Assembly (NCBI RefSeq): GCF_000685235.1
Contig: NZ_ARYH01000001.1
Location: 434,001 to 498,000, forward strand
Direction of reading: 5' to 3'
From: Hyphomonas adhaerens MHS-3
Lineage (GTDB): Bacteria; Pseudomonadota; Alphaproteobacteria; Caulobacterales; Hyphomonadaceae
Length of the DNA: 64,000 bases
Notes under the pieces: model-generated
The model's input: only the letters and a program-made list of their open reading frames with translations
What the model was told of the DNA's origin: nothing
Databases searched by the model: none
Translations under genes and position numbers: made by a program
Shown here: piece by piece, positions 1 to 64,000 of the stretch
Layout of the letters: each line of letters opens with the position of its first letter
Numbering within the stretch: the first letter of the stretch is position 1

Positions 1-476
1 ATTGGAGACGCGGGGCTTGCCATGAAGGCACCGGCGGCGATGGCAACCCCATACGGAACACCGGCATTCTCTTCGAACGGGGCCCGGATCGGTCCCGGCA
101 GGACAACCGCTGGCACCGTGTTTCGCACAAGCACAATAACTATTGCACAGAGGCCGCCGACGAGTGCCATCGTAAAGATGAATTCCAGGGACGCCGATGG
201 CCCAACCCAGAGCATGACGGCAGGGATCATTTTTGCGTCCCCTCCCCCAAAAATGCGGAAAGCAAAAAGACCGAAAGCAATGACAAATGTCGCCAGGCCG
301 ACCAGCACATGTCCGAAAATGATTTCCATGGGGAGACCGGAAAAAGCCGCGGCGGGTACGAACAGACCGGCAAGCGTCAGATTCAACCAGTTGGGAATCG
401 TCAGGCTGTTGACGTCGTGAAGTGCCGCGAAAAGGCAAAGCGCGAGGAATACCCCGCCCAGGATGACCAAAATCAT
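1..476 (-). CDS. cpaA: Prepilin peptidase CpaA/TadV (A24A family), 3' end cut by the window
   Basis: Aspartic membrane protease that would process the Flp prepilin and TadE-type pseudopilins of the Tad pilus in the inner membrane. I translated the minus strand from the ATG at 476, which follows a GGGGAG ribosome site; the frame stays open to the window edge (about 158 residues). The two catalytic aspartates of the family are visible: D21 in the LHDVNSLTIPNW context and D80 in the GGGDAKM motif. Several hydrophobic segments surround them. It lies just downstream of flp on the same strand, which fits its substrate. The 3' end is outside the window, so total length cannot be judged. Confidence 0.88.
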   Translation of the reverse strand, partial: MILVILGGVFLALCLFAALHDVNSLTIPNWLNLTLAGLFVPAAAFSGLPMEIIFGHVLVGLATFVIAFGLFAFRIFGGGDAKMIPAVMLWVGPSASLEFIFTMALVGGLCAIVIVLVRNTVPAVVLPGPIRAPFEENAGVPYGVAIAAGAFMASPASP

Positions 477-561
477 GTCCGCACTCCCCAACTGAAAGAC
501 TGCGGCGGACCCTGCCTGCTAATTCCTAAGGAATACTGATCGGCCAGCTGAAGATATCCGA

Positions 562-596
562 ACAAAGAAAAAGGCCGCCGGGTTACCCCGGCGGCC
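562..596 (-). terminator. Rho-independent terminator after flp
   Basis: A perfect 10-bp stem (573-582 with 587-596, loop TTAC) is followed on the minus strand by TTTTTC and further T residues. It sits directly after the flp stop codon. It should cap the abundant pilin mRNA and make read-through into cpaA partial. Confidence 0.85.
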
Positions 597-623
597 TCTT
601 CTTGGTCGAATAACGCCTAGCTA

Positions 624-785
624 TTAGGCGCCAGACATTTTGTCAGACACTGTCGTGAACGTCGCGTTGGCGTTCGTACCGAGGGCGGAAACACCACCGA
701 TAATGGCGACAGCGATCAGAGCGGCGATAAGGCCGTATTCGATAGCGGTCGCACCCGATTCATCTTTCAGAAAACGTGCAAACAT
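624..785 (-). CDS. flp: Flp/Fap-type pilin, major Tad pilus subunit
   Basis: A 53-residue prepilin. The N-terminus is a short positive leader (MFARFLKDESG) followed by the Flp signature ATAIEYGLIAALIAVAII: cleavage after Gly, then Glu at position 5 and Tyr at position 6 of the mature protein, and a hydrophobic helix. The mature subunit would be about 40 residues, usual for Flp pilins. The start is ATG at 785, and TAA is followed at once by TAG. It is followed by a strong terminator and then cpaA. The pilin polymerises into the Tad pilus used for surface attachment. Confidence 0.93.
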   Translation of the reverse strand: MFARFLKDESGATAIEYGLIAALIAVAIIGGVSALGTNANATFTTVSDKMSGA

Positions 786-1078
786 TGGAAACTCCCATCA
801 TGCATTTGTTCGCGCCCCGGTCTTGTTTGTCTGCCGGAACAGATCAAACCCTACGCGATTATTGTTCACATCGAGTTGAGAGAAACAGAAATTCTATGAA
901 GGGGTTACAGGGATTTGTTTACTACCTAAATCCGGGGACGGACAGGTTCGGCGCCCTGCGGCCGATCGCAGATTCCTTATATACATGGCTGGTCTGAAAA
1001 AGCGAGCTCTTTGGCGGTTAGCACTCGTGAAACTTTCTTCAGACAAATTGCACGAAATCATTCCTGGAGTGACCGGAC

Positions 1079-1522
1079 ATGAAAACTTTCGCCCGGACCT
1101 GTGCATTTGGCCTGGCTGCCACCGTGATGGTCCTCCCGGCCATTGCCGGACCATTGACTGTCGAAGCCAACAAGACCGTTCCGCTTAAAATGAAGGGAAC
1201 GGCAGCAAGCGTCGTCCTCGGAAACCGGAATATCGCAGATGTTGCCGTTCATGACGAACACCTGATCTTTATCACCGGCAAATCATTCGGCACCACCAAT
1301 CTCATGGTGTTCGACCGGTCCGGCAATCAGATCCTGAATACGGAAGTCGTCGTGACGGTAAATTCGTCAAATCTTGTCACGGTCAACCGTAGCGGGTCGA
1401 ATTACACCTATGACTGCGCCCCTGCGTGCCGCCCGGTTATGAGCCCGGGTGACAATCCAGACTATTTCGACGGATTGATACAACAGCAAATGGGCATGCA
1501 GAGCCTCACAAACGCCGACTGA
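1079..1522 (+). CDS. Pilus assembly protein with CpaC-type N-terminal domain
   Basis: A 147-residue exported protein: the signal peptide (residues 1-23, ending AIAG) is followed by a domain resembling the N-terminal domain of RcpA/CpaC secretins and related pilus assembly proteins (VEANKTVPLKMKGTAASVVL, then IADVAVHDEHLIFITGKSFGTTNLMVFD). No secretin channel domain follows, so it is a stand-alone copy of this domain, perhaps a periplasmic partner of the Tad secretin. The C-terminal tail has two Cys in a CAPAC pattern that may form a disulfide. The start is ATG at 1079 after GGAG. It is divergent from flp and precedes two TadE-like genes. Exact role is inferred from family and location. Confidence 0.75.
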   Translation: MKTFARTCAFGLAATVMVLPAIAGPLTVEANKTVPLKMKGTAASVVLGNRNIADVAVHDEHLIFITGKSFGTTNLMVFDRSGNQILNTEVVVTVNSSNLVTVNRSGSNYTYDCAPACRPVMSPGDNPDYFDGLIQQQMGMQSLTNAD

Positions 1523-1661
1523 CCCTTCCCGTTCCTCAGTTATAAGAAAGACAGTTAGCCCCCGGTACACAGTTCGTTGAAATTTTAGAGAACTTCGAAA
1601 CGGGCGGCAAACCCAAGTCTGGTAATCAAGAGACTGAGCGACTCTGAGAGAGGGGTTTGGG

Positions 1662-2222
1662 ATGCGTTCGTTGAATGCGGGAATTCTGACATCCAGACTG
1701 CAGCGCAGGTTTTCGGAATGGGCGACTGAACGTCGCGGTACGACCGCGGTGGAGTTTGCATTGATCGCCGCGCCTTTCTTCTTCATCATTTTCGGCCTGC
1801 TGGAGATCTGCCTGATCTTCATCATGTCGACGGTCCTGGAAAATGCGGTATCCGACTCTGCGCGGGAGATACGGACCGGCCAGGCGCAAGAGGCCGGCTT
1901 TTCCATGGTCGAGTACAGGAAATCTGTCTGCGACAGCCTGTTCGGCCTGATGGGATGCGATTCAAACCTGCACGTTGATGTGAAACGGCTGGACAGCTTC
2001 AGCGCGGCCAACCTGACATCTCCGCTCGATTCGGATGGCAATTTCGATGACGGCGACTTTGACTTCCAGCCGGGTTCAGCCAACGACATCGTCGCTGTCC
2101 GGGTCTATTACGAGTGGAGTCTGGTGACGCCGATCTTGTCTGCCCCCTTGGCCAACATGGCCAATGGAAAGCACTTGATTCAGGCCGCCACAGTCTTCCG
2201 CAACGAACCATTCGGAGACTGA
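1662..2222 (+). CDS. TadE-family pseudopilin
   Basis: A 186-residue membrane-anchored protein of the TadE type. A short cytoplasmic N-terminus containing RRGTTAVEFALI is followed by a single transmembrane helix (about residues 30-55) and a periplasmic domain with two Cys. The G-(x)-AVEFAL element is the prepilin-peptidase recognition seen in TadE/TadF pseudopilins, with the conserved Glu. It would be processed by CpaA and help assemble the Tad pilus. The next gene starts 3 nt after its stop, so the two are co-translated. Confidence 0.82.
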   Translation: MRSLNAGILTSRLQRRFSEWATERRGTTAVEFALIAAPFFFIIFGLLEICLIFIMSTVLENAVSDSAREIRTGQAQEAGFSMVEYRKSVCDSLFGLMGCDSNLHVDVKRLDSFSAANLTSPLDSDGNFDDGDFDFQPGSANDIVAVRVYYEWSLVTPILSAPLANMANGKHLIQAATVFRNEPFGD

Positions 2223-2225
2223 GCC

Positions 2226-2837
2226 ATGACAGTTCGCAAGATTCTGTCCCGTCTGAATCCCCGCCTGAAATGGCGCGGTATCCGTGGACTTCGTTATAAC
2301 GAGCAAGGCATCTCGGCCGTTGAGTTCGCCTTGATTGCCCCTTTGCTGATCACGCTTTACCTCGGCGCGATCGAACTCAGCCTCCTGATGGAAGCCGACC
2401 GCCGGGTGACCCAGACGAGCGCGAGCCTCGGTGACCTGACCGCCCGCCTGTCGACCGTGACGGATTCCGATATGGCGGAAATGTTCGCCGCGGCCAAAGT
2501 GCTGATGGAACCCTATGATGCCAACGCTGCAGAAATGCGTCTTTCGAGCATCGTGGACAAAGGTGACGGCAATCCGAAAGTTGCCTGGTCGGATGCGCAC
2601 AACATGTCGCCCTACACCAAGGGTCAGACCGTCACGCTTCCCGCAGGCATCATGCCCTCCCCCGGCTCAATCATCATGGCCGAAGTCAGCTATGAGTATG
2701 AGAGCAGTTTCGGTTACATCATTTCGACCTCGAAGACGATCAGCGACAAATTCTACCTGCGCCCCCGGCGCGTGTCGGAGATTGCGCGCGTGACATCGTC
2801 CACCTCAGGTACCAACCCCTTCGGCCCCACAAGCTGA
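2226..2837 (+). CDS. TadE-like pseudopilin, second copy (TadF/TadG type)
   Basis: A 203-residue protein with the same layout as its upstream neighbour: a positive N-terminus, the pseudopilin motif GISAVEFALIAPLLI with its conserved Glu, one membrane helix, and a periplasmic domain of about 140 residues. It starts 3 nt after the preceding TadE stop, so both form an operon. In Tad systems TadE and TadF/G are paired minor pseudopilins needed for pilus assembly, and I infer the same here. A strong terminator ends the unit at 2867-2902. Confidence 0.78.
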   Translation: MTVRKILSRLNPRLKWRGIRGLRYNEQGISAVEFALIAPLLITLYLGAIELSLLMEADRRVTQTSASLGDLTARLSTVTDSDMAEMFAAAKVLMEPYDANAAEMRLSSIVDKGDGNPKVAWSDAHNMSPYTKGQTVTLPAGIMPSPGSIIMAEVSYEYESSFGYIISTSKTISDKFYLRPRRVSEIARVTSSTSGTNPFGPTS

Positions 2838-2866
2838 TCCAACTCCTCTCCCAGGAGCATTTACCG

Positions 2867-2902
2867 GAAGGCCGGTCTCTCAGGAGGCCGGCCTTCTTTT
2901 TT
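2867..2902 (+). terminator. Rho-independent terminator of the TadE operon
   Basis: Inverted repeat GAAGGCCGG (2867-2875) and CCGGCCTTC (2888-2896) followed by a T-run on the plus strand. It lies between the convergent TadE-type gene and the MFS gene; the T-run serves the plus strand only. Confidence 0.85.
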
Positions 2903-2908
2903 CCGGGA

Positions 2909-4402
2909 TCAGTCTTCGAAACCACGCTTCGGTGCATGGACCTTCCAGAGGATGATCAACCCGGCCAGGAACATGAAACCGATCCCGCCCATGCCAATTC
3001 TCTGATTTCCCGTCAGCCAGGTAAGCAGGCTGACAATGCCGGGGCCCATCCAGACGGTCACCGTGCCGGCAATGGCGTAGAGACCGAAGAACTCACCGAT
3101 CCGCTCAGACGGGGCAATATGCACCAGCATGTACCGGCTCGACGAAATCGAGGCGACCACCGCAATCGCGACCGGGATCACGAACAGGAAGTAGGTGATG
3201 TCGGAAAGCGTACTGAAGAAGGGGCTGTCCCATATCGGGGTGTTGGCAGGCAGCAGACCGAAGAATAGCGCGTCAGGCGTAATCGAAAGCTGTGCCAGCA
3301 GCAGGATCACCAGCGCCGAGATCTCCCAGACCAGCGCCAGTTTTGGCCCCAGCAGCCGGTCCAGGTAGCCGCCCACAAAACCGCCGACCGCCCCGAACAA
3401 CACTCCTGTGATGCCAAAGAACAGAATCTCGACCCCGCTCCACCCCAGGAAGGTCCCGGCATAGACGGCCCCGAGTGTCAGGAGCGCAGACATCGCATCG
3501 GCATAAATCGTGCGCGCGACGAGAAAGCGCATGGTTTGCGGATGATCCTTGAAGAGCCCCTTCAGGTAGCCCAGCAACACCTTCGCGCGCTGAAACGGGT
3601 TCTGCGCCTTGCCCGAATGGCGGTCTTCTCCGCGGAAGACATCGGCCGCAGCCTGTTTCCAGGTCATGCTCCGGCCGCCCTTGATGCCATCCGGCATGAA
3701 GAGGAAGAACGGAATCAGCAGCACGGCCATCCAGACGGCAACAAATGGCCCGGCGAAGCGCTCGGGCGCGAACGTCTCCCGGTCCAGCTGGATCACCTGC
3801 TTGGCCGGCGCAAAAGGCAGCCCCGTTCCGGGGAGCAGCAGGCCGAACAGGAAGAAAATAAGTATTCCGACACTCAGAATGTTGCCCATCGAAAGGCCGA
3901 GACCGGAAATATAGGGCAAGGCACTTGGCCGGCCGGCATTCGGCAGCATCGCATTGTGCAGCACTTCGGAATAGCCATAGCAGCAATAAGCGATCGCCAG
4001 GACCGCCATGGTTGGCCACATGGTCAATGGTCCGTCCGGGCGGGCCCACCACAAGCTGAATGAACAAATGAACATGAGCGTCATGAAGAAGGCAATCGGC
4101 GGCTTCCGCCGGCCGGCCTTGTCGGCGATGACCCCCAGAAACGGCGCCGTCAGCGCAGTCGCAATGCCTGCAAGTGTCACCGTCAGGCCGGACAGGCTGA
4201 GGCCATGCTCCCCGCCTCCGGCCAATTCTTTCGCGAAATAAGGGGCAAAAACATAAATGACGATCAGGTTATAATAGGGATTGCGTGCCCCCTCGAAGAT
4301 CGCCCACGCCAATCCCTTGATCCCCAACGGTCCGCCGTCAGCGCGCTCCGTTTCGGATTCGGGGACGGCAGGCGCTGGTCCGACAACCTGCGTATCGCTC
4401 AT
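2909..4402 (-). CDS. MFS transporter, UMF1 (Atg22-like) family
   Basis: A protein of about 497 residues with some twelve hydrophobic segments. The beginning GLAWAIFEGARNPYYNLIVIYVF is typical of the UMF1/Atg22-like branch of the major facilitator superfamily, a group of inner-membrane exporters or permeases with poorly known substrates. I start it at ATG 4402 (MSDTQVV), preceded by GGGAGTGAGAG; an upstream in-frame ATG at 4465 would add 21 weakly conserved residues. It follows murC on the same strand after a gap of about 108 nt, at the place where murB usually sits in alphaproteobacterial division clusters. Substrate is unknown. Confidence 0.8.
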   Translation of the reverse strand: MSDTQVVGPAPAVPESETERADGGPLGIKGLAWAIFEGARNPYYNLIVIYVFAPYFAKELAGGGEHGLSLSGLTVTLAGIATALTAPFLGVIADKAGRRKPPIAFFMTLMFICSFSLWWARPDGPLTMWPTMAVLAIAYCCYGYSEVLHNAMLPNAGRPSALPYISGLGLSMGNILSVGILIFFLFGLLLPGTGLPFAPAKQVIQLDRETFAPERFAGPFVAVWMAVLLIPFFLFMPDGIKGGRSMTWKQAAADVFRGEDRHSGKAQNPFQRAKVLLGYLKGLFKDHPQTMRFLVARTIYADAMSALLTLGAVYAGTFLGWSGVEILFFGITGVLFGAVGGFVGGYLDRLLGPKLALVWEISALVILLLAQLSITPDALFFGLLPANTPIWDSPFFSTLSDITYFLFVIPVAIAVVASISSSRYMLVHIAPSERIGEFFGLYAIAGTVTVWMGPGIVSLLTWLTGNQRIGMGGIGFMFLAGLIILWKVHAPKRGFED

Positions 4403-4510
4403 ACTGCTCTCACTCCCATAGCCATACCCGCCTCTTGCCGGGCGCATTCGCCCAGCCTGCGACATTGAAGGACAAAGGGGAAGAGTCCGGTAGCGGCACC
4501 TGCCGCGAGG

Positions 4511-5941
4511 TCAGCCTGCGGTCTCGAGCTTCGAAACCAGGTCTCCGGCATAGCGGGTGATGTCCCCCGCACCGAGGCAAACGACCATAGCGCCGGGCTC
4601 CGCATGGGCCCGGATCACGTCCGGCAAGCTCTCAAGAGACTCCAGCATGGACACGGACCGGTGCCCGTGACGCCGGATGGAGGCCACAAGCGATTCCGCG
4701 TCAAATCCCTCAATAGGGCTTTCGCCCGCCTCATAGACCGGCGCGACCAGAACCTCGTCGGCCTGATCGAAACAGCGGGAGAATTCCTCGAACAGGTCCC
4801 GCAGGCGGGTGTAGCGGTGCGGCTGGCATACGGCGATAATTTGCCCTTGTCCCTGCATGGCCCGGGCGGCCTTCAGCACGGCGGTGATTTCCACCGGGTG
4901 ATGGCCATAGTCGTCAATAATCCGGACCGGCGCCTTGCCGGCCTCCGGGGTCCACTCCCCGACAGCAGTGAAGCGCCGCTTCACCCCGCCAAAACTGATC
5001 AGTGCGTTCCGAATCTGCTCGTCGGTCGCGCCAAGTTCCAGCGCGACGGCGATGGCCGCCAGCGCATTCTGGACATTGTGCTCCCCCGCCATGGGCAATG
5101 TCAGACCCTCGATCATGCGCGGCATGGCCGATCCCGGGCGGCGCAGGGCCACATCGAAATGGGCCCCGGCAAGATCCGTCTGGAGGTTGGCCGCGCGGAT
5201 GTCGGCCTGGCGGTTGAAGCCATAGGTGATACGCCGGCGGTCGGTCACCCGCGCGGCCAGGGCCTGCACTTCCGGGTGGTCCGTGCACAGAACGGCAAAA
5301 CCATAGAAGGGAAGGTTCTCGACGAAGATATCGAAGGCTTCCCGCAGTTTTTCCATGGAGCCGTAATGGTCCATATGTTCCGGGTCGATATTGGTGACGA
5401 TCGCGCAGGTCGGATGCAGCTTGGCGAACGTTCCGTCGCTTTCATCGCTCTCGACGACCATCCAGTCGCTTTCGCCCGCCTTGTAGTTCGACCCATAGGC
5501 ATGAATGATGCCGCCATTGATGACGGTCGGGTCGATGCCGGCCCCATCCAGCAGCGCCGCGACCATGGAGGTGGTCGTCGTCTTGCCATGCGTCCCCGCC
5601 ACGCAGACCGTGTATTTCAGGCGCGTAATCTCGGCCAGCATGTTGGCTCGGCGTACAACAGGAATACCTGCCGCCCGGGCCATGGCCACTTCCGGATTGT
5701 CGCCCTTGATGGCGGAGGAGATGATCACCGTGCCGGCGCCTTTGACGTTCTCCGCCTTGTGCCCGATGAACACTTTCGCCCCGCGCTGGCGCAGGCGCTC
5801 AATATTGTCGGAGTCCTTGATGTCGGACCCCTGCACGTCATAGCCCATGGTAATCATCACATCCGCGATGCCGGACATGCCGATACCGCCTATGCCGACA
5901 ATATGGGCCGGGCCGAGATCAAAAGGTGTGGGGGAAGCCAT
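4511..5941 (-). CDS. murC: UDP-N-acetylmuramate--L-alanine ligase MurC
   Basis: Cytoplasmic Mur ligase that adds the first amino acid, L-Ala, to UDP-MurNAc using ATP. 476 residues, normal for MurC. Visible landmarks: the N-terminal nucleotide-sugar fold with GIGGIGMSGIA, the ATP loop GTHGKTTTTSM (about residue 110), the NIDPEHMDHY segment, and the C-terminal domain with DDYGHHPVEI and QPHRYTRLRD. It is the last gene of the division cluster in this window, starting 65 nt after the murG stop. The usual followers murB, ddl, ftsQ, ftsA and ftsZ are absent here. Confidence 0.96.
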   Translation of the reverse strand: MASPTPFDLGPAHIVGIGGIGMSGIADVMITMGYDVQGSDIKDSDNIERLRQRGAKVFIGHKAENVKGAGTVIISSAIKGDNPEVAMARAAGIPVVRRANMLAEITRLKYTVCVAGTHGKTTTTSMVAALLDGAGIDPTVINGGIIHAYGSNYKAGESDWMVVESDESDGTFAKLHPTCAIVTNIDPEHMDHYGSMEKLREAFDIFVENLPFYGFAVLCTDHPEVQALAARVTDRRRITYGFNRQADIRAANLQTDLAGAHFDVALRRPGSAMPRMIEGLTLPMAGEHNVQNALAAIAVALELGATDEQIRNALISFGGVKRRFTAVGEWTPEAGKAPVRIIDDYGHHPVEITAVLKAARAMQGQGQIIAVCQPHRYTRLRDLFEEFSRCFDQADEVLVAPVYEAGESPIEGFDAESLVASIRRHGHRSVSMLESLESLPDVIRAHAEPGAMVVCLGAGDITRYAGDLVSKLETAG

Positions 5942-6006
5942 TTCAAAAGGTCTCCGGATTTTTGTTCTGTGTCATGCTGCGCCAAGTCGGGTTTTCGGTC
6001 GAGGCC

Positions 6007-7119
6007 TCAGTGCAGGGCCACCGCTTCGGCGAGGTCGGCGAGGTCTCCTGCCGCGTTCACCTTGGCAGAGTGCTTCGCCGCGTCTGCGCGTTGCTTCAGC
6101 TCATCCGCATCGGCGATGCGGGCCGCGATCAGTTCGCCCAGCAGCGCCGGATAGAGGTTCGATTCAAGGATCATGTCTGCGGCGCCGGCATCCGTCAGCG
6201 CCTCGGCATTGGCCGCCTGGTGATCGTCCATCGCGATGGCCAGCGGAATGAGGATCGACGGGCGGCCCACGGCGGCGAGCTCGCTGACCGTCCCTGCCCC
6301 GCTACGCGCGATCACGAGATGGGCCGCAGCCAGTTTCTCCGGCATATCGGAGAAGAACGGCGCGAGCTCGGCCTCGACCATGACCTTGTCATAGATCTCC
6401 TTCACCTTCTCCAACTGCTCCGTGCGCACCTGCTGGATCACTTTGAGGCGGGACCTCAGCGGTGCCGGGATGTGATTGGCAATCGCCAGCGGAACGCTCT
6501 CGCCGATGATCTGGGAGCCCTGGCTGCCACCGGTGACGAGAATAGTCAGCTTGTCATCCGTGGACGGATACGGTTGGTCCCTGACGGCAAGGATGGGCGC
6601 GCGGACCGGATTACCAACCGCCTTGTGCGGCTTGCCTGCCGGCAACCTGTCCAGCCTGTCGAAGCCACTGGCAATCACGCTGGCGTTCCGCGCCATGTTG
6701 CGGTTCACGCGGCCCAGGACGGCATTCTGTTCATGGATCAGGATCGGCACTTTGCGCGCTTTCGCTGCCGCAAGCGCCGGAAAAGCCGGGTATCCGCCAA
6801 AGCCCGCGACCAGCGCAGGCTTCTTCTCTTTCATGATCCGCTTGGCCATGCCGATGCCTGCCTGGATTTTCAGGAAGGCGCCCGGAAGGGTCCACGGCTT
6901 GCGGAAATTCGGGGAGGCGGCAAACACCTCTTCCTTCCATTCCGCCGGAAAATCGCTGGCATAATGAAGGCCGCGGCTGTCGGAAATCAGGCCCACGCGC
7001 CAGCCGCGCCTGCGCATTTCATCGGCAAAGGCGCGGGCCGGGAACATGTGCCCGCCGGTACCGCCTGCTGCGATGATGACCAGTTTTCCGTCCAGTTTTC
7101 CGTTCGTCTCTTCAGCCAT
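6007..7119 (-). CDS. murG: MurG, lipid II-forming GlcNAc transferase
   Basis: Peripheral inner-membrane glycosyltransferase that moves GlcNAc from UDP-GlcNAc to lipid I to make lipid II. The N-terminal [10 protein letters not shown] loop, [17 protein letters not shown] and the donor-binding GGSQGS and [10 protein letters not shown] segments are all visible. I start it at ATG 7119 (MAEETNG), which has an AAGGGG ribosome site and overlaps the ftsW stop by 8 nt; a longer frame from 7167 would lie well inside ftsW. About 370 residues, typical. FtsW and MurG act in sequence at the division site. Confidence 0.95.
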
Positions 7120-8266
7120 ACCGGCCCCTTGTGCGCGTACCTTGTCCGCGCACAAGTGCCAGCGCAAGGCCCAGAGTCAATGCCGTGCCGAGCATGGACG
7201 AGCCACCATAGGAGACAAATGGCAGGGTCATCCCTTTCGGCGGGATCAGGGCCAGATTTACCGCCAGGTTTATGGCAGCCTGAAGACCAAAAAGCGTGAA
7301 AAGTCCGGCACTTGCCGCGCGGGCATACCCGTCCTCGACCCGGGCCGAGGCCCGAAAGCCACGCAGGACCATGAGCGCAAAAGCCGCAAGAAGGACGATC
7401 GCCGCGACGAGGCCGAACTCTTCCACCATGACCGCGAAGATAAAGTCAGTATGCGCATCAGGCAGGTGAGCCTTGACCAGCCCCTCCCCCGGACCGACGC
7501 CGAACAGGCCGCCGCGGCCGATCGCTTCGGCTGCCCGGTCGATCTGCGAATGGTCCCCATGGCGCACCTCGGCAAAGCCGCGCAGCCGGTCGCGGACGTG
7601 CGGCAGCAGCGTGTAGAGCAGGCCGCCCAAAGCGACACCGCCCCCGGCAAAGGCCGCGCCCCAGCGCCAGGGCAGGCCGCTGACAAAGAAGGTCACGATG
7701 AAGGCGGCGGTCAGCAGGAAGGACTGGCCCACATCCGGCTGCAACAGGAAAAGGCCGACCGTGACAGCGAAAAAGATAAACGCCACCACTTCCCAGATCC
7801 GGTTCGGATAGAGTTCGCGTTGCGCCAGCAGCCAGCCGGACATGACAATCAACACCGGTTTTGCAACTTCCGACGGCTGCAGCGAAAATCCAGCGATCCG
7901 GATCCAGCGATGCGCGCCCTTTGCCTCATGTCCACCGCCGACAAGGATGTAGACCATCAGGCCGATACAGCCGAACAGCAGGACGGCCGCAAAGCGCCGG
8001 GCCCAGGCCCGGTCCAGCATGCTGGTGCCGAGCAGCAGGATGACCCCGGCCGCCGCAAACATCGATTGCCGCATTGGAAAGAAATAGGGATTGTCGTAGC
8101 CAATGCGCGCAGCTGCACTCGGGCCAGCCGCGAGCGACATCAGAAGGCCGATCGCCATCAGGAAGAACGCCCCCGCCAGGAGGCCCCAATCGACTGTCCG
8201 CCGCCACTCCATGAACCAGGACGTATCCGACCGGGCTAGAAATGGCGCTGTGGCTGTGTAGCTCAA
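7112..8266 (-). CDS. ftsW: FtsW, division-specific SEDS peptidoglycan polymerase
   Basis: Integral membrane protein with about ten helices, SEDS family, which polymerises septal glycan strands from lipid II together with the FtsI transpeptidase. Family marks include [10 protein letters not shown]-like N-terminal loops, [14 protein letters not shown] (with the essential Asp), and the C-terminal [18 protein letters not shown]. 384 residues. The start is a TTG at 8266 that overlaps the murD stop (TTGA) and is preceded by GAGGGA about 8 nt upstream; the first ATG lies about 50 nt further in. Coupled translation with murD is likely. Confidence 0.94.
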
Positions 8267-9678
8267 GCCAGTTCCCTCAGCTCTGTGGGCATCATCGCCT
8301 CCACGATCGACCGGAACGTATCGCCCCGGTGCTCAAAATCGCGGAACTGGTCGAAGCTCGCACAGGCTGGTGAAAGAAGAATGACCGGATTGTCGATTCC
8401 AGAGTTTTTGGCATCGCGGAAAGCAGCCTGAACTGCATTTTCCAGCGTTCCGCACCCCTGGGTCGCCACCCGGCCTTTCAGCGCGTTGGCGAAAGGCTCT
8501 TCCGCCTCGCCGTACAGATAGGCCTTGCTGATACGCGGGAAGTACGGCGTCAGCGGTCCGATGCCATCGGATTTCGGCACACCGCCGGCAATCCAGTAAA
8601 TGTTGTCGTAAGACTTCAACGCCTGCTCTGCGGCCTGCGCGTTCGTGGCCTTGGAGTCGTTGATGAAGCGCACACCTTCAATCTCACCCACGCGCTCCAT
8701 GCGGTGCGCGAGACCGGTGAAGGATTTCAGGCCTTCCATAATGGTCTGCGGGTCGAGGCCAAGCGCGCGGCACGTGGCATAGGCCGCCACGGCGTTCTGG
8801 TGGTTGTGCTTGCCGGGCAGCGCGGCACAGTCCGCGAGGTTTCCGACAAAGACGGCATTGCCGCTGGTGGAATCGTAAAGCCGTCCGTCTACGGCGCTGA
8901 CACCACGGCCCAGCGCATAGCTGGATGACGCCTGAACCACACGGGCCGGACCGCGCGCTGCCAGGCCAATCGCGATGGACTGGGTGATCACATCATCGAA
9001 CCCGACCACGGCGGTGTCCCGCTCGGTCTGGTTCTGGAAGATCCGCATCTTCGCAGCCTGATACCCCTCCATCCCGCCATGGCGGTCGAGATGGTCCGGA
9101 CTGATATTCAGCAGGACGGCGATATCGCAGTGCAGGCTCTTCACCAGGTCCAGTTGGTAGGAGCTGAGTTCCAGCACATAGGTCGCATTGGCGTGCAGGG
9201 CGGCCAGGTCCAGCACGCCCGTCCCGATATTGCCGCCGATCCGGGCATCCCGCCCGGCCTGCTTCAGGATGTGCCCGACAAGCGAGGTCGTCGTCGACTT
9301 GCCGTTCGTCCCGGTGATGCCGACGATCTTCGGCCGTCCGCGTTCCGGCAGGGCCTGCACGGCGCGGGCGAAGAGTTCCATATCGCCGACGATCGGCACG
9401 CCGGTCATCTCGGCCATGCGCACGATGCGGTGCGGCTGCGGGAATTTGTAGGGGATGCCCGGCGACAGGACGAGCGCGGCGAAGGTTTGCCAGTCGCGCT
9501 TGTTGATGTCGGAGAGGGTCATGCCCGCAGCTTCCGCCTGGCGGCGGGTATCTTCATCATCATCCCACGCATGAACGCGCGCGCCGCCGGCCTTCAGGGC
9601 CTTGGCAGCGGAAAGGCCGGTGCGGCCAAGGCCGAACACCGCAACATCCCTTCCTGCGTATTCCGTGATCGGGATCAT
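8263..9678 (-). CDS. murD: UDP-N-acetylmuramoyl-L-alanine--D-glutamate ligase MurD
   Basis: Cytoplasmic Mur ligase adding D-Glu. 471 residues. Visible: the N-terminal VFGLGRTGLSAAKAL fold, the ATP loop GITGTNGKSTTTSL, LNISPDHLDRHG, AHRMERVGEIEGVRFINDSKATN (substrate/ATP contact), and the C-terminal LLSPACASFDQFRDFEHRGD, a strong MurD signature. It starts with ATG 10 nt after the mraY stop and overlaps ftsW by 4 nt. Confidence 0.96.
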   Translation of the reverse strand: MIPITEYAGRDVAVFGLGRTGLSAAKALKAGGARVHAWDDDEDTRRQAEAAGMTLSDINKRDWQTFAALVLSPGIPYKFPQPHRIVRMAEMTGVPIVGDMELFARAVQALPERGRPKIVGITGTNGKSTTTSLVGHILKQAGRDARIGGNIGTGVLDLAALHANATYVLELSSYQLDLVKSLHCDIAVLLNISPDHLDRHGGMEGYQAAKMRIFQNQTERDTAVVGFDDVITQSIAIGLAARGPARVVQASSSYALGRGVSAVDGRLYDSTSGNAVFVGNLADCAALPGKHNHQNAVAAYATCRALGLDPQTIMEGLKSFTGLAHRMERVGEIEGVRFINDSKATNAQAAEQALKSYDNIYWIAGGVPKSDGIGPLTPYFPRISKAYLYGEAEEPFANALKGRVATQGCGTLENAVQAAFRDAKNSGIDNPVILLSPACASFDQFRDFEHRGDTFRSIVEAMMPTELRELA

Positions 9679-9688
9679 GCGCGCTCGC

Positions 9689-10882
9689 TCACCTCAGCTT
9701 CAGGGTTGCAAGGCCCGCGAGGGCGAACAGGACGGACAGGATCCAGAAGCGGACGACGACACGGGTCTCCGGCCAGTTCTTCTTCTGGAAATGGTGGTGC
9801 AGCGGCGCCATCAGGAAGATGCGCTTGCCTTCGCCGGTCAGGCGGCGGGTCAGCTTGAACCAGCTGACCTGCATGATCACCGACGCCGCCTCGATCACGA
9901 ACAGGCCGCCGATCACGACCAGCGCAAATTCGTGCTTGGTCGCCACGGCGACAACGCCCAGCATCCCGCCGAGGCCGAGCGAGCCGGTGTCGCCCATGAA
10001 GACCTTGGCCGGATAGGCATTGTACCAGAGGAAGCCCATACCGGCGCCCATCATGGCGCCGAGCAGGACAGCAAGTTCCCCTGCCCCCGGTGCGAACTGG
10101 ATACCGAGATATTCGGCGAAAACGAAGTTACCGGTGAGATACGCGATCATCGCATAGGAGGCTGCCGCGAACATCATCGGCACGATGGCGAGGCCATCCA
10201 GCCCATCGGTGAAGTTCACCGCATTGGCGCTGCCAACGATGACGATCATGCCGAACAGGATGAAGAACATGCCAAGCGGCAGGAAGTAGTTGTTCACGAA
10301 GGGCACGGCGACGCCGCCGGAGAAGTCCGGATCGGCTGGCGTGACGCTTGTCTGCGGGGCAAGAGCAGCAATCTGCTCGGCCAGACCATTCAGAGAGCCC
10401 CATTCGGCATGGCCTTCCGGCGTATGCGCGCCATGCAGCCCCATGATAAACGCACAGGCCAACGCGGCGATGCCAAAACCAGCCAGCAGGCGCGCCTTGG
10501 CCGACACACCCGCATCGGTCTGCTTGGTCACTTTGGCATAGTCATCCAGGAAGCCGAGGATCGCATACGACACGGTCACGAACAGGGTGACCCAGATGTA
10601 AGGATTGTGCAGGTTCGCCCAGAGCAGCACGCCTGCGAGCAGGCCCAGCCAGATCAGGAATCCGCCCATGGTTGGTGTACCGCGCTTTTCCAGCTGCTGC
10701 TCCAGAGACAGGTCGCGGATCGGCTGGCCCTTGCCCTGACGGGCACGCAGGAAATTTATGATCGAGTCGCCAAAAATCACCGTCACCAGGAACGCCGTCA
10801 CGACGGCCGCGCCTGTGCGGAAGGTAATATAGTTGAGAACGTTCAGGATACCGCTGTCAGCGGCCAGCCATTCGTACAGCAT
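9689..10882 (-). CDS. mraY: MraY, phospho-MurNAc-pentapeptide translocase
   Basis: Inner-membrane enzyme that transfers phospho-MurNAc-pentapeptide to undecaprenyl phosphate, forming lipid I. Marks: [30 protein letters not shown] with the catalytic Asp residues, FMGDTGSL, and [10 protein letters not shown] near the C-terminus. I start it at ATG 10882 (MLYEWLA), which overlaps the murF stop by one base (TGATG). About 397 residues, longer than the E. coli protein because of a hydrophilic insertion of some 40 residues around the middle (near [11 protein letters not shown]), as in other alphaproteobacteria. Confidence 0.95.
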
Positions 10883-12318
10883 CAACCAACCCCTGCAGCA
10901 CCTTCTGTGCCGCTTGCCATCTTGCCCAAGTCCGCCGTTTCGCTCCATTGGCGCAAACGGTCTGCTAGTCGTCCCATCCCGGATGCATTCGAGCCTTTGA
11001 TCAAGACCACGTCGCCATCGCGGAGTGTATTTTCCAGTGCATTAAAAAGTTCGTCGGCCTTTGGCGCCCACACCTTCTGCAGGTCGGTGGGCAGCGCCTC
11101 GGCCAGGTGAGTCATATTGTCCCCGGCCAGGAAGACGCCTTCGGTCCCGGTCTCCACGACCGCCCCGGCAAGGCCTGCATGTTCCGCATCCGACCTTTCG
11201 CCGATTTCCAGCATCTCACCGAGCGCAACAAGCCGGCGGCCTGCACCGCGTTGTTTCAATGAGGAAAGCGCCGCCCGCATCGAGCCCGGATTGGCATTGT
11301 AGGCGTCGTCGATCAGCGTGAAAGTGCCGCCACTGGGCAGGGGAAGGCGCTCGGCCGTGCCACGCCCCGGCGGCGGTGCATAGCCTGACAGGGCCTCGGC
11401 GCAATCCGAGACGGACGCGCCGGTTTGCGTCGCCGCCAGCAGGGCCGCGGCCACATTCATGGCCCAGTGCTCGCCCACGGCGTCCAGCGTCACCAGAACC
11501 GGCTTGCCGACCACATCGACCTGAACGCGGCTCGACACGCCGTCGGTTTCGTACCCGACGATGCGGGCCGTTGCATCCTTTGCGTGGCCGAAGGTTTCGA
11601 GATTGCCGGTCGGGCAGAGGTCCCGCGCCCGGTCTGCCAGGTATTCGAAGAAGATATCGTCTGAGGGCAGGATGAACGTGCCGCCTGCCTCAAGACCCTC
11701 AAAAATATCGGCTTTCTCGCGTGCCACGGCTTCGAGGCTGCCGAGACCTTCCAGATGCGCGCCGGCGATACAGGTAATGAGCCCAGTCTGCGGACGGACC
11801 ATGCGGCTGCGCGGGGCGATCTCGCCGGGCGTGGACATGCCGATCTCGAAGACGGCGCGTTCCGTCTCTTCCGGCATACGGGCCAGCGTCAGCGGCACGC
11901 CCCAGTGATTGTTGAAACTTTTCTGGCTCCAGTGCGCCGGACCGAGCGCGCGGTAGATGCGCGCCAGCATTTCCTTGACGCTGGTCTTGCCCGCAGAGCC
12001 GGTGATCGCGGTACGGTGCGCGCCGCAACGTGCGCGGGCCGCAACGCCCAGCTGTTCCAGCGCGGCCAGCGTGTCATCGGCAACGACCTGCGGCCCGTCG
12101 CCCTTCTTGCGGGACACGAGCGCGCCAGCGGCGCCTGCCTCGAAGGCCGCCTCGACGAAGTCATGGCCGTCGCGCTGGTCCTTCAGCGCAACGAACAGGT
12201 CACCCGGCGCCAGCGACCGCGTGTCGATCGACACCGTGCCCGTCACCTTAAACGGCGCAGTCGCCACACCGCCGGTGGCAAGGGTAATGTCGTCGGAGGT
12301 CCAGAGTGGTTTTGTCAT
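10882..12318 (-). CDS. murF: UDP-MurNAc-tripeptide--D-Ala-D-Ala ligase MurF
   Basis: Cytoplasmic Mur ligase that adds the D-Ala-D-Ala dipeptide. 478 residues. The N-terminal substrate domain ([18 protein letters not shown]) is followed by the ATP loop [35 protein letters not shown], the Ala-rich central part and [13 protein letters not shown] with [12 protein letters not shown] near the end, all MurF features. It starts with ATG overlapping the murE stop by 4 nt and ends overlapping the mraY start by one base. Confidence 0.96.
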
Positions 12319-13757
12319 GCACCCTCCGCTCCCAGCGCGTCGCGCGCCGTATCCTGGTCGGAGAAGGGATGAATTTCCTTGCCGATGATCTGGCCGGTCT
12401 CGTGACCCTTGCCGGCGATCACCAGCGTGTCGCCCTTTTTCAGTTCCGCAATGACCGTGCGGATGGCTTCGCCCCGGTCACCGATCTCGCGGGCGTCCGG
12501 ACAGCCGGCCAGCACCTGTTTGCGGATTTCCGCGGCGTCTTCCGTGCGCGGATTGTCATCGGTAACGATCACGTCGTCGGCCTGGCGCGCAGCGATCTCG
12601 CCCATCAGCGGCCGCTTGCGGGCATCGCGGTCACCGCCGCAGCCGAAGATCACTTTCAGGTCGCCGGCCGTGTGGGGGCGGACAGCGCGCAGCAGGACGT
12701 CCAGCCCGTCAGGCGTGTGGGCATAGTCGACGAACACGGCAGCGCCGGACCCGGTCTTGCCGACAAACTCCATCCGGCCCTTCACGGGCTCCAGATGCGC
12801 CAGGCCATCGGCGACCTGGTCGATGTTCAGGCCCAGCGACAGGCAGATCGCAGCCGCCGCCAGCGCGTTCAGCGCCTGGAACTCGCCGATCAGCGGCAAT
12901 TCCAGCGGCTTCTGTTCCACGTCGCGCCAATACAGGTGCAGCACCTGGCCTGTTGCCCGCGGCATGATCTCGTCGATCCAGAGGTCTTCGCCGCGCCAGC
13001 CGAAGGAGACGATCGGCATCTGCTTGCCGAGGGCGGCAGCTTCGAAATCATTGCACTGCTCGGAGTCCGCATTGACGATGGCCGGCACACCCGGACGCCC
13101 CAGCTCGCGGAAAAGGCGCAGCTTGGCAGACAGGTATTCTTCCATCGTCGAATGGTAATCCAGATGGTCCTGCGTGAAATTCAGGAAGGCGACAGCTGAC
13201 AGGTCCACGCCATCCAGACGGTGCTGTTCGAGGCCATGGCTGGAGGCTTCCATCGCGCAATGGGTCACGCCCTGCCGGGCCAGCTCGGCCAGCGTCTCGT
13301 GGATGGTCACGGGATCCGGCGTCGTGTGGCCGACATCAATATGACCCTCAGGGCCGACGGCACCGAGTGTGCCCATCGAGGCAGACTTCATTCCGGCCCG
13401 CGCCCAGATCTGGCGGCAAAAATCGACCGTCGAGGATTTTCCGTTCGTGCCCGTCACCGCGACCACGGTCTCCGGCTGGGAATGGTAGAAACGCTTTGCC
13501 GCCAGCGCGAGCGCCCGGCGCGGCTCTTCATCGACAATATGCGCAACGGTCACATTGTCGGTGCCTTCACCGGACAGGATCGCCACGGCGCCCTTCCCGA
13601 TCGCGTCGGGAATGAATTTGCTCCCATCGGTAACCGAGCCCTTCAGGGCCGCGAACAAATAGCCCGGTTTCACGCGGCGGCTGTCAGCCGTCATCCCGGT
13701 GATGACGGTGTCGCCATCCGGCGCGTCGGGGAACAGGTCTTTGAGCTTACAGGTCAC
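12315..13757 (-). CDS. murE: UDP-MurNAc-L-alanyl-D-glutamate--diaminopimelate ligase MurE
   Basis: Cytoplasmic Mur ligase for the third residue. 480 residues. Visible: TADSRRVKPGYLFAAL, the ATP loop VTGTNGKSSTVDF, MEASSHGLEQHRLDGV, and TDDNPRTEDAAEIRKQV, the DNPR motif that marks meso-diaminopimelate specificity, followed by GKGHETGQ. Cell walls are therefore of the usual Gram-negative mDAP type. The start is GTG at 13757 inside a GTGA overlap with the ftsI stop. Confidence 0.96.
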   Translation of the reverse strand: MTCKLKDLFPDAPDGDTVITGMTADSRRVKPGYLFAALKGSVTDGSKFIPDAIGKGAVAILSGEGTDNVTVAHIVDEEPRRALALAAKRFYHSQPETVVAVTGTNGKSSTVDFCRQIWARAGMKSASMGTLGAVGPEGHIDVGHTTPDPVTIHETLAELARQGVTHCAMEASSHGLEQHRLDGVDLSAVAFLNFTQDHLDYHSTMEEYLSAKLRLFRELGRPGVPAIVNADSEQCNDFEAAALGKQMPIVSFGWRGEDLWIDEIMPRATGQVLHLYWRDVEQKPLELPLIGEFQALNALAAAAICLSLGLNIDQVADGLAHLEPVKGRMEFVGKTGSGAAVFVDYAHTPDGLDVLLRAVRPHTAGDLKVIFGCGGDRDARKRPLMGEIAARQADDVIVTDDNPRTEDAAEIRKQVLAGCPDAREIGDRGEAIRTVIAELKKGDTLVIAGKGHETGQIIGKEIHPFSDQDTARDALGAEGA

Positions 13758-15376
13758 AGCGAAGTCCTCTCATCTCCGGAGCGGTACGCATCTCCTGCAG
13801 GACGGAAATCTTCAAAGCGTGGGGCGATGCCGAGCAGCGGCGCGACACGTTCTATGATGCGACCTGCGGTCGGCGCCGCATTCTGGGAAGCCACAGAGCC
13901 TCCCGGCCCGGCTTTGGGATCATCCAGTGTCACAATCATGGCATACTGCGGGCTGTCATAGGGAAATATCGCCGCAAAGCTGGAGATATTGCGCCCGTCA
14001 TCATAGCCGCCCGGCACCGGCTTCTCTGCCGTGCCGGTCTTCCCGGCCACGCGATAGCCGCCGACTTCGGCATTCTTGCCCGTTCCGGTCAGCACCGCTT
14101 CACGCATCATCGCATTCACGAGGTCTGCCGTGATGGCCGACATCACCCGGACACGCTTTGGCTTGCGGGTCTCGTCCACGATCAGGGTCGGCTGCACCCG
14201 CTCCCCGCCATTGGCGAAGGCGGCAAAGGCCGACAGGAACGCCATCGGCGTGACAGCGATGCCGTGGCCATACGCCATCGTGGCAGCCGTCAGGTCATCC
14301 ATGCGCTCAGGCAGGATGGGCGCCGCGCTGCCGGACAGTTCCACCGGCGACCGGTCCAGCAGGCCGGCGGTCTTCAGGAATTCCTGCTGGCGGCGCGGGC
14401 CCAGTTTCTCGTTGATATGCACCGTGCCGATATTCGAGCTCTCGGCGATGATCGTCGTGACATCCACCCGCGTGCCGATGGGGTGAATGTCGGAAATCGT
14501 GTAGCCGCGCATCTCAATGGGACGGCGGACATCGAACATGTCGGTCGGCCGGATCGCCCCGGCCTCCAGCGCGGCGGCCACCGTCAGCGGCTTGAAGACG
14601 GAACCCAGCTCGTACAGGGCGCCGGTCGCCCGGTTCATGCGCGACGGGTCGTCCATGGCGATGTCGGAAGACCGGTTGGGATTGAAGGGCGGCCAGCTGG
14701 CCATGGCGCGGACTTCGCCGGTGCGCGCCTCCAGCAGGATCACGGCAGCGCCTTCGAACCCGTCCGCGGCAGCGGAGGTTGCCAGTTCGGCTTCCACGGC
14801 CGCCTGCACGCCATTGTCGATGGTCAGGCGCAGCGGTTCCCCACCAGCGGTGAGGCGTTCATTCTGGCTGAACTCGACCCCGCCGGCACCGACGCCGTCC
14901 ACATTCACGAAGCCCAGTACCTGCCCGGCCAGCGTCCCGCGCGGATAGGCGCGGCTGATCTCTTCCTTGAACCACAGGCCTTCGAGGCCGAGGTCGAACA
15001 CGGTCTGGCGCTGGCGGGGGGTCAGGCCGCGCTTGACCCACACGAACTCGCGCGATTGGTCCGACAGGCGCTCTGTCAGGCTGGCGGTGTCAATTTCAGG
15101 CAGAACGCCGGCCAGACGGGTCGCCACTTCGCGCGGGTCCCAGATCAGCTGCGGATTGGCCACCAGCGAATAGACCGTCACGGACGTTGCCAGCTGTTCG
15201 CCATTCCGGTCGACGATATCGGCGCGCGCAACCTGTTCGCCGGCCCGGGCCACCAGGTGGCCTGACTCCCGGTCAGGCGACAGCGCCAGGTAGCCGGCCT
15301 TGCCGGCCAGCACCACAAACAACGCGCTGAGGCCGAGGCCGACCAGCCGTGTCCGGTGGCGCGACGCTTCCGTCAT
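13754..15376 (-). CDS. ftsI: FtsI/PBP3, septal peptidoglycan transpeptidase
   Basis: Class B penicillin-binding protein that cross-links septal peptidoglycan, anchored by one N-terminal helix (residues about 12-30) with the catalytic domain in the periplasm. 540 residues. The three active-site motifs are present: SVFK (serine nucleophile, in the YELGSVFKPLT segment), SSN, and KTGT in VAGKTGTAEK. The N-terminal pedestal domain is complete. It overlaps ftsL and murE by 4 nt each and works with FtsW. Confidence 0.95.
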   Translation of the reverse strand: MTEASRHRTRLVGLGLSALFVVLAGKAGYLALSPDRESGHLVARAGEQVARADIVDRNGEQLATSVTVYSLVANPQLIWDPREVATRLAGVLPEIDTASLTERLSDQSREFVWVKRGLTPRQRQTVFDLGLEGLWFKEEISRAYPRGTLAGQVLGFVNVDGVGAGGVEFSQNERLTAGGEPLRLTIDNGVQAAVEAELATSAAADGFEGAAVILLEARTGEVRAMASWPPFNPNRSSDIAMDDPSRMNRATGALYELGSVFKPLTVAAALEAGAIRPTDMFDVRRPIEMRGYTISDIHPIGTRVDVTTIIAESSNIGTVHINEKLGPRRQQEFLKTAGLLDRSPVELSGSAAPILPERMDDLTAATMAYGHGIAVTPMAFLSAFAAFANGGERVQPTLIVDETRKPKRVRVMSAITADLVNAMMREAVLTGTGKNAEVGGYRVAGKTGTAEKPVPGGYDDGRNISSFAAIFPYDSPQYAMIVTLDDPKAGPGGSVASQNAAPTAGRIIERVAPLLGIAPRFEDFRPAGDAYRSGDERTSL

Positions 15377-15708
15377 TCAGGCGCCTCCGCAGAGGTATCG
15401 CCTGCGTCGGCGGCAGGATCGACGGGCAGGCCGATCAGGGCATCCAGGTCGCGCTCATTGGCCATCTGTTCCGGGCGCGGCGGCGCCATGCCCAATTCGT
15501 TGCGGGCGTATTCCTCGATCCACTCCCGGCGGCTCATATGGGAGAGTTCGGTCTCCAGAAGCGCCTTTTCGTGGTGGGCTTCCTCAATCTGCGCCTCGAC
15601 CGCCATCAGTTCGGCAGCCGTATCCTTGGCGCCGTATTTCGCCCGGTAGAGGCTGAAAACCAGCAGGCCGACAATGACGAGACCCAGAATGAATACACGG
15701 CGGCTCAT
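15373..15708 (-). CDS. ftsL: Cell division protein FtsL
   Basis: A 111-residue bitopic membrane protein: a short cytoplasmic N-terminus, one helix (about residues 5-22), then a periplasmic coiled coil rich in Ala, Glu and Leu, and an acidic C-terminal tail. It sits in the position of ftsL between rsmH and ftsI, overlapping both neighbours by 4 nt. FtsL links FtsB/FtsQ to FtsWI and licenses septal synthesis. Sequence is poorly conserved in this family, so identity rests on topology and position. Confidence 0.85.
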   Translation of the reverse strand: MSRRVFILGLVIVGLLVFSLYRAKYGAKDTAAELMAVEAQIEEAHHEKALLETELSHMSRREWIEEYARNELGMAPPRPEQMANERDLDALIGLPVDPAADAGDTSAEAPE

Positions 15709-16733
15709 GACACGTCCTCCAGTTGCGAAAGCGGGGGCAGGTTCATGCCGTCATCCGCTTCTTCGTCGATTGCAGGCGCTTCGGTCCGGATGGCCGCCCG
15801 CAATTTTGCGGATCGTGCACGCGGATTGCCTTCCACTTCCTTATCCTGAGGCAGGATCGGCTTGTTTGGGCGCAGTTCGAATGTCGGTTGCGGGCCTTTG
15901 GCCATCAGGGGCATGTGGCGGGACCCTCCGGCATTCTTGCCGGCGCGTTCCCGCAGCCACTGTTTCACCATCCGGTCTTCCAGCGAATGGAAGGTGACGA
16001 TCACGAGCCGTCCGCCAGGCTTCAGCAGGCGTTCGGCCGCCGCAAGCGCCCGGGCCAGTTCGCCCAACTCGTCGTTCACATACATGCGGATCGCCTGGAA
16101 GGTCAGCGTGGCGGGGTGAATCCGGCTGCCCTTGCGTCCGCCCACAGCAGTCTCGACCGTCTGGGCGAGATCCAGCGTGGTGTCGAAGAAACGTTCCTTG
16201 CGGCGCTGGACGATCTGGCGGGCGATGCGGCGCGCCTGCTTCTCCTCGCCGAGGCGGAAGATGACATTGGCGAGATCGCCTTCGTCCATATAGTTCACGA
16301 CATCCGCGGCGGTGGGCCCGGCCGCGCCCATGCGCATGTCCAGCGGGCCGTCCTTGTTGAAGGAAAAGCCGCGATGCCCCTCATCGATCTGGAAGCTGGA
16401 CACGCCGATATCGAGGACGACCGCATCGACCGAGTCGCATCCGGTTGCCTCGACCAGCGCATCCATTTCGCCGAACCGGCCCAGCAGCGGGGTGATGCGG
16501 TCGGTCTGGGCGGCAAGGGCCTCGGCCCGCATGATGGCGTCGAGGTCGCGATCGATGGCGAAGACGGCGCATTTCGCGGCGGTCAGGATGGCCCGGGTGT
16601 AGCCGCCCCCGCCGAATGTGCCGTCGACGATCCGGTCGCCATCCTGCACGTCCAGGGCCGCCAGGACCTCGTCCAGCATGACGGGCTTGTGCCCGGAATC
16701 GGCGGTGTCAGGCCGGGGTCTGGTGGTCATCAT
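15705..16733 (-). CDS. rsmH: 16S rRNA (cytosine1402-N4)-methyltransferase RsmH
   Basis: SAM-dependent methyltransferase (MraW) that modifies C1402 in the ribosomal P site. 342 residues. Seen: HKPVMLDEVL at the N-terminus, the SAM loop DGTFGGGGYTRAIL, VVLDIGVSSFQIDE, FSFNKDGPLDMRMG, TLTFQAIRMYVNDEL, and VTFHSLEDRMVKQW near the C-terminus. It has two adjacent ATG codons at its start and overlaps the mraZ stop by 4 nt. Confidence 0.96.
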   Translation of the reverse strand: MMTTRPRPDTADSGHKPVMLDEVLAALDVQDGDRIVDGTFGGGGYTRAILTAAKCAVFAIDRDLDAIMRAEALAAQTDRITPLLGRFGEMDALVEATGCDSVDAVVLDIGVSSFQIDEGHRGFSFNKDGPLDMRMGAAGPTAADVVNYMDEGDLANVIFRLGEEKQARRIARQIVQRRKERFFDTTLDLAQTVETAVGGRKGSRIHPATLTFQAIRMYVNDELGELARALAAAERLLKPGGRLVIVTFHSLEDRMVKQWLRERAGKNAGGSRHMPLMAKGPQPTFELRPNKPILPQDKEVEGNPRARSAKLRAAIRTEAPAIDEEADDGMNLPPLSQLEDVS

Positions 16734-17245
16734 CCATCCCCTCCCTCAACGAGTTTGAGATCCGGATAGAGCCCCATTTCATGCTGGCGCAGCACCTCAT
16801 TATAGGCTTCGCCCAGCGCTTCCAGAGTCTCCGGCTTCGCAGCCGTTTCGGACATGGCAGTGGTAAACGCGGCGTGCTTTTCGGGGTTCCAGATCTGGAA
16901 GCTGTCGATGTTGCCGGCGAACTTGACCCGGCCATCGAGACCGGCCGCCGCGATCAGCTCGTCCGTCAGCTTGATGCGGCCCGTATCGTCCATCTTCAGG
17001 TCAGCAGACCCGGCAATGATCGACGACACCAGCGCCTTGCGGACCGGGGATTGCGGGGGCAGGCGGGTCAGCGTGGCGCGGTACATGGCCATCAGGGCTT
17101 CGCCGCCGCCTTCCAGGCAGCCGGATCCGTCGAGGGCAGGCCACAGGAAAATCCGGTTTCCACCGCCCAACGCTGCGCGAAAGGGTGCCGGGATAGAGAC
17201 CCGCCCTTTTGCATCAATTGCGCTTTCGTAGGTGGATACGAACAC
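16730..17245 (-). CDS. mraZ: MraZ, transcriptional regulator of the division cluster
   Basis: AbrB-fold DNA-binding protein with two swapped-hairpin repeats that controls its own cluster. The first repeat begins FVSTYESAIDAKGRVSIPAPFR, and the second contains LKMDDTGRIKLTDELIAAAGL. I chose the GTG at 17245 because MraZ proteins begin with M-F-(L/V)-S-T-Y; an ATG at 17281 would add 12 unmatched residues and has no ribosome site. About 171 residues. It is the first gene of the minus-strand cluster. The DNA upstream carries TGGGC repeats with a 10-bp period (17302-17336), the type of site MraZ binds. Confidence 0.92.
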   Translation of the reverse strand: MFVSTYESAIDAKGRVSIPAPFRAALGGGNRIFLWPALDGSGCLEGGGEALMAMYRATLTRLPPQSPVRKALVSSIIAGSADLKMDDTGRIKLTDELIAAAGLDGRVKFAGNIDSFQIWNPEKHAAFTTAMSETAAKPETLEALGEAYNEVLRQHEMGLYPDLKLVEGGDG

Positions 17246-17301
17246 CCGCCAGCCCGTTCTTCGTTTGCCTAAACCCCGCATGGGTAAACCATGTCTTAAT
17301 T

Positions 17302-17336
17302 TGGAGTATCATGGGCAAGCATGGGCCTCAATGGGC
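17302..17336 (-). promoter_or_regulatory. Phased TGGGC boxes, candidate MraZ operator
   Basis: On the plus strand TGGGC occurs at 17312, 17322 and 17332, exactly 10 bp apart, with a degenerate in-phase copy TGGAG at 17302 and a further TGGGT at 17281, just before the mraZ frame. MraZ of E. coli binds direct TGGGN repeats with 5-nt spacers upstream of its gene. Spacing here is the same, but the boxes read on the strand opposite to mraZ transcription. The first box lies about 57 nt upstream of the GTG start. Confidence 0.7.
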
Positions 17337-18076
17337 CGGGTACGTGAATCGAAATATCCACAACAGCCCCGCACAAGAACACTCCACGCCCGAACAGTGA
17401 ACAAACCGGAACAAAGGGGTGGGATGACATGGCCCCTGAACGAATTTCCTTTTTGAATCAGTTCGATGTCGAAATTGCGTCCGTTATCCACAGGCACATC
17501 AAAAGTTACTGAGTTTTTAAGATTTCAGGCCTGCGATTTGCGCAGCAGTCCGGAATTGGTCTCCGGAATCCTGCTTTTACTTTCCAGCCCCCGCAGTTTG
17601 ACTTTGCCTGCAGCAAGAAAAGGCCAGTCGCCCTGGTCACGGCGCATGCAGATCCTGCATGGGCGGCCCAGGGTCCGTCATGGTCATGTTGAAGTCCGGA
17701 GAGGGAGAAAAATAGGCCCGACAAGCCATCTGGCTTGGGAGGGGGACGGTGCCGAGCGTCCTGATGGGTGGCGGACGCTGTGTTCCGGCTTGCCGAGCCA
17801 TTTTCGCCGTTCGAAACGAGGGTCTTGGGTGGGGAGTTGAGATGTCCCGCCCCGAACGGTTCACTAGGACTATGTCCGGAGGCGCAAAACCGTTCCAAAC
17901 TTTTCTCGCCTTGGATGAAGTTTTTTTCGCGCAGAGTCACCCTAGGCTTATTTTACCCCCACCCGAACCTCAAGAATCCCAATAACGCACTGTTTTTATT
18001 GAATAATAATTATTTCGCGATTCCGGTGATTTTTTGCATGCGACAAAAAGAAATTTTGATGGTTTGCCGTTACGCC
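17337..18076. other. Long intergenic region between mraZ and oxyR, with DnaA boxes and GANTC sites
   Basis: About 740 nt without a convincing gene. It holds a perfect DnaA box TTATCCACA at 17484-17492, a near match ATATCCACA at 17354-17362, and GAATC (CcrM-type GANTC) at 17346-17350 and again further in. The last 100 nt before oxyR are AT-rich. Short open frames on both strands (for example minus 17637-17864) have no family features. The middle part could carry an unrecognised RNA, but I saw no known RNA motif. Confidence 0.5.
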
Positions 18077-18091
18077 ATAGAGCAGACCTAT
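18077..18091 (+). promoter_or_regulatory. OxyR half-operator overlapping the oxyR start codon
   Basis: ATAG (18077-18080), 7 nt, then CTAT (18088-18091) matches the ATAG-N7-CTAT unit of the OxyR recognition pattern, and the last two bases are the AT of the oxyR ATG. The full four-element pattern is not present. Bound OxyR would cover the translation start, which suggests autoregulation. Confidence 0.45.
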
Positions 18092-18998
18092 GATTATCCC
18101 GACACTCCGCCAATTGCAGTTCCTGGTCGCCCTTGGCGAATCCGGCTCCTTTTCACGCGCGGCCGAGGCCTGCCACGTGACCCAGCCCACCCTGTCGGCC
18201 GGGATCCGTGAACTGGAGGATTTGCTGGGCGTGAAACTGGCAGAGCGGGAAGCCCGCGGCGCCAGCCTCACCCATGCCGGTGAAATCGCGCTCGCCCGCG
18301 CCTCGGCCCTGCTGAACGATGCCCATGCCCTCGTGCAGGCGGTGCAGAGTGCCGGCGCCATGCTGACCGGGCCGTTCCACCTTGGCGCCATTCCGACCAT
18401 CGCCCCTTTCGTGCTGCCCCAGACCGTAAGTGCGCTGAACACCGCCTATCCCGACCTCAAGCTGTACCTGCATGAGGACAAGACCGGACGCCTGATCGAC
18501 CAGTTGCGCACGCGAACGCTGGACGCCGCCCTGATCGCATTGCCCTGGGATACGCCCGGGATCGAAAGCATGACCCTGATGGACGACGAATTCCTGTTCG
18601 CCGCCCCGGCCAATCACCCGCTGGCCAAAAAGAACGGGCTGACCCCGGAAGACCTGGTCGACGAGAACCTGCTGCTGCTGGAAGACGGCCACTGTCTGAG
18701 GGATCACGCCCTGTCCATCTGCCGGATGCGGACCGGCGCCCGCAAGGACCAGGTGGCGGCGACCTCGCTGGGTACGCTGGTCAACATGATTGCCGGCGGG
18801 CTCGGCGTCTCCCTCCTTCCGAAACTGGCCGTAGACCATGGGCTGAACGTCGGAAGCGACGTCGCCGTGCGGGAGTTCGTCCGCCCCGTCATTGGCCGCC
18901 GGATCGGCATCGCCTGGCGCGCCGGCAGCCCGCGGGAAGCCGACGCCCGCAAGGTGGGTGAGGTGATCAAGGAACAGCTGACCGGCTCGAGCGGCTGA
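18090..18998 (+). CDS. oxyR: Hydrogen peroxide-responsive LysR regulator OxyR
   Basis: A LysR-type regulator of 302 residues: winged helix-turn-helix (residues about 1-62: LRQLQFLVALGESGSFSRAAE, then HVTQPTLSAGIRELE) and a periplasmic-binding-protein-like sensor domain. The redox pair of OxyR is present: C203 and C212 in LLEDGHCLRDHALSIC, with the same spacing as Cys199/Cys208 of E. coli. Oxidation by peroxide would form the disulfide and switch the protein. No katG or ahpC is next to it, so its targets are elsewhere. It is likely autoregulated through the site over its start codon. Confidence 0.92.
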   Translation: MIIPTLRQLQFLVALGESGSFSRAAEACHVTQPTLSAGIRELEDLLGVKLAEREARGASLTHAGEIALARASALLNDAHALVQAVQSAGAMLTGPFHLGAIPTIAPFVLPQTVSALNTAYPDLKLYLHEDKTGRLIDQLRTRTLDAALIALPWDTPGIESMTLMDDEFLFAAPANHPLAKKNGLTPEDLVDENLLLLEDGHCLRDHALSICRMRTGARKDQVAATSLGTLVNMIAGGLGVSLLPKLAVDHGLNVGSDVAVREFVRPVIGRRIGIAWRAGSPREADARKVGEVIKEQLTGSSG

Positions 18999-19060
18999 CG
19001 CGGCGGCCTCCAAACCGGTCAACAACACCGCCTGAGAGCAGACAAATCCTCGCCTCCGGC

Positions 19061-19091
19061 TTGACAATTCCAGTCATATAACAAGTTATAT
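19061..19091 (+). promoter_or_regulatory. Promoter with palindromic operator of the MarR-GNAT gene
   Basis: A consensus -35 TTGACA (19061-19066) is followed by the perfect dyad ATATAACAAGTTATAT (19076-19091), which covers the -10 region. A repressor bound there would block RNA polymerase. The MarR-type protein encoded 27 nt downstream is the obvious candidate. Confidence 0.7.
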
Positions 19092-19117
19092 AACCCCACA
19101 TACATAAGGGGCCCGGC

Positions 19118-20095
19118 ATGGCGCGAGACGTATTGGCTGAAATGGGACCGCTGGCACTCGGAAGCCGGCTGAAGCGGCTGGCGGAACGGATGCAGGCGGA
19201 TGCGACCAAGGTGTTTGCCGACCGCGACCTGCCGATTCAAGGCACGCACTTCCCCTTGCTGGCCGCGCTTGCCACCTATGGCCCGCTCAGTGTCAGCGAA
19301 GCTGTGGACGCCGTCGGCATCAGCCAGCCCGCCGTCACGCGCATTCATAATGCCCTGCAGAAGATGGGCCTCACGACGGTGTCACCGGTCGAAGGCGACA
19401 GCCGCCAGAAGCAGGTCCGCCTGACGCCGGAAGGCGAGGCACTGGTCAACGACCTGAAGCGGGACCTGTGGCCCCAGGTACGCCGCGCGGCCGAACGCCT
19501 GTGCGACGGCCCGGACGCCGACTTCCTGACCCAGATTGCCCGGATCGAAGCCGCCCTGCAGGAACGCTCCCTGCACGACCGTATTCTCGATGAAGGCGCA
19601 GGCCCGGCCCTGCGTCTGGTCGAATATGACGACCGGCTCGCGCCCGAATTCGATGCAATCACCCGCGAATGGGTCGAGGACATGTTCACGCTGGAAGAAA
19701 AGGACATCGAGATCATCGAGCATCCGCGCGAATTGATCATCGACCGGGGCGGCGTCATCCTGTTCGTCGAGGCAGACGGCCTCGGCATTATCGGCACCTG
19801 CGCGCTCATGCCGGTGGATGGCGATGCGTTCGAGCTGACCAAGATGGGCGTGCGCGCCAGCGCCCGCGGCCTGAAGGCCGGAGACTTTCTCCTGCAACGG
19901 ACGATCGAGCGCGCCCGGCAATTGCCGATCGAAAACCTGTTCCTGCTGACCAACAGGAAGTGCGCCGCGGCGATCCACCTTTATGAAAAGGCCGGTTTCC
20001 TCCACGACGCAGACATCATGGACCGCTATGGAAAACGCTATGCGCGCTGCGATGTGGCGATGTCATACGACCTGTCGAGACCGCCCCAGGACTGA
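19118..20095 (+). CDS. MarR-family regulator fused to a GNAT acetyltransferase
   Basis: A 325-residue two-domain protein. Residues about 10-150 are a MarR winged helix (GPLSVSEAVDAVGISQPAVTRIHNALQKMGLTT, then the wing with DSRQKQVRLTPEG). Residues about 170-320 are a GNAT fold with GVRASARGLKAGDFLLQ, the acetyl-CoA pocket region, and LTNRKCAAAIHLYEKAGF, the classical C-terminal GNAT motif. Such fusions are known in bacteria, but their substrates are mostly unknown. A palindromic operator overlaps its promoter, so self-repression is likely. It stands alone, convergent with the sigma-54 regulator. Confidence 0.85.
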   Translation: MARDVLAEMGPLALGSRLKRLAERMQADATKVFADRDLPIQGTHFPLLAALATYGPLSVSEAVDAVGISQPAVTRIHNALQKMGLTTVSPVEGDSRQKQVRLTPEGEALVNDLKRDLWPQVRRAAERLCDGPDADFLTQIARIEAALQERSLHDRILDEGAGPALRLVEYDDRLAPEFDAITREWVEDMFTLEEKDIEIIEHPRELIIDRGGVILFVEADGLGIIGTCALMPVDGDAFELTKMGVRASARGLKAGDFLLQRTIERARQLPIENLFLLTNRKCAAAIHLYEKAGFLHDADIMDRYGKRYARCDVAMSYDLSRPPQD

Positions 20096-20122
20096 GGCGG
20101 CCTCAAACAGATCTGAAGGAAA

Positions 20123-21589
20123 TCAGCTCGCTTCGCGCTCGTGCATGTCGAGATCGTACTCGCGCACCTTGCGGTAAAGCGTGGAGCGGCCGATGCCGAG
20201 GCGGCGGGAGACTTCGCTCATATGGCCCTGATAGAAGTCAATGGCGTACTGAAGGATGTCGCGTTCGATGTCCTGCAGGGCGCGCATCTCGCCATCCGGG
20301 TCCATGATGGAAATCGGGCCTTCGCCGGCAGCCGCCACGCCGCTGGCAGACGGAACCGCCGCTTCGGCTGAGGTCGCCACAGGGGCGGCCGGAAGGCTGG
20401 CAATGTCCGGCATCTGGCCGGAAATCTGCGGGAAGTCCTGCGGGCGCAGCGTGTCGCCGTCGCACAGAACCACGGCGCGGAAGACAGCGTTCTCCAGCTG
20501 GCGGACGTTGCCCGGCCAGTCGAAGGCATACAGCATCTTCAACGTGTCGTCGGCGACGCCGGAAACCTTTGTGCCTTCGCTCGCATTGAAGCGGGCAACG
20601 AAATGCTCGACCAGGGCCGGAATGTCGTCGCGGCGTTCGCGCAGGCTCGGCATGTCGATCGGGAACACGTTGAGGCGATAGAACAGGTCTTCGCGGAACG
20701 TGCCGTCAGCCACTTGCTGGGAAAGATCGCGGTTGGTGGCGGAGATGATCCGTACATCCACCTTGGTCGGGCGGCGCGACCCGACAGCGTCGACTTCGCC
20801 TTCCTGCAGGGCGCGCAGCAGTTTCACCTGCGCGTCCAGCGGTAGTTCACCGACCTCGTCCAGGAACAGCGTGCCACCATCGGCCTCGACGAACTTGCCG
20901 AGCGCTTTCGACACAGCGCCGGTAAAGGCGCCCTTCTCGTGGCCGAAGAGGATCGACTCAACGAGGTTTTCCGGAATGGCACCGCAGTTGACGGTGACGA
21001 ACGGTTTGCCGACGCGGGTCGACGCGCCCTGGATACAGCGGGCAACAACTTCCTTACCGACACCGCTTTCACCGAGGATCAGGACCGGAATATCGGAAAC
21101 AGCGGCCCGCTCCGCGAGGCGGATCACCTGACGCATCGGCGCGGCAGACGCGATCATGTCGTCAAATGACATCCCGCCCTCTGCCTTGCGGGCAAGGCGT
21201 TTCACCTCACCGGTCAGGGACTGCATCTTCAGGGCGTTCCGGATGCTGACAACCACGCGCTCCGGATTGGCCGGCTTGACGATGAAGTCGACCGCGCCGC
21301 CCCGCATGGACTGGACAATCGTGTCGATCCCGCTGGTCGCAGTCAGCATGATGACCGGCAGGTCCTGCCGTTTGGCGGCAAGACGCTCCAGCGTTTCCAT
21401 CCCGGACAGGCCTGGCATGGTCAGGTCCAGCAGGACGACGTCGATGCCATCTTTCGAGTCTGCAGCCAGCGCAATGCCGGCTTCGCCATCCGGCGCGGTG
21501 CGGCAGGCAAAGCCCGCCTTTTCCACAGCAGCCTGAAGCAGGCGGCGTTGCGTCGGATCGTCATCGATAACGAGGACCGTTTTAGCCAT
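20123..21589 (-). CDS. Sigma-54-dependent response regulator, NtrC/TacA-like
   Basis: 488 residues in three domains: a receiver (residues 1-120, VIDDDPTQRR, phospho-acceptor Asp in VVLLDLTMPG, Lys in FIVKPANP), an AAA+ sigma-54 activator domain (GESGVGKE Walker A, the GAFTGA loop in HEKGAFTGAVSK, GGTLFLDEVGELP Walker B, ATNRDL), and a C-terminal Fis-type helix-turn-helix (MSEVSRRLGIGRSTLYRKV). Between AAA+ and HTH is an Ala/Pro-rich linker. Layout and HTH resemble Caulobacter TacA, a stalk and cell-cycle regulator, but the match is by impression only. No histidine kinase is adjacent. Confidence 0.9.
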   Translation of the reverse strand: MAKTVLVIDDDPTQRRLLQAAVEKAGFACRTAPDGEAGIALAADSKDGIDVVLLDLTMPGLSGMETLERLAAKRQDLPVIMLTATSGIDTIVQSMRGGAVDFIVKPANPERVVVSIRNALKMQSLTGEVKRLARKAEGGMSFDDMIASAAPMRQVIRLAERAAVSDIPVLILGESGVGKEVVARCIQGASTRVGKPFVTVNCGAIPENLVESILFGHEKGAFTGAVSKALGKFVEADGGTLFLDEVGELPLDAQVKLLRALQEGEVDAVGSRRPTKVDVRIISATNRDLSQQVADGTFREDLFYRLNVFPIDMPSLRERRDDIPALVEHFVARFNASEGTKVSGVADDTLKMLYAFDWPGNVRQLENAVFRAVVLCDGDTLRPQDFPQISGQMPDIASLPAAPVATSAEAAVPSASGVAAAGEGPISIMDPDGEMRALQDIERDILQYAIDFYQGHMSEVSRRLGIGRSTLYRKVREYDLDMHEREAS

Positions 21590-22181
21590 AATTTCATCAC
21601 CCTGTTGGTTGCCAGGCAGGTCTTTGCGCCCACTCAGACATGGTCATTTGTTCAATCCGGCACATTGGGCGTGCCACATCGTTACGGCCCGTTCTGACAC
21701 AGGGGGATGGAGTTACGGTTGAAGGAATAGATGAAATTTGAGGGATCGGGCCGTTTTCAGGCCGTTTTCAGCCCCGACCCGCGAAACCCGGGGCAGGTGG
21801 CCTGATGGGCGGCTGTTCCTCCCCGGAAGAGATTCGCATCTGGCAGGAAGACTGCCAATTTTCGGCGTTCGAACGCCCTTTTCCGCCGGCCGGGCACATT
21901 AAAATATGGAATACGAATAGAAAAAACTACTGACAAAAATTTTAGTCCGCCGAGTTATCAGCCTGCGGCAAGTTTTCCGTTCTGTGTTGTAACTATTGCT
22001 GATTTCGCCGCTCTGAATTAGGGGCACCGGAAGAAATAGGCATAGATCATGCCAGATGAAATCAGGATAACCTTCGATGGATTTGAGATTCAGGTTGCGA
22101 TCACCTGATCGCCTGATATGCATCGTCGGCGATATGCCTCAAAGGGAATTCGTGGATTTGGCATGTCGGGGAAGAGATTTC
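21590..22181. other. Intergenic region with tandem and palindromic repeats upstream of nepR
   Basis: About 590 nt between two divergent genes. It contains two tandem copies of GGCCGTTTTCA (21749-21759 and 21760-21770) and a perfect 14-bp palindrome GGCGTTCGAACGCC (21864-21877), followed by an AT-rich stretch around 21895-21960 that may hold the nepR promoter. I found no GGAAC...GTT promoter of the EcfG type and no other gene. Confidence 0.4.
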
Positions 22182-22391
22182 ATGAAGGATAAATCTCCGA
22201 ATAAGGACCAGCCCGAGGGGCTACCGGAAGAACTGCCCGGTGGTGCGTCTCAGGCATTGAGCGCCGCCCTGCAGAAAACCTTCGAAGCCCTTCTGCAAGA
22301 GCCTGTTCCGGACAAGTTCGAAGCCCTGATTGCCCGCATTCGTGAAGAAGAAACCCAAAAGAACGCCAATCCCGATGACGAGGAAAGCTGA
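22182..22391 (+). CDS. nepR: Anti-sigma factor NepR of the general stress response
   Basis: A small acidic protein of 69 residues. The middle part (SQALSAALQKTFEALLQEP, then VPDKFEALIARI) matches the NepR core, where a helix is followed by EPVPD-(R/K)-F and a second helix. NepR holds the ECF sigma factor EcfG inactive until phosphorylated PhyR binds it. I start it at ATG 22182, preceded by GGGGAAGAG; a longer frame from 22077 adds an unrelated tail. Unusually, neither ecfG nor phyR is adjacent; a phyR-like gene is about 28 kb away at 50249. Confidence 0.8.
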   Translation: MKDKSPNKDQPEGLPEELPGGASQALSAALQKTFEALLQEPVPDKFEALIARIREEETQKNANPDDEES

Positions 22392-22535
22392 GCGCGGGCT
22401 CCGCGCCTTTTCATCGGCTCCGTCCCGGAATTACACGCCCATCTGACCCGATTCAGGTCAGATTCAGTCCGGATTCAGGCGAGAAAGTTTACGCCCAGCA
22501 TGTCCCGGATTGGCGCATGACCGGCCCAGATCCCC

Positions 22536-23618
22536 TCAGATACCCGTCGTCTCGGTAAGCCACTGCGTATGCGGGGCAAGGTCCAGGGCCTCCCGCGCGA
22601 TCCAGTCCGGATTGTAGCAGGTATCGAGATAGCGCTCGCCTCCATCGCAGATCAGGGTCGCCACCGAACCGGCCTGCCCGGCCGTGCGCATCTCGCGCAT
22701 CATGTGCAGGGCGGCCCAGACATTCGTTCCGGTCGACCCGCCGCATTTGCGGCCCAGCACATGTTCCAGCCAGTGGATGGTGGCAATGGACGCCGCATCC
22801 GGTACCTGCATCATCCGGTCAATCACGCGCGGCTGGAACGAGGCCTCGACGCGCGGCCGGCCAATCCCCTCGATCCGGGACTTCGCCTGGATGCGCAATG
22901 AGGGGTCGCCTGTACGGTAATGCTCGTAAAAGACCGAGTTCTCCGGATCGGCGACGAGCAGCTGCGTCTTCGCGGCGAGGTCACAGCGATAGCGGATATA
23001 GCGCCCGATCGTGGCCGATGTACCGCCTGTCCCCGCGCTCATCACCACCCAGTCGGGGATCGCATGGTCTTCCAGCGCCAGCTGGGCAAACAGGCTGTCG
23101 GCGATGGAATTGTTGCCGCGCCAGTCCGTGACCCGTTCGGCATAGGTGAACTGGTCCATGAAATGGCCGCCGGCTTGGCAGGCCAGCCGTTCGGCCTCGG
23201 CATAGATGTCGCCGGGCTCTACCTCATGCGGTTCTCCGCCATAGAAGGTGATCTTCTCGATCTTGGACGGCGCCGTGCCCTTCGGCATGACGGCAATGAA
23301 GCGCAGGCCGAGGAGGCGCGCAAAATAGGCTTCCGACACAGCGGTCGACCCTGACGAACACTCCACGATCACCGTGTCCGGTCCGATATGCCCGTTGCAC
23401 AGGCCATACAGGTACAGCGACCGCGCCAGCCGGTGTTTCAGGCTCCCGGAGGGATGGATGGACTCGTCCTTCAGATAGAGCGTCTGGTCCGGAAAGGCCG
23501 GCAGCTCCACCTTGATCAGGTGTGTATCGGCGGACCGGTTGAAATCCGCATTGATCTTCTGCACCGCCTCGCGCACCCAGGCGCGATCCATGATGGGCAC
23601 CGAACAGCCTTCCGCCAT
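22536..23618 (-). CDS. PLP-dependent cysteine synthase-family enzyme (Cds1-like)
   Basis: A fold-type II PLP enzyme of about 360 residues. The PLP lysine lies in HPSGSLKHRLA, the phosphate-binding loop is SAGTGGTSATIGRY, and the asparagine loop is replaced by ECSSGSTAVSE, all as in the cysteine synthase superfamily. The overall pattern recalls stand-alone cysteine desulfhydrase/lyase-type members more than CysK or CysM. I start it at ATG 23618 because AGGAG stands 6 nt upstream; a TTG at 23654 overlaps the stop of the upstream exporter gene. The two genes are probably one operon, suggesting that the exporter handles a related amino acid or sulfur compound. Confidence 0.75.
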   Translation of the reverse strand: MAEGCSVPIMDRAWVREAVQKINADFNRSADTHLIKVELPAFPDQTLYLKDESIHPSGSLKHRLARSLYLYGLCNGHIGPDTVIVECSSGSTAVSEAYFARLLGLRFIAVMPKGTAPSKIEKITFYGGEPHEVEPGDIYAEAERLACQAGGHFMDQFTYAERVTDWRGNNSIADSLFAQLALEDHAIPDWVVMSAGTGGTSATIGRYIRYRCDLAAKTQLLVADPENSVFYEHYRTGDPSLRIQAKSRIEGIGRPRVEASFQPRVIDRMMQVPDAASIATIHWLEHVLGRKCGGSTGTNVWAALHMMREMRTAGQAGSVATLICDGGERYLDTCYNPDWIAREALDLAPHTQWLTETTGI

Positions 23619-23650
23619 GCCTGTCTCCTGTGTTCCGGACGTCTGCGCCC

Positions 23651-24571
23651 TCAATGCGCCAGAAGCACCAGCGCGACAACACCGGCTGCCACAAGCAATA
23701 CACCTGCGATCTCCCGCGGCGTGACCTTCTCGCGGAAAAACAGGATCGAGATGCCCAGCGTGAAGATCACCTCGATCTGCCCCACGGCCCGCACATGGGC
23801 GGCATTCTCCAGCGTGAACGCCGTGAACCAGCCAAGCGAGCCCAGCATGCCGGTCACCCCGACGAGCGACGCGACCCGCCAGGCGCGCACAAGGTGGGTG
23901 ACCTGTCCGCGTTCCCGCAAGGCCAGCCAGCCGAGAATGGCGATGGCCTGAAATACCGTGACAAAGGCCAGAGACGCCGAGGCCCTCAGCAATGCGCCGC
24001 CATCAGCCAGCGACAGGGACGACCCGCGATAGGCCACCGCCGAGAATCCGAAGAGACCGCCGGCAAGGGTGCCGATCCAGACCTTCCGGTCGAGCTTCCA
24101 GCGTCCCTTACGCTTCGCGTCCGGCCCGCCTGGCCCGTTCGACGAGGGTATGGAAACGAGAATGACCCCAACAAGGCTGATCAGGATCGCGACCGCCGCG
24201 CCGGCCGTCAGCCGGTCTCCGAGCAGCACGATACCGAACAGGGCCGTTTGCAGGGGTTCTGTCTTGGTGAAGGCCGTGGCGACGGCAAAATTCGTGTGGG
24301 AGAACAGATGGATCAGCAGGCCTGTCGCCACGATCTGGGCCAGTCCGCCCGCCATGCCCCAGGCATAAAACCTGTCCGGCGGAACGCCGACGCCCTGCCC
24401 CATGCCGCCGCTGAGCACGAGGAAGAAGAGCACGGCCAGCGGCGCGGCGAAGACAAACCGGCTGGCCGTGGCGCCCCATGTACTGAGGCGGCCTTTCAGC
24501 GTCTTCTGCAGCGCATTGCGTAAATTCTGGGAGAACGCCGCCGCAAGGGTGACCGGGATCCAGAGTTCCAT
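23651..24571 (-). CDS. EamA/DMT-family exporter
   Basis: A 306-residue membrane protein with about ten helices in two EamA-like halves, as usual for drug/metabolite transporters of the inner membrane. The second half contains LREKVTPREIAGVLLVAAGV, and the first half ends in LLGDRLTAGAAVAILISLVGVILV, the repeated EamA helix-4/5 pattern. It lies between leuA upstream and the PLP enzyme downstream, all on the minus strand. Substrate cannot be read from sequence; an amino acid or thiol is possible from context. Confidence 0.8.
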   Translation of the reverse strand: MELWIPVTLAAAFSQNLRNALQKTLKGRLSTWGATASRFVFAAPLAVLFFLVLSGGMGQGVGVPPDRFYAWGMAGGLAQIVATGLLIHLFSHTNFAVATAFTKTEPLQTALFGIVLLGDRLTAGAAVAILISLVGVILVSIPSSNGPGGPDAKRKGRWKLDRKVWIGTLAGGLFGFSAVAYRGSSLSLADGGALLRASASLAFVTVFQAIAILGWLALRERGQVTHLVRAWRVASLVGVTGMLGSLGWFTAFTLENAAHVRAVGQIEVIFTLGISILFFREKVTPREIAGVLLVAAGVVALVLLAH

Positions 24572-24651
24572 GAGGCGGTCTCGTCAGCACACAGCACACC
24601 TGTCTCCTGCGCGCACGGCGCGGGAGACAAGAGGCTGGTTTCAGAAAAGGA

Positions 24652-26187
24652 TCAGGCCGCGCGGCGCTTCGCCTTGCGGTTCTCCAGCTTGTTGACCGCA
24701 TGGAGGTAGGCCTTGGCGCTCGCCACCAGCGTATCCGGGTCGGACGCCCGGCCGGTGGCCATGAAGCCGTCGGCATCGTTGAGCCGCACCGACACGGTCG
24801 CCTGGGCATCCGTGCCGCCGGTCACCGCGTGCACCTGGTAGAGGTCCAGCTTGCCGGCATGGGGGATCAGCGAGCGGATCGCGTTGAAGACCGCATCGAC
24901 CGGGCCGTTGCCGCGCGCAATGGCGAACTTGTCCTCGCCATCCATGACGAGGTCGATCTCGGCGGTCTGCGGGCCTTCGGTGCCGGCCACGACGCGCAGG
25001 CGTTTGAACATGGCACGCTCGCCATCCTCTGCCAGCTGATCGTCCACCAGCGCCACGATGTCATCATCGAAGACATGCTTCTTCTTGTCGGCGAGTGCCT
25101 TGAAGCGCTTGAAGGCATCATTCAATGCGTCCTGCTCCAGCACGTAGCCCAGCGATTCCAGCTTGTCGCGGAACGCATGGCGGCCCGACAGTTTGCCCAT
25201 GACCAGCGAGGTCTTGGCGACGCCGACATCTTCCGGCTTCATGATCTCGTAGGTCTCGGAATTCTTCAGCATGCCATCCTGGTGGATGCCGCTTTCATGC
25301 GCGAACGCATTCTTGCCGACGATGGCCTTGTTGTACTGCACCGGGAAGCCCGTGATGCGGCTCAACATGGCGGAGGCGCGCGAGAGGTATTCGCTCTTCA
25401 CATTGGTCGTGTAGGGCAGCGTGTCGCTGCGGACGCGCAGTGCCATCACGACTTCTTCCAGCGCCGCGTTCCCGGCGCGTTCGCCGAGGCCGTTGATCGC
25501 GCATTCCACCTGGCGGGCGCCATTGGCGACCGCGCTGATGGAGTTGGCGACAGCCAGGCCGAGGTCATTGTGGCAGTGTGCCGACCAGATCACCTTGTCG
25601 GAATTGGGAATGGTCTCGATCAGGCGGCGGAACAGCGCGCCATATTCGTCCGGGTGGGAATAGCCGACCGTGTCGGGAATATTGATCGTGGTGGCGCCGC
25701 TCTGGATGGCGACGTCGATACATTTGCAGAGGAAGTCGAATTCGGTGCGCGTTGCATCCTCGGCGCTCCACTCGACATCGTCGACCAGGTTACGGGCCTG
25801 GGCAACGGACCGGCCGACGGCTTCGAGCACGGCATTCGGGCCCATTTGCAGCTTGTGCTTCATGTGCACCGGGCTGGTGGAAATGAATGTGTGGATGCGC
25901 GGGCGCGCAGCATTCCGCACCGCTTCGCCGCAGCGCGCGATGTCTTTCTCGGTCGAACGGGAGAGGCCGCAGATGATGGCCTCTTTCGAGCGGCGGGCGA
26001 TCTCGCTGACGGAGGCGAAATCGCCTTCGGATGCGGCGGGGAAACCGGCTTCGATCACGTCGACGCCCATGTCTTCCATCAAGGCGGCGAGTTCGAGTTT
26101 CTCGCCATGGGTCATGGACGCGCCCGGCGATTGTTCGCCGTCACGCAATGTGGTGTCAAAGATTCGAATATGGTCTGGCTTGGTCAT
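24652..26187 (-). CDS. leuA: 2-isopropylmalate synthase LeuA
   Basis: First committed enzyme of leucine synthesis: acetyl-CoA plus 2-ketoisovalerate to 2-isopropylmalate, in the cytoplasm. 511 residues. The TIM-barrel domain starts with IFDTTLRDGEQSPGASM (metal and CoA site), has HCHNDLGLAVANS (metal-binding His pair) and NGLGERAGNAALEEV. The C-terminal leucine-binding regulatory domain (about residues 390-500) is present, so feedback inhibition is expected. Upstream is a leader peptide with five Leu codons in a row plus alternative hairpins, so expression is also attenuated by leucine supply. Confidence 0.96.
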   Translation of the reverse strand: MTKPDHIRIFDTTLRDGEQSPGASMTHGEKLELAALMEDMGVDVIEAGFPAASEGDFASVSEIARRSKEAIICGLSRSTEKDIARCGEAVRNAARPRIHTFISTSPVHMKHKLQMGPNAVLEAVGRSVAQARNLVDDVEWSAEDATRTEFDFLCKCIDVAIQSGATTINIPDTVGYSHPDEYGALFRRLIETIPNSDKVIWSAHCHNDLGLAVANSISAVANGARQVECAINGLGERAGNAALEEVVMALRVRSDTLPYTTNVKSEYLSRASAMLSRITGFPVQYNKAIVGKNAFAHESGIHQDGMLKNSETYEIMKPEDVGVAKTSLVMGKLSGRHAFRDKLESLGYVLEQDALNDAFKRFKALADKKKHVFDDDIVALVDDQLAEDGERAMFKRLRVVAGTEGPQTAEIDLVMDGEDKFAIARGNGPVDAVFNAIRSLIPHAGKLDLYQVHAVTGGTDAQATVSVRLNDADGFMATGRASDPDTLVASAKAYLHAVNKLENRKAKRRAA

Positions 26188-26230
26188 GGCAGGCTGCCTG
26201 GATCTGGGGACTATCGGAAAAGGTTTGGCT

Positions 26231-26297
26231 AGAATCCCCTGACCGTGCGCCTGCCCCCGGCTTAGTGCGGGGCAGTCGGCACCGGCCAGGGGCCGGT
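26231..26297 (-). promoter_or_regulatory. leuA attenuator: competing RNA hairpins
   Basis: On the minus strand, hairpin A is ACCGGCC-CCT-GGCCGGT (26297-26281) and hairpin B pairs CTGCCCC with GGGGCAG (26275-26251). Bases CCCCTG inside hairpin A (26292-26287) can instead pair with CAGGGG at 26241-26236. This allows mutually exclusive folds controlled by ribosome position on the leader. No U-run follows hairpin B, so the switch may act through Rho or on translation rather than as a simple terminator. Confidence 0.6.
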
Positions 26298-26330
26298 AAG
26301 AAGCAGGAGTAGGGGCATATTCTTGCGCAT
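26262..26330 (-). CDS. leuL: Leader peptide of leuA with five consecutive Leu codons
   Basis: A 22-residue open frame beginning MRKNMPLLLLL and ending at TAA 26262. The Leu codons are CTA, CTC, CTG, CTT and CTT in a row, using all common forms, which is the classical sign of a leucine-sensing attenuator. It lies about 75 nt upstream of the leuA ATG. There is no ribosome site; the promoter (-10 at 26337-26342) places the expected transcript start at or next to the ATG at 26330, so it may be translated as a leaderless mRNA. Confidence 0.8.
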   Translation of the reverse strand: MRKNMPLLLLLTGPWPVPTAPH

Positions 26331-26336
26331 AGTGCG

Positions 26337-26366
26337 GTTATTCCGGCAGATCGGCCGAATTGTCAA
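26337..26366 (-). promoter_or_regulatory. leuA promoter inside the 3' end of the TVP38 gene
   Basis: TTGACA (minus strand, 26366-26361), 18 bp, then AATAAC (26342-26337). The -35 is part of the last codons of the TVP38-family gene and the -10 overlaps its stop codon. The expected start of transcription is about 26330, the first base of the leader peptide ATG. Confidence 0.6.
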
Positions 26367-27090
26367 CCGCGCCTGATCCGATCAGGGCAACAGATTGCCC
26401 CGTGTTCCGCACTTTTCGGCGCACCCAGAAGGCAATGCCTCCATAAACGGCAACTGCTGCCAGCGCGGTGAAGATTGCGGTCACCGGATTTCCCTGCAGC
26501 GCGGCCAGCAGGCTGCGTCCGGCAAAGGCGATCAGCAGGATCTTCGGAAGGCTGCCCAGCCCCATGCCCGCCCAGTATGGCAGGAAGCGCGCATGGCTGA
26601 CGCCGAACGCCATGTTGACCAGCAGCAGCGGCCCGGTCGGCACATTGCGTACGACGGCGCTGGCGACAAAGGCATTGCGCCCGATAAAGCCCGCCAGCCG
26701 GTTTGCGGTCTTACCGGCATAGCGGCGGAAGGCCTGCTCGCCCGTCAGCCGCCCGACGTAAAAGGTCAGCGCTCCCGACGCCATGGTCGCGATCCAGGAA
26801 TAGCCCGCCCCGGCCCACGGCCCGAACACCGCCACGGCAGCAGCGATCAGCGCGAATTGCGGGACGCCCAGAAACGCCGCGACACAGAAGACGAGGATCA
26901 ACGCCGGCAGGCCCCAGGGGCTGTCGGCCATGCCATCCATCCAGGCCGTCATCGCCTCACCGCTCGGCAGCACCCCCAGTTTCCCGAGAATGAAGACCAG
27001 CAGCACAACAGCCAAAAGCACACCGCCGAGCAGCATGGCCCGGCGGGCTGGCGTGTCCGAAGGAGGAGTGGCTGGCAACGGCTCTTTCAT
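26338..27090 (-). CDS. TVP38/TMEM64-family (VTT domain) membrane protein
   Basis: About 250 residues with six or so hydrophobic helices. The central part carries the VTT/DedA-like pattern: FLGVPQFALIAAAVAVFGPWAG, FYVGRLTGEQAFRRYAG, and RNVPTGPLLLVNMAFGVSHARF (the R-x-x-P element). Family members are inner-membrane proteins linked to lipid scrambling or membrane homeostasis; specific role here unknown. I start it at ATG 27090 (MKEPLPA) rather than a TTG at 27138. Its 3' end contains the leuA promoter. Confidence 0.8.
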   Translation of the reverse strand: MKEPLPATPPSDTPARRAMLLGGVLLAVVLLVFILGKLGVLPSGEAMTAWMDGMADSPWGLPALILVFCVAAFLGVPQFALIAAAVAVFGPWAGAGYSWIATMASGALTFYVGRLTGEQAFRRYAGKTANRLAGFIGRNAFVASAVVRNVPTGPLLLVNMAFGVSHARFLPYWAGMGLGSLPKILLIAFAGRSLLAALQGNPVTAIFTALAAVAVYGGIAFWVRRKVRNTGQSVALIGSGAVDNSADLPE

Positions 27091-27270
27091 GGTGAAAGCG
27101 ATGTGATCCGCCGCCGTCTCAACGTCAAGCAGCAACAAACGTCAAAACTGGTGTCAGGATTGAGGCAATCGGCCGCCAGTTGCCCGCCACGCCCCCGCCA
27201 AACCCCGGAATCAGGCCGATATCCCAGCCATTCGGTTTTTTACCGGGATTTGACCACAACAAATGGATGA

Positions 27271-28557
27271 TCAGAGGCGCAGCGCCACCCGGCTGCGGTC
27301 CGGAACGAAGCCCAATGCGACCACGGCGCCGAAAGCGGCAAGGATCATGTATATCGCGGGCGCCGTGTTCAGCCCGCTCACCGCAATCAGGCTTGAAGCG
27401 ATCAGCGGCGTCAGCCCGCCGATCACGCCCAGGCCGACATTGAACGCGACCGAATAGCCTGACAGCCGGTCTCTCGCTGGAAACATCTCGACAAACAGGG
27501 CGGGCCCCGATCCAAGCGGGACAGCCAACAGCGAAAAGACAACGAGGTGGGCAACCAGTATGGAGGCAAGCGATCCGCCGGAGGCGAGCATCCATTCATG
27601 CAGCGGCCACCCGGCGACCCCGAGCACAAGCATGGCGATTGCAATCCAGGTCCGGCGCGGCAGCCATGTGTCTCCGACAATCGCAAACAAGGGCATCAGG
27701 GGAATCACAAGAAACGTCATGCCGGTATTGATCGCCAGGGCGCCGCCGCGGTCCATCAGCCCCTGCGCCGACAGCCATTCGGGCAGGTAAACGAACCCGA
27801 TATAATAGCACGCGCCGTAACAGCCTGCGAAGGCAACGGCCAGGAGCGTCTCCCGCCGATTGGTCGTAAACGCCTGCAACAGGGGCGAGCTGTCAGTACG
27901 GTTTTCATGGTGCGCCTGAAAATGCCGGGAGTCCCCGACATTGCGGCGGATCCAGATGGCGAGAACGCCCAGCAGGGAGCCGCCCAGGAATGGCAGGCGC
28001 CATGCCCATGACGCGACCGTGTCGGCATCGAACAGGTTTGTCGTCAGGGCGGCCGCGCCGACCCCGAGCAGCGATCCGGTCATCGATCCGATATTGGCCC
28101 AGCTGCCGGTCAGCCCGCGTTTGTCCGGCGGAGCGGTCTCAACGAGATAGGTGGCCGAGGAAGAAAACTCCCCGCCGACCGACAGGCCTTGCAAGAGGCG
28201 GACGGCGACGAGCAGCGCAGGCGCCAGGATCCCCGCGGTCGCATAGGTTGGCAGCATGCCCAGGAACAGCGTCGGCAAGGCCATGAGTACGACCGAGATC
28301 TGCATTGCCCGGGCCGGGCCATAGGTATCCCCGAACCAGCCAAACAGCGCCGCGCCGATGGGGCGCATCAGGAAACCTGCCGCAAAGATCCCATAGGTCG
28401 CGATCAATCCGGCAACCGGGTCTTCCGATGGAAAAAAGACAGGCGCAATGACGCCGGCAAGGTAGCCATAGAGGGCGAAGTCATACCATTCGATGACGTT
28501 GCCGATGAAGCCAGCAATAACCCTGTGTCGCAAACTTGTCGGTGTCGGCTCGCTCAT
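27271..28557 (-). CDS. MFS transporter, metabolite:H+ symporter (MHS) family
   Basis: 428 residues, twelve predicted helices. The N-terminal GNVIEWYDFALYGYLAGVIAPVFFPSE-type stretch, GWFGDTYGPARAM, and RLLQGLSVGGEFSSSATYLVE are hallmarks of the MHS (ProP/KgtP-like) group, which import organic acids, betaines or similar solutes with protons. It lies 67 nt downstream of a tetR gene on the same strand, so it probably belongs to the regulon that includes the divergent hydroxylase and P450 genes. Confidence 0.88.
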   Translation of the reverse strand: MSEPTPTSLRHRVIAGFIGNVIEWYDFALYGYLAGVIAPVFFPSEDPVAGLIATYGIFAAGFLMRPIGAALFGWFGDTYGPARAMQISVVLMALPTLFLGMLPTYATAGILAPALLVAVRLLQGLSVGGEFSSSATYLVETAPPDKRGLTGSWANIGSMTGSLLGVGAAALTTNLFDADTVASWAWRLPFLGGSLLGVLAIWIRRNVGDSRHFQAHHENRTDSSPLLQAFTTNRRETLLAVAFAGCYGACYYIGFVYLPEWLSAQGLMDRGGALAINTGMTFLVIPLMPLFAIVGDTWLPRRTWIAIAMLVLGVAGWPLHEWMLASGGSLASILVAHLVVFSLLAVPLGSGPALFVEMFPARDRLSGYSVAFNVGLGVIGGLTPLIASSLIAVSGLNTAPAIYMILAAFGAVVALGFVPDRSRVALRL

Positions 28558-28624
28558 CGCCTGCCTGTCATAGGGGGCGCGCGGCCCGGCGACAATTCCC
28601 GCTCACTGCGTGCGGGAACGTGTC

Positions 28625-29311
28625 TCAGGCTTTCCTGCGACGTTTCACTGCCTGCTCGGTGGCCGCGGACATCGGCGCCATCAGGCCGGCGGTGATCATG
28701 TCGATCAGGGTTTCGACCTGAAGTTCGAAATCGGGTGAGGCGCCCGCCTGCTCTGCTTCAAAAGCGGCGAGGCAGTTCACGCACTGGTCGCTCGCTGCCA
28801 GCAGCCGTGTGCGAATGACCTGTTCCGGCAAATGGGTCATCAGCTGCTTCAGCCGGTCGGCCGCAAGGAACCAGCCGGTCATCAGATCTGCCGGAGCGAG
28901 CTGGATCACCAGTTGTTTTTCCCGCGTCGCCCGCGCCATGAACTGGACATAGTGATTGCCCTCCTCTCTCGGCCGCAGCTCCTCGGCCAGCGGCCAGACC
29001 CAGGTGCTGACCAGCGCGCGGGCTTCCCCGGTGCCGCCGGTCGGCCGGACCTCCTCCAGCAGGGCCAGGCGCTTCGGGTTCACATAGCGCATCCGGTTTT
29101 CGAAAACGGCTTCCACCAGCTGGTCGCGCGATCCGAAATGATACTGGATGGCGGAGGCGTTCTTCTGGTTCGCCGCCTCGCTGATCTGACGGAAAGAGGC
29201 ACCGTGCAGGCCGTATTCGGCGAACAGGGATTCTGCCGCTTCGATAATCGCCGTCCGGCCGTTTTTCGTTTCGCTCTGACGGGTCAATTCCCTGTGCCCC
29301 TTGCCTGACAT
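28625..29311 (-). CDS. TetR-family transcriptional regulator
   Basis: About 228 residues. The N-terminal helix-turn-helix (AAESLFAEYGLHGASFRQISEAANQK, then AIQYHFGSRDQLVEAVFENR) is typical TetR; the C-terminal ligand domain is not diagnostic. I start it at ATG 29311 (MSGKGHRE) rather than a TTG at 29365. It is divergent from the fatty acid hydroxylase/P450 unit, and an 18-bp near-palindrome lies in the gap. It likely represses both directions until a lipid or terpenoid ligand binds (inference). Confidence 0.87.
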   Translation of the reverse strand: MSGKGHRELTRQSETKNGRTAIIEAAESLFAEYGLHGASFRQISEAANQKNASAIQYHFGSRDQLVEAVFENRMRYVNPKRLALLEEVRPTGGTGEARALVSTWVWPLAEELRPREEGNHYVQFMARATREKQLVIQLAPADLMTGWFLAADRLKQLMTHLPEQVIRTRLLAASDQCVNCLAAFEAEQAGASPDFELQVETLIDMITAGLMAPMSAATEQAVKRRRKA

Positions 29312-29365
29312 TCTGGGTCGCCGCCTCTCTATGCCGCGATCCCGGTCATTATGACAGTTGCCCAA

Positions 29366-29383
29366 TTAATGCATATACATTAA
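29366..29383. promoter_or_regulatory. Candidate TetR operator
   Basis: TTAATGCATATACATTAA has perfect 6-bp half-sites (TTAATG/CATTAA) around a 6-bp centre. It lies between tetR (start 29311, minus) and the hydroxylase gene (start 29470, plus), about where both promoters should be. Confidence 0.55.
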
Positions 29384-29469
29384 ATGTGACCTCACAACAG
29401 GAGAGAGGCGGCCACGCGCACGTCTCCACACGACGGAAACTCAAGCGAAACAGACGAGGACCCAACACA

Positions 29470-30327
29470 ATGCCGGACCACACTTTCACACTCTCGGACG
29501 CGCTCTGGGTCTATCTGGCGACGCTGATCATCTTCATTATCGAGGCCCTGACCGGCCGGCTGCGCACCTATACAAGGCGCGACTTCGGTCTGACGGTGCT
29601 GACCTTCCTGACAAATTCGGCCACGACGCGGCCCCTGATGGCGCTGGCCGTCGGCTACCTGGCCGCATGGCTGGTCCCTGCAGGCGCGGGCTTCGCCGCC
29701 TCCGTCCCGATCTGGCAGGCGGCGCTGATCGTCTTCTTCACCGTGGAGTTCGCTTTTTACTGGATCCACCGCTGGGGGCATGTCGGCCAGAAGAAAGGCC
29801 ACAAGCTGGCCTGGCTCTGGAAGATCCACCGCACGCACCATTCCGCGACGACCATGAACTCCTCCATCGTGCAGCGCCAGAACATCTTCTGGGCCGTGTT
29901 CACGCCGCACATCTGGATGATTGCGCTGTTCATCTATGCCGGAATGGAACCGGGGGTCGCCATCTACATGGTCGTCTTCTATCTCTGGAACACGTTCACC
30001 CACATGCACTGGCGCGCAGACGCCCGCCTGCTGTCGAGCCCCGCCTTCCGCGCCCTGTCGCATGTCTTCATTATGCCGACCATGCACCACGCCCATCACG
30101 GCTATGGCAAGAACGGCAAGATGTACTGCAATTACGGCCTGTGCCTCTCCGTCTTCGACTGGATGTTCGGCACGCTCTTCCTGCCAGACGACCAGCCGTC
30201 CCGCTACGGCGTACCGGGCGGACAGGTTCACTGGGCCGAAGAAGCCTTCTACCCGCTGAACCTGTTCGGCAAGCGCCCGAAGGAGCAGCCAGCCTACAGC
30301 ACCGCGACCGAAGGGGACCTTCCGTAA
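29470..30327 (+). CDS. Sterol desaturase/fatty acid hydroxylase-family membrane protein
   Basis: About 285 residues, four or more membrane helices, and the three His clusters that bind the di-iron centre: HRWGH (in YWIHRWGHVG), HRTHH (KIHRTHHSAT) and HHAHH near residue 200 (MHHAHHGYG). This is the integral-membrane di-iron oxygenase family that hydroxylates or desaturates lipids, sterols or carotenoids. The start is ATG 29470, with a weak GAGG site. A cytochrome P450 follows, about 160 nt away, and TetR is divergent; substrate is unknown. Confidence 0.85.
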   Translation: MPDHTFTLSDALWVYLATLIIFIIEALTGRLRTYTRRDFGLTVLTFLTNSATTRPLMALAVGYLAAWLVPAGAGFAASVPIWQAALIVFFTVEFAFYWIHRWGHVGQKKGHKLAWLWKIHRTHHSATTMNSSIVQRQNIFWAVFTPHIWMIALFIYAGMEPGVAIYMVVFYLWNTFTHMHWRADARLLSSPAFRALSHVFIMPTMHHAHHGYGKNGKMYCNYGLCLSVFDWMFGTLFLPDDQPSRYGVPGGQVHWAEEAFYPLNLFGKRPKEQPAYSTATEGDLP

Positions 30328-30488
30328 GCGACATGAAAGCCTGCCCCGGACAGACCACTGGCGGGCAGCGCTCATCCCGCAACGGGGCGCATTATCCTGC
30401 GAGCCGAAAAAGGCGATTTCCTCGCGGCACGGCTTGACGCCGGGCCGCGGGACGTCGTCTGCTTCCCTAAAAGAAAAGGGAGGAAATC

Positions 30489-31796
30489 ATGGCCGACGGA
30501 ACAGCCGCCTTTCCGGGCTTCAAACGGGACACGCTGGATGACGAGATCGTCCATCCGGACCTTTATGCAAGCTGGGATATCCACGAGGTCTACAGCAAGC
30601 TGCGGCGGGACGACCCGGTGCACTGGACCCAGCCGGACGGGTTCCGCCCCTTCTGGTCGATCACCAAGCATGCAGACATTCTGGAGGTCGAGAAGAACAA
30701 CAAGATCTTCATCAATCACGACCGTACCTATCTGAGCCCGAAGGCCGGCGAGGAGTGGATCAAGGCCACAACCGGCGACACCCACCTCTTCCGCACGCTG
30801 GTCGATCTCGACGATCCGGTCCACATGAAGCTGCGCGCCCTGACCCAGTCCTGGTTCATGCCGCCAAACCTGCGCAAGCTGGAGACCCGCATCGCCGCGC
30901 TCGCCAAGGAGCATGTCGACCATATGGCAAGCCTCGGCGGAGAATGCGACTTCGTGAAGGAAGTCGCCCTCTGGTATCCGCTGCGCGTGATCATGGAGAT
31001 CCTCGGCGTTCCGAGGTCTGATGAAAAATTCATGCTGAAGATGACGCAGGAAATCTTCGGCCCCGGCGACCCGGACGTGGCGGGCGAAAGCGACAACAAG
31101 GCCGAAGACGGGCAGACCATGACCAGCGACCAGGGCGTCGACCTGCTGAAGACGGCGCAGGAGCTGTTCCAGTATTTCGGCGCCATTACGGAAGACCGGC
31201 GCGCCAATCCACGCGACGATGTTTCCACCGTTATCGCCAATGGCCAGATCGACGGCCAGCCGATCGGCGAGCGCGAAGCGATGAGCTACTACATCATCGT
31301 CGCCACAGCCGGGCATGACACGACCAGCTCCACCGTCTCCGGCGGCATGCTGGAACTGATCCGGCGCCCGGACCAGCTGGCGAAGCTCAAGAACGATCTC
31401 TCCCTCCTGCCGAACGCCATCGAAGAGATGATCCGCTGGACGACGCCGGTGAAGCATTTCATGCGCACGGCGACGGAGGACTACACACTCCGTGACAAGA
31501 CGATCAAGAAAGGCGACGGGCTCGCCCTGTTCTACTGGTCCGGCAACCGCGATGAAGAGATCTTCGACGATCCGTTCGAATTCCGCGTCGACCGCGATGT
31601 GAAGAAACAGGTCGCCTTCGGCTATGGCGTCCATGTCTGTCTGGGCATGCACCTCGCCCGGATGGAGATCAAAGCCCTGCTGAACGAATTGCTGCCGCGC
31701 CTCGACTCGATCGAGCTGGCCGGGGAGCCTCAAAGCACCCGTGCCAATTTCGTCTCCGGCCTGAAAAGCCTGCCGGTGAAATACAAGATCAGCTAG
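30489..31796 (+). CDS. Cytochrome P450, CYP125/CYP124-like group
   Basis: A soluble bacterial P450 of 435 residues. I-helix oxygen site AGHDTTSS, K-helix E-x-x-R in EEMIRWTTPVKHFMRTA, and heme-binding FGYGVHVCLGMHLAR with the Cys ligand are all present. The RW-x-x-P-V-x-x-F-M-R-T-A pattern is shared with P450s acting on sterols, terpenoids or branched lipids, so I infer such a substrate. It starts with a very good ribosome site (GGGAGGAAATC before ATG) and follows the di-iron hydroxylase. No ferredoxin or reductase gene is adjacent. The 3' end overlaps the convergent flavoprotein gene by 8 nt. Confidence 0.9.
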   Translation: MADGTAAFPGFKRDTLDDEIVHPDLYASWDIHEVYSKLRRDDPVHWTQPDGFRPFWSITKHADILEVEKNNKIFINHDRTYLSPKAGEEWIKATTGDTHLFRTLVDLDDPVHMKLRALTQSWFMPPNLRKLETRIAALAKEHVDHMASLGGECDFVKEVALWYPLRVIMEILGVPRSDEKFMLKMTQEIFGPGDPDVAGESDNKAEDGQTMTSDQGVDLLKTAQELFQYFGAITEDRRANPRDDVSTVIANGQIDGQPIGEREAMSYYIIVATAGHDTTSSTVSGGMLELIRRPDQLAKLKNDLSLLPNAIEEMIRWTTPVKHFMRTATEDYTLRDKTIKKGDGLALFYWSGNRDEEIFDDPFEFRVDRDVKKQVAFGYGVHVCLGMHLARMEIKALLNELLPRLDSIELAGEPQSTRANFVSGLKSLPVKYKIS

Positions 31797-32991
31797 CGCG
31801 TTCGGCGGCTGCGGCGGCGCTGGCCCAGGCCCATTGGAAATTGTAACCGCCGAGCCAGCCGGTGACGTCGACGCATTCGCCGATGAAGTGGAGGCCCGGC
31901 ACATGGCGGCTTTCCATCGTGCGCGAGGAGAGCCCGTCCGTGTCCACGCCGCCCGCCGTGACTTCAGCGGTGCGGTAGCCTTCGGTGCCCGCCGGCCGGA
32001 CCTGCCAGGCGGTGAGGGACGCGGCCAGGCTGTCCAGCGTGGCGTGCGACTGGTCAGCGAGGCGCGCCGTGGGGCTGAGTCCCGCCCGCCGCAGCACCAG
32101 CTCTGCCAGCCGTTTGGCAAACAGGCTTTCCAGCGCACTGGCCAGCGTCTGCATCGGGCGGCCCTGCTTGGTCTCTTTCAGCTGTCCGGCAATGTCGGTG
32201 CCCGGCAGCAGGGTGAGCTGCACCGCCTCCCCCGGCTGCCAGTAGGACGACACCTGCAGGATCGCCGGACCAGACAGGCCCCGATGCGTGAACAGCATGG
32301 CTTCCTCGAAGGCCGCCCCGCCCGCCGCCGCGCGTACATCGCAGGCGACGCCGGAGATGGAGGCGAAGTCTTCATGGTCGGCGCCGGTGAACACGAAGGG
32401 CACGAGCGCGGCCCGGGTCGGCACGATGTCATGCCCGAACTGGCGGGCGATGTCATAGGCAAGGCCGCTCGCGCCCATTTTCGGAATGGAGAGGCCGCCG
32501 GTCGCAACAACCAGTTTCGGCGCGGTGAAGGCGCCTGCGCCCGTCTCCACGATGAACACGCCATCGGCATGGGTCACCGCCGTGATCTGCGTGCCAAGGC
32601 GCAATTCCCCCTGCCCCTTGTCCAACTCGTCCAGCAGCATCTTGATGATCGCGCCGGATTTCTGGTCGCAGAACAGCTGGCCCAGCGTCTTCTCGTGCCA
32701 GGTCAGGCCGTGGACCGCCATCAGGCTGGTGAAATCCCACGGCGTGTAGCGGGCGAGCGCAGACTTCGCGAAATGCGGGTTCTGGCTGATGAACCGGTTC
32801 GCGGCGGTTTCGAGATTGGTGAAGTTGCACCGCCCGCCGCCCGAAATACGCACCTTCTCCGCGGGCTTGGCGGCGTGGTCCAGCACGGCCACGCGCTGGC
32901 CCGCCTGCCCCATGCGCGCCGCGCAGAACAGGCCCGCCGCCCCGGCGCCCAGCACAATGGCATCATATGAGAGGGGCTCTGCCGCAGACAT
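31789..32991 (-). CDS. HI0933-family FAD-dependent oxidoreductase (BaiN-like)
   Basis: 400 residues. The N-terminal FAD dinucleotide fold is VLGAGAAGLFCAARMG, followed by RVRISGGGRCNFTN-like text (KVRISGGGRCNFTNLE), a strong signature of the HI0933/BaiN family, and near the C-terminus TAGGVDTDGLSSRTMESR and GLHFIGECVDVTGWLGGYNFQWAWAS. Family members are cytoplasmic flavoproteins of mostly unknown function; some reduce unsaturated steroid rings in gut bacteria. The link to the neighbouring P450 is only positional. Confidence 0.87.
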   Translation of the reverse strand: MSAAEPLSYDAIVLGAGAAGLFCAARMGQAGQRVAVLDHAAKPAEKVRISGGGRCNFTNLETAANRFISQNPHFAKSALARYTPWDFTSLMAVHGLTWHEKTLGQLFCDQKSGAIIKMLLDELDKGQGELRLGTQITAVTHADGVFIVETGAGAFTAPKLVVATGGLSIPKMGASGLAYDIARQFGHDIVPTRAALVPFVFTGADHEDFASISGVACDVRAAAGGAAFEEAMLFTHRGLSGPAILQVSSYWQPGEAVQLTLLPGTDIAGQLKETKQGRPMQTLASALESLFAKRLAELVLRRAGLSPTARLADQSHATLDSLAASLTAWQVRPAGTEGYRTAEVTAGGVDTDGLSSRTMESRHVPGLHFIGECVDVTGWLGGYNFQWAWASAAAAAERAS

Positions 32992-33220
32992 GCCGGGCCT
33001 ATGCCGCAGCTATTGTCATCCGCGCAAGCTTGATCGGCCGCTGAGCCCCGGCGCGCCTTCCCTTGATCAGGACGGGCGGCCACGCGGAAATGGAAGGCGC
33101 CGCCCGCAGGAAAGCCCCCTGATCGGCGAACCCGCCCGCCTCGGTAAGGTTACGTATTGATTTTTCCCGGGTCAGGTCCGACCCTGCGCGGCACAAGAGG
33201 CAACCGTGCAGGAGACGGTT

Positions 33221-33373
33221 ATGGGGAATCTGACAGTCGACAATCTGGCAATCTACGCCCTGATCGGGTTTGGCTGCCTGGTCGTGATCATGGTGGGCAT
33301 TACGGCCTGGGTCGTGCGCAAGGCGTTCAGCGCGCCGGTGACCCCGCCACAGGTCGAGCCACCCAAGGAATAA
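33221..33373 (+). CDS. Small single-helix membrane protein upstream of truncated hemoglobin
   Basis: A 50-residue open frame starting at ATG 33221 after AGGAG, with stop TAA at 33371-33373. Residues about 10-32 form one hydrophobic helix (IYALIGFGCLVVIMVGITAWVV), followed by a basic patch and a Pro-rich tail. It ends 10 nt before the truncated hemoglobin start, so the two are likely co-translated. Function unknown; it might anchor or deliver electrons to the globin. Confidence 0.65.
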   Translation: MGNLTVDNLAIYALIGFGCLVVIMVGITAWVVRKAFSAPVTPPQVEPPKE

Positions 33374-33383
33374 ACATCACACC

Positions 33384-33830
33384 ATGACCGACGATGCCAT
33401 CCGCCGCTCCGGCGAGGAACGACAGGCTTCGATGCAACAAAACGCGGCAGCCCTCGGCATCGACGAGGCGCTGGTCTCGCGTCTGGTCGACACATTCTAT
33501 GCCCGCGTGCGGGAGGATGACCTGCTGGGGCCCGTCTTCCTCACCACGCTGGGCGAAAACTGGGACCCGCACCTCGCCAAGCTGAAGGATTTCTGGTCGG
33601 CCATTGCCCTCGGTACGCGGCGCTATGATGGCCGCCCGATGCCGGCGCACCTGCGCCTGTCGGACACCATCACCGACGCGCACTTCCGGCGCTGGCTGGG
33701 CCTGTTCCGCGAGACGGTGGACGAGCTGATGCCGAATCCCGCCGCGGCCGATTTTTTCTACGACCGGGCCAGCATGATCGGCCGGAATTTCCAGGCCATG
33801 ATCTTCGCGCTGAAAGCATCAGTTTCGTGA
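33384..33830 (+). CDS. Group III truncated hemoglobin
   Basis: 148 residues. Fits the group III (trHbP) pattern: LVSRLVDTFYARVREDDLLGPVF at the N-terminus, W in LKDFWSAIALGTRRYDG, and the proximal heme His in PMPAHLRLSD, then the FRRWLGLFRETVDEL helix. Group III globins bind heme and are linked with nitric oxide or oxygen chemistry and peroxide tolerance in proteobacteria; the exact role is not established. It follows a small membrane protein by 10 nt. Confidence 0.88.
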   Translation: MTDDAIRRSGEERQASMQQNAAALGIDEALVSRLVDTFYARVREDDLLGPVFLTTLGENWDPHLAKLKDFWSAIALGTRRYDGRPMPAHLRLSDTITDAHFRRWLGLFRETVDELMPNPAAADFFYDRASMIGRNFQAMIFALKASVS

Positions 33831-33929
33831 CAGTCTTATGACATCTACAGCCTGATATTTCGAATCCAGTTGAAAATTCCTGCGGCATGCGGCTGATGCA
33901 GCACATCGCCTGCAAGCGAAGGGGCTCAC

Positions 33930-35441
33930 ATGGCTGACGGCAAAGATCCGACACTCGTCAAGCAAACCCTGGACAAGGACCTCGTCAAAATTGGCAGGGC
34001 TGAGGCCGCCGTCCAGGCCACCGCCCGCAGCGTGGTTGGTCCCGGTCTCGCCTTCCTGTTCCTCGCAGCCATCGTCGTTGTCGGCGGCGCCCTGCTCGGC
34101 GGACAGGACAATGGCCTCCTGATCATCGCAGCGGCGGCCATCGGCGGCTATATGGCGCTGAATATCGGCGCCAATGACGTGGCCAACAATGTCGGCCCGG
34201 CGGTCGGCTCCAAGGCGCTGACCATCGGCGGCGCCCTCGTCATCGCCGCCATCTGCGAAAGCGCCGGGGCCCTGCTGGCCGGCGGCGATGTCGTCTCGAC
34301 CATTTCCAAGGGCATCATCGACCCCGCCACCGTGCCGACGACCGAGACCTTCGTCTGGCTGATGATGGCGGCCCTCATCTCCTCGGCCCTGTGGGTGAAC
34401 CTCGCCACCGTGCTGAACGCGCCGGTCTCGACCACCCACGCCGTCGTCGGCGGCGTGATGGGCGCCGGCATCGCAGCGGCAGGCTTCGGCGCGGTGCACT
34501 GGCCCACCATGGCCTCGATCGCCGCCAGCTGGGTCATCTCGCCCGTCCTCGGCGGCATCATCGCAGCCGGCGTGCTGGCCTTCATCAAGATTTTCATCAT
34601 CTACCGCGAAGACAAGATCGCCGCGGCGCGCCGCTGGGTGCCCGTGCTGATCGCCATCATGGCCGGCGCCTTCGGCACGTACATGGCGCTGAAGGGCGTG
34701 AAGAAGCTCATCCATATCGACATGCCGCACGCCCTGATGATCGGCGCCGGTGTCGCCGTGCTGGCCTGGCTGCTCACGCACCCGCTGATCAAGCGCCAGT
34801 CGCGCGGCATGCCCAATCGCAACCAGTCCCTGCGCGATCTGTTCGTGTGGCCGCTGATCTTCTCCGCCGCCCTGCTCTCCTTCGCGCACGGCGCCAACGA
34901 CGTCGCCAATGCCATCGGCCCGCTGGCCGCCATCGTGCACGCGGTCGAGGCCGGCGAAGTCGCCTCCAAGGTCCACATCCCGATCTGGGTGATGCTGATC
35001 GGCGCCGCCGGCATCTCCTTCGGCCTCGTCCTGTTCGGGCCGAAGCTGATCCGCATGGTCGGCCAGTCGATCACCAAGCTGAACCCGATGCGCGCCTTCT
35101 GCGTCGCGCTGGCCGCCGCCGTGACCGTGATCATCGCCAGCTGGCTGGGCCTGCCGGTGTCCTCCACGCACATCGCCGTGGGCGCGGTGTTCGGGGTCGG
35201 CTTCTTCCGGGAATGGTTCACCGCGAACTCGAAGACGCGCCTGCGCTACATCCACGCCTATGCGCCGAACGCGGCCAAGACCCAGTATGCCGGGGTCCAG
35301 CGCCGCCGCGCCGCCCGCAAGCTGGTGCGCCGCGCGCATGTGAACACGATTGCAGCCGCCTGGGTCATCACCGTCCCGGCCTCGGCCTGTATCGCGGCCG
35401 TCATCTTCTTCGCGCTGGAACGCCTCTTCGGCGTGGTCTGA
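33930..35441 (+). CDS. Inorganic phosphate transporter, PiT family
   Basis: 503 residues with about ten helices. Both copies of the PiT signature are present: GANDVANNVGPAVGSKAL in the first half and HGANDVANAIGPLAA in the second, together with NAPVSTTHAVVGGV and GLPVSSTHIAVGAV. Family members take up phosphate as a metal-phosphate complex with protons. Longer than E. coli PitA by a few residues only. The N-terminal tail of some 35 residues is hydrophilic. A terminator-like hairpin follows. Confidence 0.92.
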   Translation: MADGKDPTLVKQTLDKDLVKIGRAEAAVQATARSVVGPGLAFLFLAAIVVVGGALLGGQDNGLLIIAAAAIGGYMALNIGANDVANNVGPAVGSKALTIGGALVIAAICESAGALLAGGDVVSTISKGIIDPATVPTTETFVWLMMAALISSALWVNLATVLNAPVSTTHAVVGGVMGAGIAAAGFGAVHWPTMASIAASWVISPVLGGIIAAGVLAFIKIFIIYREDKIAAARRWVPVLIAIMAGAFGTYMALKGVKKLIHIDMPHALMIGAGVAVLAWLLTHPLIKRQSRGMPNRNQSLRDLFVWPLIFSAALLSFAHGANDVANAIGPLAAIVHAVEAGEVASKVHIPIWVMLIGAAGISFGLVLFGPKLIRMVGQSITKLNPMRAFCVALAAAVTVIIASWLGLPVSSTHIAVGAVFGVGFFREWFTANSKTRLRYIHAYAPNAAKTQYAGVQRRRAARKLVRRAHVNTIAAAWVITVPASACIAAVIFFALERLFGVV

Positions 35442-35447
35442 GGCGGT

Positions 35448-35471
35448 TCAGTTGGCAACTGAGCTGTTTTT
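35448..35471 (+). terminator. Possible terminator of the phosphate transporter gene
   Basis: TCAGT (35448-35452) and ACTGA (35458-35462) form a short stem that can tighten to seven pairs, followed shortly by TTTTT. It marks the boundary between GC-rich core sequence and the AT-rich cassette. Confidence 0.45.
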
Positions 35472-35596
35472 CTGCGGCCCCAAGAGGCCGACCAGGATTC
35501 AAGTGACTGCCCAACTTTACAATTTATTCTTGTAAATCAGGTATGTTGCTATTATGTTCGCCAAGACTCTGCGATTCGTGTGTGCTGGATTCTAAT

Positions 35597-36148
35597 ATGA
35601 TCGACCAAGCAACGGACGCTTTTGAAGCTCCGCAACCGACTAATTTACTGAAGACCTCCGTCTTCAACATTGCAGAAAACATAGCAAATCAACTCAACTA
35701 TCAACTCGATGGTGACGTGAAGTCAGTTATTGAACATATAGGCGGGAAAGTTCTCGTAAAGGATTTCTGGGCAGAGCGCGGAAAAGAAGACGGTTCACTA
35801 ATAGTACGCTCACAGAATGACTTTCTAGTATACATTCCAAGCGACACATCACCGCTGAGAGACACGTTCACAATGGCCCACGAATTGGGGCATTATGTCC
35901 TCCACTACCTTTGGCCACTGCAGGTACAAAAACGCGTTCCATTCAAACTCAAAGCAACGCGCTATGGATCAGACAGAGCCGAGTGGGAAGCCAATTGGTT
36001 TGCCTCCGCTTTTTTAATGCCTGAGGCTGAATTTAAAAAAACAGCAATTCGCGTTAAATCCATCGGACAGCTTGCCAGCGAGTTTGGCGTCTCCAGCCAA
36101 GCCGCATCCATTCGCGCCAAAGCGCTAGACATCAATGTCGGCGACTGA
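35597..36148 (+). CDS. ImmA/IrrE-family metallopeptidase, first gene of AT-rich cassette
   Basis: About 183 residues. The zinc site HELGH is in TMAHELGHYVLHY, and the third ligand is the Glu in EWEANWFASAFLMP, the standard ImmA/IrrE (M78) layout. The C-terminal helices (LASEFGVSSQAASIRAKAL) resemble an HTH-like end. Such peptidases cut repressors or sensor proteins on a stress signal, in mobile elements, toxin-antitoxin systems and IrrE. I start it at ATG 35597; an ATG at 35543 is also possible. Composition is clearly more AT-rich than neighbours. It overlaps the next gene by 14 nt, so the pair works together. Confidence 0.82.
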   Translation: MIDQATDAFEAPQPTNLLKTSVFNIAENIANQLNYQLDGDVKSVIEHIGGKVLVKDFWAERGKEDGSLIVRSQNDFLVYIPSDTSPLRDTFTMAHELGHYVLHYLWPLQVQKRVPFKLKATRYGSDRAEWEANWFASAFLMPEAEFKKTAIRVKSIGQLASEFGVSSQAASIRAKALDINVGD

Positions 36149-37328
36149 AGAAGTTCCGGAATTTCTAACGCCCTCACTCAAACTATTTTTGAGTGTAGAT
36201 CTCATCGGCTCGACCAAGTTGAAGCATGATGAGGACGTGTTGAACGGACAGAGCGCATCAGCAAGCTCCTTAGACGGAGTGGGAGCGAAATGGTTCAATT
36301 CATTGATAGATTTCTACGGCGAGTTTGAACTAACATTTCTCGAAAAATGGACTTCTACTTTTTTGGATGATTCAATTGTTGAGGAGCACTGGAAGGAAAC
36401 TACTTCCCCCTCGCTGTGGAAAATCAATGGCGACGAACTAATTTACGTTCACAACGTACGACACCCAGGAGAAGTCGTCGTAGCTTTGATTGCGTGGCGG
36501 GAGGCCGTCTTCAGTTACAGGTCCAGCCTAAAAGAAAAGCGCTCGAACCTAGACCTAAAAGCCACGGCTTGGATGGCTGGCTTCCCAATAGGGAACCATG
36601 AAGTAGCATTTTGGAGCGACCTATCTAGCACCGCCACAAAATCTGAAGAGCCCTCCGGAAAAACCGGACAGTACTACCGTCTGAGGAAGTGGTACGAAGA
36701 TCAAAGTAACGCGCGCAAAAGCGACTATATTAAAGACTATATCGGACCAGCAGTTGATACTGGTTTTCGGTTGGCCCAGTTCGCATCTGCTCGTCGATTT
36801 CCAGTATCAATAGAGATCGCTTACTTCCTCTCGAAGCTGACGATGAATTCTTCGGCGAACAAAGCCTTGAGACTCAGATACCTCGGACGCGAAGCTATGA
36901 AGGGCGTGTTAGGCGGAACCCCTTACCCGATCTTCTGGCTCGACTGCATGTCGCCGAATGATGAACTCTCTAAAGCAGAAGATGAACTCCGCCCCCAAAG
37001 CGACCCATGCTCTCAAGATGTTGTGGCAAGTTACGTTGAAAAATTCTTTGCCGACGCAAAGAATAAGCTCTTTCCACCATTCATCTATCAGTGTGAAGAG
37101 AAAAAATTTTCGACCCCACCAGGCAACTATATGAAGTTGCTGGAACACATCGCGAGCATCTGGTCGAAAGAAATTCGCAAGCATGAAATAGAAATTGCTT
37201 CAGAGATGGGTGACGGCCCTGAAGGTTCTACGCCTCCGACGAAAGCGGGAGCCGATCAGATTCAAGCATTGAACGCTAAGCCAATTGAGGAAAAATCAGA
37301 GACGCCTGAGAACCCCAAAGAGAAATGA
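36135..37328 (+). CDS. Divergent class III nucleotidyl cyclase-like protein (Pycsar-type candidate)
   Basis: 397 residues, not assigned to a family with certainty. Three blocks match a class III cyclase catalytic domain: FLSVDLIGSTKL (metal Asp D22), LWKINGDELIYV (K96, D100), and DYIGPAVDTGFRLAQFASARRF then VSIEIA (D201, D208, R212), where ordinary cyclases have D-x-x-G-x-x-V-N-x-A-x-R. The Asn is Asp here, and the spacing is long. Phage-defence pyrimidine cyclases (PycC) are similarly divergent, so a cCMP/cUMP cyclase is my best guess. The C-terminal 130 residues are a charged, partly disordered extension. No PycTIR or PycTM effector is adjacent; the partner is the overlapping ImmA/IrrE peptidase. 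AT-rich, likely acquired. Confidence 0.6.
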   Translation: MSATEEVPEFLTPSLKLFLSVDLIGSTKLKHDEDVLNGQSASASSLDGVGAKWFNSLIDFYGEFELTFLEKWTSTFLDDSIVEEHWKETTSPSLWKINGDELIYVHNVRHPGEVVVALIAWREAVFSYRSSLKEKRSNLDLKATAWMAGFPIGNHEVAFWSDLSSTATKSEEPSGKTGQYYRLRKWYEDQSNARKSDYIKDYIGPAVDTGFRLAQFASARRFPVSIEIAYFLSKLTMNSSANKALRLRYLGREAMKGVLGGTPYPIFWLDCMSPNDELSKAEDELRPQSDPCSQDVVASYVEKFFADAKNKLFPPFIYQCEEKKFSTPPGNYMKLLEHIASIWSKEIRKHEIEIASEMGDGPEGSTPPTKAGADQIQALNAKPIEEKSETPENPKEK

Positions 37329-37420
37329 CCATCCGTTTAGCAGTCCATACGCCCCATTGAAACTTGCACAAAACAAGAACACCCTAGACACGCCCCCTCC
37401 CCCGCTCCATATCTCACGGC

Positions 37421-39625
<2,205 letters not shown>

Positions 39626-39686
39626 AAAAATTAGAGAGGGTGTCTATTTCGTCACGCTGGCCCATGCAGCCTACCTTGTAGTTGCC

Positions 39687-40505
39687 TTATTTTTCACGCT
39701 TCACCCGGATTTCTGGCAGTCGAATATTCCGACCATCGATCTTTTGAATGTCTACTCGAACTTTACCTTCTTCCGTCTGGATACGCAGTTCGATGCCCTT
39801 ATCCCGCCTGGGTATAGCTTTGGTCGAAAACACAAGATCCAGAGTGGTATCGAACTCCGCACCACTGTCGCTACGGAAAACCAAAATCTGCCGTCCACCG
39901 ATCAATTCTATTTCATATCCGCTCTCAAGCCCTATTGAGAAAATCTCTACCTCATCCGTGGGCGGCTTATTATTGGGGGCTGAAATTTCAAATTCCAAGG
40001 ATAGAAATGGCGTTAACCGGCTGTACAAACCTAATCGCTTTACCTCCTTAAGAAGAGCTTTGTTTGCGACCGCCCGCGGATCCTTAAAGGATTGGGTTGT
40101 AAGACTCCGAAACTCCGGTTCTTCATCTTGAAAATAGCGTGAAACCACCTCAGGAACGCCGATTCTCAATTCCTCTGCAAATTGACGTATCAACTCAAGA
40201 TCTGCGTAGTGGTCGAAATAGTTTTTTTCCGTTACTACCGGTTCGAGCGAGAAGAATAGAGACAAAAATGCCTTTTCTCTAATTTCGGTCAAGTGCTCCT
40301 TTGGTGCCTTGGTGGACATATCGGCGACAATTCCCGTAAAGTCTGCCCCAGTCAGATCCATGGCACTCAAATCCAGCCCCCTAACATCCACACCTTGGAA
40401 CGAAGCACCACGGAAGAACTGCTTAGGATCACATCCAGCAACTTTAGCCAGCTCCAGCGGGTTATCCGTGGGCGCATCAATTATCTGGTCAATTTTGAGG
40501 AACAC
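39687..40505 (-). CDS. Unrecognised protein with short pentapeptide-like N-terminus
   Basis: 272 residues, no family recognised. Residues about 30-60 carry five pentapeptide-like repeats of the A(D/N)LxG kind (FRGASFQGVDVRGLDL, then SAMDLTGADFTG). The rest is mixed helix and beta with no membrane segment and no catalytic motif that I can name. It starts at ATG 40505, 5 nt after its upstream partner, and both are AT-rich compared with the flanks. A two-gene accessory unit, possibly defence or stress related, but nothing in the sequence proves it. Confidence 0.6.
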   Translation of the reverse strand: MFLKIDQIIDAPTDNPLELAKVAGCDPKQFFRGASFQGVDVRGLDLSAMDLTGADFTGIVADMSTKAPKEHLTEIREKAFLSLFFSLEPVVTEKNYFDHYADLELIRQFAEELRIGVPEVVSRYFQDEEPEFRSLTTQSFKDPRAVANKALLKEVKRLGLYSRLTPFLSLEFEISAPNNKPPTDEVEIFSIGLESGYEIELIGGRQILVFRSDSGAEFDTTLDLVFSTKAIPRRDKGIELRIQTEEGKVRVDIQKIDGRNIRLPEIRVKREK

Positions 40506-40510
40506 TGAGA

Positions 40511-41305
40511 TCAGCCCTCTTCTGGGACAACGTCAGCCAATACGATCTGCGCAAAAGGATCACTCAGATCATCACACTCAAATCCAATTTTCATGAGTTC
40601 ATCTTTGATGTACTGCTCGACTGCAAGTCGCTTAGATTGGCTAAGATTCCCCCAGATACTGGATGGGCGCTTCTTGAACTGAATATCGGTAATCTCGAGA
40701 TCTTCGCGCCTACAGCGCAGTTCGACTCTAGGTTCTGGCGGCTCACCTTTCAAGCGCGGATGTGACTTGTCTTTCATTGTTAGGCGCCGCTCTGCTGAAT
40801 CCCAAGGCTGACCGTTGAGCGTCGGCTTAAGAATAGGCGTGATCACCCAAGCATAGCCTTTTGGCGTTTTCATATGTTGAAATTGGAGTTCATTGCCCGC
40901 CAACTCCATGGTCGTTTCACGAGCCTTCTCCAATGACGTATTGCCGGTCGCCTCTAATCCGATGTCTGCTTTTTTGGAGGATAGCTGAATTCCACCCGAC
41001 AGATTCGCCGCTGATTTTTTGTTTTCGGTGTCCTTAACGGACACAGTTTGAACAGGTGCTCTTGCAACATCTTTGGGTGGGAACGAAATCACCTCACCAA
41101 CATCGCCTACGACATGAACCTCTGCTCGCTTGAGGGACAATCGGAAACGAACTGGCGAGTCTGCTTCACCACCAACTCTTCCCTCCGCAAAGACTACATC
41201 GATATGCAGATCGGCTATGCCAGTTGTGTCATCGTAGGTACTTCTCCAAGCACTTATCGAAACAGTTTCAGCAAATGCCCGCGGATTGTTGTCACGCCTT
41301 TTCAT
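40511..41305 (-). CDS. Unrecognised protein, first gene of second AT-rich cassette
   Basis: About 264 residues, unknown. The N-terminal half is beta-rich (SVSAW-like strands, LHIDVVFAEGRV, VRFRLSLKRAEVHVVG), the middle is Lys/Ser/Thr-rich, and the C-terminal part is charged with a predicted final helix. No signal peptide, no membrane helix. I start it at ATG 41305 (MKRRDNN), preceded by GGGGAC; a TTG at 41356 is less likely. It runs into the next gene after 5 nt, so both are one operon. AT-rich composition suggests horizontal transfer. Confidence 0.6.
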   Translation of the reverse strand: MKRRDNNPRAFAETVSISAWRSTYDDTTGIADLHIDVVFAEGRVGGEADSPVRFRLSLKRAEVHVVGDVGEVISFPPKDVARAPVQTVSVKDTENKKSAANLSGGIQLSSKKADIGLEATGNTSLEKARETTMELAGNELQFQHMKTPKGYAWVITPILKPTLNGQPWDSAERRLTMKDKSHPRLKGEPPEPRVELRCRREDLEITDIQFKKRPSSIWGNLSQSKRLAVEQYIKDELMKIGFECDDLSDPFAQIVLADVVPEEG

Positions 41306-41497
41306 AATGTCCCCGCGAATTCTGTTCAATTTATAGTGACAGGTTACTTGCTCCAAAACCTATCTACAAGCATCAAGCAAACGTAGAATGGGTTGAGGCG
41401 GAGCCGATACTCACCGGTCGAGCATGCCGCGGGGTGTGTTGGTGGGTATCGCTTCGTGTGGGCCCACCCTACTGGGTTCCGCTCTTCCCGCTTCATC

Positions 41498-41568
41498 CTT
41501 CGACTTCGCTCAGGATGAGTCCCGGTCGGGCGGAACATTCGGAGCGCTCATGCTGAGCGAAGTCGAAG
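41498..41568. repeat. Inverted repeat of the CTTCGACTTCGCTCA type, inside a gene's 3' end
   Basis: CTTCGACTTCGCTCA (41498-41512) and its exact complement TGAGCGAAGTCGAAG (41554-41568) enclose 41 nt. Palindromic elements with this core are often dispersed in alphaproteobacterial genomes. The right arm is translated as the last residues of the HTH-like protein (minus strand), so the repeat seems to have replaced the original C-terminus. Confidence 0.7.
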
Positions 41569-42367
41569 CACGGGCGCGGGCGGCGCCAGCTTCCCCATCC
41601 TGCGGCGCGCCCTCTTCCCGCTCCCTCCGCCTCAGCTCCACTAGTTCTGCCCAATAGTCGCGGGTGCGGTCTTTTTCGCGGAGGTGTTCGTAGAAGGCGT
41701 CGGTGTCGGCTTTTGACCAGGCGGCGCTGTCGGGGTCCGGCTCTGGTGGCGGGAGGGGCGGCAGGCCGGCGGCTTTGCGGGCGGCCGCTTCGGCTTCGGC
41801 CTCTTCATTGATCTGCCGGGCATAGGCCATCGCCCGCTCCAGCCCTTTCTGGCGCACGATGACGGCCGCCTGGTTCTGGAACTTTTCCATCTCGCCCGTG
41901 CCGGCGCGGCTGAAGGAGAGGATGCGGGCGAGGCGGCGGACGGCGGCGATCTCTTCCTCTGCCGCATCCAGATGCCCGGCCTCGGCGAGGGCGAGCGTGC
42001 GGGCGCGGGCAAGGTCCACTTGCCGCCGCGCGCCGGTGGTCGGCCGGTCCTGCATCTCCTCGCACATCTGCCACAACTCGTCCGCCTGCTGGCGGATGGC
42101 CTCGACCGCGTCCGCCCCTTCCCCGCGCGAGGCGGCGTCTGCTTCTTCCCGCGCCCTGAGGTCTATTTGCCGGTAGCCGTCCAGCCGGGCCCACCGGGTG
42201 AGCGTCGCCTCCGGAATCTGGAGGCGGGCGCGGAGGCTGGCGAGGCTTTCGCCGCCAAGGGCCGCCGCCCGTGCCAGGGTGCGCAGCGCGTCAAGCTCCG
42301 CCCGGGTGCGGCGGTGGCGAGTCTGTTTCGGTGGCTTTTGCGGCCGGGTCGTCATGTGCTCTGTCAT
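41510..42367 (-). CDS. HTH-like protein of unknown function, C-terminus altered by a repeat
   Basis: 285 residues, mostly helical and rich in Ala, Arg and Glu. An N-terminal helix-turn-helix-like segment (GGESLASLRARLQIPEATLTRWARLDGYR) resembles DNA-binding ends of phage terminase small subunits and transposase-like proteins. A middle part has long amphipathic helices and a Pro-rich patch (LPPLPPPEPDP). The last 20 residues derive from the inverted repeat at 41498-41568. It is divergent from the putative large RNA at 42623, which raises the possibility of a functional link. No close family recognised. Confidence 0.6.
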   Translation of the reverse strand: MTEHMTTRPQKPPKQTRHRRTRAELDALRTLARAAALGGESLASLRARLQIPEATLTRWARLDGYRQIDLRAREEADAASRGEGADAVEAIRQQADELWQMCEEMQDRPTTGARRQVDLARARTLALAEAGHLDAAEEEIAAVRRLARILSFSRAGTGEMEKFQNQAAVIVRQKGLERAMAYARQINEEAEAEAAARKAAGLPPLPPPEPDPDSAAWSKADTDAFYEHLREKDRTRDYWAELVELRRREREEGAPQDGEAGAARARASTSLSMSAPNVPPDRDSS

Positions 42368-42593
42368 GGGGCAGAGATTGCCACGGGGCCTTATCAGACG
42401 AATTCGCGGGCCCGGCCAGACGCCCCGGAGGACGCCATAGAGGGTGTATAGAGGGCGTATAGAGTGTGTTCGTGAGGGTGTTTGGCGGCGGCCTGTCCAC
42501 CCCCTGACGCCCGGGCTTCCTCCGTGTGCAGCGCAACAAATTCACAGGCGATTTGAAACCTGTGGAATTCTTCGCCTGCTGCATGAAAAATTT

Positions 42594-42622
42594 TTGACAA
42601 GGACTCGACTCAGGCGAGCTTT
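42594..42622 (+). promoter_or_regulatory. Candidate promoter with two GANTC sites for the large RNA
   Basis: Consensus -35 TTGACA (42594-42599); a -10 is expected near 42617-42622 (AGCTTT, weak). The spacer contains two adjacent CcrM methylation sites GACTC (42602-42606 and 42607-42611). GcrA promotes transcription at promoters with methylated GANTC, and gcrA is present in this window, so cell-cycle control is possible. Confidence 0.5.
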
Positions 42623-43190
42623 GGTGAGATCGTTTCGTTAAGCCAACGAAACCAGCCGGGAGCAGACCCGGCAACGGAACGGAGGCAGAGCACGCCGCCC
42701 CCGGATCGGTCCGGGTCAGGAGCAAAGCTGTGAGAGCAGCGGCGCAAAGGGCCCGGCGGGATGAAGGGACAAAGCTGGTGGCGTATTCCGGAGGGGAGCT
42801 AGACCCCGCAAGGAAAGGCTGTAGGCCGTGACCGGAGCGCGATCCGAAACACGGTGGCAAAGCTGAGGCACAGATGGAAACCCGACAGGGCAACCTGGAA
42901 GGAAACCAAAAGGAAATCAGCGGCGTACAGGTTGCGGAGGCATCGCCCGAGATGCTGCGGAACCGCGGAAACGGCCGCCTGAAAAGGCACCTGAGAAGGT
43001 AAGGGCGCCAGCCCGTTCCCAAGACGGGCAGGCGACCGGCCGGGACCGGAAGGGGTGAAGACAGGCCCGTGCAAGCGAGCCCGAAACACTCCGGTGTCAG
43101 AAGACCGACAACGAGTGCTAGCACAGTGTCTCGGTAGTCCGATTCGAAACACCAGGAAAGGCGTTCTCCCCTGGGAGAGCGCCTTTTTTG
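42623..43190 (+). ncRNA. Putative large structured non-coding RNA (about 570 nt), no known family
   Basis: No credible protein is encoded on either strand, yet the plus strand folds locally almost everywhere into exact hairpins: GTTTCGTT/AACGAAAC (42632-42652), GCCGGG/CCCGGC (42655-42672), CCCGGA-TCGG-TCCGGG (42700-42715), CCGTG/CACGG around CGGA/TCCG (42826-42854), CAGG-GCAA-CCTG (42886-42897), GCATC/GATGC (42940-42955), GCCT-GAAA-AGGC (42977-42988), CGCC-A-GCCCGT/ACGGGC-A-GGCG (43006-43034), ACAC-TCCG-GTGT (43086-43097). Two loops are GNRA and one is UNCG, and A-rich joins link the stems. It has a promoter candidate and a strong terminator. It lacks the conserved core of RNase P RNA, tmRNA, 6S RNA, SRP RNA or group II domain V, so I cannot name it. 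Confidence 0.65.
43160..43189 (+). terminator. Terminator of the putative large RNA
   Basis: An 11-bp stem (43160-43170 with 43173-43183, one T-G pair) followed by TTTTTT on the plus strand. There is no plus-strand protein gene for more than 3 kb upstream, so it must end the RNA at 42623. Confidence 0.85.
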
Positions 43191-43215
43191 GTTTTGAGCT
43201 TGCTGTGTGTACGGA

Positions 43216-44583
43216 TCAGCTCAGTGCGAGGCCTGCGAACAGGTAGATCACCGAGGCCACACTGCCCGCCGCGACGGCGTAAGGCAGCTGCGTCGCGACA
43301 TGGCGGACATGGTCGCATCCTGCTGCAAGACTTGCGATGACGGTCGTATCGGAGATGGGCGAGCAATGGTCCCCGAACACCCCGCCCCCGATGACGGCTG
43401 CCAGCATCAGCTCCGGCGGAAAGCCCACGGCCTGCGCCACGGGCATCGCGATCGGCACCATGATCCCGAACGTGCCCCAGCTCGTCCCGGTCATGAACGC
43501 GGTCACCCCGGCGACCAGGAAAACCGCCATCGGCACCATCGCCGCCGGCAGATAATCCGAAACGATTCCAGCCATGTAGGTGCCTGTGCCGAGTGCCTTG
43601 AGGCTCGCCCCGAAGGCGATGGCCAGCAGCAGAACGGTCACCGGCGGCACCATCTCGCCGATCCCGCGGAAGAAGCGTTCCTGGATTTCCGTGCTGGTGA
43701 AAACCTTGCTCAAGCGCAGCATCACAGCCGCCAGCGCGATGGCCACGCACACACCCCACAGGATCGACAGGCTGCCATTCCCGGCCAGCATGTTGCCTTT
43801 CCCCGTCCAGGCCATGAACCCGATGGACCCGGCGACCATCACCAGCAAAGGCAGCCACATGTGAATGGCCCGGTTCGCCGGCGTGTGGTCCACGGTCTCC
43901 AGCTCCGCCGCGCCCGGCCGTGCCTCCAGATCTGCTGTGCGCATGGGGCCGAAGGTCCGGTTGAAGAGCACGGTCGCAAAGACGCCCAGGACCGTCAGAA
44001 TGGCATACACGTTCCACATCACCGTGCCCGCCACGACGCTAAGGCTTTGCTCTCCATAATAGGGCTGCACCAACGTCAGCACATAGGCGCCCCAGCCGTT
44101 CAGCAGGATCAGGGCGGAGACCGGGGCCGAAGTGGAGTCGATCACATAGGCCAGCCGCTCGCGGGACAGCCCGTGCGTATCGAACAGGCGCCGCCCCAGC
44201 ACGCCGGAGCTGAGCAGGCTGACATTGGTTTCGACAAAGACCAGCGTGCCGGCGATGGCGGGCGCGAGGCCTGCGCGGCGCGGCGTGGAGGTCAGGCCCT
44301 TGCGGTCCAGCAGGCCGACCGTGGCGTCGACGCCGCCGGATTCCCGCATGAAGACGATGAGCGCGCCGATCAGCAGGCAGAAAACCAGCACCCGCGCATT
44401 GCCCGCATCGGTCAGCACCTGCACCGACCGCTCGGCCGACATCAGCGAGCCGATCACAGGATTGCCGCCCGCGATCAGGGTTTCGGAGGCCACTAGGCCA
44501 AGGCCCAGCGCGACATAGACATTCCGGGTCAGCGTCGCGACAAAGATCGCGAGCACTGGCGGCAACAGGGTCAGGATTTCCAG
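43216..44583 (-). CDS. nhaC: Na+/H+ antiporter, NhaC family
   Basis: About 455 residues and eleven or so helices. GTSWGTFGIMVPIAMPVA, GGGVFGDHCSPISDTTVIAS and the earlier STSAPVSALILLNGW are characteristic of NhaC-type antiporters, which export Na+ for H+ across the inner membrane. The start is uncertain: the first ordinary start is TTG at 44565, but family members usually begin with a segment like E-I-L-T-L-L-P-P, which here is in frame from a CTG at 44583, 8 nt after AAGGGG. I give the CTG version. It ends just before the large RNA's terminator, convergent with it. Confidence 0.85.
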   Translation of the reverse strand: MEILTLLPPVLAIFVATLTRNVYVALGLGLVASETLIAGGNPVIGSLMSAERSVQVLTDAGNARVLVFCLLIGALIVFMRESGGVDATVGLLDRKGLTSTPRRAGLAPAIAGTLVFVETNVSLLSSGVLGRRLFDTHGLSRERLAYVIDSTSAPVSALILLNGWGAYVLTLVQPYYGEQSLSVVAGTVMWNVYAILTVLGVFATVLFNRTFGPMRTADLEARPGAAELETVDHTPANRAIHMWLPLLVMVAGSIGFMAWTGKGNMLAGNGSLSILWGVCVAIALAAVMLRLSKVFTSTEIQERFFRGIGEMVPPVTVLLLAIAFGASLKALGTGTYMAGIVSDYLPAAMVPMAVFLVAGVTAFMTGTSWGTFGIMVPIAMPVAQAVGFPPELMLAAVIGGGVFGDHCSPISDTTVIASLAAGCDHVRHVATQLPYAVAAGSVASVIYLFAGLALS

Positions 44584-44784
44584 GGCGCGCCCCTTTCCGA
44601 TTCAGCCTTCCACAAGGCACCCTCACCCAGACCTGTGACTGCTGGCAAGAGGCCCGGGTGGAAGAAGCCCGCACACGCTTCGCTCGCATCCTTAACGGGC
44701 AATCGGATGCAATCCCGGTTCTGCTGGCGGCACGAACCGGGCTGTGCTTAACTTTCTCCAGTTTTGTGGAGGGAGAGCACACGC

Positions 44785-47055
44785 ATGGACCGCCGTTACA
44801 AGTCCTTGCTGGCCGGCAGCATTCTGGCGCTGACCGTTGCCTGTGCCAGCACACCCGATTCCACGCCCGGCCAGGAAGATGGGACCGGAGGAAACTGGCT
44901 GCAAACGGCCTGGCACTGGATGTTTCCGCCGGACGCGCCTCCGCCGCCTCCACCACCCCCGCCTCCACCTCCTCCTCCTCCGCCGCCTCCGCCTCCGCCT
45001 CCGCCACCTGCGGTGACGGAAACAGTGGCAGGCTTCCCGCCCGGGGAGCTCTTCGGCGTCATGCAATCGACAGGCGTCGATCCGTACGAGCCCGCCAATC
45101 GCGAGGTGATGCGGGCTTTTCTGATCGCACACGGCGTGCCGACGGACGAAACAGACGACGTGTTTCGCTATTTCGGCATGGCCCCTGTCGCGCCGCCGGC
45201 CCCCACGGCCTCGGTCGGGAGCAGCGCATCCGGGGACAGGTCCGGCGCCTTCGAAGAGTATGACAAACAGCGCTTTCCGGAGGCCGAAGAAGAGTATGCC
45301 GAGGCACCCGGCCCGAGCGATCGGGAAGTCCTCGCCGACTTTCTGCGCAGCGCCGGCGTGGACGTGTCAGACGACATGTCCGTGCAGGAGCTTGAAGATC
45401 TGGTCTATTCGGCAATGGATATGGCTCCGGCCGCCGCCGCCGGGCCCAGCAACTATTCCCATTGCCAGGCCGAACTGGAAGATCCGGACACGATCAGCCT
45501 GATCTGCGAAATGTTCGACGAAATCGGCGTGAACAGCGAGCTGAAAACCGCCAGCATTCCGGTGGGCGATGACCTCACCGCCACGCTCCAGCGGATCGCC
45601 GTGCAGGTTGCCGGTGGCCGGGACCGCCTTGAAGTCGGCATGCCGAAGGCCCGCCTGTGCGTCTGGAACATGAACGAGGTGGCGACGGAGGATAACTATC
45701 TCTATTTCGGAGACTGCAGCATCTGGGAAGAACCGCTCAGCAAACTGGTCGAAGCGGGCGCCGGGAATTTCAATTCCGGTCGCGTGGCCCATCAGGCGCC
45801 AAATGAAATGGTGGTCGACCAGGCCTATTTCCTGGAAATCGCCATCCAGCCGCTGACCCAGAATATTTCCGTGGAAGCCGCCGACACGATGCTGACCAGC
45901 ACGCTGGGCACCGGCCTCGCGCCCGGCAGCACGGAAACGCCGTTCGCCATCGAGTTCGATACGGTGAAAGCCTCGAAGATCATGTCGGCCACGCTGGAAG
46001 GCGATGATGAGTTCGATATCCGCGCCATGACGCCGAGGGAGCAGGCCGTCCTGCCGGACGCACCGACTGTCTGGAAATGGCGGGTCGTGCCCAAGGAAGA
46101 CGGGTATGGCGCCTTGCAGTACAATCTTTCCCAGAGCCTGGAAGTGGACGGAGAACGGTTTGAACGCTCCGTGAAAACGACCTGGCAGGATGTCGATATC
46201 ACGACCATCGACGACCTGCTGGCAGACGATACGCCCGCCGCCCCGCGCGGTGCGTCCACCATGGCCAGCACGCTGGTCGCACCGGCCGCCAATGGAAGCG
46301 CGAGTGGAAGCGCGGAAGTCTCCACGCCCCCGGCCGGCGCCGGGTGCACCTTTACGACCGGAAGCAATCCGGACCGTTTCGCCATGGTCCTGTCGAACCT
46401 CGCCTACTCTCCGCCGATCAGCCGTCTGGCGGTCACCCATGAAGATGGCGACCGGATCACCCAAGCGCTGATCGAGACCGGCTTCAGCATCCAGCGTTGC
46501 CGGGACACCAGCCGCAGCCAGACGCTGAGCGCCCTGCGCGAAGTGGGCCGCAAATCCCTCGCCCGCAAACAGGCCGGGGCCCATCCGGCCACCTTCTTCT
46601 ATTACTCCGGACACGGCGTGAATGTTGACGGGACGAACTATGTCCTGCCCGTCGACCTGCCGGGGGCCAGCACAGCGGAAATCGAGGACGGGGCCGTCAG
46701 CTTCGAACAGATTTTCAACATCGTCTCGACGACTGTGGCGTCGACCAGCTTCATCGTATTCGATGCCTGCCGCACCGTGATGGACGATGAGAGCCGCGGC
46801 ATGCTGCGCAGCTACCGGCCGGTCACCTGGTCGACGGGTGTGTTCCAGGCCTATGCGACCGAGCCCGGCAAGACAGCTGCCGATGACGGGGCCTATTCAG
46901 AGGAACTGGCCCGGCGCATTCCCGCGGCCGGCTTGCCAGCGAACGTCTTGTTCAAGCGCGTGCAGGACGCCGTCGCCCGCCGCACCAATGAACAGCAGCA
47001 CCCCAACTATATCGACCTGACGACCGGCGGGGACTTCTACTTCCAGCCTGAATAA
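44785..47055 (+). CDS. Lipoprotein caspase-like protease (peptidase C14) with polyproline linker
   Basis: 756 residues. The signal peptide ends in a lipobox (LTVAC, Cys at about residue 20), so the protein is an envelope lipoprotein. Next comes a run of 24 prolines (44938-45009), two related acidic helical segments (around EPANREVMRAFLIAHGV and GPSDREVLADFLRSAGV), a beta-rich middle part of about 250 residues, and a C-terminal caspase-like domain. The catalytic pair is H610 in YYSGHG and C662 in VFDACR. Start ATG 44785 follows GGAGGGAGAG. Bacterial C14 enzymes act in stress, death or signalling pathways; substrate here unknown. The polyproline run will need EF-P for translation. Confidence 0.85.
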   Translation: MDRRYKSLLAGSILALTVACASTPDSTPGQEDGTGGNWLQTAWHWMFPPDAPPPPPPPPPPPPPPPPPPPPPPPPAVTETVAGFPPGELFGVMQSTGVDPYEPANREVMRAFLIAHGVPTDETDDVFRYFGMAPVAPPAPTASVGSSASGDRSGAFEEYDKQRFPEAEEEYAEAPGPSDREVLADFLRSAGVDVSDDMSVQELEDLVYSAMDMAPAAAAGPSNYSHCQAELEDPDTISLICEMFDEIGVNSELKTASIPVGDDLTATLQRIAVQVAGGRDRLEVGMPKARLCVWNMNEVATEDNYLYFGDCSIWEEPLSKLVEAGAGNFNSGRVAHQAPNEMVVDQAYFLEIAIQPLTQNISVEAADTMLTSTLGTGLAPGSTETPFAIEFDTVKASKIMSATLEGDDEFDIRAMTPREQAVLPDAPTVWKWRVVPKEDGYGALQYNLSQSLEVDGERFERSVKTTWQDVDITTIDDLLADDTPAAPRGASTMASTLVAPAANGSASGSAEVSTPPAGAGCTFTTGSNPDRFAMVLSNLAYSPPISRLAVTHEDGDRITQALIETGFSIQRCRDTSRSQTLSALREVGRKSLARKQAGAHPATFFYYSGHGVNVDGTNYVLPVDLPGASTAEIEDGAVSFEQIFNIVSTTVASTSFIVFDACRTVMDDESRGMLRSYRPVTWSTGVFQAYATEPGKTAADDGAYSEELARRIPAAGLPANVLFKRVQDAVARRTNEQQHPNYIDLTTGGDFYFQPE
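44938..45009 (+). repeat. CCN low-complexity tract coding for 24 consecutive prolines
   Basis: Uninterrupted proline codons (CCT, CCG, CCA, CCC mixed) in the caspase gene. Mixed codons show it is selected as protein rather than a fresh slippage product; it probably forms a stiff polyproline-II rod between the lipid anchor and the rest. Confidence 0.95.
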
Positions 47056-47071
47056 GAGTGACCGGCATAAA

Positions 47072-47107
47072 GAAACCGCCTGCTCCCCCTACGGCGCAGG
47101 CGGTTTC
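47072..47107. terminator. Hairpin between convergent genes
   Basis: A 12-bp perfect stem (47072-47083 with 47096-47107) around a 12-nt loop. It lies between the convergent caspase gene and the lipoprotein gene. The T-runs are short (TTTCC on plus, TTTCTTT on minus), so it may stop transcription from both sides. Confidence 0.7.
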
Positions 47108-47139
47108 CGCTGTCAGTCCCAGCCCCCTGGGCGCAGCGA

Positions 47140-47736
47140 TCAGTAACGCAGCGGCGACTCTTCCTTCGCCGGCTCTTCCGGTGCGGGCACCGGATCGGGC
47201 GTGCCCTTGATCAGCGTGTCTTCCGGCGTCACGCCGGAGCTGGCTGCCGCGCAGCAGCGGACCTGCATCTCCAGCACCTTGCTGTTGAAGCGGCATTGCT
47301 GGTCGTTGATTTCGCGCATGATCGACATGCCACCGGCGCGATAGGTGTAGCGCGTCTGGGTACAGCTGGTCAGCGTGAAGCCCGGACGGCAGGTGCCGAT
47401 GGCGGAATTCTGGATTGTGCGGGTTTCGCAGACGACATCGTCAGTCTTGTTGGCCGCTTCTTCGGCCCGCGCCATTGCGGCGGCGGCGAGTTCCTTCGCC
47501 TCGGCAGCAGCCGTTGCGGCCCCGTCGGCGACATTGCGCGCCGCGGACAGGCGCATGTCGGTATCAGCCAAAGCCACGGATTGCCCGTCGATTTCGACCT
47601 TCAGCTTGCAGACGCCTTCGTCCTGATGGTCCGGTGTGGCGCAGTATTGCGCAACCGTCTGTTCCTTCGGAATACCCTGGCAGGCAGCCACACCAGCTGC
47701 GAGCGCCACGGCGGCGAAAAGTCCTGTTTTAGCCAT
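47140..47736 (-). CDS. Cysteine-rich predicted lipoprotein, unknown
   Basis: About 198 residues. Signal peptide with lipobox GVAAC (Cys about 19). The mature part has an Ala-rich helix (VADGAATAAAEAKELAAAAMARAEEAA) that may be coiled coil, then a region with several Cys (VVCETRTIQ, GTCRPGFTLTSCTQTRYTYR, RCCAAASSG) which could be disulfide-bonded in the periplasm, and a Pro/Glu-rich tail. I start it at ATG 47736, preceded by GGAGG. No family recognised. It is convergent with the caspase lipoprotein. Confidence 0.75.
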   Translation of the reverse strand: MAKTGLFAAVALAAGVAACQGIPKEQTVAQYCATPDHQDEGVCKLKVEIDGQSVALADTDMRLSAARNVADGAATAAAEAKELAAAAMARAEEAANKTDDVVCETRTIQNSAIGTCRPGFTLTSCTQTRYTYRAGGMSIMREINDQQCRFNSKVLEMQVRCCAAASSGVTPEDTLIKGTPDPVPAPEEPAKEESPLRY

Positions 47737-47821
47737 TCGAGGCCTCCGTACTGTCAAGCCCGGGCGGACTTTGGGCTTTTGACAGCGACTGGGTCAACCT
47801 CACTCGCGGATAAGGCGAGTC

Positions 47822-48685
47822 TCAGGCCTTGAGTTTGTAACCCGAACGGAACAGCCACCAGACCCCCAGAACGGAGATCGCCGACAGGATTCCGGTATAG
47901 GTTACGCCAAGCCAGACAGAGGAGTTGGCAACCCCCAGAAACCCATAACGGAACCCGTCGATCATGTAGAAGAACGGGTCCATATGGGCCAGGAACTGGA
48001 ACGGCGGTGTCATCACCTTGATGTCGTAGAAGGTGCCCGACAGGAATGACAGCGGAACGATCACGAAATTGGTCACGGCGGAAAGATGGTCGAACTTGTC
48101 GGCCCAGATGCCTCCAATGGCGCCCAGACCGCCCAGAACGATGGCGGATGTCATGCTGAACCAGAGGATTGCCCAGACATGCGCCACGGACAGGCTCGCC
48201 AGTCCGCTGAGCTGGATACCGATGCCGGAAATGATTGCCACCAGCAGGCCCCGCACGATCGATCCACCCAGAAAGCCGGCGGTCAGCTCAAGCGGTGACA
48301 GCGGCGGCATCAGGAAATCGACATAAGTGGAATTGAACTTTGCCTGCACCAGGCTGGAACTCGTATTCTGGAAGGCGTTCTGCAGGATCGCCATCACGAT
48401 CAGGCCCGGCGCCAGAAAATCGTTGTAATTCAGACCCTCAAAGTCACCGGTGAGGTTGCCCCGGTCCCCGAACGCCAGCTTGAATACGGTCATGAACAGG
48501 AGCGTGGTGACCACAGGTGCCAGGATGGTTTGCATCCACACCTTCATAAATCTGCCCACTTCCCGTTTGAAAAGCGTCCACAGGCCCAGCCCGTTGACTG
48601 CCCCGTACTGGCGGACATTGCGGCTGGCGGAAACGGAAAGGGCCGGTGCGGGCGCCGGTGCGGCGGAGGAATCGGTCGAAGTCAT
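47822..48685 (-). CDS. ABC-2 type transporter permease
   Basis: 287 residues with six helices in the ABC-2 membrane domain pattern: WTLFKREVGRFMKVWMQTILAP at the start, SSSLVQAKFNSTYVDFLMPPLSPLELTAGF and PLSFLSGTFYDI, similar to YadH-type permeases. These form exporters with a separate ATPase, but no ATP-binding gene is next to it in this window; the partner must be elsewhere. The N-terminal 25 residues are Ala/Pro/Ser-rich. It is divergent from gcrA. Confidence 0.85.
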   Translation of the reverse strand: MTSTDSSAAPAPAPALSVSASRNVRQYGAVNGLGLWTLFKREVGRFMKVWMQTILAPVVTTLLFMTVFKLAFGDRGNLTGDFEGLNYNDFLAPGLIVMAILQNAFQNTSSSLVQAKFNSTYVDFLMPPLSPLELTAGFLGGSIVRGLLVAIISGIGIQLSGLASLSVAHVWAILWFSMTSAIVLGGLGAIGGIWADKFDHLSAVTNFVIVPLSFLSGTFYDIKVMTPPFQFLAHMDPFFYMIDGFRYGFLGVANSSVWLGVTYTGILSAISVLGVWWLFRSGYKLKA

Positions 48686-48807
48686 GGCGACGTATGTAGG
48701 CGCATTTCGGTTCCGGTGCGAGGGCCGATATACGGAGTTTTTCTGAACTCAGCCTTTCAGGCCGGCGGAAAAGCATCGGCGGAAAGAATTCCACAGGCGG
48801 CGTGTTT

Positions 48808-48816
48808 TTAACCACA
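48808..48816 (+). promoter_or_regulatory. TTAACCACA box upstream of gcrA
   Basis: It is one mismatch from the DnaA box TTATCCACA and also close to the CtrA half-site TTAACCAT. In Caulobacter, DnaA activates and CtrA represses gcrA. It is about 160 nt upstream of the gcrA start. Confidence 0.35.
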
Positions 48817-48978
48817 ATATGTAGAAAGCCTGTGGAAAGGCTGCCCCGCATGTTGTGTTTCGTTTCGCCATGGATACGATATATAGGTGCTGAGCGGGGT
48901 GGCGCGTAATTGCCATCTCAACATATAGGGGCTGACGGACCTGGGTGTCAGGTCTGTACCAAGCAGGAAGGTGAATAC

Positions 48979-49512
48979 ATGTCCTGGACTGACGAACGCG
49001 TGAGTGCGCTGAAGAAACTCTGGGCTGAGGGCCACTCGGCCTCTCAGATCGCAAAGCAACTTGGCGGCGTGACCCGCAATGCCGTCATCGGCAAGGTTCA
49101 CCGTCTGGGCCTGTCGGGCCGCGCGACACCGTCCCGGCCAGTGAAGCGCCCGCCGCGCCTGGCCCGTCCGAAGCCCCGCGTGTTGCCGGACGGTTCGGTG
49201 AAGGTGCCATCGCCGCAGGTGCCGGAGCGGCCCGCGGAAGCCCCGCGTACCGTGATCGAGCGCCAGGAGCCGCTGGCCCCGCTGCCGCCGCTGGCCATGG
49301 ATGACGGCGAACCGGCAACGATCCTCACGCTTCGGGATTCCATGTGCAAATGGCCGATCGGCGACCCGGCCGATCCGAAATTTGCCTTCTGCGGCCGCAA
49401 GGCTGACTGCGGCCCGTATTGCGCCGAGCACGCGAAAGTCGCTTTCCAGCCCGCCCGCAAGCGGGACTCCAAGCGGGGCGAGTATGATTACGTCCGCCGC
49501 ATCGCCGGCTGA
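48979..49512 (+). CDS. gcrA: Cell-cycle transcription factor GcrA
   Basis: 177 residues. The N-terminal DNA-binding part reads SWTDERVSALKKLWAEGHSASQIAKQLGGVTRNAVIGKVHRLGLSGR, the unmistakable GcrA signature, followed by a Pro-rich linker and the C-terminal sigma70-binding domain with conserved Cys (MCKWPIGDP, FAFCGRKADCGPYCAEHAKVA). GcrA binds sigma70-RNA polymerase and acts at promoters with CcrM-methylated GANTC sites, controlling division and DNA replication genes. Start ATG 48979 has GGAAGG upstream. A strong terminator follows. Confidence 0.97.
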   Translation: MSWTDERVSALKKLWAEGHSASQIAKQLGGVTRNAVIGKVHRLGLSGRATPSRPVKRPPRLARPKPRVLPDGSVKVPSPQVPERPAEAPRTVIERQEPLAPLPPLAMDDGEPATILTLRDSMCKWPIGDPADPKFAFCGRKADCGPYCAEHAKVAFQPARKRDSKRGEYDYVRRIAG

Positions 49513-49541
49513 TCAGCCCCGGCCGCGACGGTGAACGGAGA

Positions 49542-49571
49542 AGCCCCCGGATGATTTCCGGGGGCTTTTTT
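49542..49571 (+). terminator. Rho-independent terminator of gcrA
   Basis: Stem AGCCCCCGGA/TCCGGGGGCT (49542-49551 with 49557-49566), 5-nt loop, then a T-run. Confidence 0.93.
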
Positions 49572-49623
49572 CATGCTGTGTCACCTTCTTGCGAGACTGC
49601 GGCCCCGGAACTAGTTTGCCTCT

Positions 49624-50028
49624 ATGCTGGACTTCAATGCCGCCTCTTTCCTGGAAGAACTGGGCCTGCGCGCAACACGCCCGCGGCAGGCGATCGCGCG
49701 CATCCTGTTCGCAGACGGGCAGAACCGGCACGTCACAGCGGAATGGCTGGCAGAAGAAGTGAGCCAGCAGGGCGAGCCGGTCGCACTGGCAACGATTTAC
49801 AACACATTGCACAGCCTCGCCGACGCGGGCGCGTTGCGCATGGTCCGCGGCACCGGCCAGGACAATATCGTGTTCGACACATATACGCGGCCGCATCACC
49901 ACTTCCTGGACGAGCGGACCGGCGAACTCACCGACATCCCGGATGGGCAATTGACGCTCGGATCGCTGCCGGTCGCGCCCGACGGTCGAACCATTGCCGG
50001 CTATGATATCGTCATCCGGATTCGCTGA
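49624..50028 (+). CDS. irr: Iron response regulator Irr (Fur family)
   Basis: 134 residues. Winged-helix part (GLRATRPRQAIARILFADG, ATIYNTLHSLADAGALRMV) and the metal-binding HHH in TRPHHHFLDERTGELTDI. The three-His run is typical of alphaproteobacterial Irr, which senses heme/iron status and represses iron-using genes when iron is low. No N-terminal heme regulatory Cys-Pro motif is present, as in the Irr-type of Caulobacterales and Rhizobium. It follows gcrA but behind a terminator, so it has its own promoter. Confidence 0.88.
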   Translation: MLDFNAASFLEELGLRATRPRQAIARILFADGQNRHVTAEWLAEEVSQQGEPVALATIYNTLHSLADAGALRMVRGTGQDNIVFDTYTRPHHHFLDERTGELTDIPDGQLTLGSLPVAPDGRTIAGYDIVIRIR

Positions 50029-50248
50029 TCCTGCTGATTTTCAGCGACCCGCAATTCCACTTTTGCGCTTCAGGAATGAACAAGTGATCAGTCCGCTCAA
50101 ACGTGCTATGCTTGTCAGGTTCGAAAGCCTCAAAATTGTTGCACAAACAACAGGCACAATATGATGATAGTTTCAGGTATGTTTTACTTGCGGAATTCTA
50201 CGTGTAGTATCTGATTCTCGGTTGAAACATGGTTCGGGGGAACCTTCT

Positions 50249-51022
50249 TTGCTGGCTGATCTGATATCGGGCGAACTGCCGTATTTGCGCCGATACGCCC
50301 GCGCACTCCTTGGCACGAGGAGCGCTGGCGACGCAGCGGTCGAGACGATGCTCGAGACAAAGATGCTGGTCATGCTGGGCCAGGGAAAAACCGTTGCCCA
50401 ACGCAAGGACCTGTTCCGCGCGCTGGACGAAACGATCATGGAAGAGTTGTCGGACGGCAAGCTCAACCAGGAAGTCGCCAAGATCCTGCGCAGCATGACA
50501 ACGGATGAACGCCGCGCCGTCATGCTGACCGCGGTCGAAGGCTTCAGCATCTTCGAAACGGCCGAAATCCTGAGTACGTCGACGAGTTTCGTCGAAGAAG
50601 CCCTGACCAATGCGGAGACATCCCTGCAATCGGCCCTGTCCACGACGGTGCTGGTGATCGAGGATGAAATCCTGATTGCCGAAATGCTGGCCGGTATCGT
50701 ACTGGAAGCGGGGCATTCCATACTGGGCATTGCCACTACGCACCGTCAGGCCGTGGAACTCGCGGCGTCCGGCGAATTTGGCCTGATCCTGGCGGACATT
50801 GCCTTGGCTGACGGCTCGTCCGGGGCTGAAGCGGTTCGGGAAATCCAGGCCAGCCTGCCGCGGCCCGTGCCGGTGATTTTCATCACGGCCTTCCCGAAGC
50901 GCCTGCTGAGCGGGGAAACCTCCGAACCCGCCTTCCTGATCCCGAAGCCTTTCCTGCCCCGCCAGGTGCGCGCCATGGTCGAACAGGCCGTCATGGCGGC
51001 CTATCTGGAAGAACCGCACTAG
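50249..51022 (+). CDS. phyR: PhyR, general stress response anti-anti-sigma factor
   Basis: About 257 residues: an N-terminal sigma-like domain (LPYLRRYARALLGTRSAGDA, then MTTDERRAVMLTAVEGFSIFETAEIL, resembling sigma4) and a C-terminal receiver domain (VLVIEDEILIAEML, phospho-Asp in LILADIALADGSS, Lys in FLIPKPF). Phosphorylated PhyR uses its sigma mimic to bind NepR and free EcfG. Start is likely TTG at 50249, six nt after GGGGGAA; a TTG at 50222 has no ribosome site. The kinase and ecfG are not adjacent, and nepR is far away at 22182. Confidence 0.92.
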   Translation: MLADLISGELPYLRRYARALLGTRSAGDAAVETMLETKMLVMLGQGKTVAQRKDLFRALDETIMEELSDGKLNQEVAKILRSMTTDERRAVMLTAVEGFSIFETAEILSTSTSFVEEALTNAETSLQSALSTTVLVIEDEILIAEMLAGIVLEAGHSILGIATTHRQAVELAASGEFGLILADIALADGSSGAEAVREIQASLPRPVPVIFITAFPKRLLSGETSEPAFLIPKPFLPRQVRAMVEQAVMAAYLEEPH

Positions 51023-51070
51023 AGACGCCCGGCGGGCCTCGCCTTCCCCGGCAAAGACCGCTAAGCCCGC

Positions 51071-52420
51071 ATGATGGCTGGCCCTGCTGACAACACTCCA
51101 GACAATATCTACGCCGCGCCGGCCCGATGGGTGGCGAGCGGCGCGGGCGCGCAGGGAAATCTGTTCCTGACCGGGCGGGCCGGCACCGGTAAGACCACGA
51201 TGCTGCGCAAATTCCTCGCCCAGGCCGGCGACAGTGCCATCGTGCTGGCGCCGACGGGCGTCGCTGCCATGAATGCGGGCGGCCAGACGATCCACTCCTT
51301 CTTCAAATTCCCGCCCCGCCTGATCGAACCGACCGATATCAAGCGCCTGCGCTCCACCCGGCTGGTCAAGGCAATCGACACGATGATCATCGACGAGATC
51401 TCGATGGTCCGGTCCGACATGCTGGATGCAATCGACAAGTCGTTGAAGCTGAACCGCGCCTCAAAGCGGCCGTTTGGCGGCGTGCGGATGATCCTGTCCG
51501 GAGACCTGCACCAGCTGCCGCCCGTCGTCTCGAACCAGGAAGCGCCGATCCTGCGGGAACGCCATGGCGGGCAGTACTTCTTCAATTGCGCCGCGTTCCG
51601 CGAAGCCGAGTTTGCCCTGCTGGCATTGAAGCATGTGTTCCGTCAGGAAGACCCCCGCTTCCTGGCCCTGCTCGGCGCGCTCCGGACCGGCCGTGTCACG
51701 CCAGCAGATGAAGCGATCCTGCAAAGCGTCGTCTCGAACCGGTCGGCAGCCGATGCGTCCGAAACCCATGTCGTCCTGACGCCCAATAATGCGAATGCTT
51801 TCCGCATCAACCAGGCGCGGCTGGAAGGTCTGCCCGGAAAACCCCATCCCTTCTTTGCAGACGTCCAGGGGCAGTTCGACGAGAAAGCCTTTCCGACCGA
51901 GGCCGAACTGGAACTGAAAGAAGGCGCGCGGGTCATGCTGATCCGCAACGATCCGGAAGGCCGCTGGGTCAACGGATCGCTGGCCGTTGTGGCCGGCTTC
52001 ACAAGCAAGAGCGTGATCGTCGAGATCGACGGACACGCCTATGAAATCGAGCCGGCTGCCTGGGAAAAATACCGCTACGAACTCGACCCTGAAACCAAGA
52101 AGGTGAAGCGCGAAGTCGTCGGCACCTTCAAACAGGTGCCGCTGAGGCTCGCCTATGCCGTCACCATTCACAAGGCGCAGGGCCTGACGCTCGACAAGGT
52201 CTATATCGATTTCGACCATGGCATGTTCGCGCACGGACAGACCTATGTCGCCTTTTCCCGCGCCCGTACGCTTGAGGGCCTTGAAATCAGCCGCCCGCTA
52301 CGCCCGCGCGACCTTGTGTTCGACCGGGAGGCGTTCGCCTTCGGGAAACTTGAGACGATTGAGGACACCGACGCCTACCTTCTGGCGAAGTTCGCCCGCG
52401 ACGACACGGTTCTCATCTGA
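51071..52420 (+). CDS. PIF1/RecD2-like superfamily 1 DNA helicase
   Basis: 449 residues. Walker A GRAGTGKTTML, motif Ia APTGVAAMNAGGQTIHSFF, Walker B MIIDEISMVRSDMLD, motif III GDLHQLPPVV, and the C-terminal AYAVTIHKAQGLTLDKVYIDF and TYVAFSRARTLEGLEI motifs all match Pif1-type 5'-3' helicases. Bacterial Pif1 proteins unwind G-quadruplexes and help replication or repair. It starts at ATG ATG 49 nt after phyR on the same strand. Confidence 0.92.
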   Translation: MMAGPADNTPDNIYAAPARWVASGAGAQGNLFLTGRAGTGKTTMLRKFLAQAGDSAIVLAPTGVAAMNAGGQTIHSFFKFPPRLIEPTDIKRLRSTRLVKAIDTMIIDEISMVRSDMLDAIDKSLKLNRASKRPFGGVRMILSGDLHQLPPVVSNQEAPILRERHGGQYFFNCAAFREAEFALLALKHVFRQEDPRFLALLGALRTGRVTPADEAILQSVVSNRSAADASETHVVLTPNNANAFRINQARLEGLPGKPHPFFADVQGQFDEKAFPTEAELELKEGARVMLIRNDPEGRWVNGSLAVVAGFTSKSVIVEIDGHAYEIEPAAWEKYRYELDPETKKVKREVVGTFKQVPLRLAYAVTIHKAQGLTLDKVYIDFDHGMFAHGQTYVAFSRARTLEGLEISRPLRPRDLVFDREAFAFGKLETIEDTDAYLLAKFARDDTVLI

Positions 52421-52439
52421 TAATTGGCCTGAAAACCGC

Positions 52440-53123
52440 TCAGGCAAACACTTCGCCATAGCCCGCAGACAGAGCCGCTGGCGCGCGCTGGCGCACCATG
52501 GTGCCGGACATCATGTCATGAATGCAGCGACGGTCTTTCCGGAACAGGCCCATGACATAACCGGCACAGAACGGCACCATATTGGCGATGAAACGCCCAA
52601 GCGTGTTTCGCATGATGACGCCGCCAAGACCCGGCTTTCCACCGTCCCGGTCCGTCACGACAGCGCCGACCAGCATCTTGCCAAGGGTCGCCTGCAGGCG
52701 CGAGGCCTCCATCGCGATGTTGTAGGCGCTTTCAAGACATCCCCAGAGAAGCGCATAGCCGAACAGGGCGACACCGGCTGCATTCTCTTGCGCGCTGTCC
52801 ATCGGGGCCTCGATATAAACAGACAGCTGCCGCCCGATGTCGTCATGAAACATCAGGAAGAGCAGTCCCCAGACGAGCAGTTCATCCACGATACGGGCGA
52901 TCACGCGGCGGCCCCAGACGGGCTTGCCGCCGGCCGTGCTGCTGCCTGTGGAGGGAAGCGGAAGACCGCCCCCGGACGGCGCGCGTTCGCCCGTCGTCTC
53001 GCGTTCGCGCTGAAGAAAGGCTTCGGCCTTTGCGGACAAAGCCTGCGATTGCGCGGGCCGCGTCGTGCGCCGGCTGGCAGCGCCTGAAGTCTTCTTTCCG
53101 AAAACCGGTTTCTGCGTGGTCAT
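52440..53123 (-). CDS. RDD-family membrane protein
   Basis: 227 residues. The first 75 residues are disordered and rich in Arg, Ala, Gly and Ser. The C-terminal part is an RDD domain: RVIARIVDELLVWGLLFLMF (Arg and Asp of the RDD name), a second helix around GVALFGYALLWGCLESAY, RLQATLGKMLVGAVVTDRDG, and a final KDRRCIHDMMSGTMVV-like end (KDRRCIHDMMSGTMVRQ). Role unknown for most RDD proteins; some transport Na+ or compatible solutes. It is convergent with the helicase. Start ATG 53123 follows GGGGATCTC. Confidence 0.85.
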   Translation of the reverse strand: MTTQKPVFGKKTSGAASRRTTRPAQSQALSAKAEAFLQRERETTGERAPSGGGLPLPSTGSSTAGGKPVWGRRVIARIVDELLVWGLLFLMFHDDIGRQLSVYIEAPMDSAQENAAGVALFGYALLWGCLESAYNIAMEASRLQATLGKMLVGAVVTDRDGGKPGLGGVIMRNTLGRFIANMVPFCAGYVMGLFRKDRRCIHDMMSGTMVRQRAPAALSAGYGEVFA

Positions 53124-53225
53124 GAGATCCCCTTCACTCCTGAGTTGATTGAATCACAATCCTCTGGAGATTTTTCGAAAAGGGGCGTTCAATTTGTTCC
53201 AGTCCCGTTAAGAACCGCGATCATC

Positions 53226-53420
53226 TCAGAGCCCGTCGAACTTCCGGCGCAGGTCGCGGTCCGGATCGAGGACAGCGCGTTCCAGAACCTCGACCCGGTC
53301 ACGCAATCGGGAGAGCTCCTCCTCCTTCCGGCTGGACGCTTTCGGGCGCTCCGGCCTGCGGATCAGCGTGGCGAGGATCAGCAACAGAAGAAAGATCACA
53401 AAGGGGTATAGCAAGGGCAT
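53226..53420 (-). CDS. PspB-like small membrane protein
   Basis: 64 residues: one N-terminal helix (YPFVIFLLLLILATLI), then a basic stretch and a coiled-coil tail (SRKEEELSRLRDRVEVLERAVLD, then PDRDLRRKFDGL). Layout and the L-x-x-R-(V/I)-x-x-L-E-(R/K) tail match phage shock protein B-like proteins. A second such gene lies 57 nt upstream on the same strand. In enterobacteria PspB helps sense envelope stress with PspC; no pspA or pspC is seen here. Confidence 0.75.
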   Translation of the reverse strand: MPLLYPFVIFLLLLILATLIRRPERPKASSRKEEELSRLRDRVEVLERAVLDPDRDLRRKFDGL

Positions 53421-53477
53421 TGTCTTATCTCCTGTTCAATGGGCGGGGCGGCGGGTCTGGCTCATGCCAGGATGGGC

Positions 53478-53708
53478 TCAGGCGAGCCGGGAAATCTCCT
53501 CGCTGAGATGCTTGTCACTGTCGGTGACGATTTTTTCGAGGACGCGGACGCGCTCCTTCAGGCGGGCGACTTCCTGAGTCATACGATCGAACTCAGCATC
53601 GGAAGCCCGGTCATTGGCCCGCATTTGCTTGAAACGCATGTGGTCGCGCCAGGCCTTCGTACCGAAAACAATCGCCACGATGACGACAACCATCTGAAAC
53701 GGATCCAT
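53478..53708 (-). CDS. PspB-like small membrane protein, second copy
   Basis: 76 residues: an N-terminal helix (FQMVVVIVAIVFGTKAW) followed by a charged coiled coil (EFDRMTQEVARLKERVRVLEKIV) and a tail (DSDKHLSEEISRLA) that fits the PspB family end. Start ATG 53708. It precedes the shorter paralog in the same direction, so the two are a tandem pair, probably from duplication. Envelope-stress role is inferred from the family only. Confidence 0.8.
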   Translation of the reverse strand: MDPFQMVVVIVAIVFGTKAWRDHMRFKQMRANDRASDAEFDRMTQEVARLKERVRVLEKIVTDSDKHLSEEISRLA

Positions 53709-53813
53709 AAACCCCGTCCTCCTTCATATCGACAAACGATATATGGTGATCCCTGAACACCTGTTCAAGGAAAATCGCATGAAATCGGGAAAACGGGAAG
53801 GATCGGCCGGGAA

Positions 53814-54269
53814 CTAGCGCCCGGTGGAGCCGAAGCCCCCTGCCCCGCGCGCGGTCTCGTCGAGGCTGTCGACGGCCTGCCAGGCAAGACGTGTGACCGG
53901 CGCCAGCACCAGCTGGGCAATGCGCTCGCCGCGCTGGATGGTGAAGGCCTCCTGGCCGAGATTGACGAGGATCACCTTGATCTCACCACGGTAATCGCTG
54001 TCGATCGTACCTGGGGTGTTGAGGCAGGTCAGGCCATGTTTGGCGGCGAGACCCGAGCGTGGACGCACCTGAATCTCGTAGCCCTGCGGGATCGCGACGC
54101 TGAGGCCGGTCGGCACCATCGCCCGCGCGCCGGGGGCCAGCACCATCGGCTCACCCTCAGGCACAGCCGCGCGCACATCCATCCCGGCGGACCCGTCGGT
54201 TTCATAGGCAGGCAGCTGAAGCCCTTCGAAATGCGGGAGCGGCAGAACCGCAACATTAACCTCGTTCAT
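53814..54269 (-). CDS. dut: Deoxyuridine 5'-triphosphate nucleotidohydrolase (dUTPase)
   Basis: About 151 residues, normal for trimeric dUTPases. All five motifs are visible: [46 protein letters not shown] and [11 protein letters not shown]. It hydrolyses dUTP to dUMP and pyrophosphate, keeping uracil out of DNA and feeding dTMP synthesis. I start it at ATG 54269; a TTG at 54305 adds 12 residues. It follows coaBC on the same strand, a common alphaproteobacterial order. Confidence 0.96.
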
Positions 54270-54320
54270 GCCCGCACCGGTGCGGGAGTCGGAGGGCCAA
54301 GTCAAGCAGGCAGAGGCGGC

Positions 54321-55571
54321 CTATTCTGCCGCGAGTTTCACATCGTCATCCGAGCCGCCCAACGCTTCGGCGATCTTCTGCGCGAGGCGGCGGGCGACGT
54401 CGGTCTTGCCCATGCGGGGCCAGCGGTCGATGCCTCCCTGGGTGACGAGCGCGATCTCGTTTTCGGTGCCACCCATGACATCGCCGGAGACGTCATTGGC
54501 GACGATCCAGTCGCAGCCCTTGCGCTTCAGCTTGGCGGTCGCGTGCTCTTCGACATCATTGGTCTCGGCGGCAAAACCGATGACGAGTCCCGGCCGGTTC
54601 TTGCGCTTGTTCGAAACGGTGCGGAGGATGTCCGGGTTCTCGGCAAGTTCCATGGACGGCGTCGCGCTGCCGGCCCCCTTGATCTTCAGCTTCTTCGTCG
54701 CGGCGCGCGCCGGGCGCCAGTCGGCCACGGCGGCAACGGAGACGAATACGTCAGCCGGCAAGGCGTCTTCGACGGCTTTCAGCATCTGGCGGGCGGTCTC
54801 GACCTTTACGAGGTCCACGCCGCGCGGCGCCTCCAGCGCAACCGGCCCGGAGACCAGCGTCACCCGCGCGCCTTCAGCAGCGAGCGCCCCGGCGATGGCA
54901 TAGCCCTGACGGCCGGAAGAATGGTTCGAAAGGAAGCGCACCGGGTCCAGCGGCTCCCGCGTCGGGCCGGCGGTCACGATGCAGTGCGTGCCTTCAAGGG
55001 CGCCCTTTCCCTTCCCTGAAGACTGGCCCTGCCCGTCCAGCTGGCGTTCGATCTCGGCGACAATGGCCGGCACCTGCGGCAGGCGGCCGGGGCCGAACTC
55101 GCCGCACGCCATCGCGCCTTCGTCCGGCTCCATGACGGTGACGCCGTCGGAACGCAGCTGGGCCACGTTCCGTTCCGTCGCCGCGTGCTGCCACATGCGC
55201 ACATTCATGGCGGGCACCATCAGGACCGGTGTGTCGGTGGCCAGAAGCGTGGTGGAGGCAAGGTCGTTCGCATGGCCATGCACGGCCTTGGCCATCAGGT
55301 CCGCGGTTGCCGGGCAGACGACGACCAGGTCGGCAGAGCGCGACAGCTGGATGTGCCCCATCTCGGCTTCGTCATCGAGATCGAAGAGTTCGGTGAACAC
55401 CTTCTCGCCCGACAGGGCCGAGACAGACAGCGGCGTCACAAATTGCGAGCCGCCTGAAGTCAGGATGCAACGGCAGGCAATGCCGCGCCGCCCAAGCTCG
55501 CGGATCAGCTCAAGGCTCTTATAGGCGGCGATGCCGCCGCCAATGATCAGCAGGATACGTTTATCGCTCAT
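54321..55571 (-). CDS. coaBC: Bifunctional phosphopantothenoylcysteine decarboxylase/synthase CoaBC
   Basis: 416 residues with two coenzyme A synthesis activities. The N-terminal flavin domain (CoaC) begins ILLIIGGGIAAYKSLELIRELG and has PAMNVRMWQHAAT and GPGRLP. The C-terminal CoaB domain has TAGPTREPLDPVRFLSNHSSGRQGYAIA, VAAVADWRPA with the synthase signature, and NDV. It makes 4'-phosphopantetheine from phosphopantothenate and cysteine. Start ATG 55571; dut follows. Confidence 0.96.
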   Translation of the reverse strand: MSDKRILLIIGGGIAAYKSLELIRELGRRGIACRCILTSGGSQFVTPLSVSALSGEKVFTELFDLDDEAEMGHIQLSRSADLVVVCPATADLMAKAVHGHANDLASTTLLATDTPVLMVPAMNVRMWQHAATERNVAQLRSDGVTVMEPDEGAMACGEFGPGRLPQVPAIVAEIERQLDGQGQSSGKGKGALEGTHCIVTAGPTREPLDPVRFLSNHSSGRQGYAIAGALAAEGARVTLVSGPVALEAPRGVDLVKVETARQMLKAVEDALPADVFVSVAAVADWRPARAATKKLKIKGAGSATPSMELAENPDILRTVSNKRKNRPGLVIGFAAETNDVEEHATAKLKRKGCDWIVANDVSGDVMGGTENEIALVTQGGIDRWPRMGKTDVARRLAQKIAEALGGSDDDVKLAAE

Positions 55572-55656
55572 GGGTCCCGGGTTGTCTTTCCGGGTCTTTC
55601 TTAACCCAAAATCCTTGCGTGACCGCCATGAAATTCGCGTGAAAACACAGTGCGCG

Positions 55657-56124
55657 TTAAGGATTTATCCGAATCGTCGGCGGGCGTACCGGCGTTTCCT
55701 CGTGCCGCTCGGCCAGGTCGATGCCGTAGGCAGTGTAGGTCGCACGCGGGCTCGCCCCGATGCGGATCAGCTTCATCTGGCTGCGCCGGCCGCCGGATGT
55801 TTTCGCTGTTTCCAATTTGCGTACACCCGGCCGGACCATGGAGACACGGCTGCCACGGAAGACCCGTACGCCGGACGTTCGAGCCAGTCCAGTCACCGCG
55901 CGGACATCGACCACCACCATGGAACTGCCACGGTTTCCGCCTTGCGGCGCGCCGCGCAGCGTCGGCTCGGCACGAGGCGAGGCGACGGGCTTGGGCGGTG
56001 TTTTGCGGATCTTCGCCAGCTGCGCTTCCGCTTCCGGCGTACGCTTGCCGGACCCGGCAATCTGCGCCGCCACGGGCGACGCCAGCAAGACGCCAAGCAG
56101 GGCTGAGGCAATAAAGCCTTTCAT
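55657..56124 (-). CDS. Secreted basic protein of unknown function
   Basis: 155 residues. Signal peptide (residues 1-20, ending PVAAQ), then an Ala/Pro/Arg-rich part, a beta-like stretch (SMVVVDVRAVTGLARTSGVRVFRGSRVSMVRPG) and an Arg-rich C-terminus. Likely periplasmic. No family recognised. It is between ubiB and coaBC on the same strand but with gaps, so it may be independent. Start ATG 56124 was chosen because the signal peptide follows directly. Confidence 0.65.
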   Translation of the reverse strand: MKGFIASALLGVLLASPVAAQIAGSGKRTPEAEAQLAKIRKTPPKPVASPRAEPTLRGAPQGGNRGSSMVVVDVRAVTGLARTSGVRVFRGSRVSMVRPGVRKLETAKTSGGRRSQMKLIRIGASPRATYTAYGIDLAERHEETPVRPPTIRINP

Positions 56125-56285
56125 GGCAGGTCCTTTCCTCGGGAGCTGCTGCCACTCTAGGGCGATGCTTAAGGCGCGTTAACACTTTACTCCATTAAGG
56201 AGAGTTCACCCGCGCCGGGTCGTCATATTCGCGAGAAATTCGCTTGCTGGCAGCACCGGCCTGAAAGCCGCCCGGAATGGCCAGT

Positions 56286-57806
56286 CTATTTGAAGGCCCA
56301 GACGGCCAGACCGGCCAGCGCAACGGCAAGTCCGAACCAGCCCCACCAGGGCGCGAACGGCTTTTTCGGCGGCGGCGGCGCCTCCTCCAGCTCATGCTCC
56401 ATGAAGGCTTCAAACCGGTCCATGACCTCCGGCAGGCGTTTCAGCCGGTTCGTCACCTCACGGATGTTGTCCGAGACCAGCTTCGCGGCGCCCTGTGGGC
56501 CGAAACTGCGCCGGATCCAGCTTTCCACGACAGGTTCAGACGCGTTCCAGATATTGTGCGCCGGGTCGATGGCGCGCGCGACGCCCTCTACCTGCACCAT
56601 CGTCTTCTGCAGCAGAACAAGTTCCGGGCGCAGCGCCATGCCGAATGTGTGGGTGTAATCGAACAGCTGCAACAACACCCGACCCATCGAGACTTCCTCG
56701 GCCGGCTTGCCATGGATCGGCTCGCCAATCGTACGCAGCGCCTGCGCAAACTCTCCGACCGATTGCGACGCAGGCACATAACCTGCCTCGAAATGCACTT
56801 CGGCAACGCGGACATAATCGCGCTTCAGGAAGCCCCACAGGATCTCGGCCAGGAAACGCCGCTCGGTCATGCCGATCCGGCCGATAATGCCGAAATCGAC
56901 AAGACCGATCTTTCCTTCCGGCGTCAGGATGAGATTGCCTTCGTGCATGTCGGCATGGAAGACGCCATGTTCGATGGCATTGGTCAGGAAGCCGCGGGTG
57001 ATGTCATTGGCGAGGGCCTTGCGGTCAATGCCCGGCTGGTCCAGCGCCGTGGGGTCGGTCAGCGGTTTGCCGTCGACCCAATCGATTGTCAGTACACGGC
57101 GGCCGGTCCGGTCCCAGTCCACCTTCGGGACCTGGAAATAGCCGTTCTTTTCGCTGAGCGCACGCATCTCGTCCGCGCCGCCCGCTTCGAGGCGCAGATC
57201 GGTCTCGCGCATCATGGCCGTCGCGATGGTCTCGGTGAAGGCAACCGGCTTCAGGCGGCGGCTTTCCACCGACATGCCTTCGATCGTCCGCGCAGCCCGC
57301 TTCATGGCGGACAGCTCTTTCGACAGCTGTTCCTCGATTTTCGGACGCAGGATCTTCACGGCACGCGGCCCGTCCGGCAGGTCCATCCGGTGCACCTGCG
57401 CCAGCGAGGCGGCGGCCACAGGTTCGGAGAGATCGGCAAACAGACGGTCCACTTCCGCCGCGCCGAACTCGGCGGTGAGGGCGGCCCGGGCCGCCTTCAT
57501 GGAGAATGGCGGCAGCTTGTCCTTGAGATGATCCAGATCGGAGGTGACCTCCGTGCCAAACACGTCCGGCCGCGTGGCGAGGAATTGGCCCAGCTTGATG
57601 TAAGCTGGCCCCAATCCTTCCAGCGCGCGCGCCAGGCGCTGACCCGGTCGGCCGCGGGCCCCGCCGGTGAACAGGCGCAGCGTGCCGCCCGCAATCCGCG
57701 CAGCCAGCGGCAGGCGGGACTGATAGTCCGCCGGCAGGATGACGTCATGCCGTGCGAGCGCGATACCGGCCCGCATCAAGCGCCTGTAGTCTCCGATCAG
57801 CCCCAA
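56286..57806 (-). CDS. ubiB: UbiB, atypical kinase-like protein of ubiquinone synthesis
   Basis: 506 residues. The ABC1/UbiB kinase-like core shows GPAYIKLGQFLATRPDVFG, the KxGQ-type element, AAASLAQVHRMDLPDG with the Ala-rich loop, AVKILRP with the Lys, FHADMHEGNLILT and LVDFGIIGRI (catalytic and metal Asp). Two C-terminal helices anchor it to the inner membrane. It supports aerobic ubiquinone synthesis as an ATPase. The start is TTG at 57806, supported by GAGGAG 6 nt upstream and by conserved N-terminal sequence; the first ATG would cut into it. Confidence 0.95.
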   Translation of the reverse strand: MGLIGDYRRLMRAGIALARHDVILPADYQSRLPLAARIAGGTLRLFTGGARGRPGQRLARALEGLGPAYIKLGQFLATRPDVFGTEVTSDLDHLKDKLPPFSMKAARAALTAEFGAAEVDRLFADLSEPVAAASLAQVHRMDLPDGPRAVKILRPKIEEQLSKELSAMKRAARTIEGMSVESRRLKPVAFTETIATAMMRETDLRLEAGGADEMRALSEKNGYFQVPKVDWDRTGRRVLTIDWVDGKPLTDPTALDQPGIDRKALANDITRGFLTNAIEHGVFHADMHEGNLILTPEGKIGLVDFGIIGRIGMTERRFLAEILWGFLKRDYVRVAEVHFEAGYVPASQSVGEFAQALRTIGEPIHGKPAEEVSMGRVLLQLFDYTHTFGMALRPELVLLQKTMVQVEGVARAIDPAHNIWNASEPVVESWIRRSFGPQGAAKLVSDNIREVTNRLKRLPEVMDRFEAFMEHELEEAPPPPKKPFAPWWGWFGLAVALAGLAVWAFK

Positions 57807-57886
57807 GCTGCACTCCTCAATTCACTGGAACCGGACATACCCGCAGTGCGTTGATAAATCACGAAACAATCTGAAAGGAGGTTCGC

Positions 57887-58063
57887 ATGTCCAGGACCAC
57901 TGGTTCGCATGGCAACAAGTGGCTTTATTTCATTGCAGGCGCGTTGATCGCCGGCCCGATCGGCTTTGGTCTTTACCACTTCGTTGGAGAACCCGGCGCG
58001 GACACCGGCGCCGATGTCGAAATTTCGGTGAGCGAAAACGGCATCCGCATCGACGAAAACTGA
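57887..58063 (+). CDS. Small membrane protein of unknown function
   Basis: A 58-residue frame, too small for many gene finders, with an ideal ribosome site AAAGGAGG before ATG 57887. One helix (about residues 12-32, LYFIAGALIAGPIGFGLYHFV) is followed by an acidic tail (ADVEISVSENGIRIDEN) that should be periplasmic. It lies between ubiB and ubiE, antisense to neither. Function unknown. Confidence 0.7.
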   Translation: MSRTTGSHGNKWLYFIAGALIAGPIGFGLYHFVGEPGADTGADVEISVSENGIRIDEN

Positions 58064-58074
58064 GCGGGACGTCA

Positions 58075-58875
58075 TCAGACGGCCCAGCCGAAGTGCAGGG
58101 CTGCAATCCCGCCGGAAAAATTCGTGACGGAGACGTTGGAGAATCCCGCTTCTTCGATCTCGGCACGGAAGGTTTCCTGATCTGGAAACTTGCGGATTGA
58201 TTCCACGAGATACTGGTAGCTTTCCTTGTCGCCCGCGACGAGGCTGCCCAGCTGCGGGATGACATTGAAACTGTAGGTGTCGTAGGCCGCCTGAAGGGCG
58301 GGCGCTGTCATGTGGCTGAACTCCAGCACAGCAAGCCGGCCGCCCGGCTTCAGCACGCGGCGAAACTCTTTCAGGCCTGCCACACGGTCAGCAAAATTGC
58401 GGATGCCGAAAGACACGGTGACGACGTCGAAACTGTTGTCGGCCCAGGGCAGGTTCTGGCCATCCGCGCAGACCCAGTCCAGCCGGCCTTCCCATTTCGC
58501 ATTGTCTGCGCGTGCCTTGCCCGCTTCCAGCATCGCATCATTGATGTCGGACACAATGGCCGTCGCCGGCTTGTCGATGCCGCGCCGCTTGCCGGCCTTG
58601 TCGGCCAGTTCCAGGAAGGCCCGCGCCAGTTCCCCCGTTCCGCCGGCGACATCGAGATGGCGTTCACCCGGCTGCGGGTTCACGCGGTTCATCGCATCAT
58701 GTTTCCACAGGCGATGCACGCCAGCGGACATGAGATCGTTCATCAAATCATAGCGCGACGCGACCGAGCGGAAGACGCCCTTCACGCGCGCCACCTTCTC
58801 GCTCTCGGTCACCTCTTCGAAACCGAAGGATACCTTGCGCTCTGTTTCAGGCTCTGCAGACATGCGCGCCACCAT
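58075..58875 (-). CDS. ubiE: Ubiquinone/menaquinone C-methyltransferase UbiE
   Basis: 266 residues. SAM-dependent C-methyltransferase of the quinone pathway. RYDLMNDLMSAGVHRLWKHDA, LDVAGGTGELA (SAM loop), VSDINDAMLEAGK, and VTVSFGIRNFAD with VLEFSHMTAP are classical UbiE motifs. The start can be ATG 58875 or 58863 (MSAEPET); I keep the longer. It is divergent from mutM, with only 36 nt between, so the promoters overlap. Confidence 0.95.
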   Translation of the reverse strand: MVARMSAEPETERKVSFGFEEVTESEKVARVKGVFRSVASRYDLMNDLMSAGVHRLWKHDAMNRVNPQPGERHLDVAGGTGELARAFLELADKAGKRRGIDKPATAIVSDINDAMLEAGKARADNAKWEGRLDWVCADGQNLPWADNSFDVVTVSFGIRNFADRVAGLKEFRRVLKPGGRLAVLEFSHMTAPALQAAYDTYSFNVIPQLGSLVAGDKESYQYLVESIRKFPDQETFRAEIEEAGFSNVSVTNFSGGIAALHFGWAV

Positions 58876-58911
58876 AGTTACCCCGTACGCCCTAGGCTAT
58901 ATGCCATAACC

Positions 58912-59757
58912 ATGCCTGAATTACCCGAAGTCGAGACAGTTCGCCGCGGCCTCGCCCCTGTCATGGAGGGGCGCACGATTGTGTCGCTGACGCAGAACCG
59001 CGCCGACCTGCGCTTCCCCTTCCCCGAACGCTTCGCCGAGCGGGTCTCGGGGCAGAAAGTGGTGCGCCTCGGACGGCGGGCAAAATTCCTGACCGTGGAG
59101 CTGTCATCCGGCGAGGTGCTGGTGATGCATCTCGGCATGACCGGGCGCTTCACCGTGCAGGGTCATGCCACCGCCCGCTACAAGCATGAAACAGGCACGG
59201 ATCCGGTCCATGATCATGTCATTATGGTCCTGGATAGTCATGACATCGTCACCTACAACGACCCCCGCCGGTTCGGCTTCATGGAGCTGTGGCCTGCCGA
59301 GCAATTCCAGTCATATCCACGGTTAATGGCCATGGGGCCGGAGCCGCTGAGCAACCATTTCTCCGCCGCATACCTGGACACCGCCCTCAAGGGAAAAAAG
59401 GCCCCGATCAAGGCCGCCCTGCTCGACCAGTCAGTGATCGCAGGCCTCGGGAACATCTATGTCTGCGAGGCCCTGTGGCGGGCGAAAATTTCGCCGAAAC
59501 GCCTGTCGCAGAGCGTTCCCGGCCAGCGCGCCGCCCGGCTCGCCCCGGCCATCAATGACGTGATCGCCGAAGCCATCGAGGCCGGCGGTTCGTCGATTTC
59601 GGACTTTGCCAGCGCCAGCGGGGAACTCGGCTATTTCCAGCACCGGTTTGCGGTCTACGACCGTGAGGGCCAGCCCTGCCCGGCTTGCGGCACCACAATC
59701 AAACGCCTCGTCCAGTCCGGCCGGTCGACTTTCTACTGCTCCGCCTGCCAGCGCTGA
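58912..59757 (+). CDS. mutM: Formamidopyrimidine-DNA glycosylase MutM (Fpg)
   Basis: 281 residues. The N-terminal catalytic PELPEVETVRRG (Pro nucleophile after Met removal), YNDPRRFG, and the C-terminal zinc finger (CPACGTTIKRLVQSGRSTFYCSACQ) with its four Cys show a complete Fpg. It removes 8-oxoguanine and nicks the site in base excision repair. The start at ATG 58912 is fixed because Pro2 must be the nucleophile. A longer open frame into ubiE from upstream is antisense noise. A hairpin follows. Confidence 0.97.
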   Translation: MPELPEVETVRRGLAPVMEGRTIVSLTQNRADLRFPFPERFAERVSGQKVVRLGRRAKFLTVELSSGEVLVMHLGMTGRFTVQGHATARYKHETGTDPVHDHVIMVLDSHDIVTYNDPRRFGFMELWPAEQFQSYPRLMAMGPEPLSNHFSAAYLDTALKGKKAPIKAALLDQSVIAGLGNIYVCEALWRAKISPKRLSQSVPGQRAARLAPAINDVIAEAIEAGGSSISDFASASGELGYFQHRFAVYDREGQPCPACGTTIKRLVQSGRSTFYCSACQR

Positions 59758-59783
59758 TTGTCACAGGTTTAGCGGGCCTGAAG

Positions 59784-59811
59784 AGTGAGTTCCCTTTACA
59801 AACTCACTTTC
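59784..59811 (+). terminator. Hairpin after mutM
   Basis: AGTGAGTT (59784-59791) and AACTCACT (59801-59808) pair around a 9-nt loop, then TTT. A weak terminator or regulatory stem-loop between mutM and the SDR gene. Confidence 0.45.
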
Positions 59812-59851
59812 ATCGGCGAGCGTTCACAAAACACTGGAGGAGGCACGAGAG

Positions 59852-60583
59852 ATGGCCAATGGAGCCGCACTGATCATTGGCGCAGGCGACGCGACCGGCG
59901 GGGCGATTGCCAGAGCCTTCGCCCGCGACGGCCTCACAGCCTGCGTCACGCGCCGCCCGCGCAACCTGTCCGATCTCGATGCGCTGGTCGGATCGATTGA
60001 GGCAGACGGCGGCACGGCGCGCGCTTTCGGCGTCGATGCCCGCAGCGAAGAGGAAACCATCGCGCTGTTCGATCAGGTGGAAGCAGAGGTTGGCCCGATC
60101 GAAGCCTGCGTCTTCAATATCGGTGCGAACGTCCGTTTCCCGATCACCGACACCACCAGCCGCGTGTACCAGAAGGTCTGGGAGATGGCGGCGTTTGCAG
60201 GCTTTCTCGCTGGTCGCGAAGCGGCGCGTGTGATGAGCCCGCGCGGACGCGGCACGATCATTTTCACCGGCGCCACAGCGGCCATACGGGGCGGCGCAGG
60301 CTTCTCGGCCTTTGCTGGTGCCAAGCATTCTCTGCGGGCGCTGGCGCAATCGATGGCGCGGGAGCTTGGCCCAAAGGGTATCCATGTCGCCCATGTCGTG
60401 ATCGACGGGGCGATCGATTCCGCCTTCATCCGGGAGACCTTTCCCGATGCCGCCGAGCGGCGAGACCGTGATGGGCTTCTGATCCCGGACGAGATTGCAA
60501 AGAACTATGTCTGGCTGCACCAGCAGCACCGCTCAGCCTGGACACACGAACTGGACCTCAGGCCCTGGTGTGAAACCTGGTGA
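59852..60583 (+). CDS. Short-chain dehydrogenase/reductase-like protein lacking the catalytic Tyr
   Basis: 243 residues. The Rossmann N-terminus is atypical (LIIGAGDATGGAIARAFARDG instead of TGxxxGxG), the NAG-like motif is NIGANVRF, and where a classical SDR has Y-x-x-x-K it has F154-A-G-A-K158; the catalytic Ser position is Thr in FTGATAAIRGG. Lys is kept. So NAD(P) may bind, but normal proton transfer is not expected; similar F-A-G-A-K proteins exist among SDR relatives. A good GGAGGAGG ribosome site precedes ATG 59852. Role unknown. Confidence 0.82.
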   Translation: MANGAALIIGAGDATGGAIARAFARDGLTACVTRRPRNLSDLDALVGSIEADGGTARAFGVDARSEEETIALFDQVEAEVGPIEACVFNIGANVRFPITDTTSRVYQKVWEMAAFAGFLAGREAARVMSPRGRGTIIFTGATAAIRGGAGFSAFAGAKHSLRALAQSMARELGPKGIHVAHVVIDGAIDSAFIRETFPDAAERRDRDGLLIPDEIAKNYVWLHQQHRSAWTHELDLRPWCETW

Positions 60584-60586
60584 GCC

Positions 60587-61894
60587 CTAAGCGCCCAGAG
60601 CTGGCGCCGAAACAGCGCCTTTGGGGTTCATCACCAGCTGTTTGACAAACTCGACATGGCTGCGCAGCCGGTAGAGGTCGTCCGTATAGGACAATGGCAC
60701 GTCCACCGCGCCGATTTCTTCCTGAAGGTCTTCCAGATCCTTCACGATACGCGACCGCTCGTCCGGCGTTGGCGAGGCCCGGCCACGCGCCTCCAGCTCC
60801 CGGATGTCCTTGTACCAGACATAGATTTTCCGCCGCACGCGCCAGCGATAGATCGGCGGGGCGGCGCGCACCAGCGGGAAAAGAAGCGTGAGCAACGGGA
60901 TCGCGAGTACCCAGGCCCGGTCCAGAAAGTTTGCAACATCGAACGAAAAATACCGCCGCAGAAAGGACGGACCGTTCCGGTAATACCGCCGTGCCTGGCC
61001 GGAGATCGGAAGATCCGTTGCGTCCGGGTCCGGCCAGCTGCCGGCGGCCGACAGCAAGGACCCGTCCCCGTGAATGGCCATCGCGGAGTCGATCAGCAGC
61101 GCCTCGATTGCCGGATGAACATCCTGCCGGATGGCGAGCTGGGCCACCGGGGCAACCAGGGGGACATCCGAAGACGGAATATCGGCGCCGATATCGACCA
61201 CGCCGCGCAACAGCGTGACCGCGGACAGGGCGTCCTGCCGCCTTGCCAGGGCTGGTGCGCGCTCAAACGGCAGCAAGTCCACGGCCGGGTCACGAAGCAT
61301 GTCCTGCACATAGGGCGCCTCCACCGACGCCGCGAAGGCCACGGCGTCGACCGTACCGGCCCGCAGCGCATCGGCCGCCTCGCTGCCTGACAGGGTCATC
61401 TGGGCGCTGGCCGGCCAGGTGCCGCCGAACTCCGATTGCAGAGAGAGCGCAAGAGATCGCGTGCCTGACCCATCGGGCCCGATGGCAAAGCGATACCCCC
61501 GCAAATCCCCGAACGCGTTGATGCCGTTGCCTGCGCGGACGAACACCCAGAAAGGCTCCGGAAACAGGCCGCCAAGTGAATGCAGAACCTCACGGTCCTG
61601 CCTGGAAGCCAGACCGCCCTGAACCAGTGCGACGTCCACGTCCCCATCGTCGAGCAAACGCAGGTTTTCGATGGACCCTGCCGTATCGACCAGGTCGACC
61701 TCCACTCCCTGCGCCTGCAGCAGACGCTGATACCGTTCCGCATAGGCGTGATAGGCCCCGCCCTGCGCCCCGGCTGCGAAACGAATGTGCTTCGGCGGGG
61801 CCGGGTCCATCAGCATCAGGGCGGCGATCAGGCCAATCGCGGCAACCGCGATCAGCGGCCAGTACACTTTGAGGAAATCCCGCCAACCTGACAC
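60587..61894 (-). CDS. TAXI-family TRAP-type solute-binding protein with C-terminal membrane segment
   Basis: 435 residues. An N-terminal helix (about residues 11-30) anchors or exports it. Then the TAXI binding-protein fold: IRFAAGAQGGAYHAYAERYQRLL, VDTAGSIENLRLLDDGDVDVALVQGG and YRFAIGPDGSGTRSLALSLQ. Around residue 325 a second hydrophobic segment (AWVLAIPLLTLLFPLV) is followed by a cytoplasmic Arg/Glu-rich tail. Usual TAXI proteins work with TRAP permeases, but none is next to it; with its membrane-cytoplasm tail it may be a sensor or scaffold. Convergent with the SDR. Confidence 0.82.
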   Translation of the reverse strand: MSGWRDFLKVYWPLIAVAAIGLIAALMLMDPAPPKHIRFAAGAQGGAYHAYAERYQRLLQAQGVEVDLVDTAGSIENLRLLDDGDVDVALVQGGLASRQDREVLHSLGGLFPEPFWVFVRAGNGINAFGDLRGYRFAIGPDGSGTRSLALSLQSEFGGTWPASAQMTLSGSEAADALRAGTVDAVAFAASVEAPYVQDMLRDPAVDLLPFERAPALARRQDALSAVTLLRGVVDIGADIPSSDVPLVAPVAQLAIRQDVHPAIEALLIDSAMAIHGDGSLLSAAGSWPDPDATDLPISGQARRYYRNGPSFLRRYFSFDVANFLDRAWVLAIPLLTLLFPLVRAAPPIYRWRVRRKIYVWYKDIRELEARGRASPTPDERSRIVKDLEDLQEEIGAVDVPLSYTDDLYRLRSHVEFVKQLVMNPKGAVSAPALGA

Positions 61895-62103
61895 TGCTTC
61901 GTCTCCCGCACCGGCTTTATGTCCGGTTCTGGTCTAGGCCGGGAACCGGGCCGGATCAACAAGATGAACGAGGTGTCATCGCTGGCCCGGAAATTGCCTT
62001 ATTCAAGCCGCGCATGGAACCCATTCCGTTTGGAAAGTGTTCATCAAGTACGCACGCCCCCATATCGGGCTCAACAGAGAAACCGGCCAGAAGGATGCCA
62101 CCG

Positions 62104-62217
62104 ATGAACGCCCAATCCGCCCTCTCAAGATGGGTAACGCTCGCCACATTCGCAGCGTTTGCGGGCCTTCTGTTCGTGATGGCCTTCGCCCCGGCCCCTT
62201 CCCTCTACGCAGGCTGA
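62104..62217 (+). CDS. Possible small membrane protein
   Basis: 37 residues from ATG 62104, with AAGGA upstream: a short hydrophilic start, one hydrophobic helix (VTLATFAAFAGLLFVMAFAP) and a short tail. Could be real given the ribosome site and ideal helix, but no homologue is known to me. Confidence 0.4.
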   Translation: MNAQSALSRWVTLATFAAFAGLLFVMAFAPAPSLYAG

Positions 62218-62240
62218 GGCAGCCTGCCGGTCCAGGCCGT

Positions 62241-62705
62241 TCAGGCCTTGTGATACGGCGTGCCCGCCAGGATCGACATCGCCCGGTAAACCTGTTCGGC
62301 CAACATGGCCCTCACGAACCGGTGCGGCCAGGTTTGCGGACCGAAGGCCAATGTATCGGAAGCGGCCTTGCGCACGGCCTCTCCGTATCCTTCGGCGCCT
62401 CCGATCAGGAAAACGAGGTCCGGCACGCCCTGATCCCGCCAGCTGGCGAGTTTGCCGGCAAAATCCGACGAGCCCATGGCCGGGCCGAATTCATCGAGGC
62501 GCAACACGCGGGCGCCGGAAGGAATCTTGTCGAGAATACGCCCGGCTTCAGCATCCAGTCCGCCGCCACTGGCGACTTCGACTTCCTCGATGCCCCGGAA
62601 GCCCAGCCCGCGTGCCACAGGCCGGGCACGCTTGAGATACTCGTCGACGAGTTCGCGTTCCGGGCCGGACTTCATCTTGCCGACCACCAGGAAAATCAGG
62701 CGCAT
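62241..62705 (-). CDS. rlmH: 23S rRNA (pseudouridine1915-N3)-methyltransferase RlmH
   Basis: 154 residues, the usual size. SPOUT fold marks: LDEFGPAMGSSDFAGKLASWRDQGV, VFLIGGAEGYG (SAM knot), and the C-terminal PHRFVRAMLAEQVYRAMSILAGTPYHK, nearly invariant in RlmH. It methylates pseudouridine 1915 in 70S ribosomes. It starts 5 nt after the rsfS stop, the common rsfS-rlmH pairing. Confidence 0.96.
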   Translation of the reverse strand: MRLIFLVVGKMKSGPERELVDEYLKRARPVARGLGFRGIEEVEVASGGGLDAEAGRILDKIPSGARVLRLDEFGPAMGSSDFAGKLASWRDQGVPDLVFLIGGAEGYGEAVRKAASDTLAFGPQTWPHRFVRAMLAEQVYRAMSILAGTPYHKA

Positions 62706-62710
62706 GCCGC

Positions 62711-63166
62711 CTATTGGGCCTTGCTGCGCATATGGGCAGAATCAGGCGCCCAGATCTTTTCCAGATTGTAGAACTCCCGGACTTCGGGCCGGAACAGGTG
62801 GACGATGACATCCCCTGTATCGATCAGGACCCAGTCCGCATTCGGCATGCCTTCTACGCTCGCCGGGCGACCGGTGAGCTTCTTCGCTTCCTGGGAAATG
62901 TGATCGGCAAGGGCAGCCACGTGGCGTCCGGAACGGCCAGACGCAATGATCATGAAATCGGCAAGCGAGGATTTGCCCTGAAGGTCGATGAAGAGAAGGT
63001 CTTCAGCTTTGTCGTCTTCAAGGGACTTTGCGAGAGACTCGGCCACGACGCGGATATCTTCAACGGTGGCCTGCTTTGCGGCCTGGAGCCGCGGAGCGCT
63101 GGAAGTCAGGGTTTTCGTTCCTTCTGGTTGCTGATCCCTCGCATAATACCATGCTGGACGCTTCAC
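62711..63166 (-). CDS. rsfS: Ribosomal silencing factor RsfS
   Basis: Core of about 110 residues shows DDKAEDLLFIDLQGKSSLADFMIIASGRSGRHVAALADHI, then ADWVLIDTGDVIVHLFRPEVREFYNLEKIW, complete for RsfS (DUF143), which binds L14 and keeps the 50S subunit from joining 30S in starvation. No ATG starts the frame. Options are GTG 63166 (used here, no ribosome site), TTG 63226, or CTG 63109, which has GAAGGA at good distance and gives 132 residues. Downstream is rlmH. Confidence 0.9.
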   Translation of the reverse strand: MKRPAWYYARDQQPEGTKTLTSSAPRLQAAKQATVEDIRVVAESLAKSLEDDKAEDLLFIDLQGKSSLADFMIIASGRSGRHVAALADHISQEAKKLTGRPASVEGMPNADWVLIDTGDVIVHLFRPEVREFYNLEKIWAPDSAHMRSKAQ

Positions 63167-63305
63167 AACCAGAAGAAACCCGTATTGTCTGCCACCGGTG
63201 CACCTGCTGCAGCCGCCGTGCTGCAAAAGAGCACCCTGCCAGAATTTCGCCCCAACCCGCGTTTAAAAGCCGCTACCCTTGTCCGACTGCCTTCCGGAGT
63301 TGCCC

Positions 63306-63992
63306 ATGAAGCCCCCCTTTTCCGCTCTCGTCCTGTCCATGACCCTGCTTTTGCCGCTCGGCGGCTGTGTCGTTGCAGCAGTTGGCACAGCGGGCGCGAT
63401 CGGCATCACTGCGGCGCAGGACAAGACGATGGGCCAGGCGCTGGATGACGCGAACGTCTCCAATCAGATCAAGGCGAAACTCCTCTCCGAAAATTCGGAA
63501 AAATATGCGGAAGTCGACGTGGAAGTCGCCAATGGCCTCGTTCTGCTGAGCGGCCGTGTCAATTTCCCCGAAGACCGGGTGCGCGCAGAAGGCATCGCCT
63601 GGAGCGCCGCCCTGACAAAGGATGTGGCGAACGAGATCAAGATCGAACCGCCGGGCGGCTTCATCGCCAATATCTCCGATGAGGTCATCACCGGCCGCGT
63701 CCGGGCCCGGCTGATCGGCTCCAAAACCGTCAAAAGCCTGAATTTCAATATCGAGACCTATGACGGCATCGTCTATCTCATGGGCACGGCCCGCACCGCG
63801 AAGGAGCTGAAAAAAGCTGCCGAGGAAGCCAGTGTCGTGGCCGGGGTTAAGCAGGTCGTTTCCTATGTCCGCCTGCTCGAACCGGAAGTCCGCGCCCCCG
63901 AACCGGAACTACAGGGCCAGCCGACCTCTTACCAAAACGTCCCCGATACCTCATATGGGTCTGACGCCGAGCTGATCGGCGCAAGTTACTGA
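63306..63992 (+). CDS. BON-domain lipoprotein
   Basis: 228 residues. Signal peptide with lipobox LGGC (Cys about 19), then two BON domains (about residues 45-115 and 120-185: VDVEVANGLVLLSGRV, then FNIETYDGIVYLMGTARTAKEL), and a Pro/Gln-rich tail. Such double-BON lipoproteins (BamD/OsmY/DolP-like) sit at the outer membrane or periplasm and help maintain the envelope. Start ATG 63306 follows GGAG. The stop is just inside the window. Confidence 0.88.
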   Translation: MKPPFSALVLSMTLLLPLGGCVVAAVGTAGAIGITAAQDKTMGQALDDANVSNQIKAKLLSENSEKYAEVDVEVANGLVLLSGRVNFPEDRVRAEGIAWSAALTKDVANEIKIEPPGGFIANISDEVITGRVRARLIGSKTVKSLNFNIETYDGIVYLMGTARTAKELKKAAEEASVVAGVKQVVSYVRLLEPEVRAPEPELQGQPTSYQNVPDTSYGSDAELIGASY

Positions 63993-64000
63993 CGGGACGC

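Follow-up and report, generated by a model that had tools for sequence, protein, structure and literature searches.

The window analysed in this study is a stretch of 64,000 nucleotides from Hyphomonas adhaerens MHS-3. On its plus strand, positions 42594-43190 hold what sequence comparison identifies as a conserved, noncoding and structured RNA gene of Hyphomonas, and this confirms an earlier observation on the same DNA. That the region encodes a structured noncoding RNA is regarded as close to certain. The genes in its surroundings include an HTH-like gene (41510-42367), gcrA (48910-49512), which is 6 kb from the RNA gene, and, at 44764-47055 on the plus strand, a gene whose predicted protein combines a caspase domain (PF00656) with a long run of prolines.

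The RNA gene appears to be a stand-alone gene with a promoter-like region and a terminator of its own, and it would specify a multi-domain noncoding RNA. The predicted transcript probably extends from about position 42640 to position 43189 of the plus strand. Its start was placed near 42640, and not at 42594, because a conserved promoter-like pair of elements is located at 42605-42633. The features of the RNA gene and its promoter region are compiled in Table 1.

Table 1. Positions (in the window) of the RNA gene, its predicted structural elements and its putative promoter elements
Feature	Position	Strand	Basis or remark
Inverted repeat TTCACAG-N12-CTGTGGAA, probable binding site of a transcription factor (activator)	42541..42567	+	pattern
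Two abutting GANTC (CcrM methylation) sites	42602..42611	+	42602-42606 and 42607-42611, each overlapping the -35 element
-35 element TCGACT	42605..42610	+	in 42 of 44 loci; diverged in L072 and L124
-10 element GATCGT (pattern xAxxxT)	42628..42633	+	17 nt from the -35 element
RNA, about 550 nt	42640..43189	+	start inferred from promoter-like elements, end from terminator
5' domain hairpin GCCGGG-AGCAGA-CCCGGC	42655..42672	+	consensus fold
Core domain: GNRA-capped arm within a long helix, followed by a hairpin and a pseudoknotted hairpin	42688..42859	+	model R2, covariation
GNRA hairpin GCUGU-GAGA-GCAGC (helix 5)	42727..42740	+	all 5 pairs with both-sided changes
Hairpin GGGG-AGCUAGA-CCCC (helix 7)	42793..42807	+	all 4 pairs with both-sided changes
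Pseudoknot (helix 8), 42818-42820 (GCU) with 42836-42838 (AGC)	42818..42838	+	covariation
3' domain helix GGGCGCC.../GGCGACC	43003..43038	+	alignment columns 483-489 with 515-521
Highly conserved 3' module AGUGCUAGCACAGUGUCUCGGUAGUCCGAUUCGAAAC	43114..43150	+	among the most conserved stretches of the full-length alignment
Palindromic hairpin GUG-CUAG-CAC, candidate symmetric kissing loop	43115..43124	+	loop variants in 33 copies
Intrinsic terminator	43153..43190	+	-26.5 kcal/mol, z -5.86; both-sided stem changes (columns 660-699, full-length alignment)

Fold, coding potential and identity of the RNA

When the region 42594-43190 was folded, the plus strand surpassed its shuffled versions (z -4.23; 0 of 100 shuffles were as good), whereas the result was weaker for the minus strand of the same stretch (z -1.97; 3 of 100 as good). 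Not all hairpins proposed by this fold were supported by comparison. The strong terminator that the earlier note had described was recovered at the 3' end; it was absent from the output of a simple pattern scan, despite its strong hairpin.

The earlier note had also seen no credible protein gene in the region, and this view held. In an alignment of 24 sequences, 304 of 374 insertions and deletions relative to the window copy were not multiples of three, and an open reading frame of at least 25 codons with the same start and stop was never present in more than 3 of the 24 copies, on either strand. Chance-like open reading frames exist, for example at 42799-43152 on the minus strand, and in some copies the minus strand carries stop-free runs of up to 197 codons, the frames of which differ. 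Together, these data argue against a shared protein product.

The Rfam 15 covariance models yielded no match at gathering score in the whole window. When hits up to E 10 were admitted, the region of the RNA gene gave six weak ones, all with E 0.38 or worse and far below the gathering scores; the best of these, mir-9457 (E 0.38), lay over the terminator. Whole scans of 7 of the 16 contexts L067-L082 with Rfam revealed four tRNAs and nothing else. RNase P RNA and tmRNA, the motifs of which had been reported missing from the locus, were both located elsewhere in the same genome, and the respective identities were rejected: RF00010 was found at G000:C1:319778-320150 with 314.6 bits, and the alpha-tmRNA model RF01849 at G000:C1:1636499-1636860 with 249.7 bits. 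The one further RF00010 match listed (22.8 bits, at C1:2131524) lies away from the RNA gene, and ARAGORN found no tmRNA in the window. In one Hyphomonas copy (L082), the start of an RNase P RNA-like sequence was seen by eye closely 3' of the RNA gene.

The literature on Hyphomonas, Hyphomonadaceae and wider RNA topics was covered in part, and the RNA was not described in titles and abstract openings. The word Hyphomonas is absent from the main texts of two RNA-discovery papers; in one of them, PMC11109978, Hyphomonadaceae is not mentioned either. The RNA family is apparently undescribed.

Covariation in the core and in the flanking domains

Relatives of the RNA gene were found by DNA comparison and with covariance models, and the core domain was aligned for 41 sequences from four genera. 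In this alignment, 95.7% of the cells were paired at 45 pairs. Because the alignment was fitted to the model R1 and 40 of its 41 rows had served for choosing the pairs, this value favours the structure; shuffled controls were paired to 79.7%, and the slid versions, which reveal what remains, to 34-43%. Both-sided changes were observed in 34 of the 45 core pairs, the pseudoknot included, and the number of cells with such changes was 274, compared with 80 in shuffles.

In a home-made covariation test, with substitutions reassigned on a tree of 40 rows, 14 of the 45 RNAalifold pairs obtained E values below 0.05. When the same test was extended to all pairs of columns, only three pairs reached E 0.05. 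The 12 best column pairs were nevertheless canonical in 82-100% of the rows, 11 of them belonged to the RNAalifold structure, and non-canonical pairs appeared from rank 13 on. The twelfth, GC[C/U] with [G/A]GC, represents the pseudoknot, which was absent from the fold proposal and was noticed in the all-pairs scan at E 0.60. One of its strands (42836-42838) sits in the loop of the hairpin 42825-42855. One of its pairs is CG in 27, UA in 13 and UG in 1 of the 41 rows, another is GC in 39, AU in 1 and unpaired in 1, and the remaining pair is invariant. A GNRA loop, which had been proposed from the window sequence, was verified for the hairpin of helix 5: the loop is GAGA or GAAA in the aligned core rows, except for L081, which is misaligned at that place.

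The regions around the core were compared in a full-length alignment of 24 Hyphomonas copies. The consensus fold contains 82 predicted pairs, 36 of which show both-sided changes. A small number of copies show CG/UA and GC/AU exchanges in the 5' hairpin, and other copies have mismatches there. The middle region of the RNA varies in length between copies. Four pairs of the 3' domain helix are invariant in all 24 copies, and the pair of columns 484-520 is GC in 11, UA in 9 and broken in 4. By eye, the 3' module seems to be missing from the two g20 copies (L072 and L073), which appear to stop shortly downstream of the core. The fold had also proposed that GUUUCG, in the -10 region, pairs with a CGAAAC close to the 3' end. 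This was rejected, as the Hyphomonas variants compared by eye break the pairing and none of them compensates; we regard the GUUUCG segment as promoter DNA. Another short end-to-end pairing, CGAA with UUCG, is predicted by the full-length consensus fold.

In summary, the both-sided changes in the core and the lack of any Rfam 15 match bear out the large structured RNA of unknown family that had been proposed. The sequence comparisons strongly support a large structured RNA of a family not contained in Rfam 15. Its size, its complex covarying fold and the lack of a shared open reading frame would place it in the loosely defined class of large ornate noncoding RNAs.

The loop of the palindromic hairpin in the 3' module deserves separate treatment. 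Of 33 copies, 29 carry CUAG in this loop and 4 carry CAUG; on a tree of 24 copies, at least two independent double changes are required, with no intermediate seen. Because the middle U and A cannot pair with each other within one loop of four bases, the switch between palindromes points to a contact between two molecules. The same argument has been used for symmetric kissing loops in OLE and GOLLD (PMC12286853). The count covered copies of Hyphomonas and L081; in the others the region has diverged too far to be counted. Six g14 copies (L067-L070, L124 and L125) have no palindromic loop by eye; in some g14 copies CUAG, UCGA, GGCC or GAUC was seen near the place of the loop, in an insecure alignment, and these were not counted. 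With a signal that rests on two switches, we suggest only tentatively that the RNA may dimerise via its 3' palindromic loop.

Promoter elements, distribution and genomic neighbourhood

A TTGACA promoter element at 42594, which had been proposed from the window sequence, turned out not to be conserved, and a pattern scan of the region found no consensus sigma-70 promoter pair. The conserved arrangement is a different one. Downstream of the -35 element given in Table 1, at a spacing of 16 or 17 nt, the pattern xAxxxT (A at position 2, T at position 6) is present in 37 of 42 promoters, related copies included, compared with a control fraction of 0.087.

The -35 element is overlapped by sites for CcrM methylation. 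GANTC sites were counted in 25 promoters with less than 80% identity to each other (2650 positions). They contain 65 sites, or 24.5 per kb, whereas the surroundings, sampled over 740 kb, have 1.73 per kb. The fair figure leaves out the -35 site, because the pattern used for locating the promoters nearly always contains one GANTC. Without it, 35 sites remain (14.3 per kb), which is still an enrichment of about 8-fold; shuffles gave 9.6 +/- 3.1, and 0 of 1000 reached 35. At least one GANTC is present in 24 of the 25 promoters, a value that is partly built in by the locating pattern. The promoter of L072 has neither a GANTC site nor, by pattern, the upstream repeat.

This repeat, CACAG-N11 to 13-CTGTG, was found by pattern in 37 of 42 promoters and not in the other five (related copies included). 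Its centre lies at -50/-51 relative to the -35 element in 29 cases, at -40/-41 in four and at -30 in four. Such steps of about 10 bp, or one helical turn, are as expected for a factor that faces RNA polymerase. In the genome, the exact repeat pattern occurs once and a reversed control pattern once per strand, a count at chance level. Outside Hyphomonas, the left arm of the repeat is similar to the DnaA box TTATCCACA, a likeness that most of the Hyphomonas representatives do not share: L124 matches exactly, and L071, L074 and L075 have one mismatch. In total, 14 sites with at most one mismatch were counted in the upstream repeat, compared with about 0.4 expected, and nearly all of them are outside Hyphomonas; we treat them as a lead only.

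In addition to GcrA, the genome encodes a protein with a RAMA domain, a domain known from CcrM. In Caulobacter, GcrA is brought to promoters by CcrM marks and acts together with RNA polymerase (PMC3667746, PMC7987155). A GcrA ChIP-seq data set of H. neptunium has been published (PMC7200025). Since GANTC lies in and around the -35 element and the upstream repeat is found at helical-turn distances, the RNA is probably expressed in a cell-cycle window; it would be transcribed by sigma-70 RNA polymerase with GcrA/CcrM. The GANTC sites of the promoter are conserved among species, as would be expected for a GcrA/CcrM-controlled gene. We consider it likely that the promoter is linked to methylation, and we infer GcrA control of the RNA gene from these motifs.

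At the level of DNA, the RNA gene matched 32 of 61 genomes, its own included; these were 32 of the 37 Hyphomonas genomes, and the 24 genomes of 12 other genera gave no match. R1, a covariance model for the core domain that derives from 26 Hyphomonas copies, matched 36 of 299 genomes of the order, which represent four genera of one family; in a class-wide sample of 385 genomes, only the two Hyphomonas were matched. With a second core model (R2), to which the window copy aligned with 163 bits, 56 of 105 genomes of the family were matched, each once (36 Hyphomonas, 17 g14, 1 g19 and 2 g20), and 52 of 398 genomes of the order, all of them Hyphomonadaceae. The large model searches used stricter filters, by which weak matches are lost. 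With laxer filters, in a run that had no positive control of its own, 0 of 29 family genomes without match were recovered. A scan with a pattern from the 3' module gave 25 hits, one of which (L040, titled Actinomycetota) was rejected as a relative because it did not match model R2. As far as searched, the RNA thus seems confined to Hyphomonadaceae. Six Hyphomonas genomes, two of them poorer assemblies (G014 and G704), and many genomes of the sister genus g14 were without a match; judged from these, the RNA is dispensable.

To compare neighbourhoods, 36 contexts that reached at most about 10 kb to either side of the RNA gene were annotated with home-made ORF calls. The gene uvrB is located upstream in the same orientation in 22 contexts (16 Hyphomonas, 4 g14 and 2 g20), and gcrA is located downstream in 15 (14 Hyphomonas and 1 g19); the stretches examined from g14 and g20 had no gcrA close to the RNA. 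In five Hyphomonas contexts and part of g14, the RNA gene is located elsewhere. No neighbour is constant among the 36 contexts, and the downstream genes differ between genomes. A homologue of the caspase-domain protein is encoded near the RNA gene in nine contexts.

The HTH-like gene 41510-42367, which had been put forward as a candidate partner of the RNA, was rejected: a homologue is adjacent in 8 of the 36 contexts (8 of 21 in Hyphomonas, 0 of 15 in other genera). It showed no Pfam match to E 0.001 and no PHROG match to E 1. A REP-like inverted pair (41491-41519/41551-41569) overlaps the 3' end of this reading frame, and because of this overlap the called C-terminus may be an artefact.

An origin from a phage or plasmid was also rejected, as the RNA gene had no blastn match among phages and plasmids and one pattern had no exact match in viral contigs. 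The distribution and the neighbourhood together are consistent with a mainly vertical inheritance of a stand-alone RNA gene, accompanied by rearrangement and losses.

Possible modes of action and comparison with known RNAs

With modest confidence, we lean towards a large ornate RNA that is linked to the cell cycle, acts in trans, perhaps dimerises with itself, and is inherited mainly vertically in Hyphomonadaceae. It would be made in a cell-cycle window, might dimerise through its 3' loop, and would act as a folded RNA or as an RNA-protein particle, neither by antisense pairing nor on a neighbouring gene. A more specific version, in which this undescribed RNA has a methylation-dependent (GcrA/CcrM) cell-cycle expression and forms an RNA-only homodimer via a palindromic kissing loop, is possible, if somewhat doubtful.

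The same RNA could instead be a monomeric scaffold for proteins, with a partner encoded elsewhere in the genome and not next to it. The large conserved RNA, the highly conserved stretches of its 3' module and the lack of a constant neighbour would suit such a particle, but the two CUAG/CAUG switches without intermediates point to an RNA-RNA contact, and we consider a monomeric scaffold rather unlikely. Antisense RNAs are not usually as long as 550 nt, nor do they usually contain a pseudoknot. That the RNA is a cell-cycle antisense regulator, which pairs with the leaders of gcrA or other master-regulator mRNAs, would fit its GcrA/CcrM-like promoter and the 15 of 36 contexts in which gcrA is at most about 10 kb away. 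There is also a precedent in Caulobacter crescentus: CcnA, a noncoding RNA of the cell cycle with a length of 182 nt, targets ctrA and possibly gcrA (PMC8959179). However, when pairing with the gcrA leader was calculated for 14 of the 15 contexts with gcrA, the energies were no better than for the remaining leaders at that locus (mean rank fraction 0.61). In view of this missing signal, a CcnA-like pairing with gcrA was rejected; with the atypical size and pseudoknot also against it, the antisense reading appears improbable.

Size, a pseudoknot and a GNRA tetraloop recall large ribozymes, and all three are found in the Hyphomonas RNA. A catalytic or self-processing RNA is still very improbable: RNase P RNA is encoded separately in the genome, no Rfam ribozyme or intron was among the matches of the region up to E 10, and there is no constant flanking gene that would need processing. 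It would be most surprising if the transcript were just an untranslated leader, or if it encoded a protein that is small or has escaped recognition. The chance-like minus-strand frame and the stop-free runs could be cited for a protein, but the out-of-frame indels, the rarity of common reading frames, the terminator of the RNA gene and the differing downstream genes all speak against this reading.

To our knowledge, bacteria have only a small number of large ornate RNAs, and what these do has long been puzzling. The RNA described here is apparently new, its fold is strongly supported, it occurs in the genus that includes the laboratory species Hyphomonas neptunium, and its promoter points to a well-studied cell-cycle circuit. 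Known natural RNA quaternary structures are found mostly in mobile elements and Firmicutes; should the dimer prove true, it would be another such structure outside both.

The earlier note had compared the RNA with OLE, GOLLD and ROOL. The likeness extends to size and complexity, and possibly to a dimer loop; homology was not found with Rfam up to E 10. OLE RNA is about 600 nt long and has protein partners such as OapA, and GOLLD and ROOL frequently occur in association with phages and mobile elements. Like OLE RNA, the Hyphomonas RNA is highly structured, and a palindrome switch resembling that of OLE is present in its 3' loop. Unlike OLE, it has no Rfam match to E 10, was found only in Hyphomonadaceae, and has no recognisable protein partner. 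It differs from GOLLD and ROOL in having no Rfam, phage or plasmid match and in its chromosomal neighbours, which are common to several genera. In PMC12286853, OLE RNA is described to form a dimer, with a symmetric kissing loop tetranucleotide that alternates between palindromes, GOLLD and ROOL are presented as large ornate noncoding RNAs that form RNA-only multimers, and an RNA-only homo-multimer is reported for OLE, GOLLD and ROOL, but not for raiA.

CcnA is encoded at the replication origin and presumably activated by CtrA (PMC8959179); unlike this RNA of 182 nt, the Hyphomonas RNA has about 550 nt, a GANTC-type promoter and no gcrA pairing signal. Another parallel is the smtA motif ('Soda Lake RNA') of Thioalkalivibrio, which PMC11109978 describes as a genus-restricted noncoding RNA of more than 350 nt with covarying stems and no known function, located upstream of smtA. 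While the smtA motif has this constant position, the Hyphomonas RNA has no constant downstream gene. The two RNAs have in common that they are large, restricted to a taxon and noncoding, and that their stems covary.
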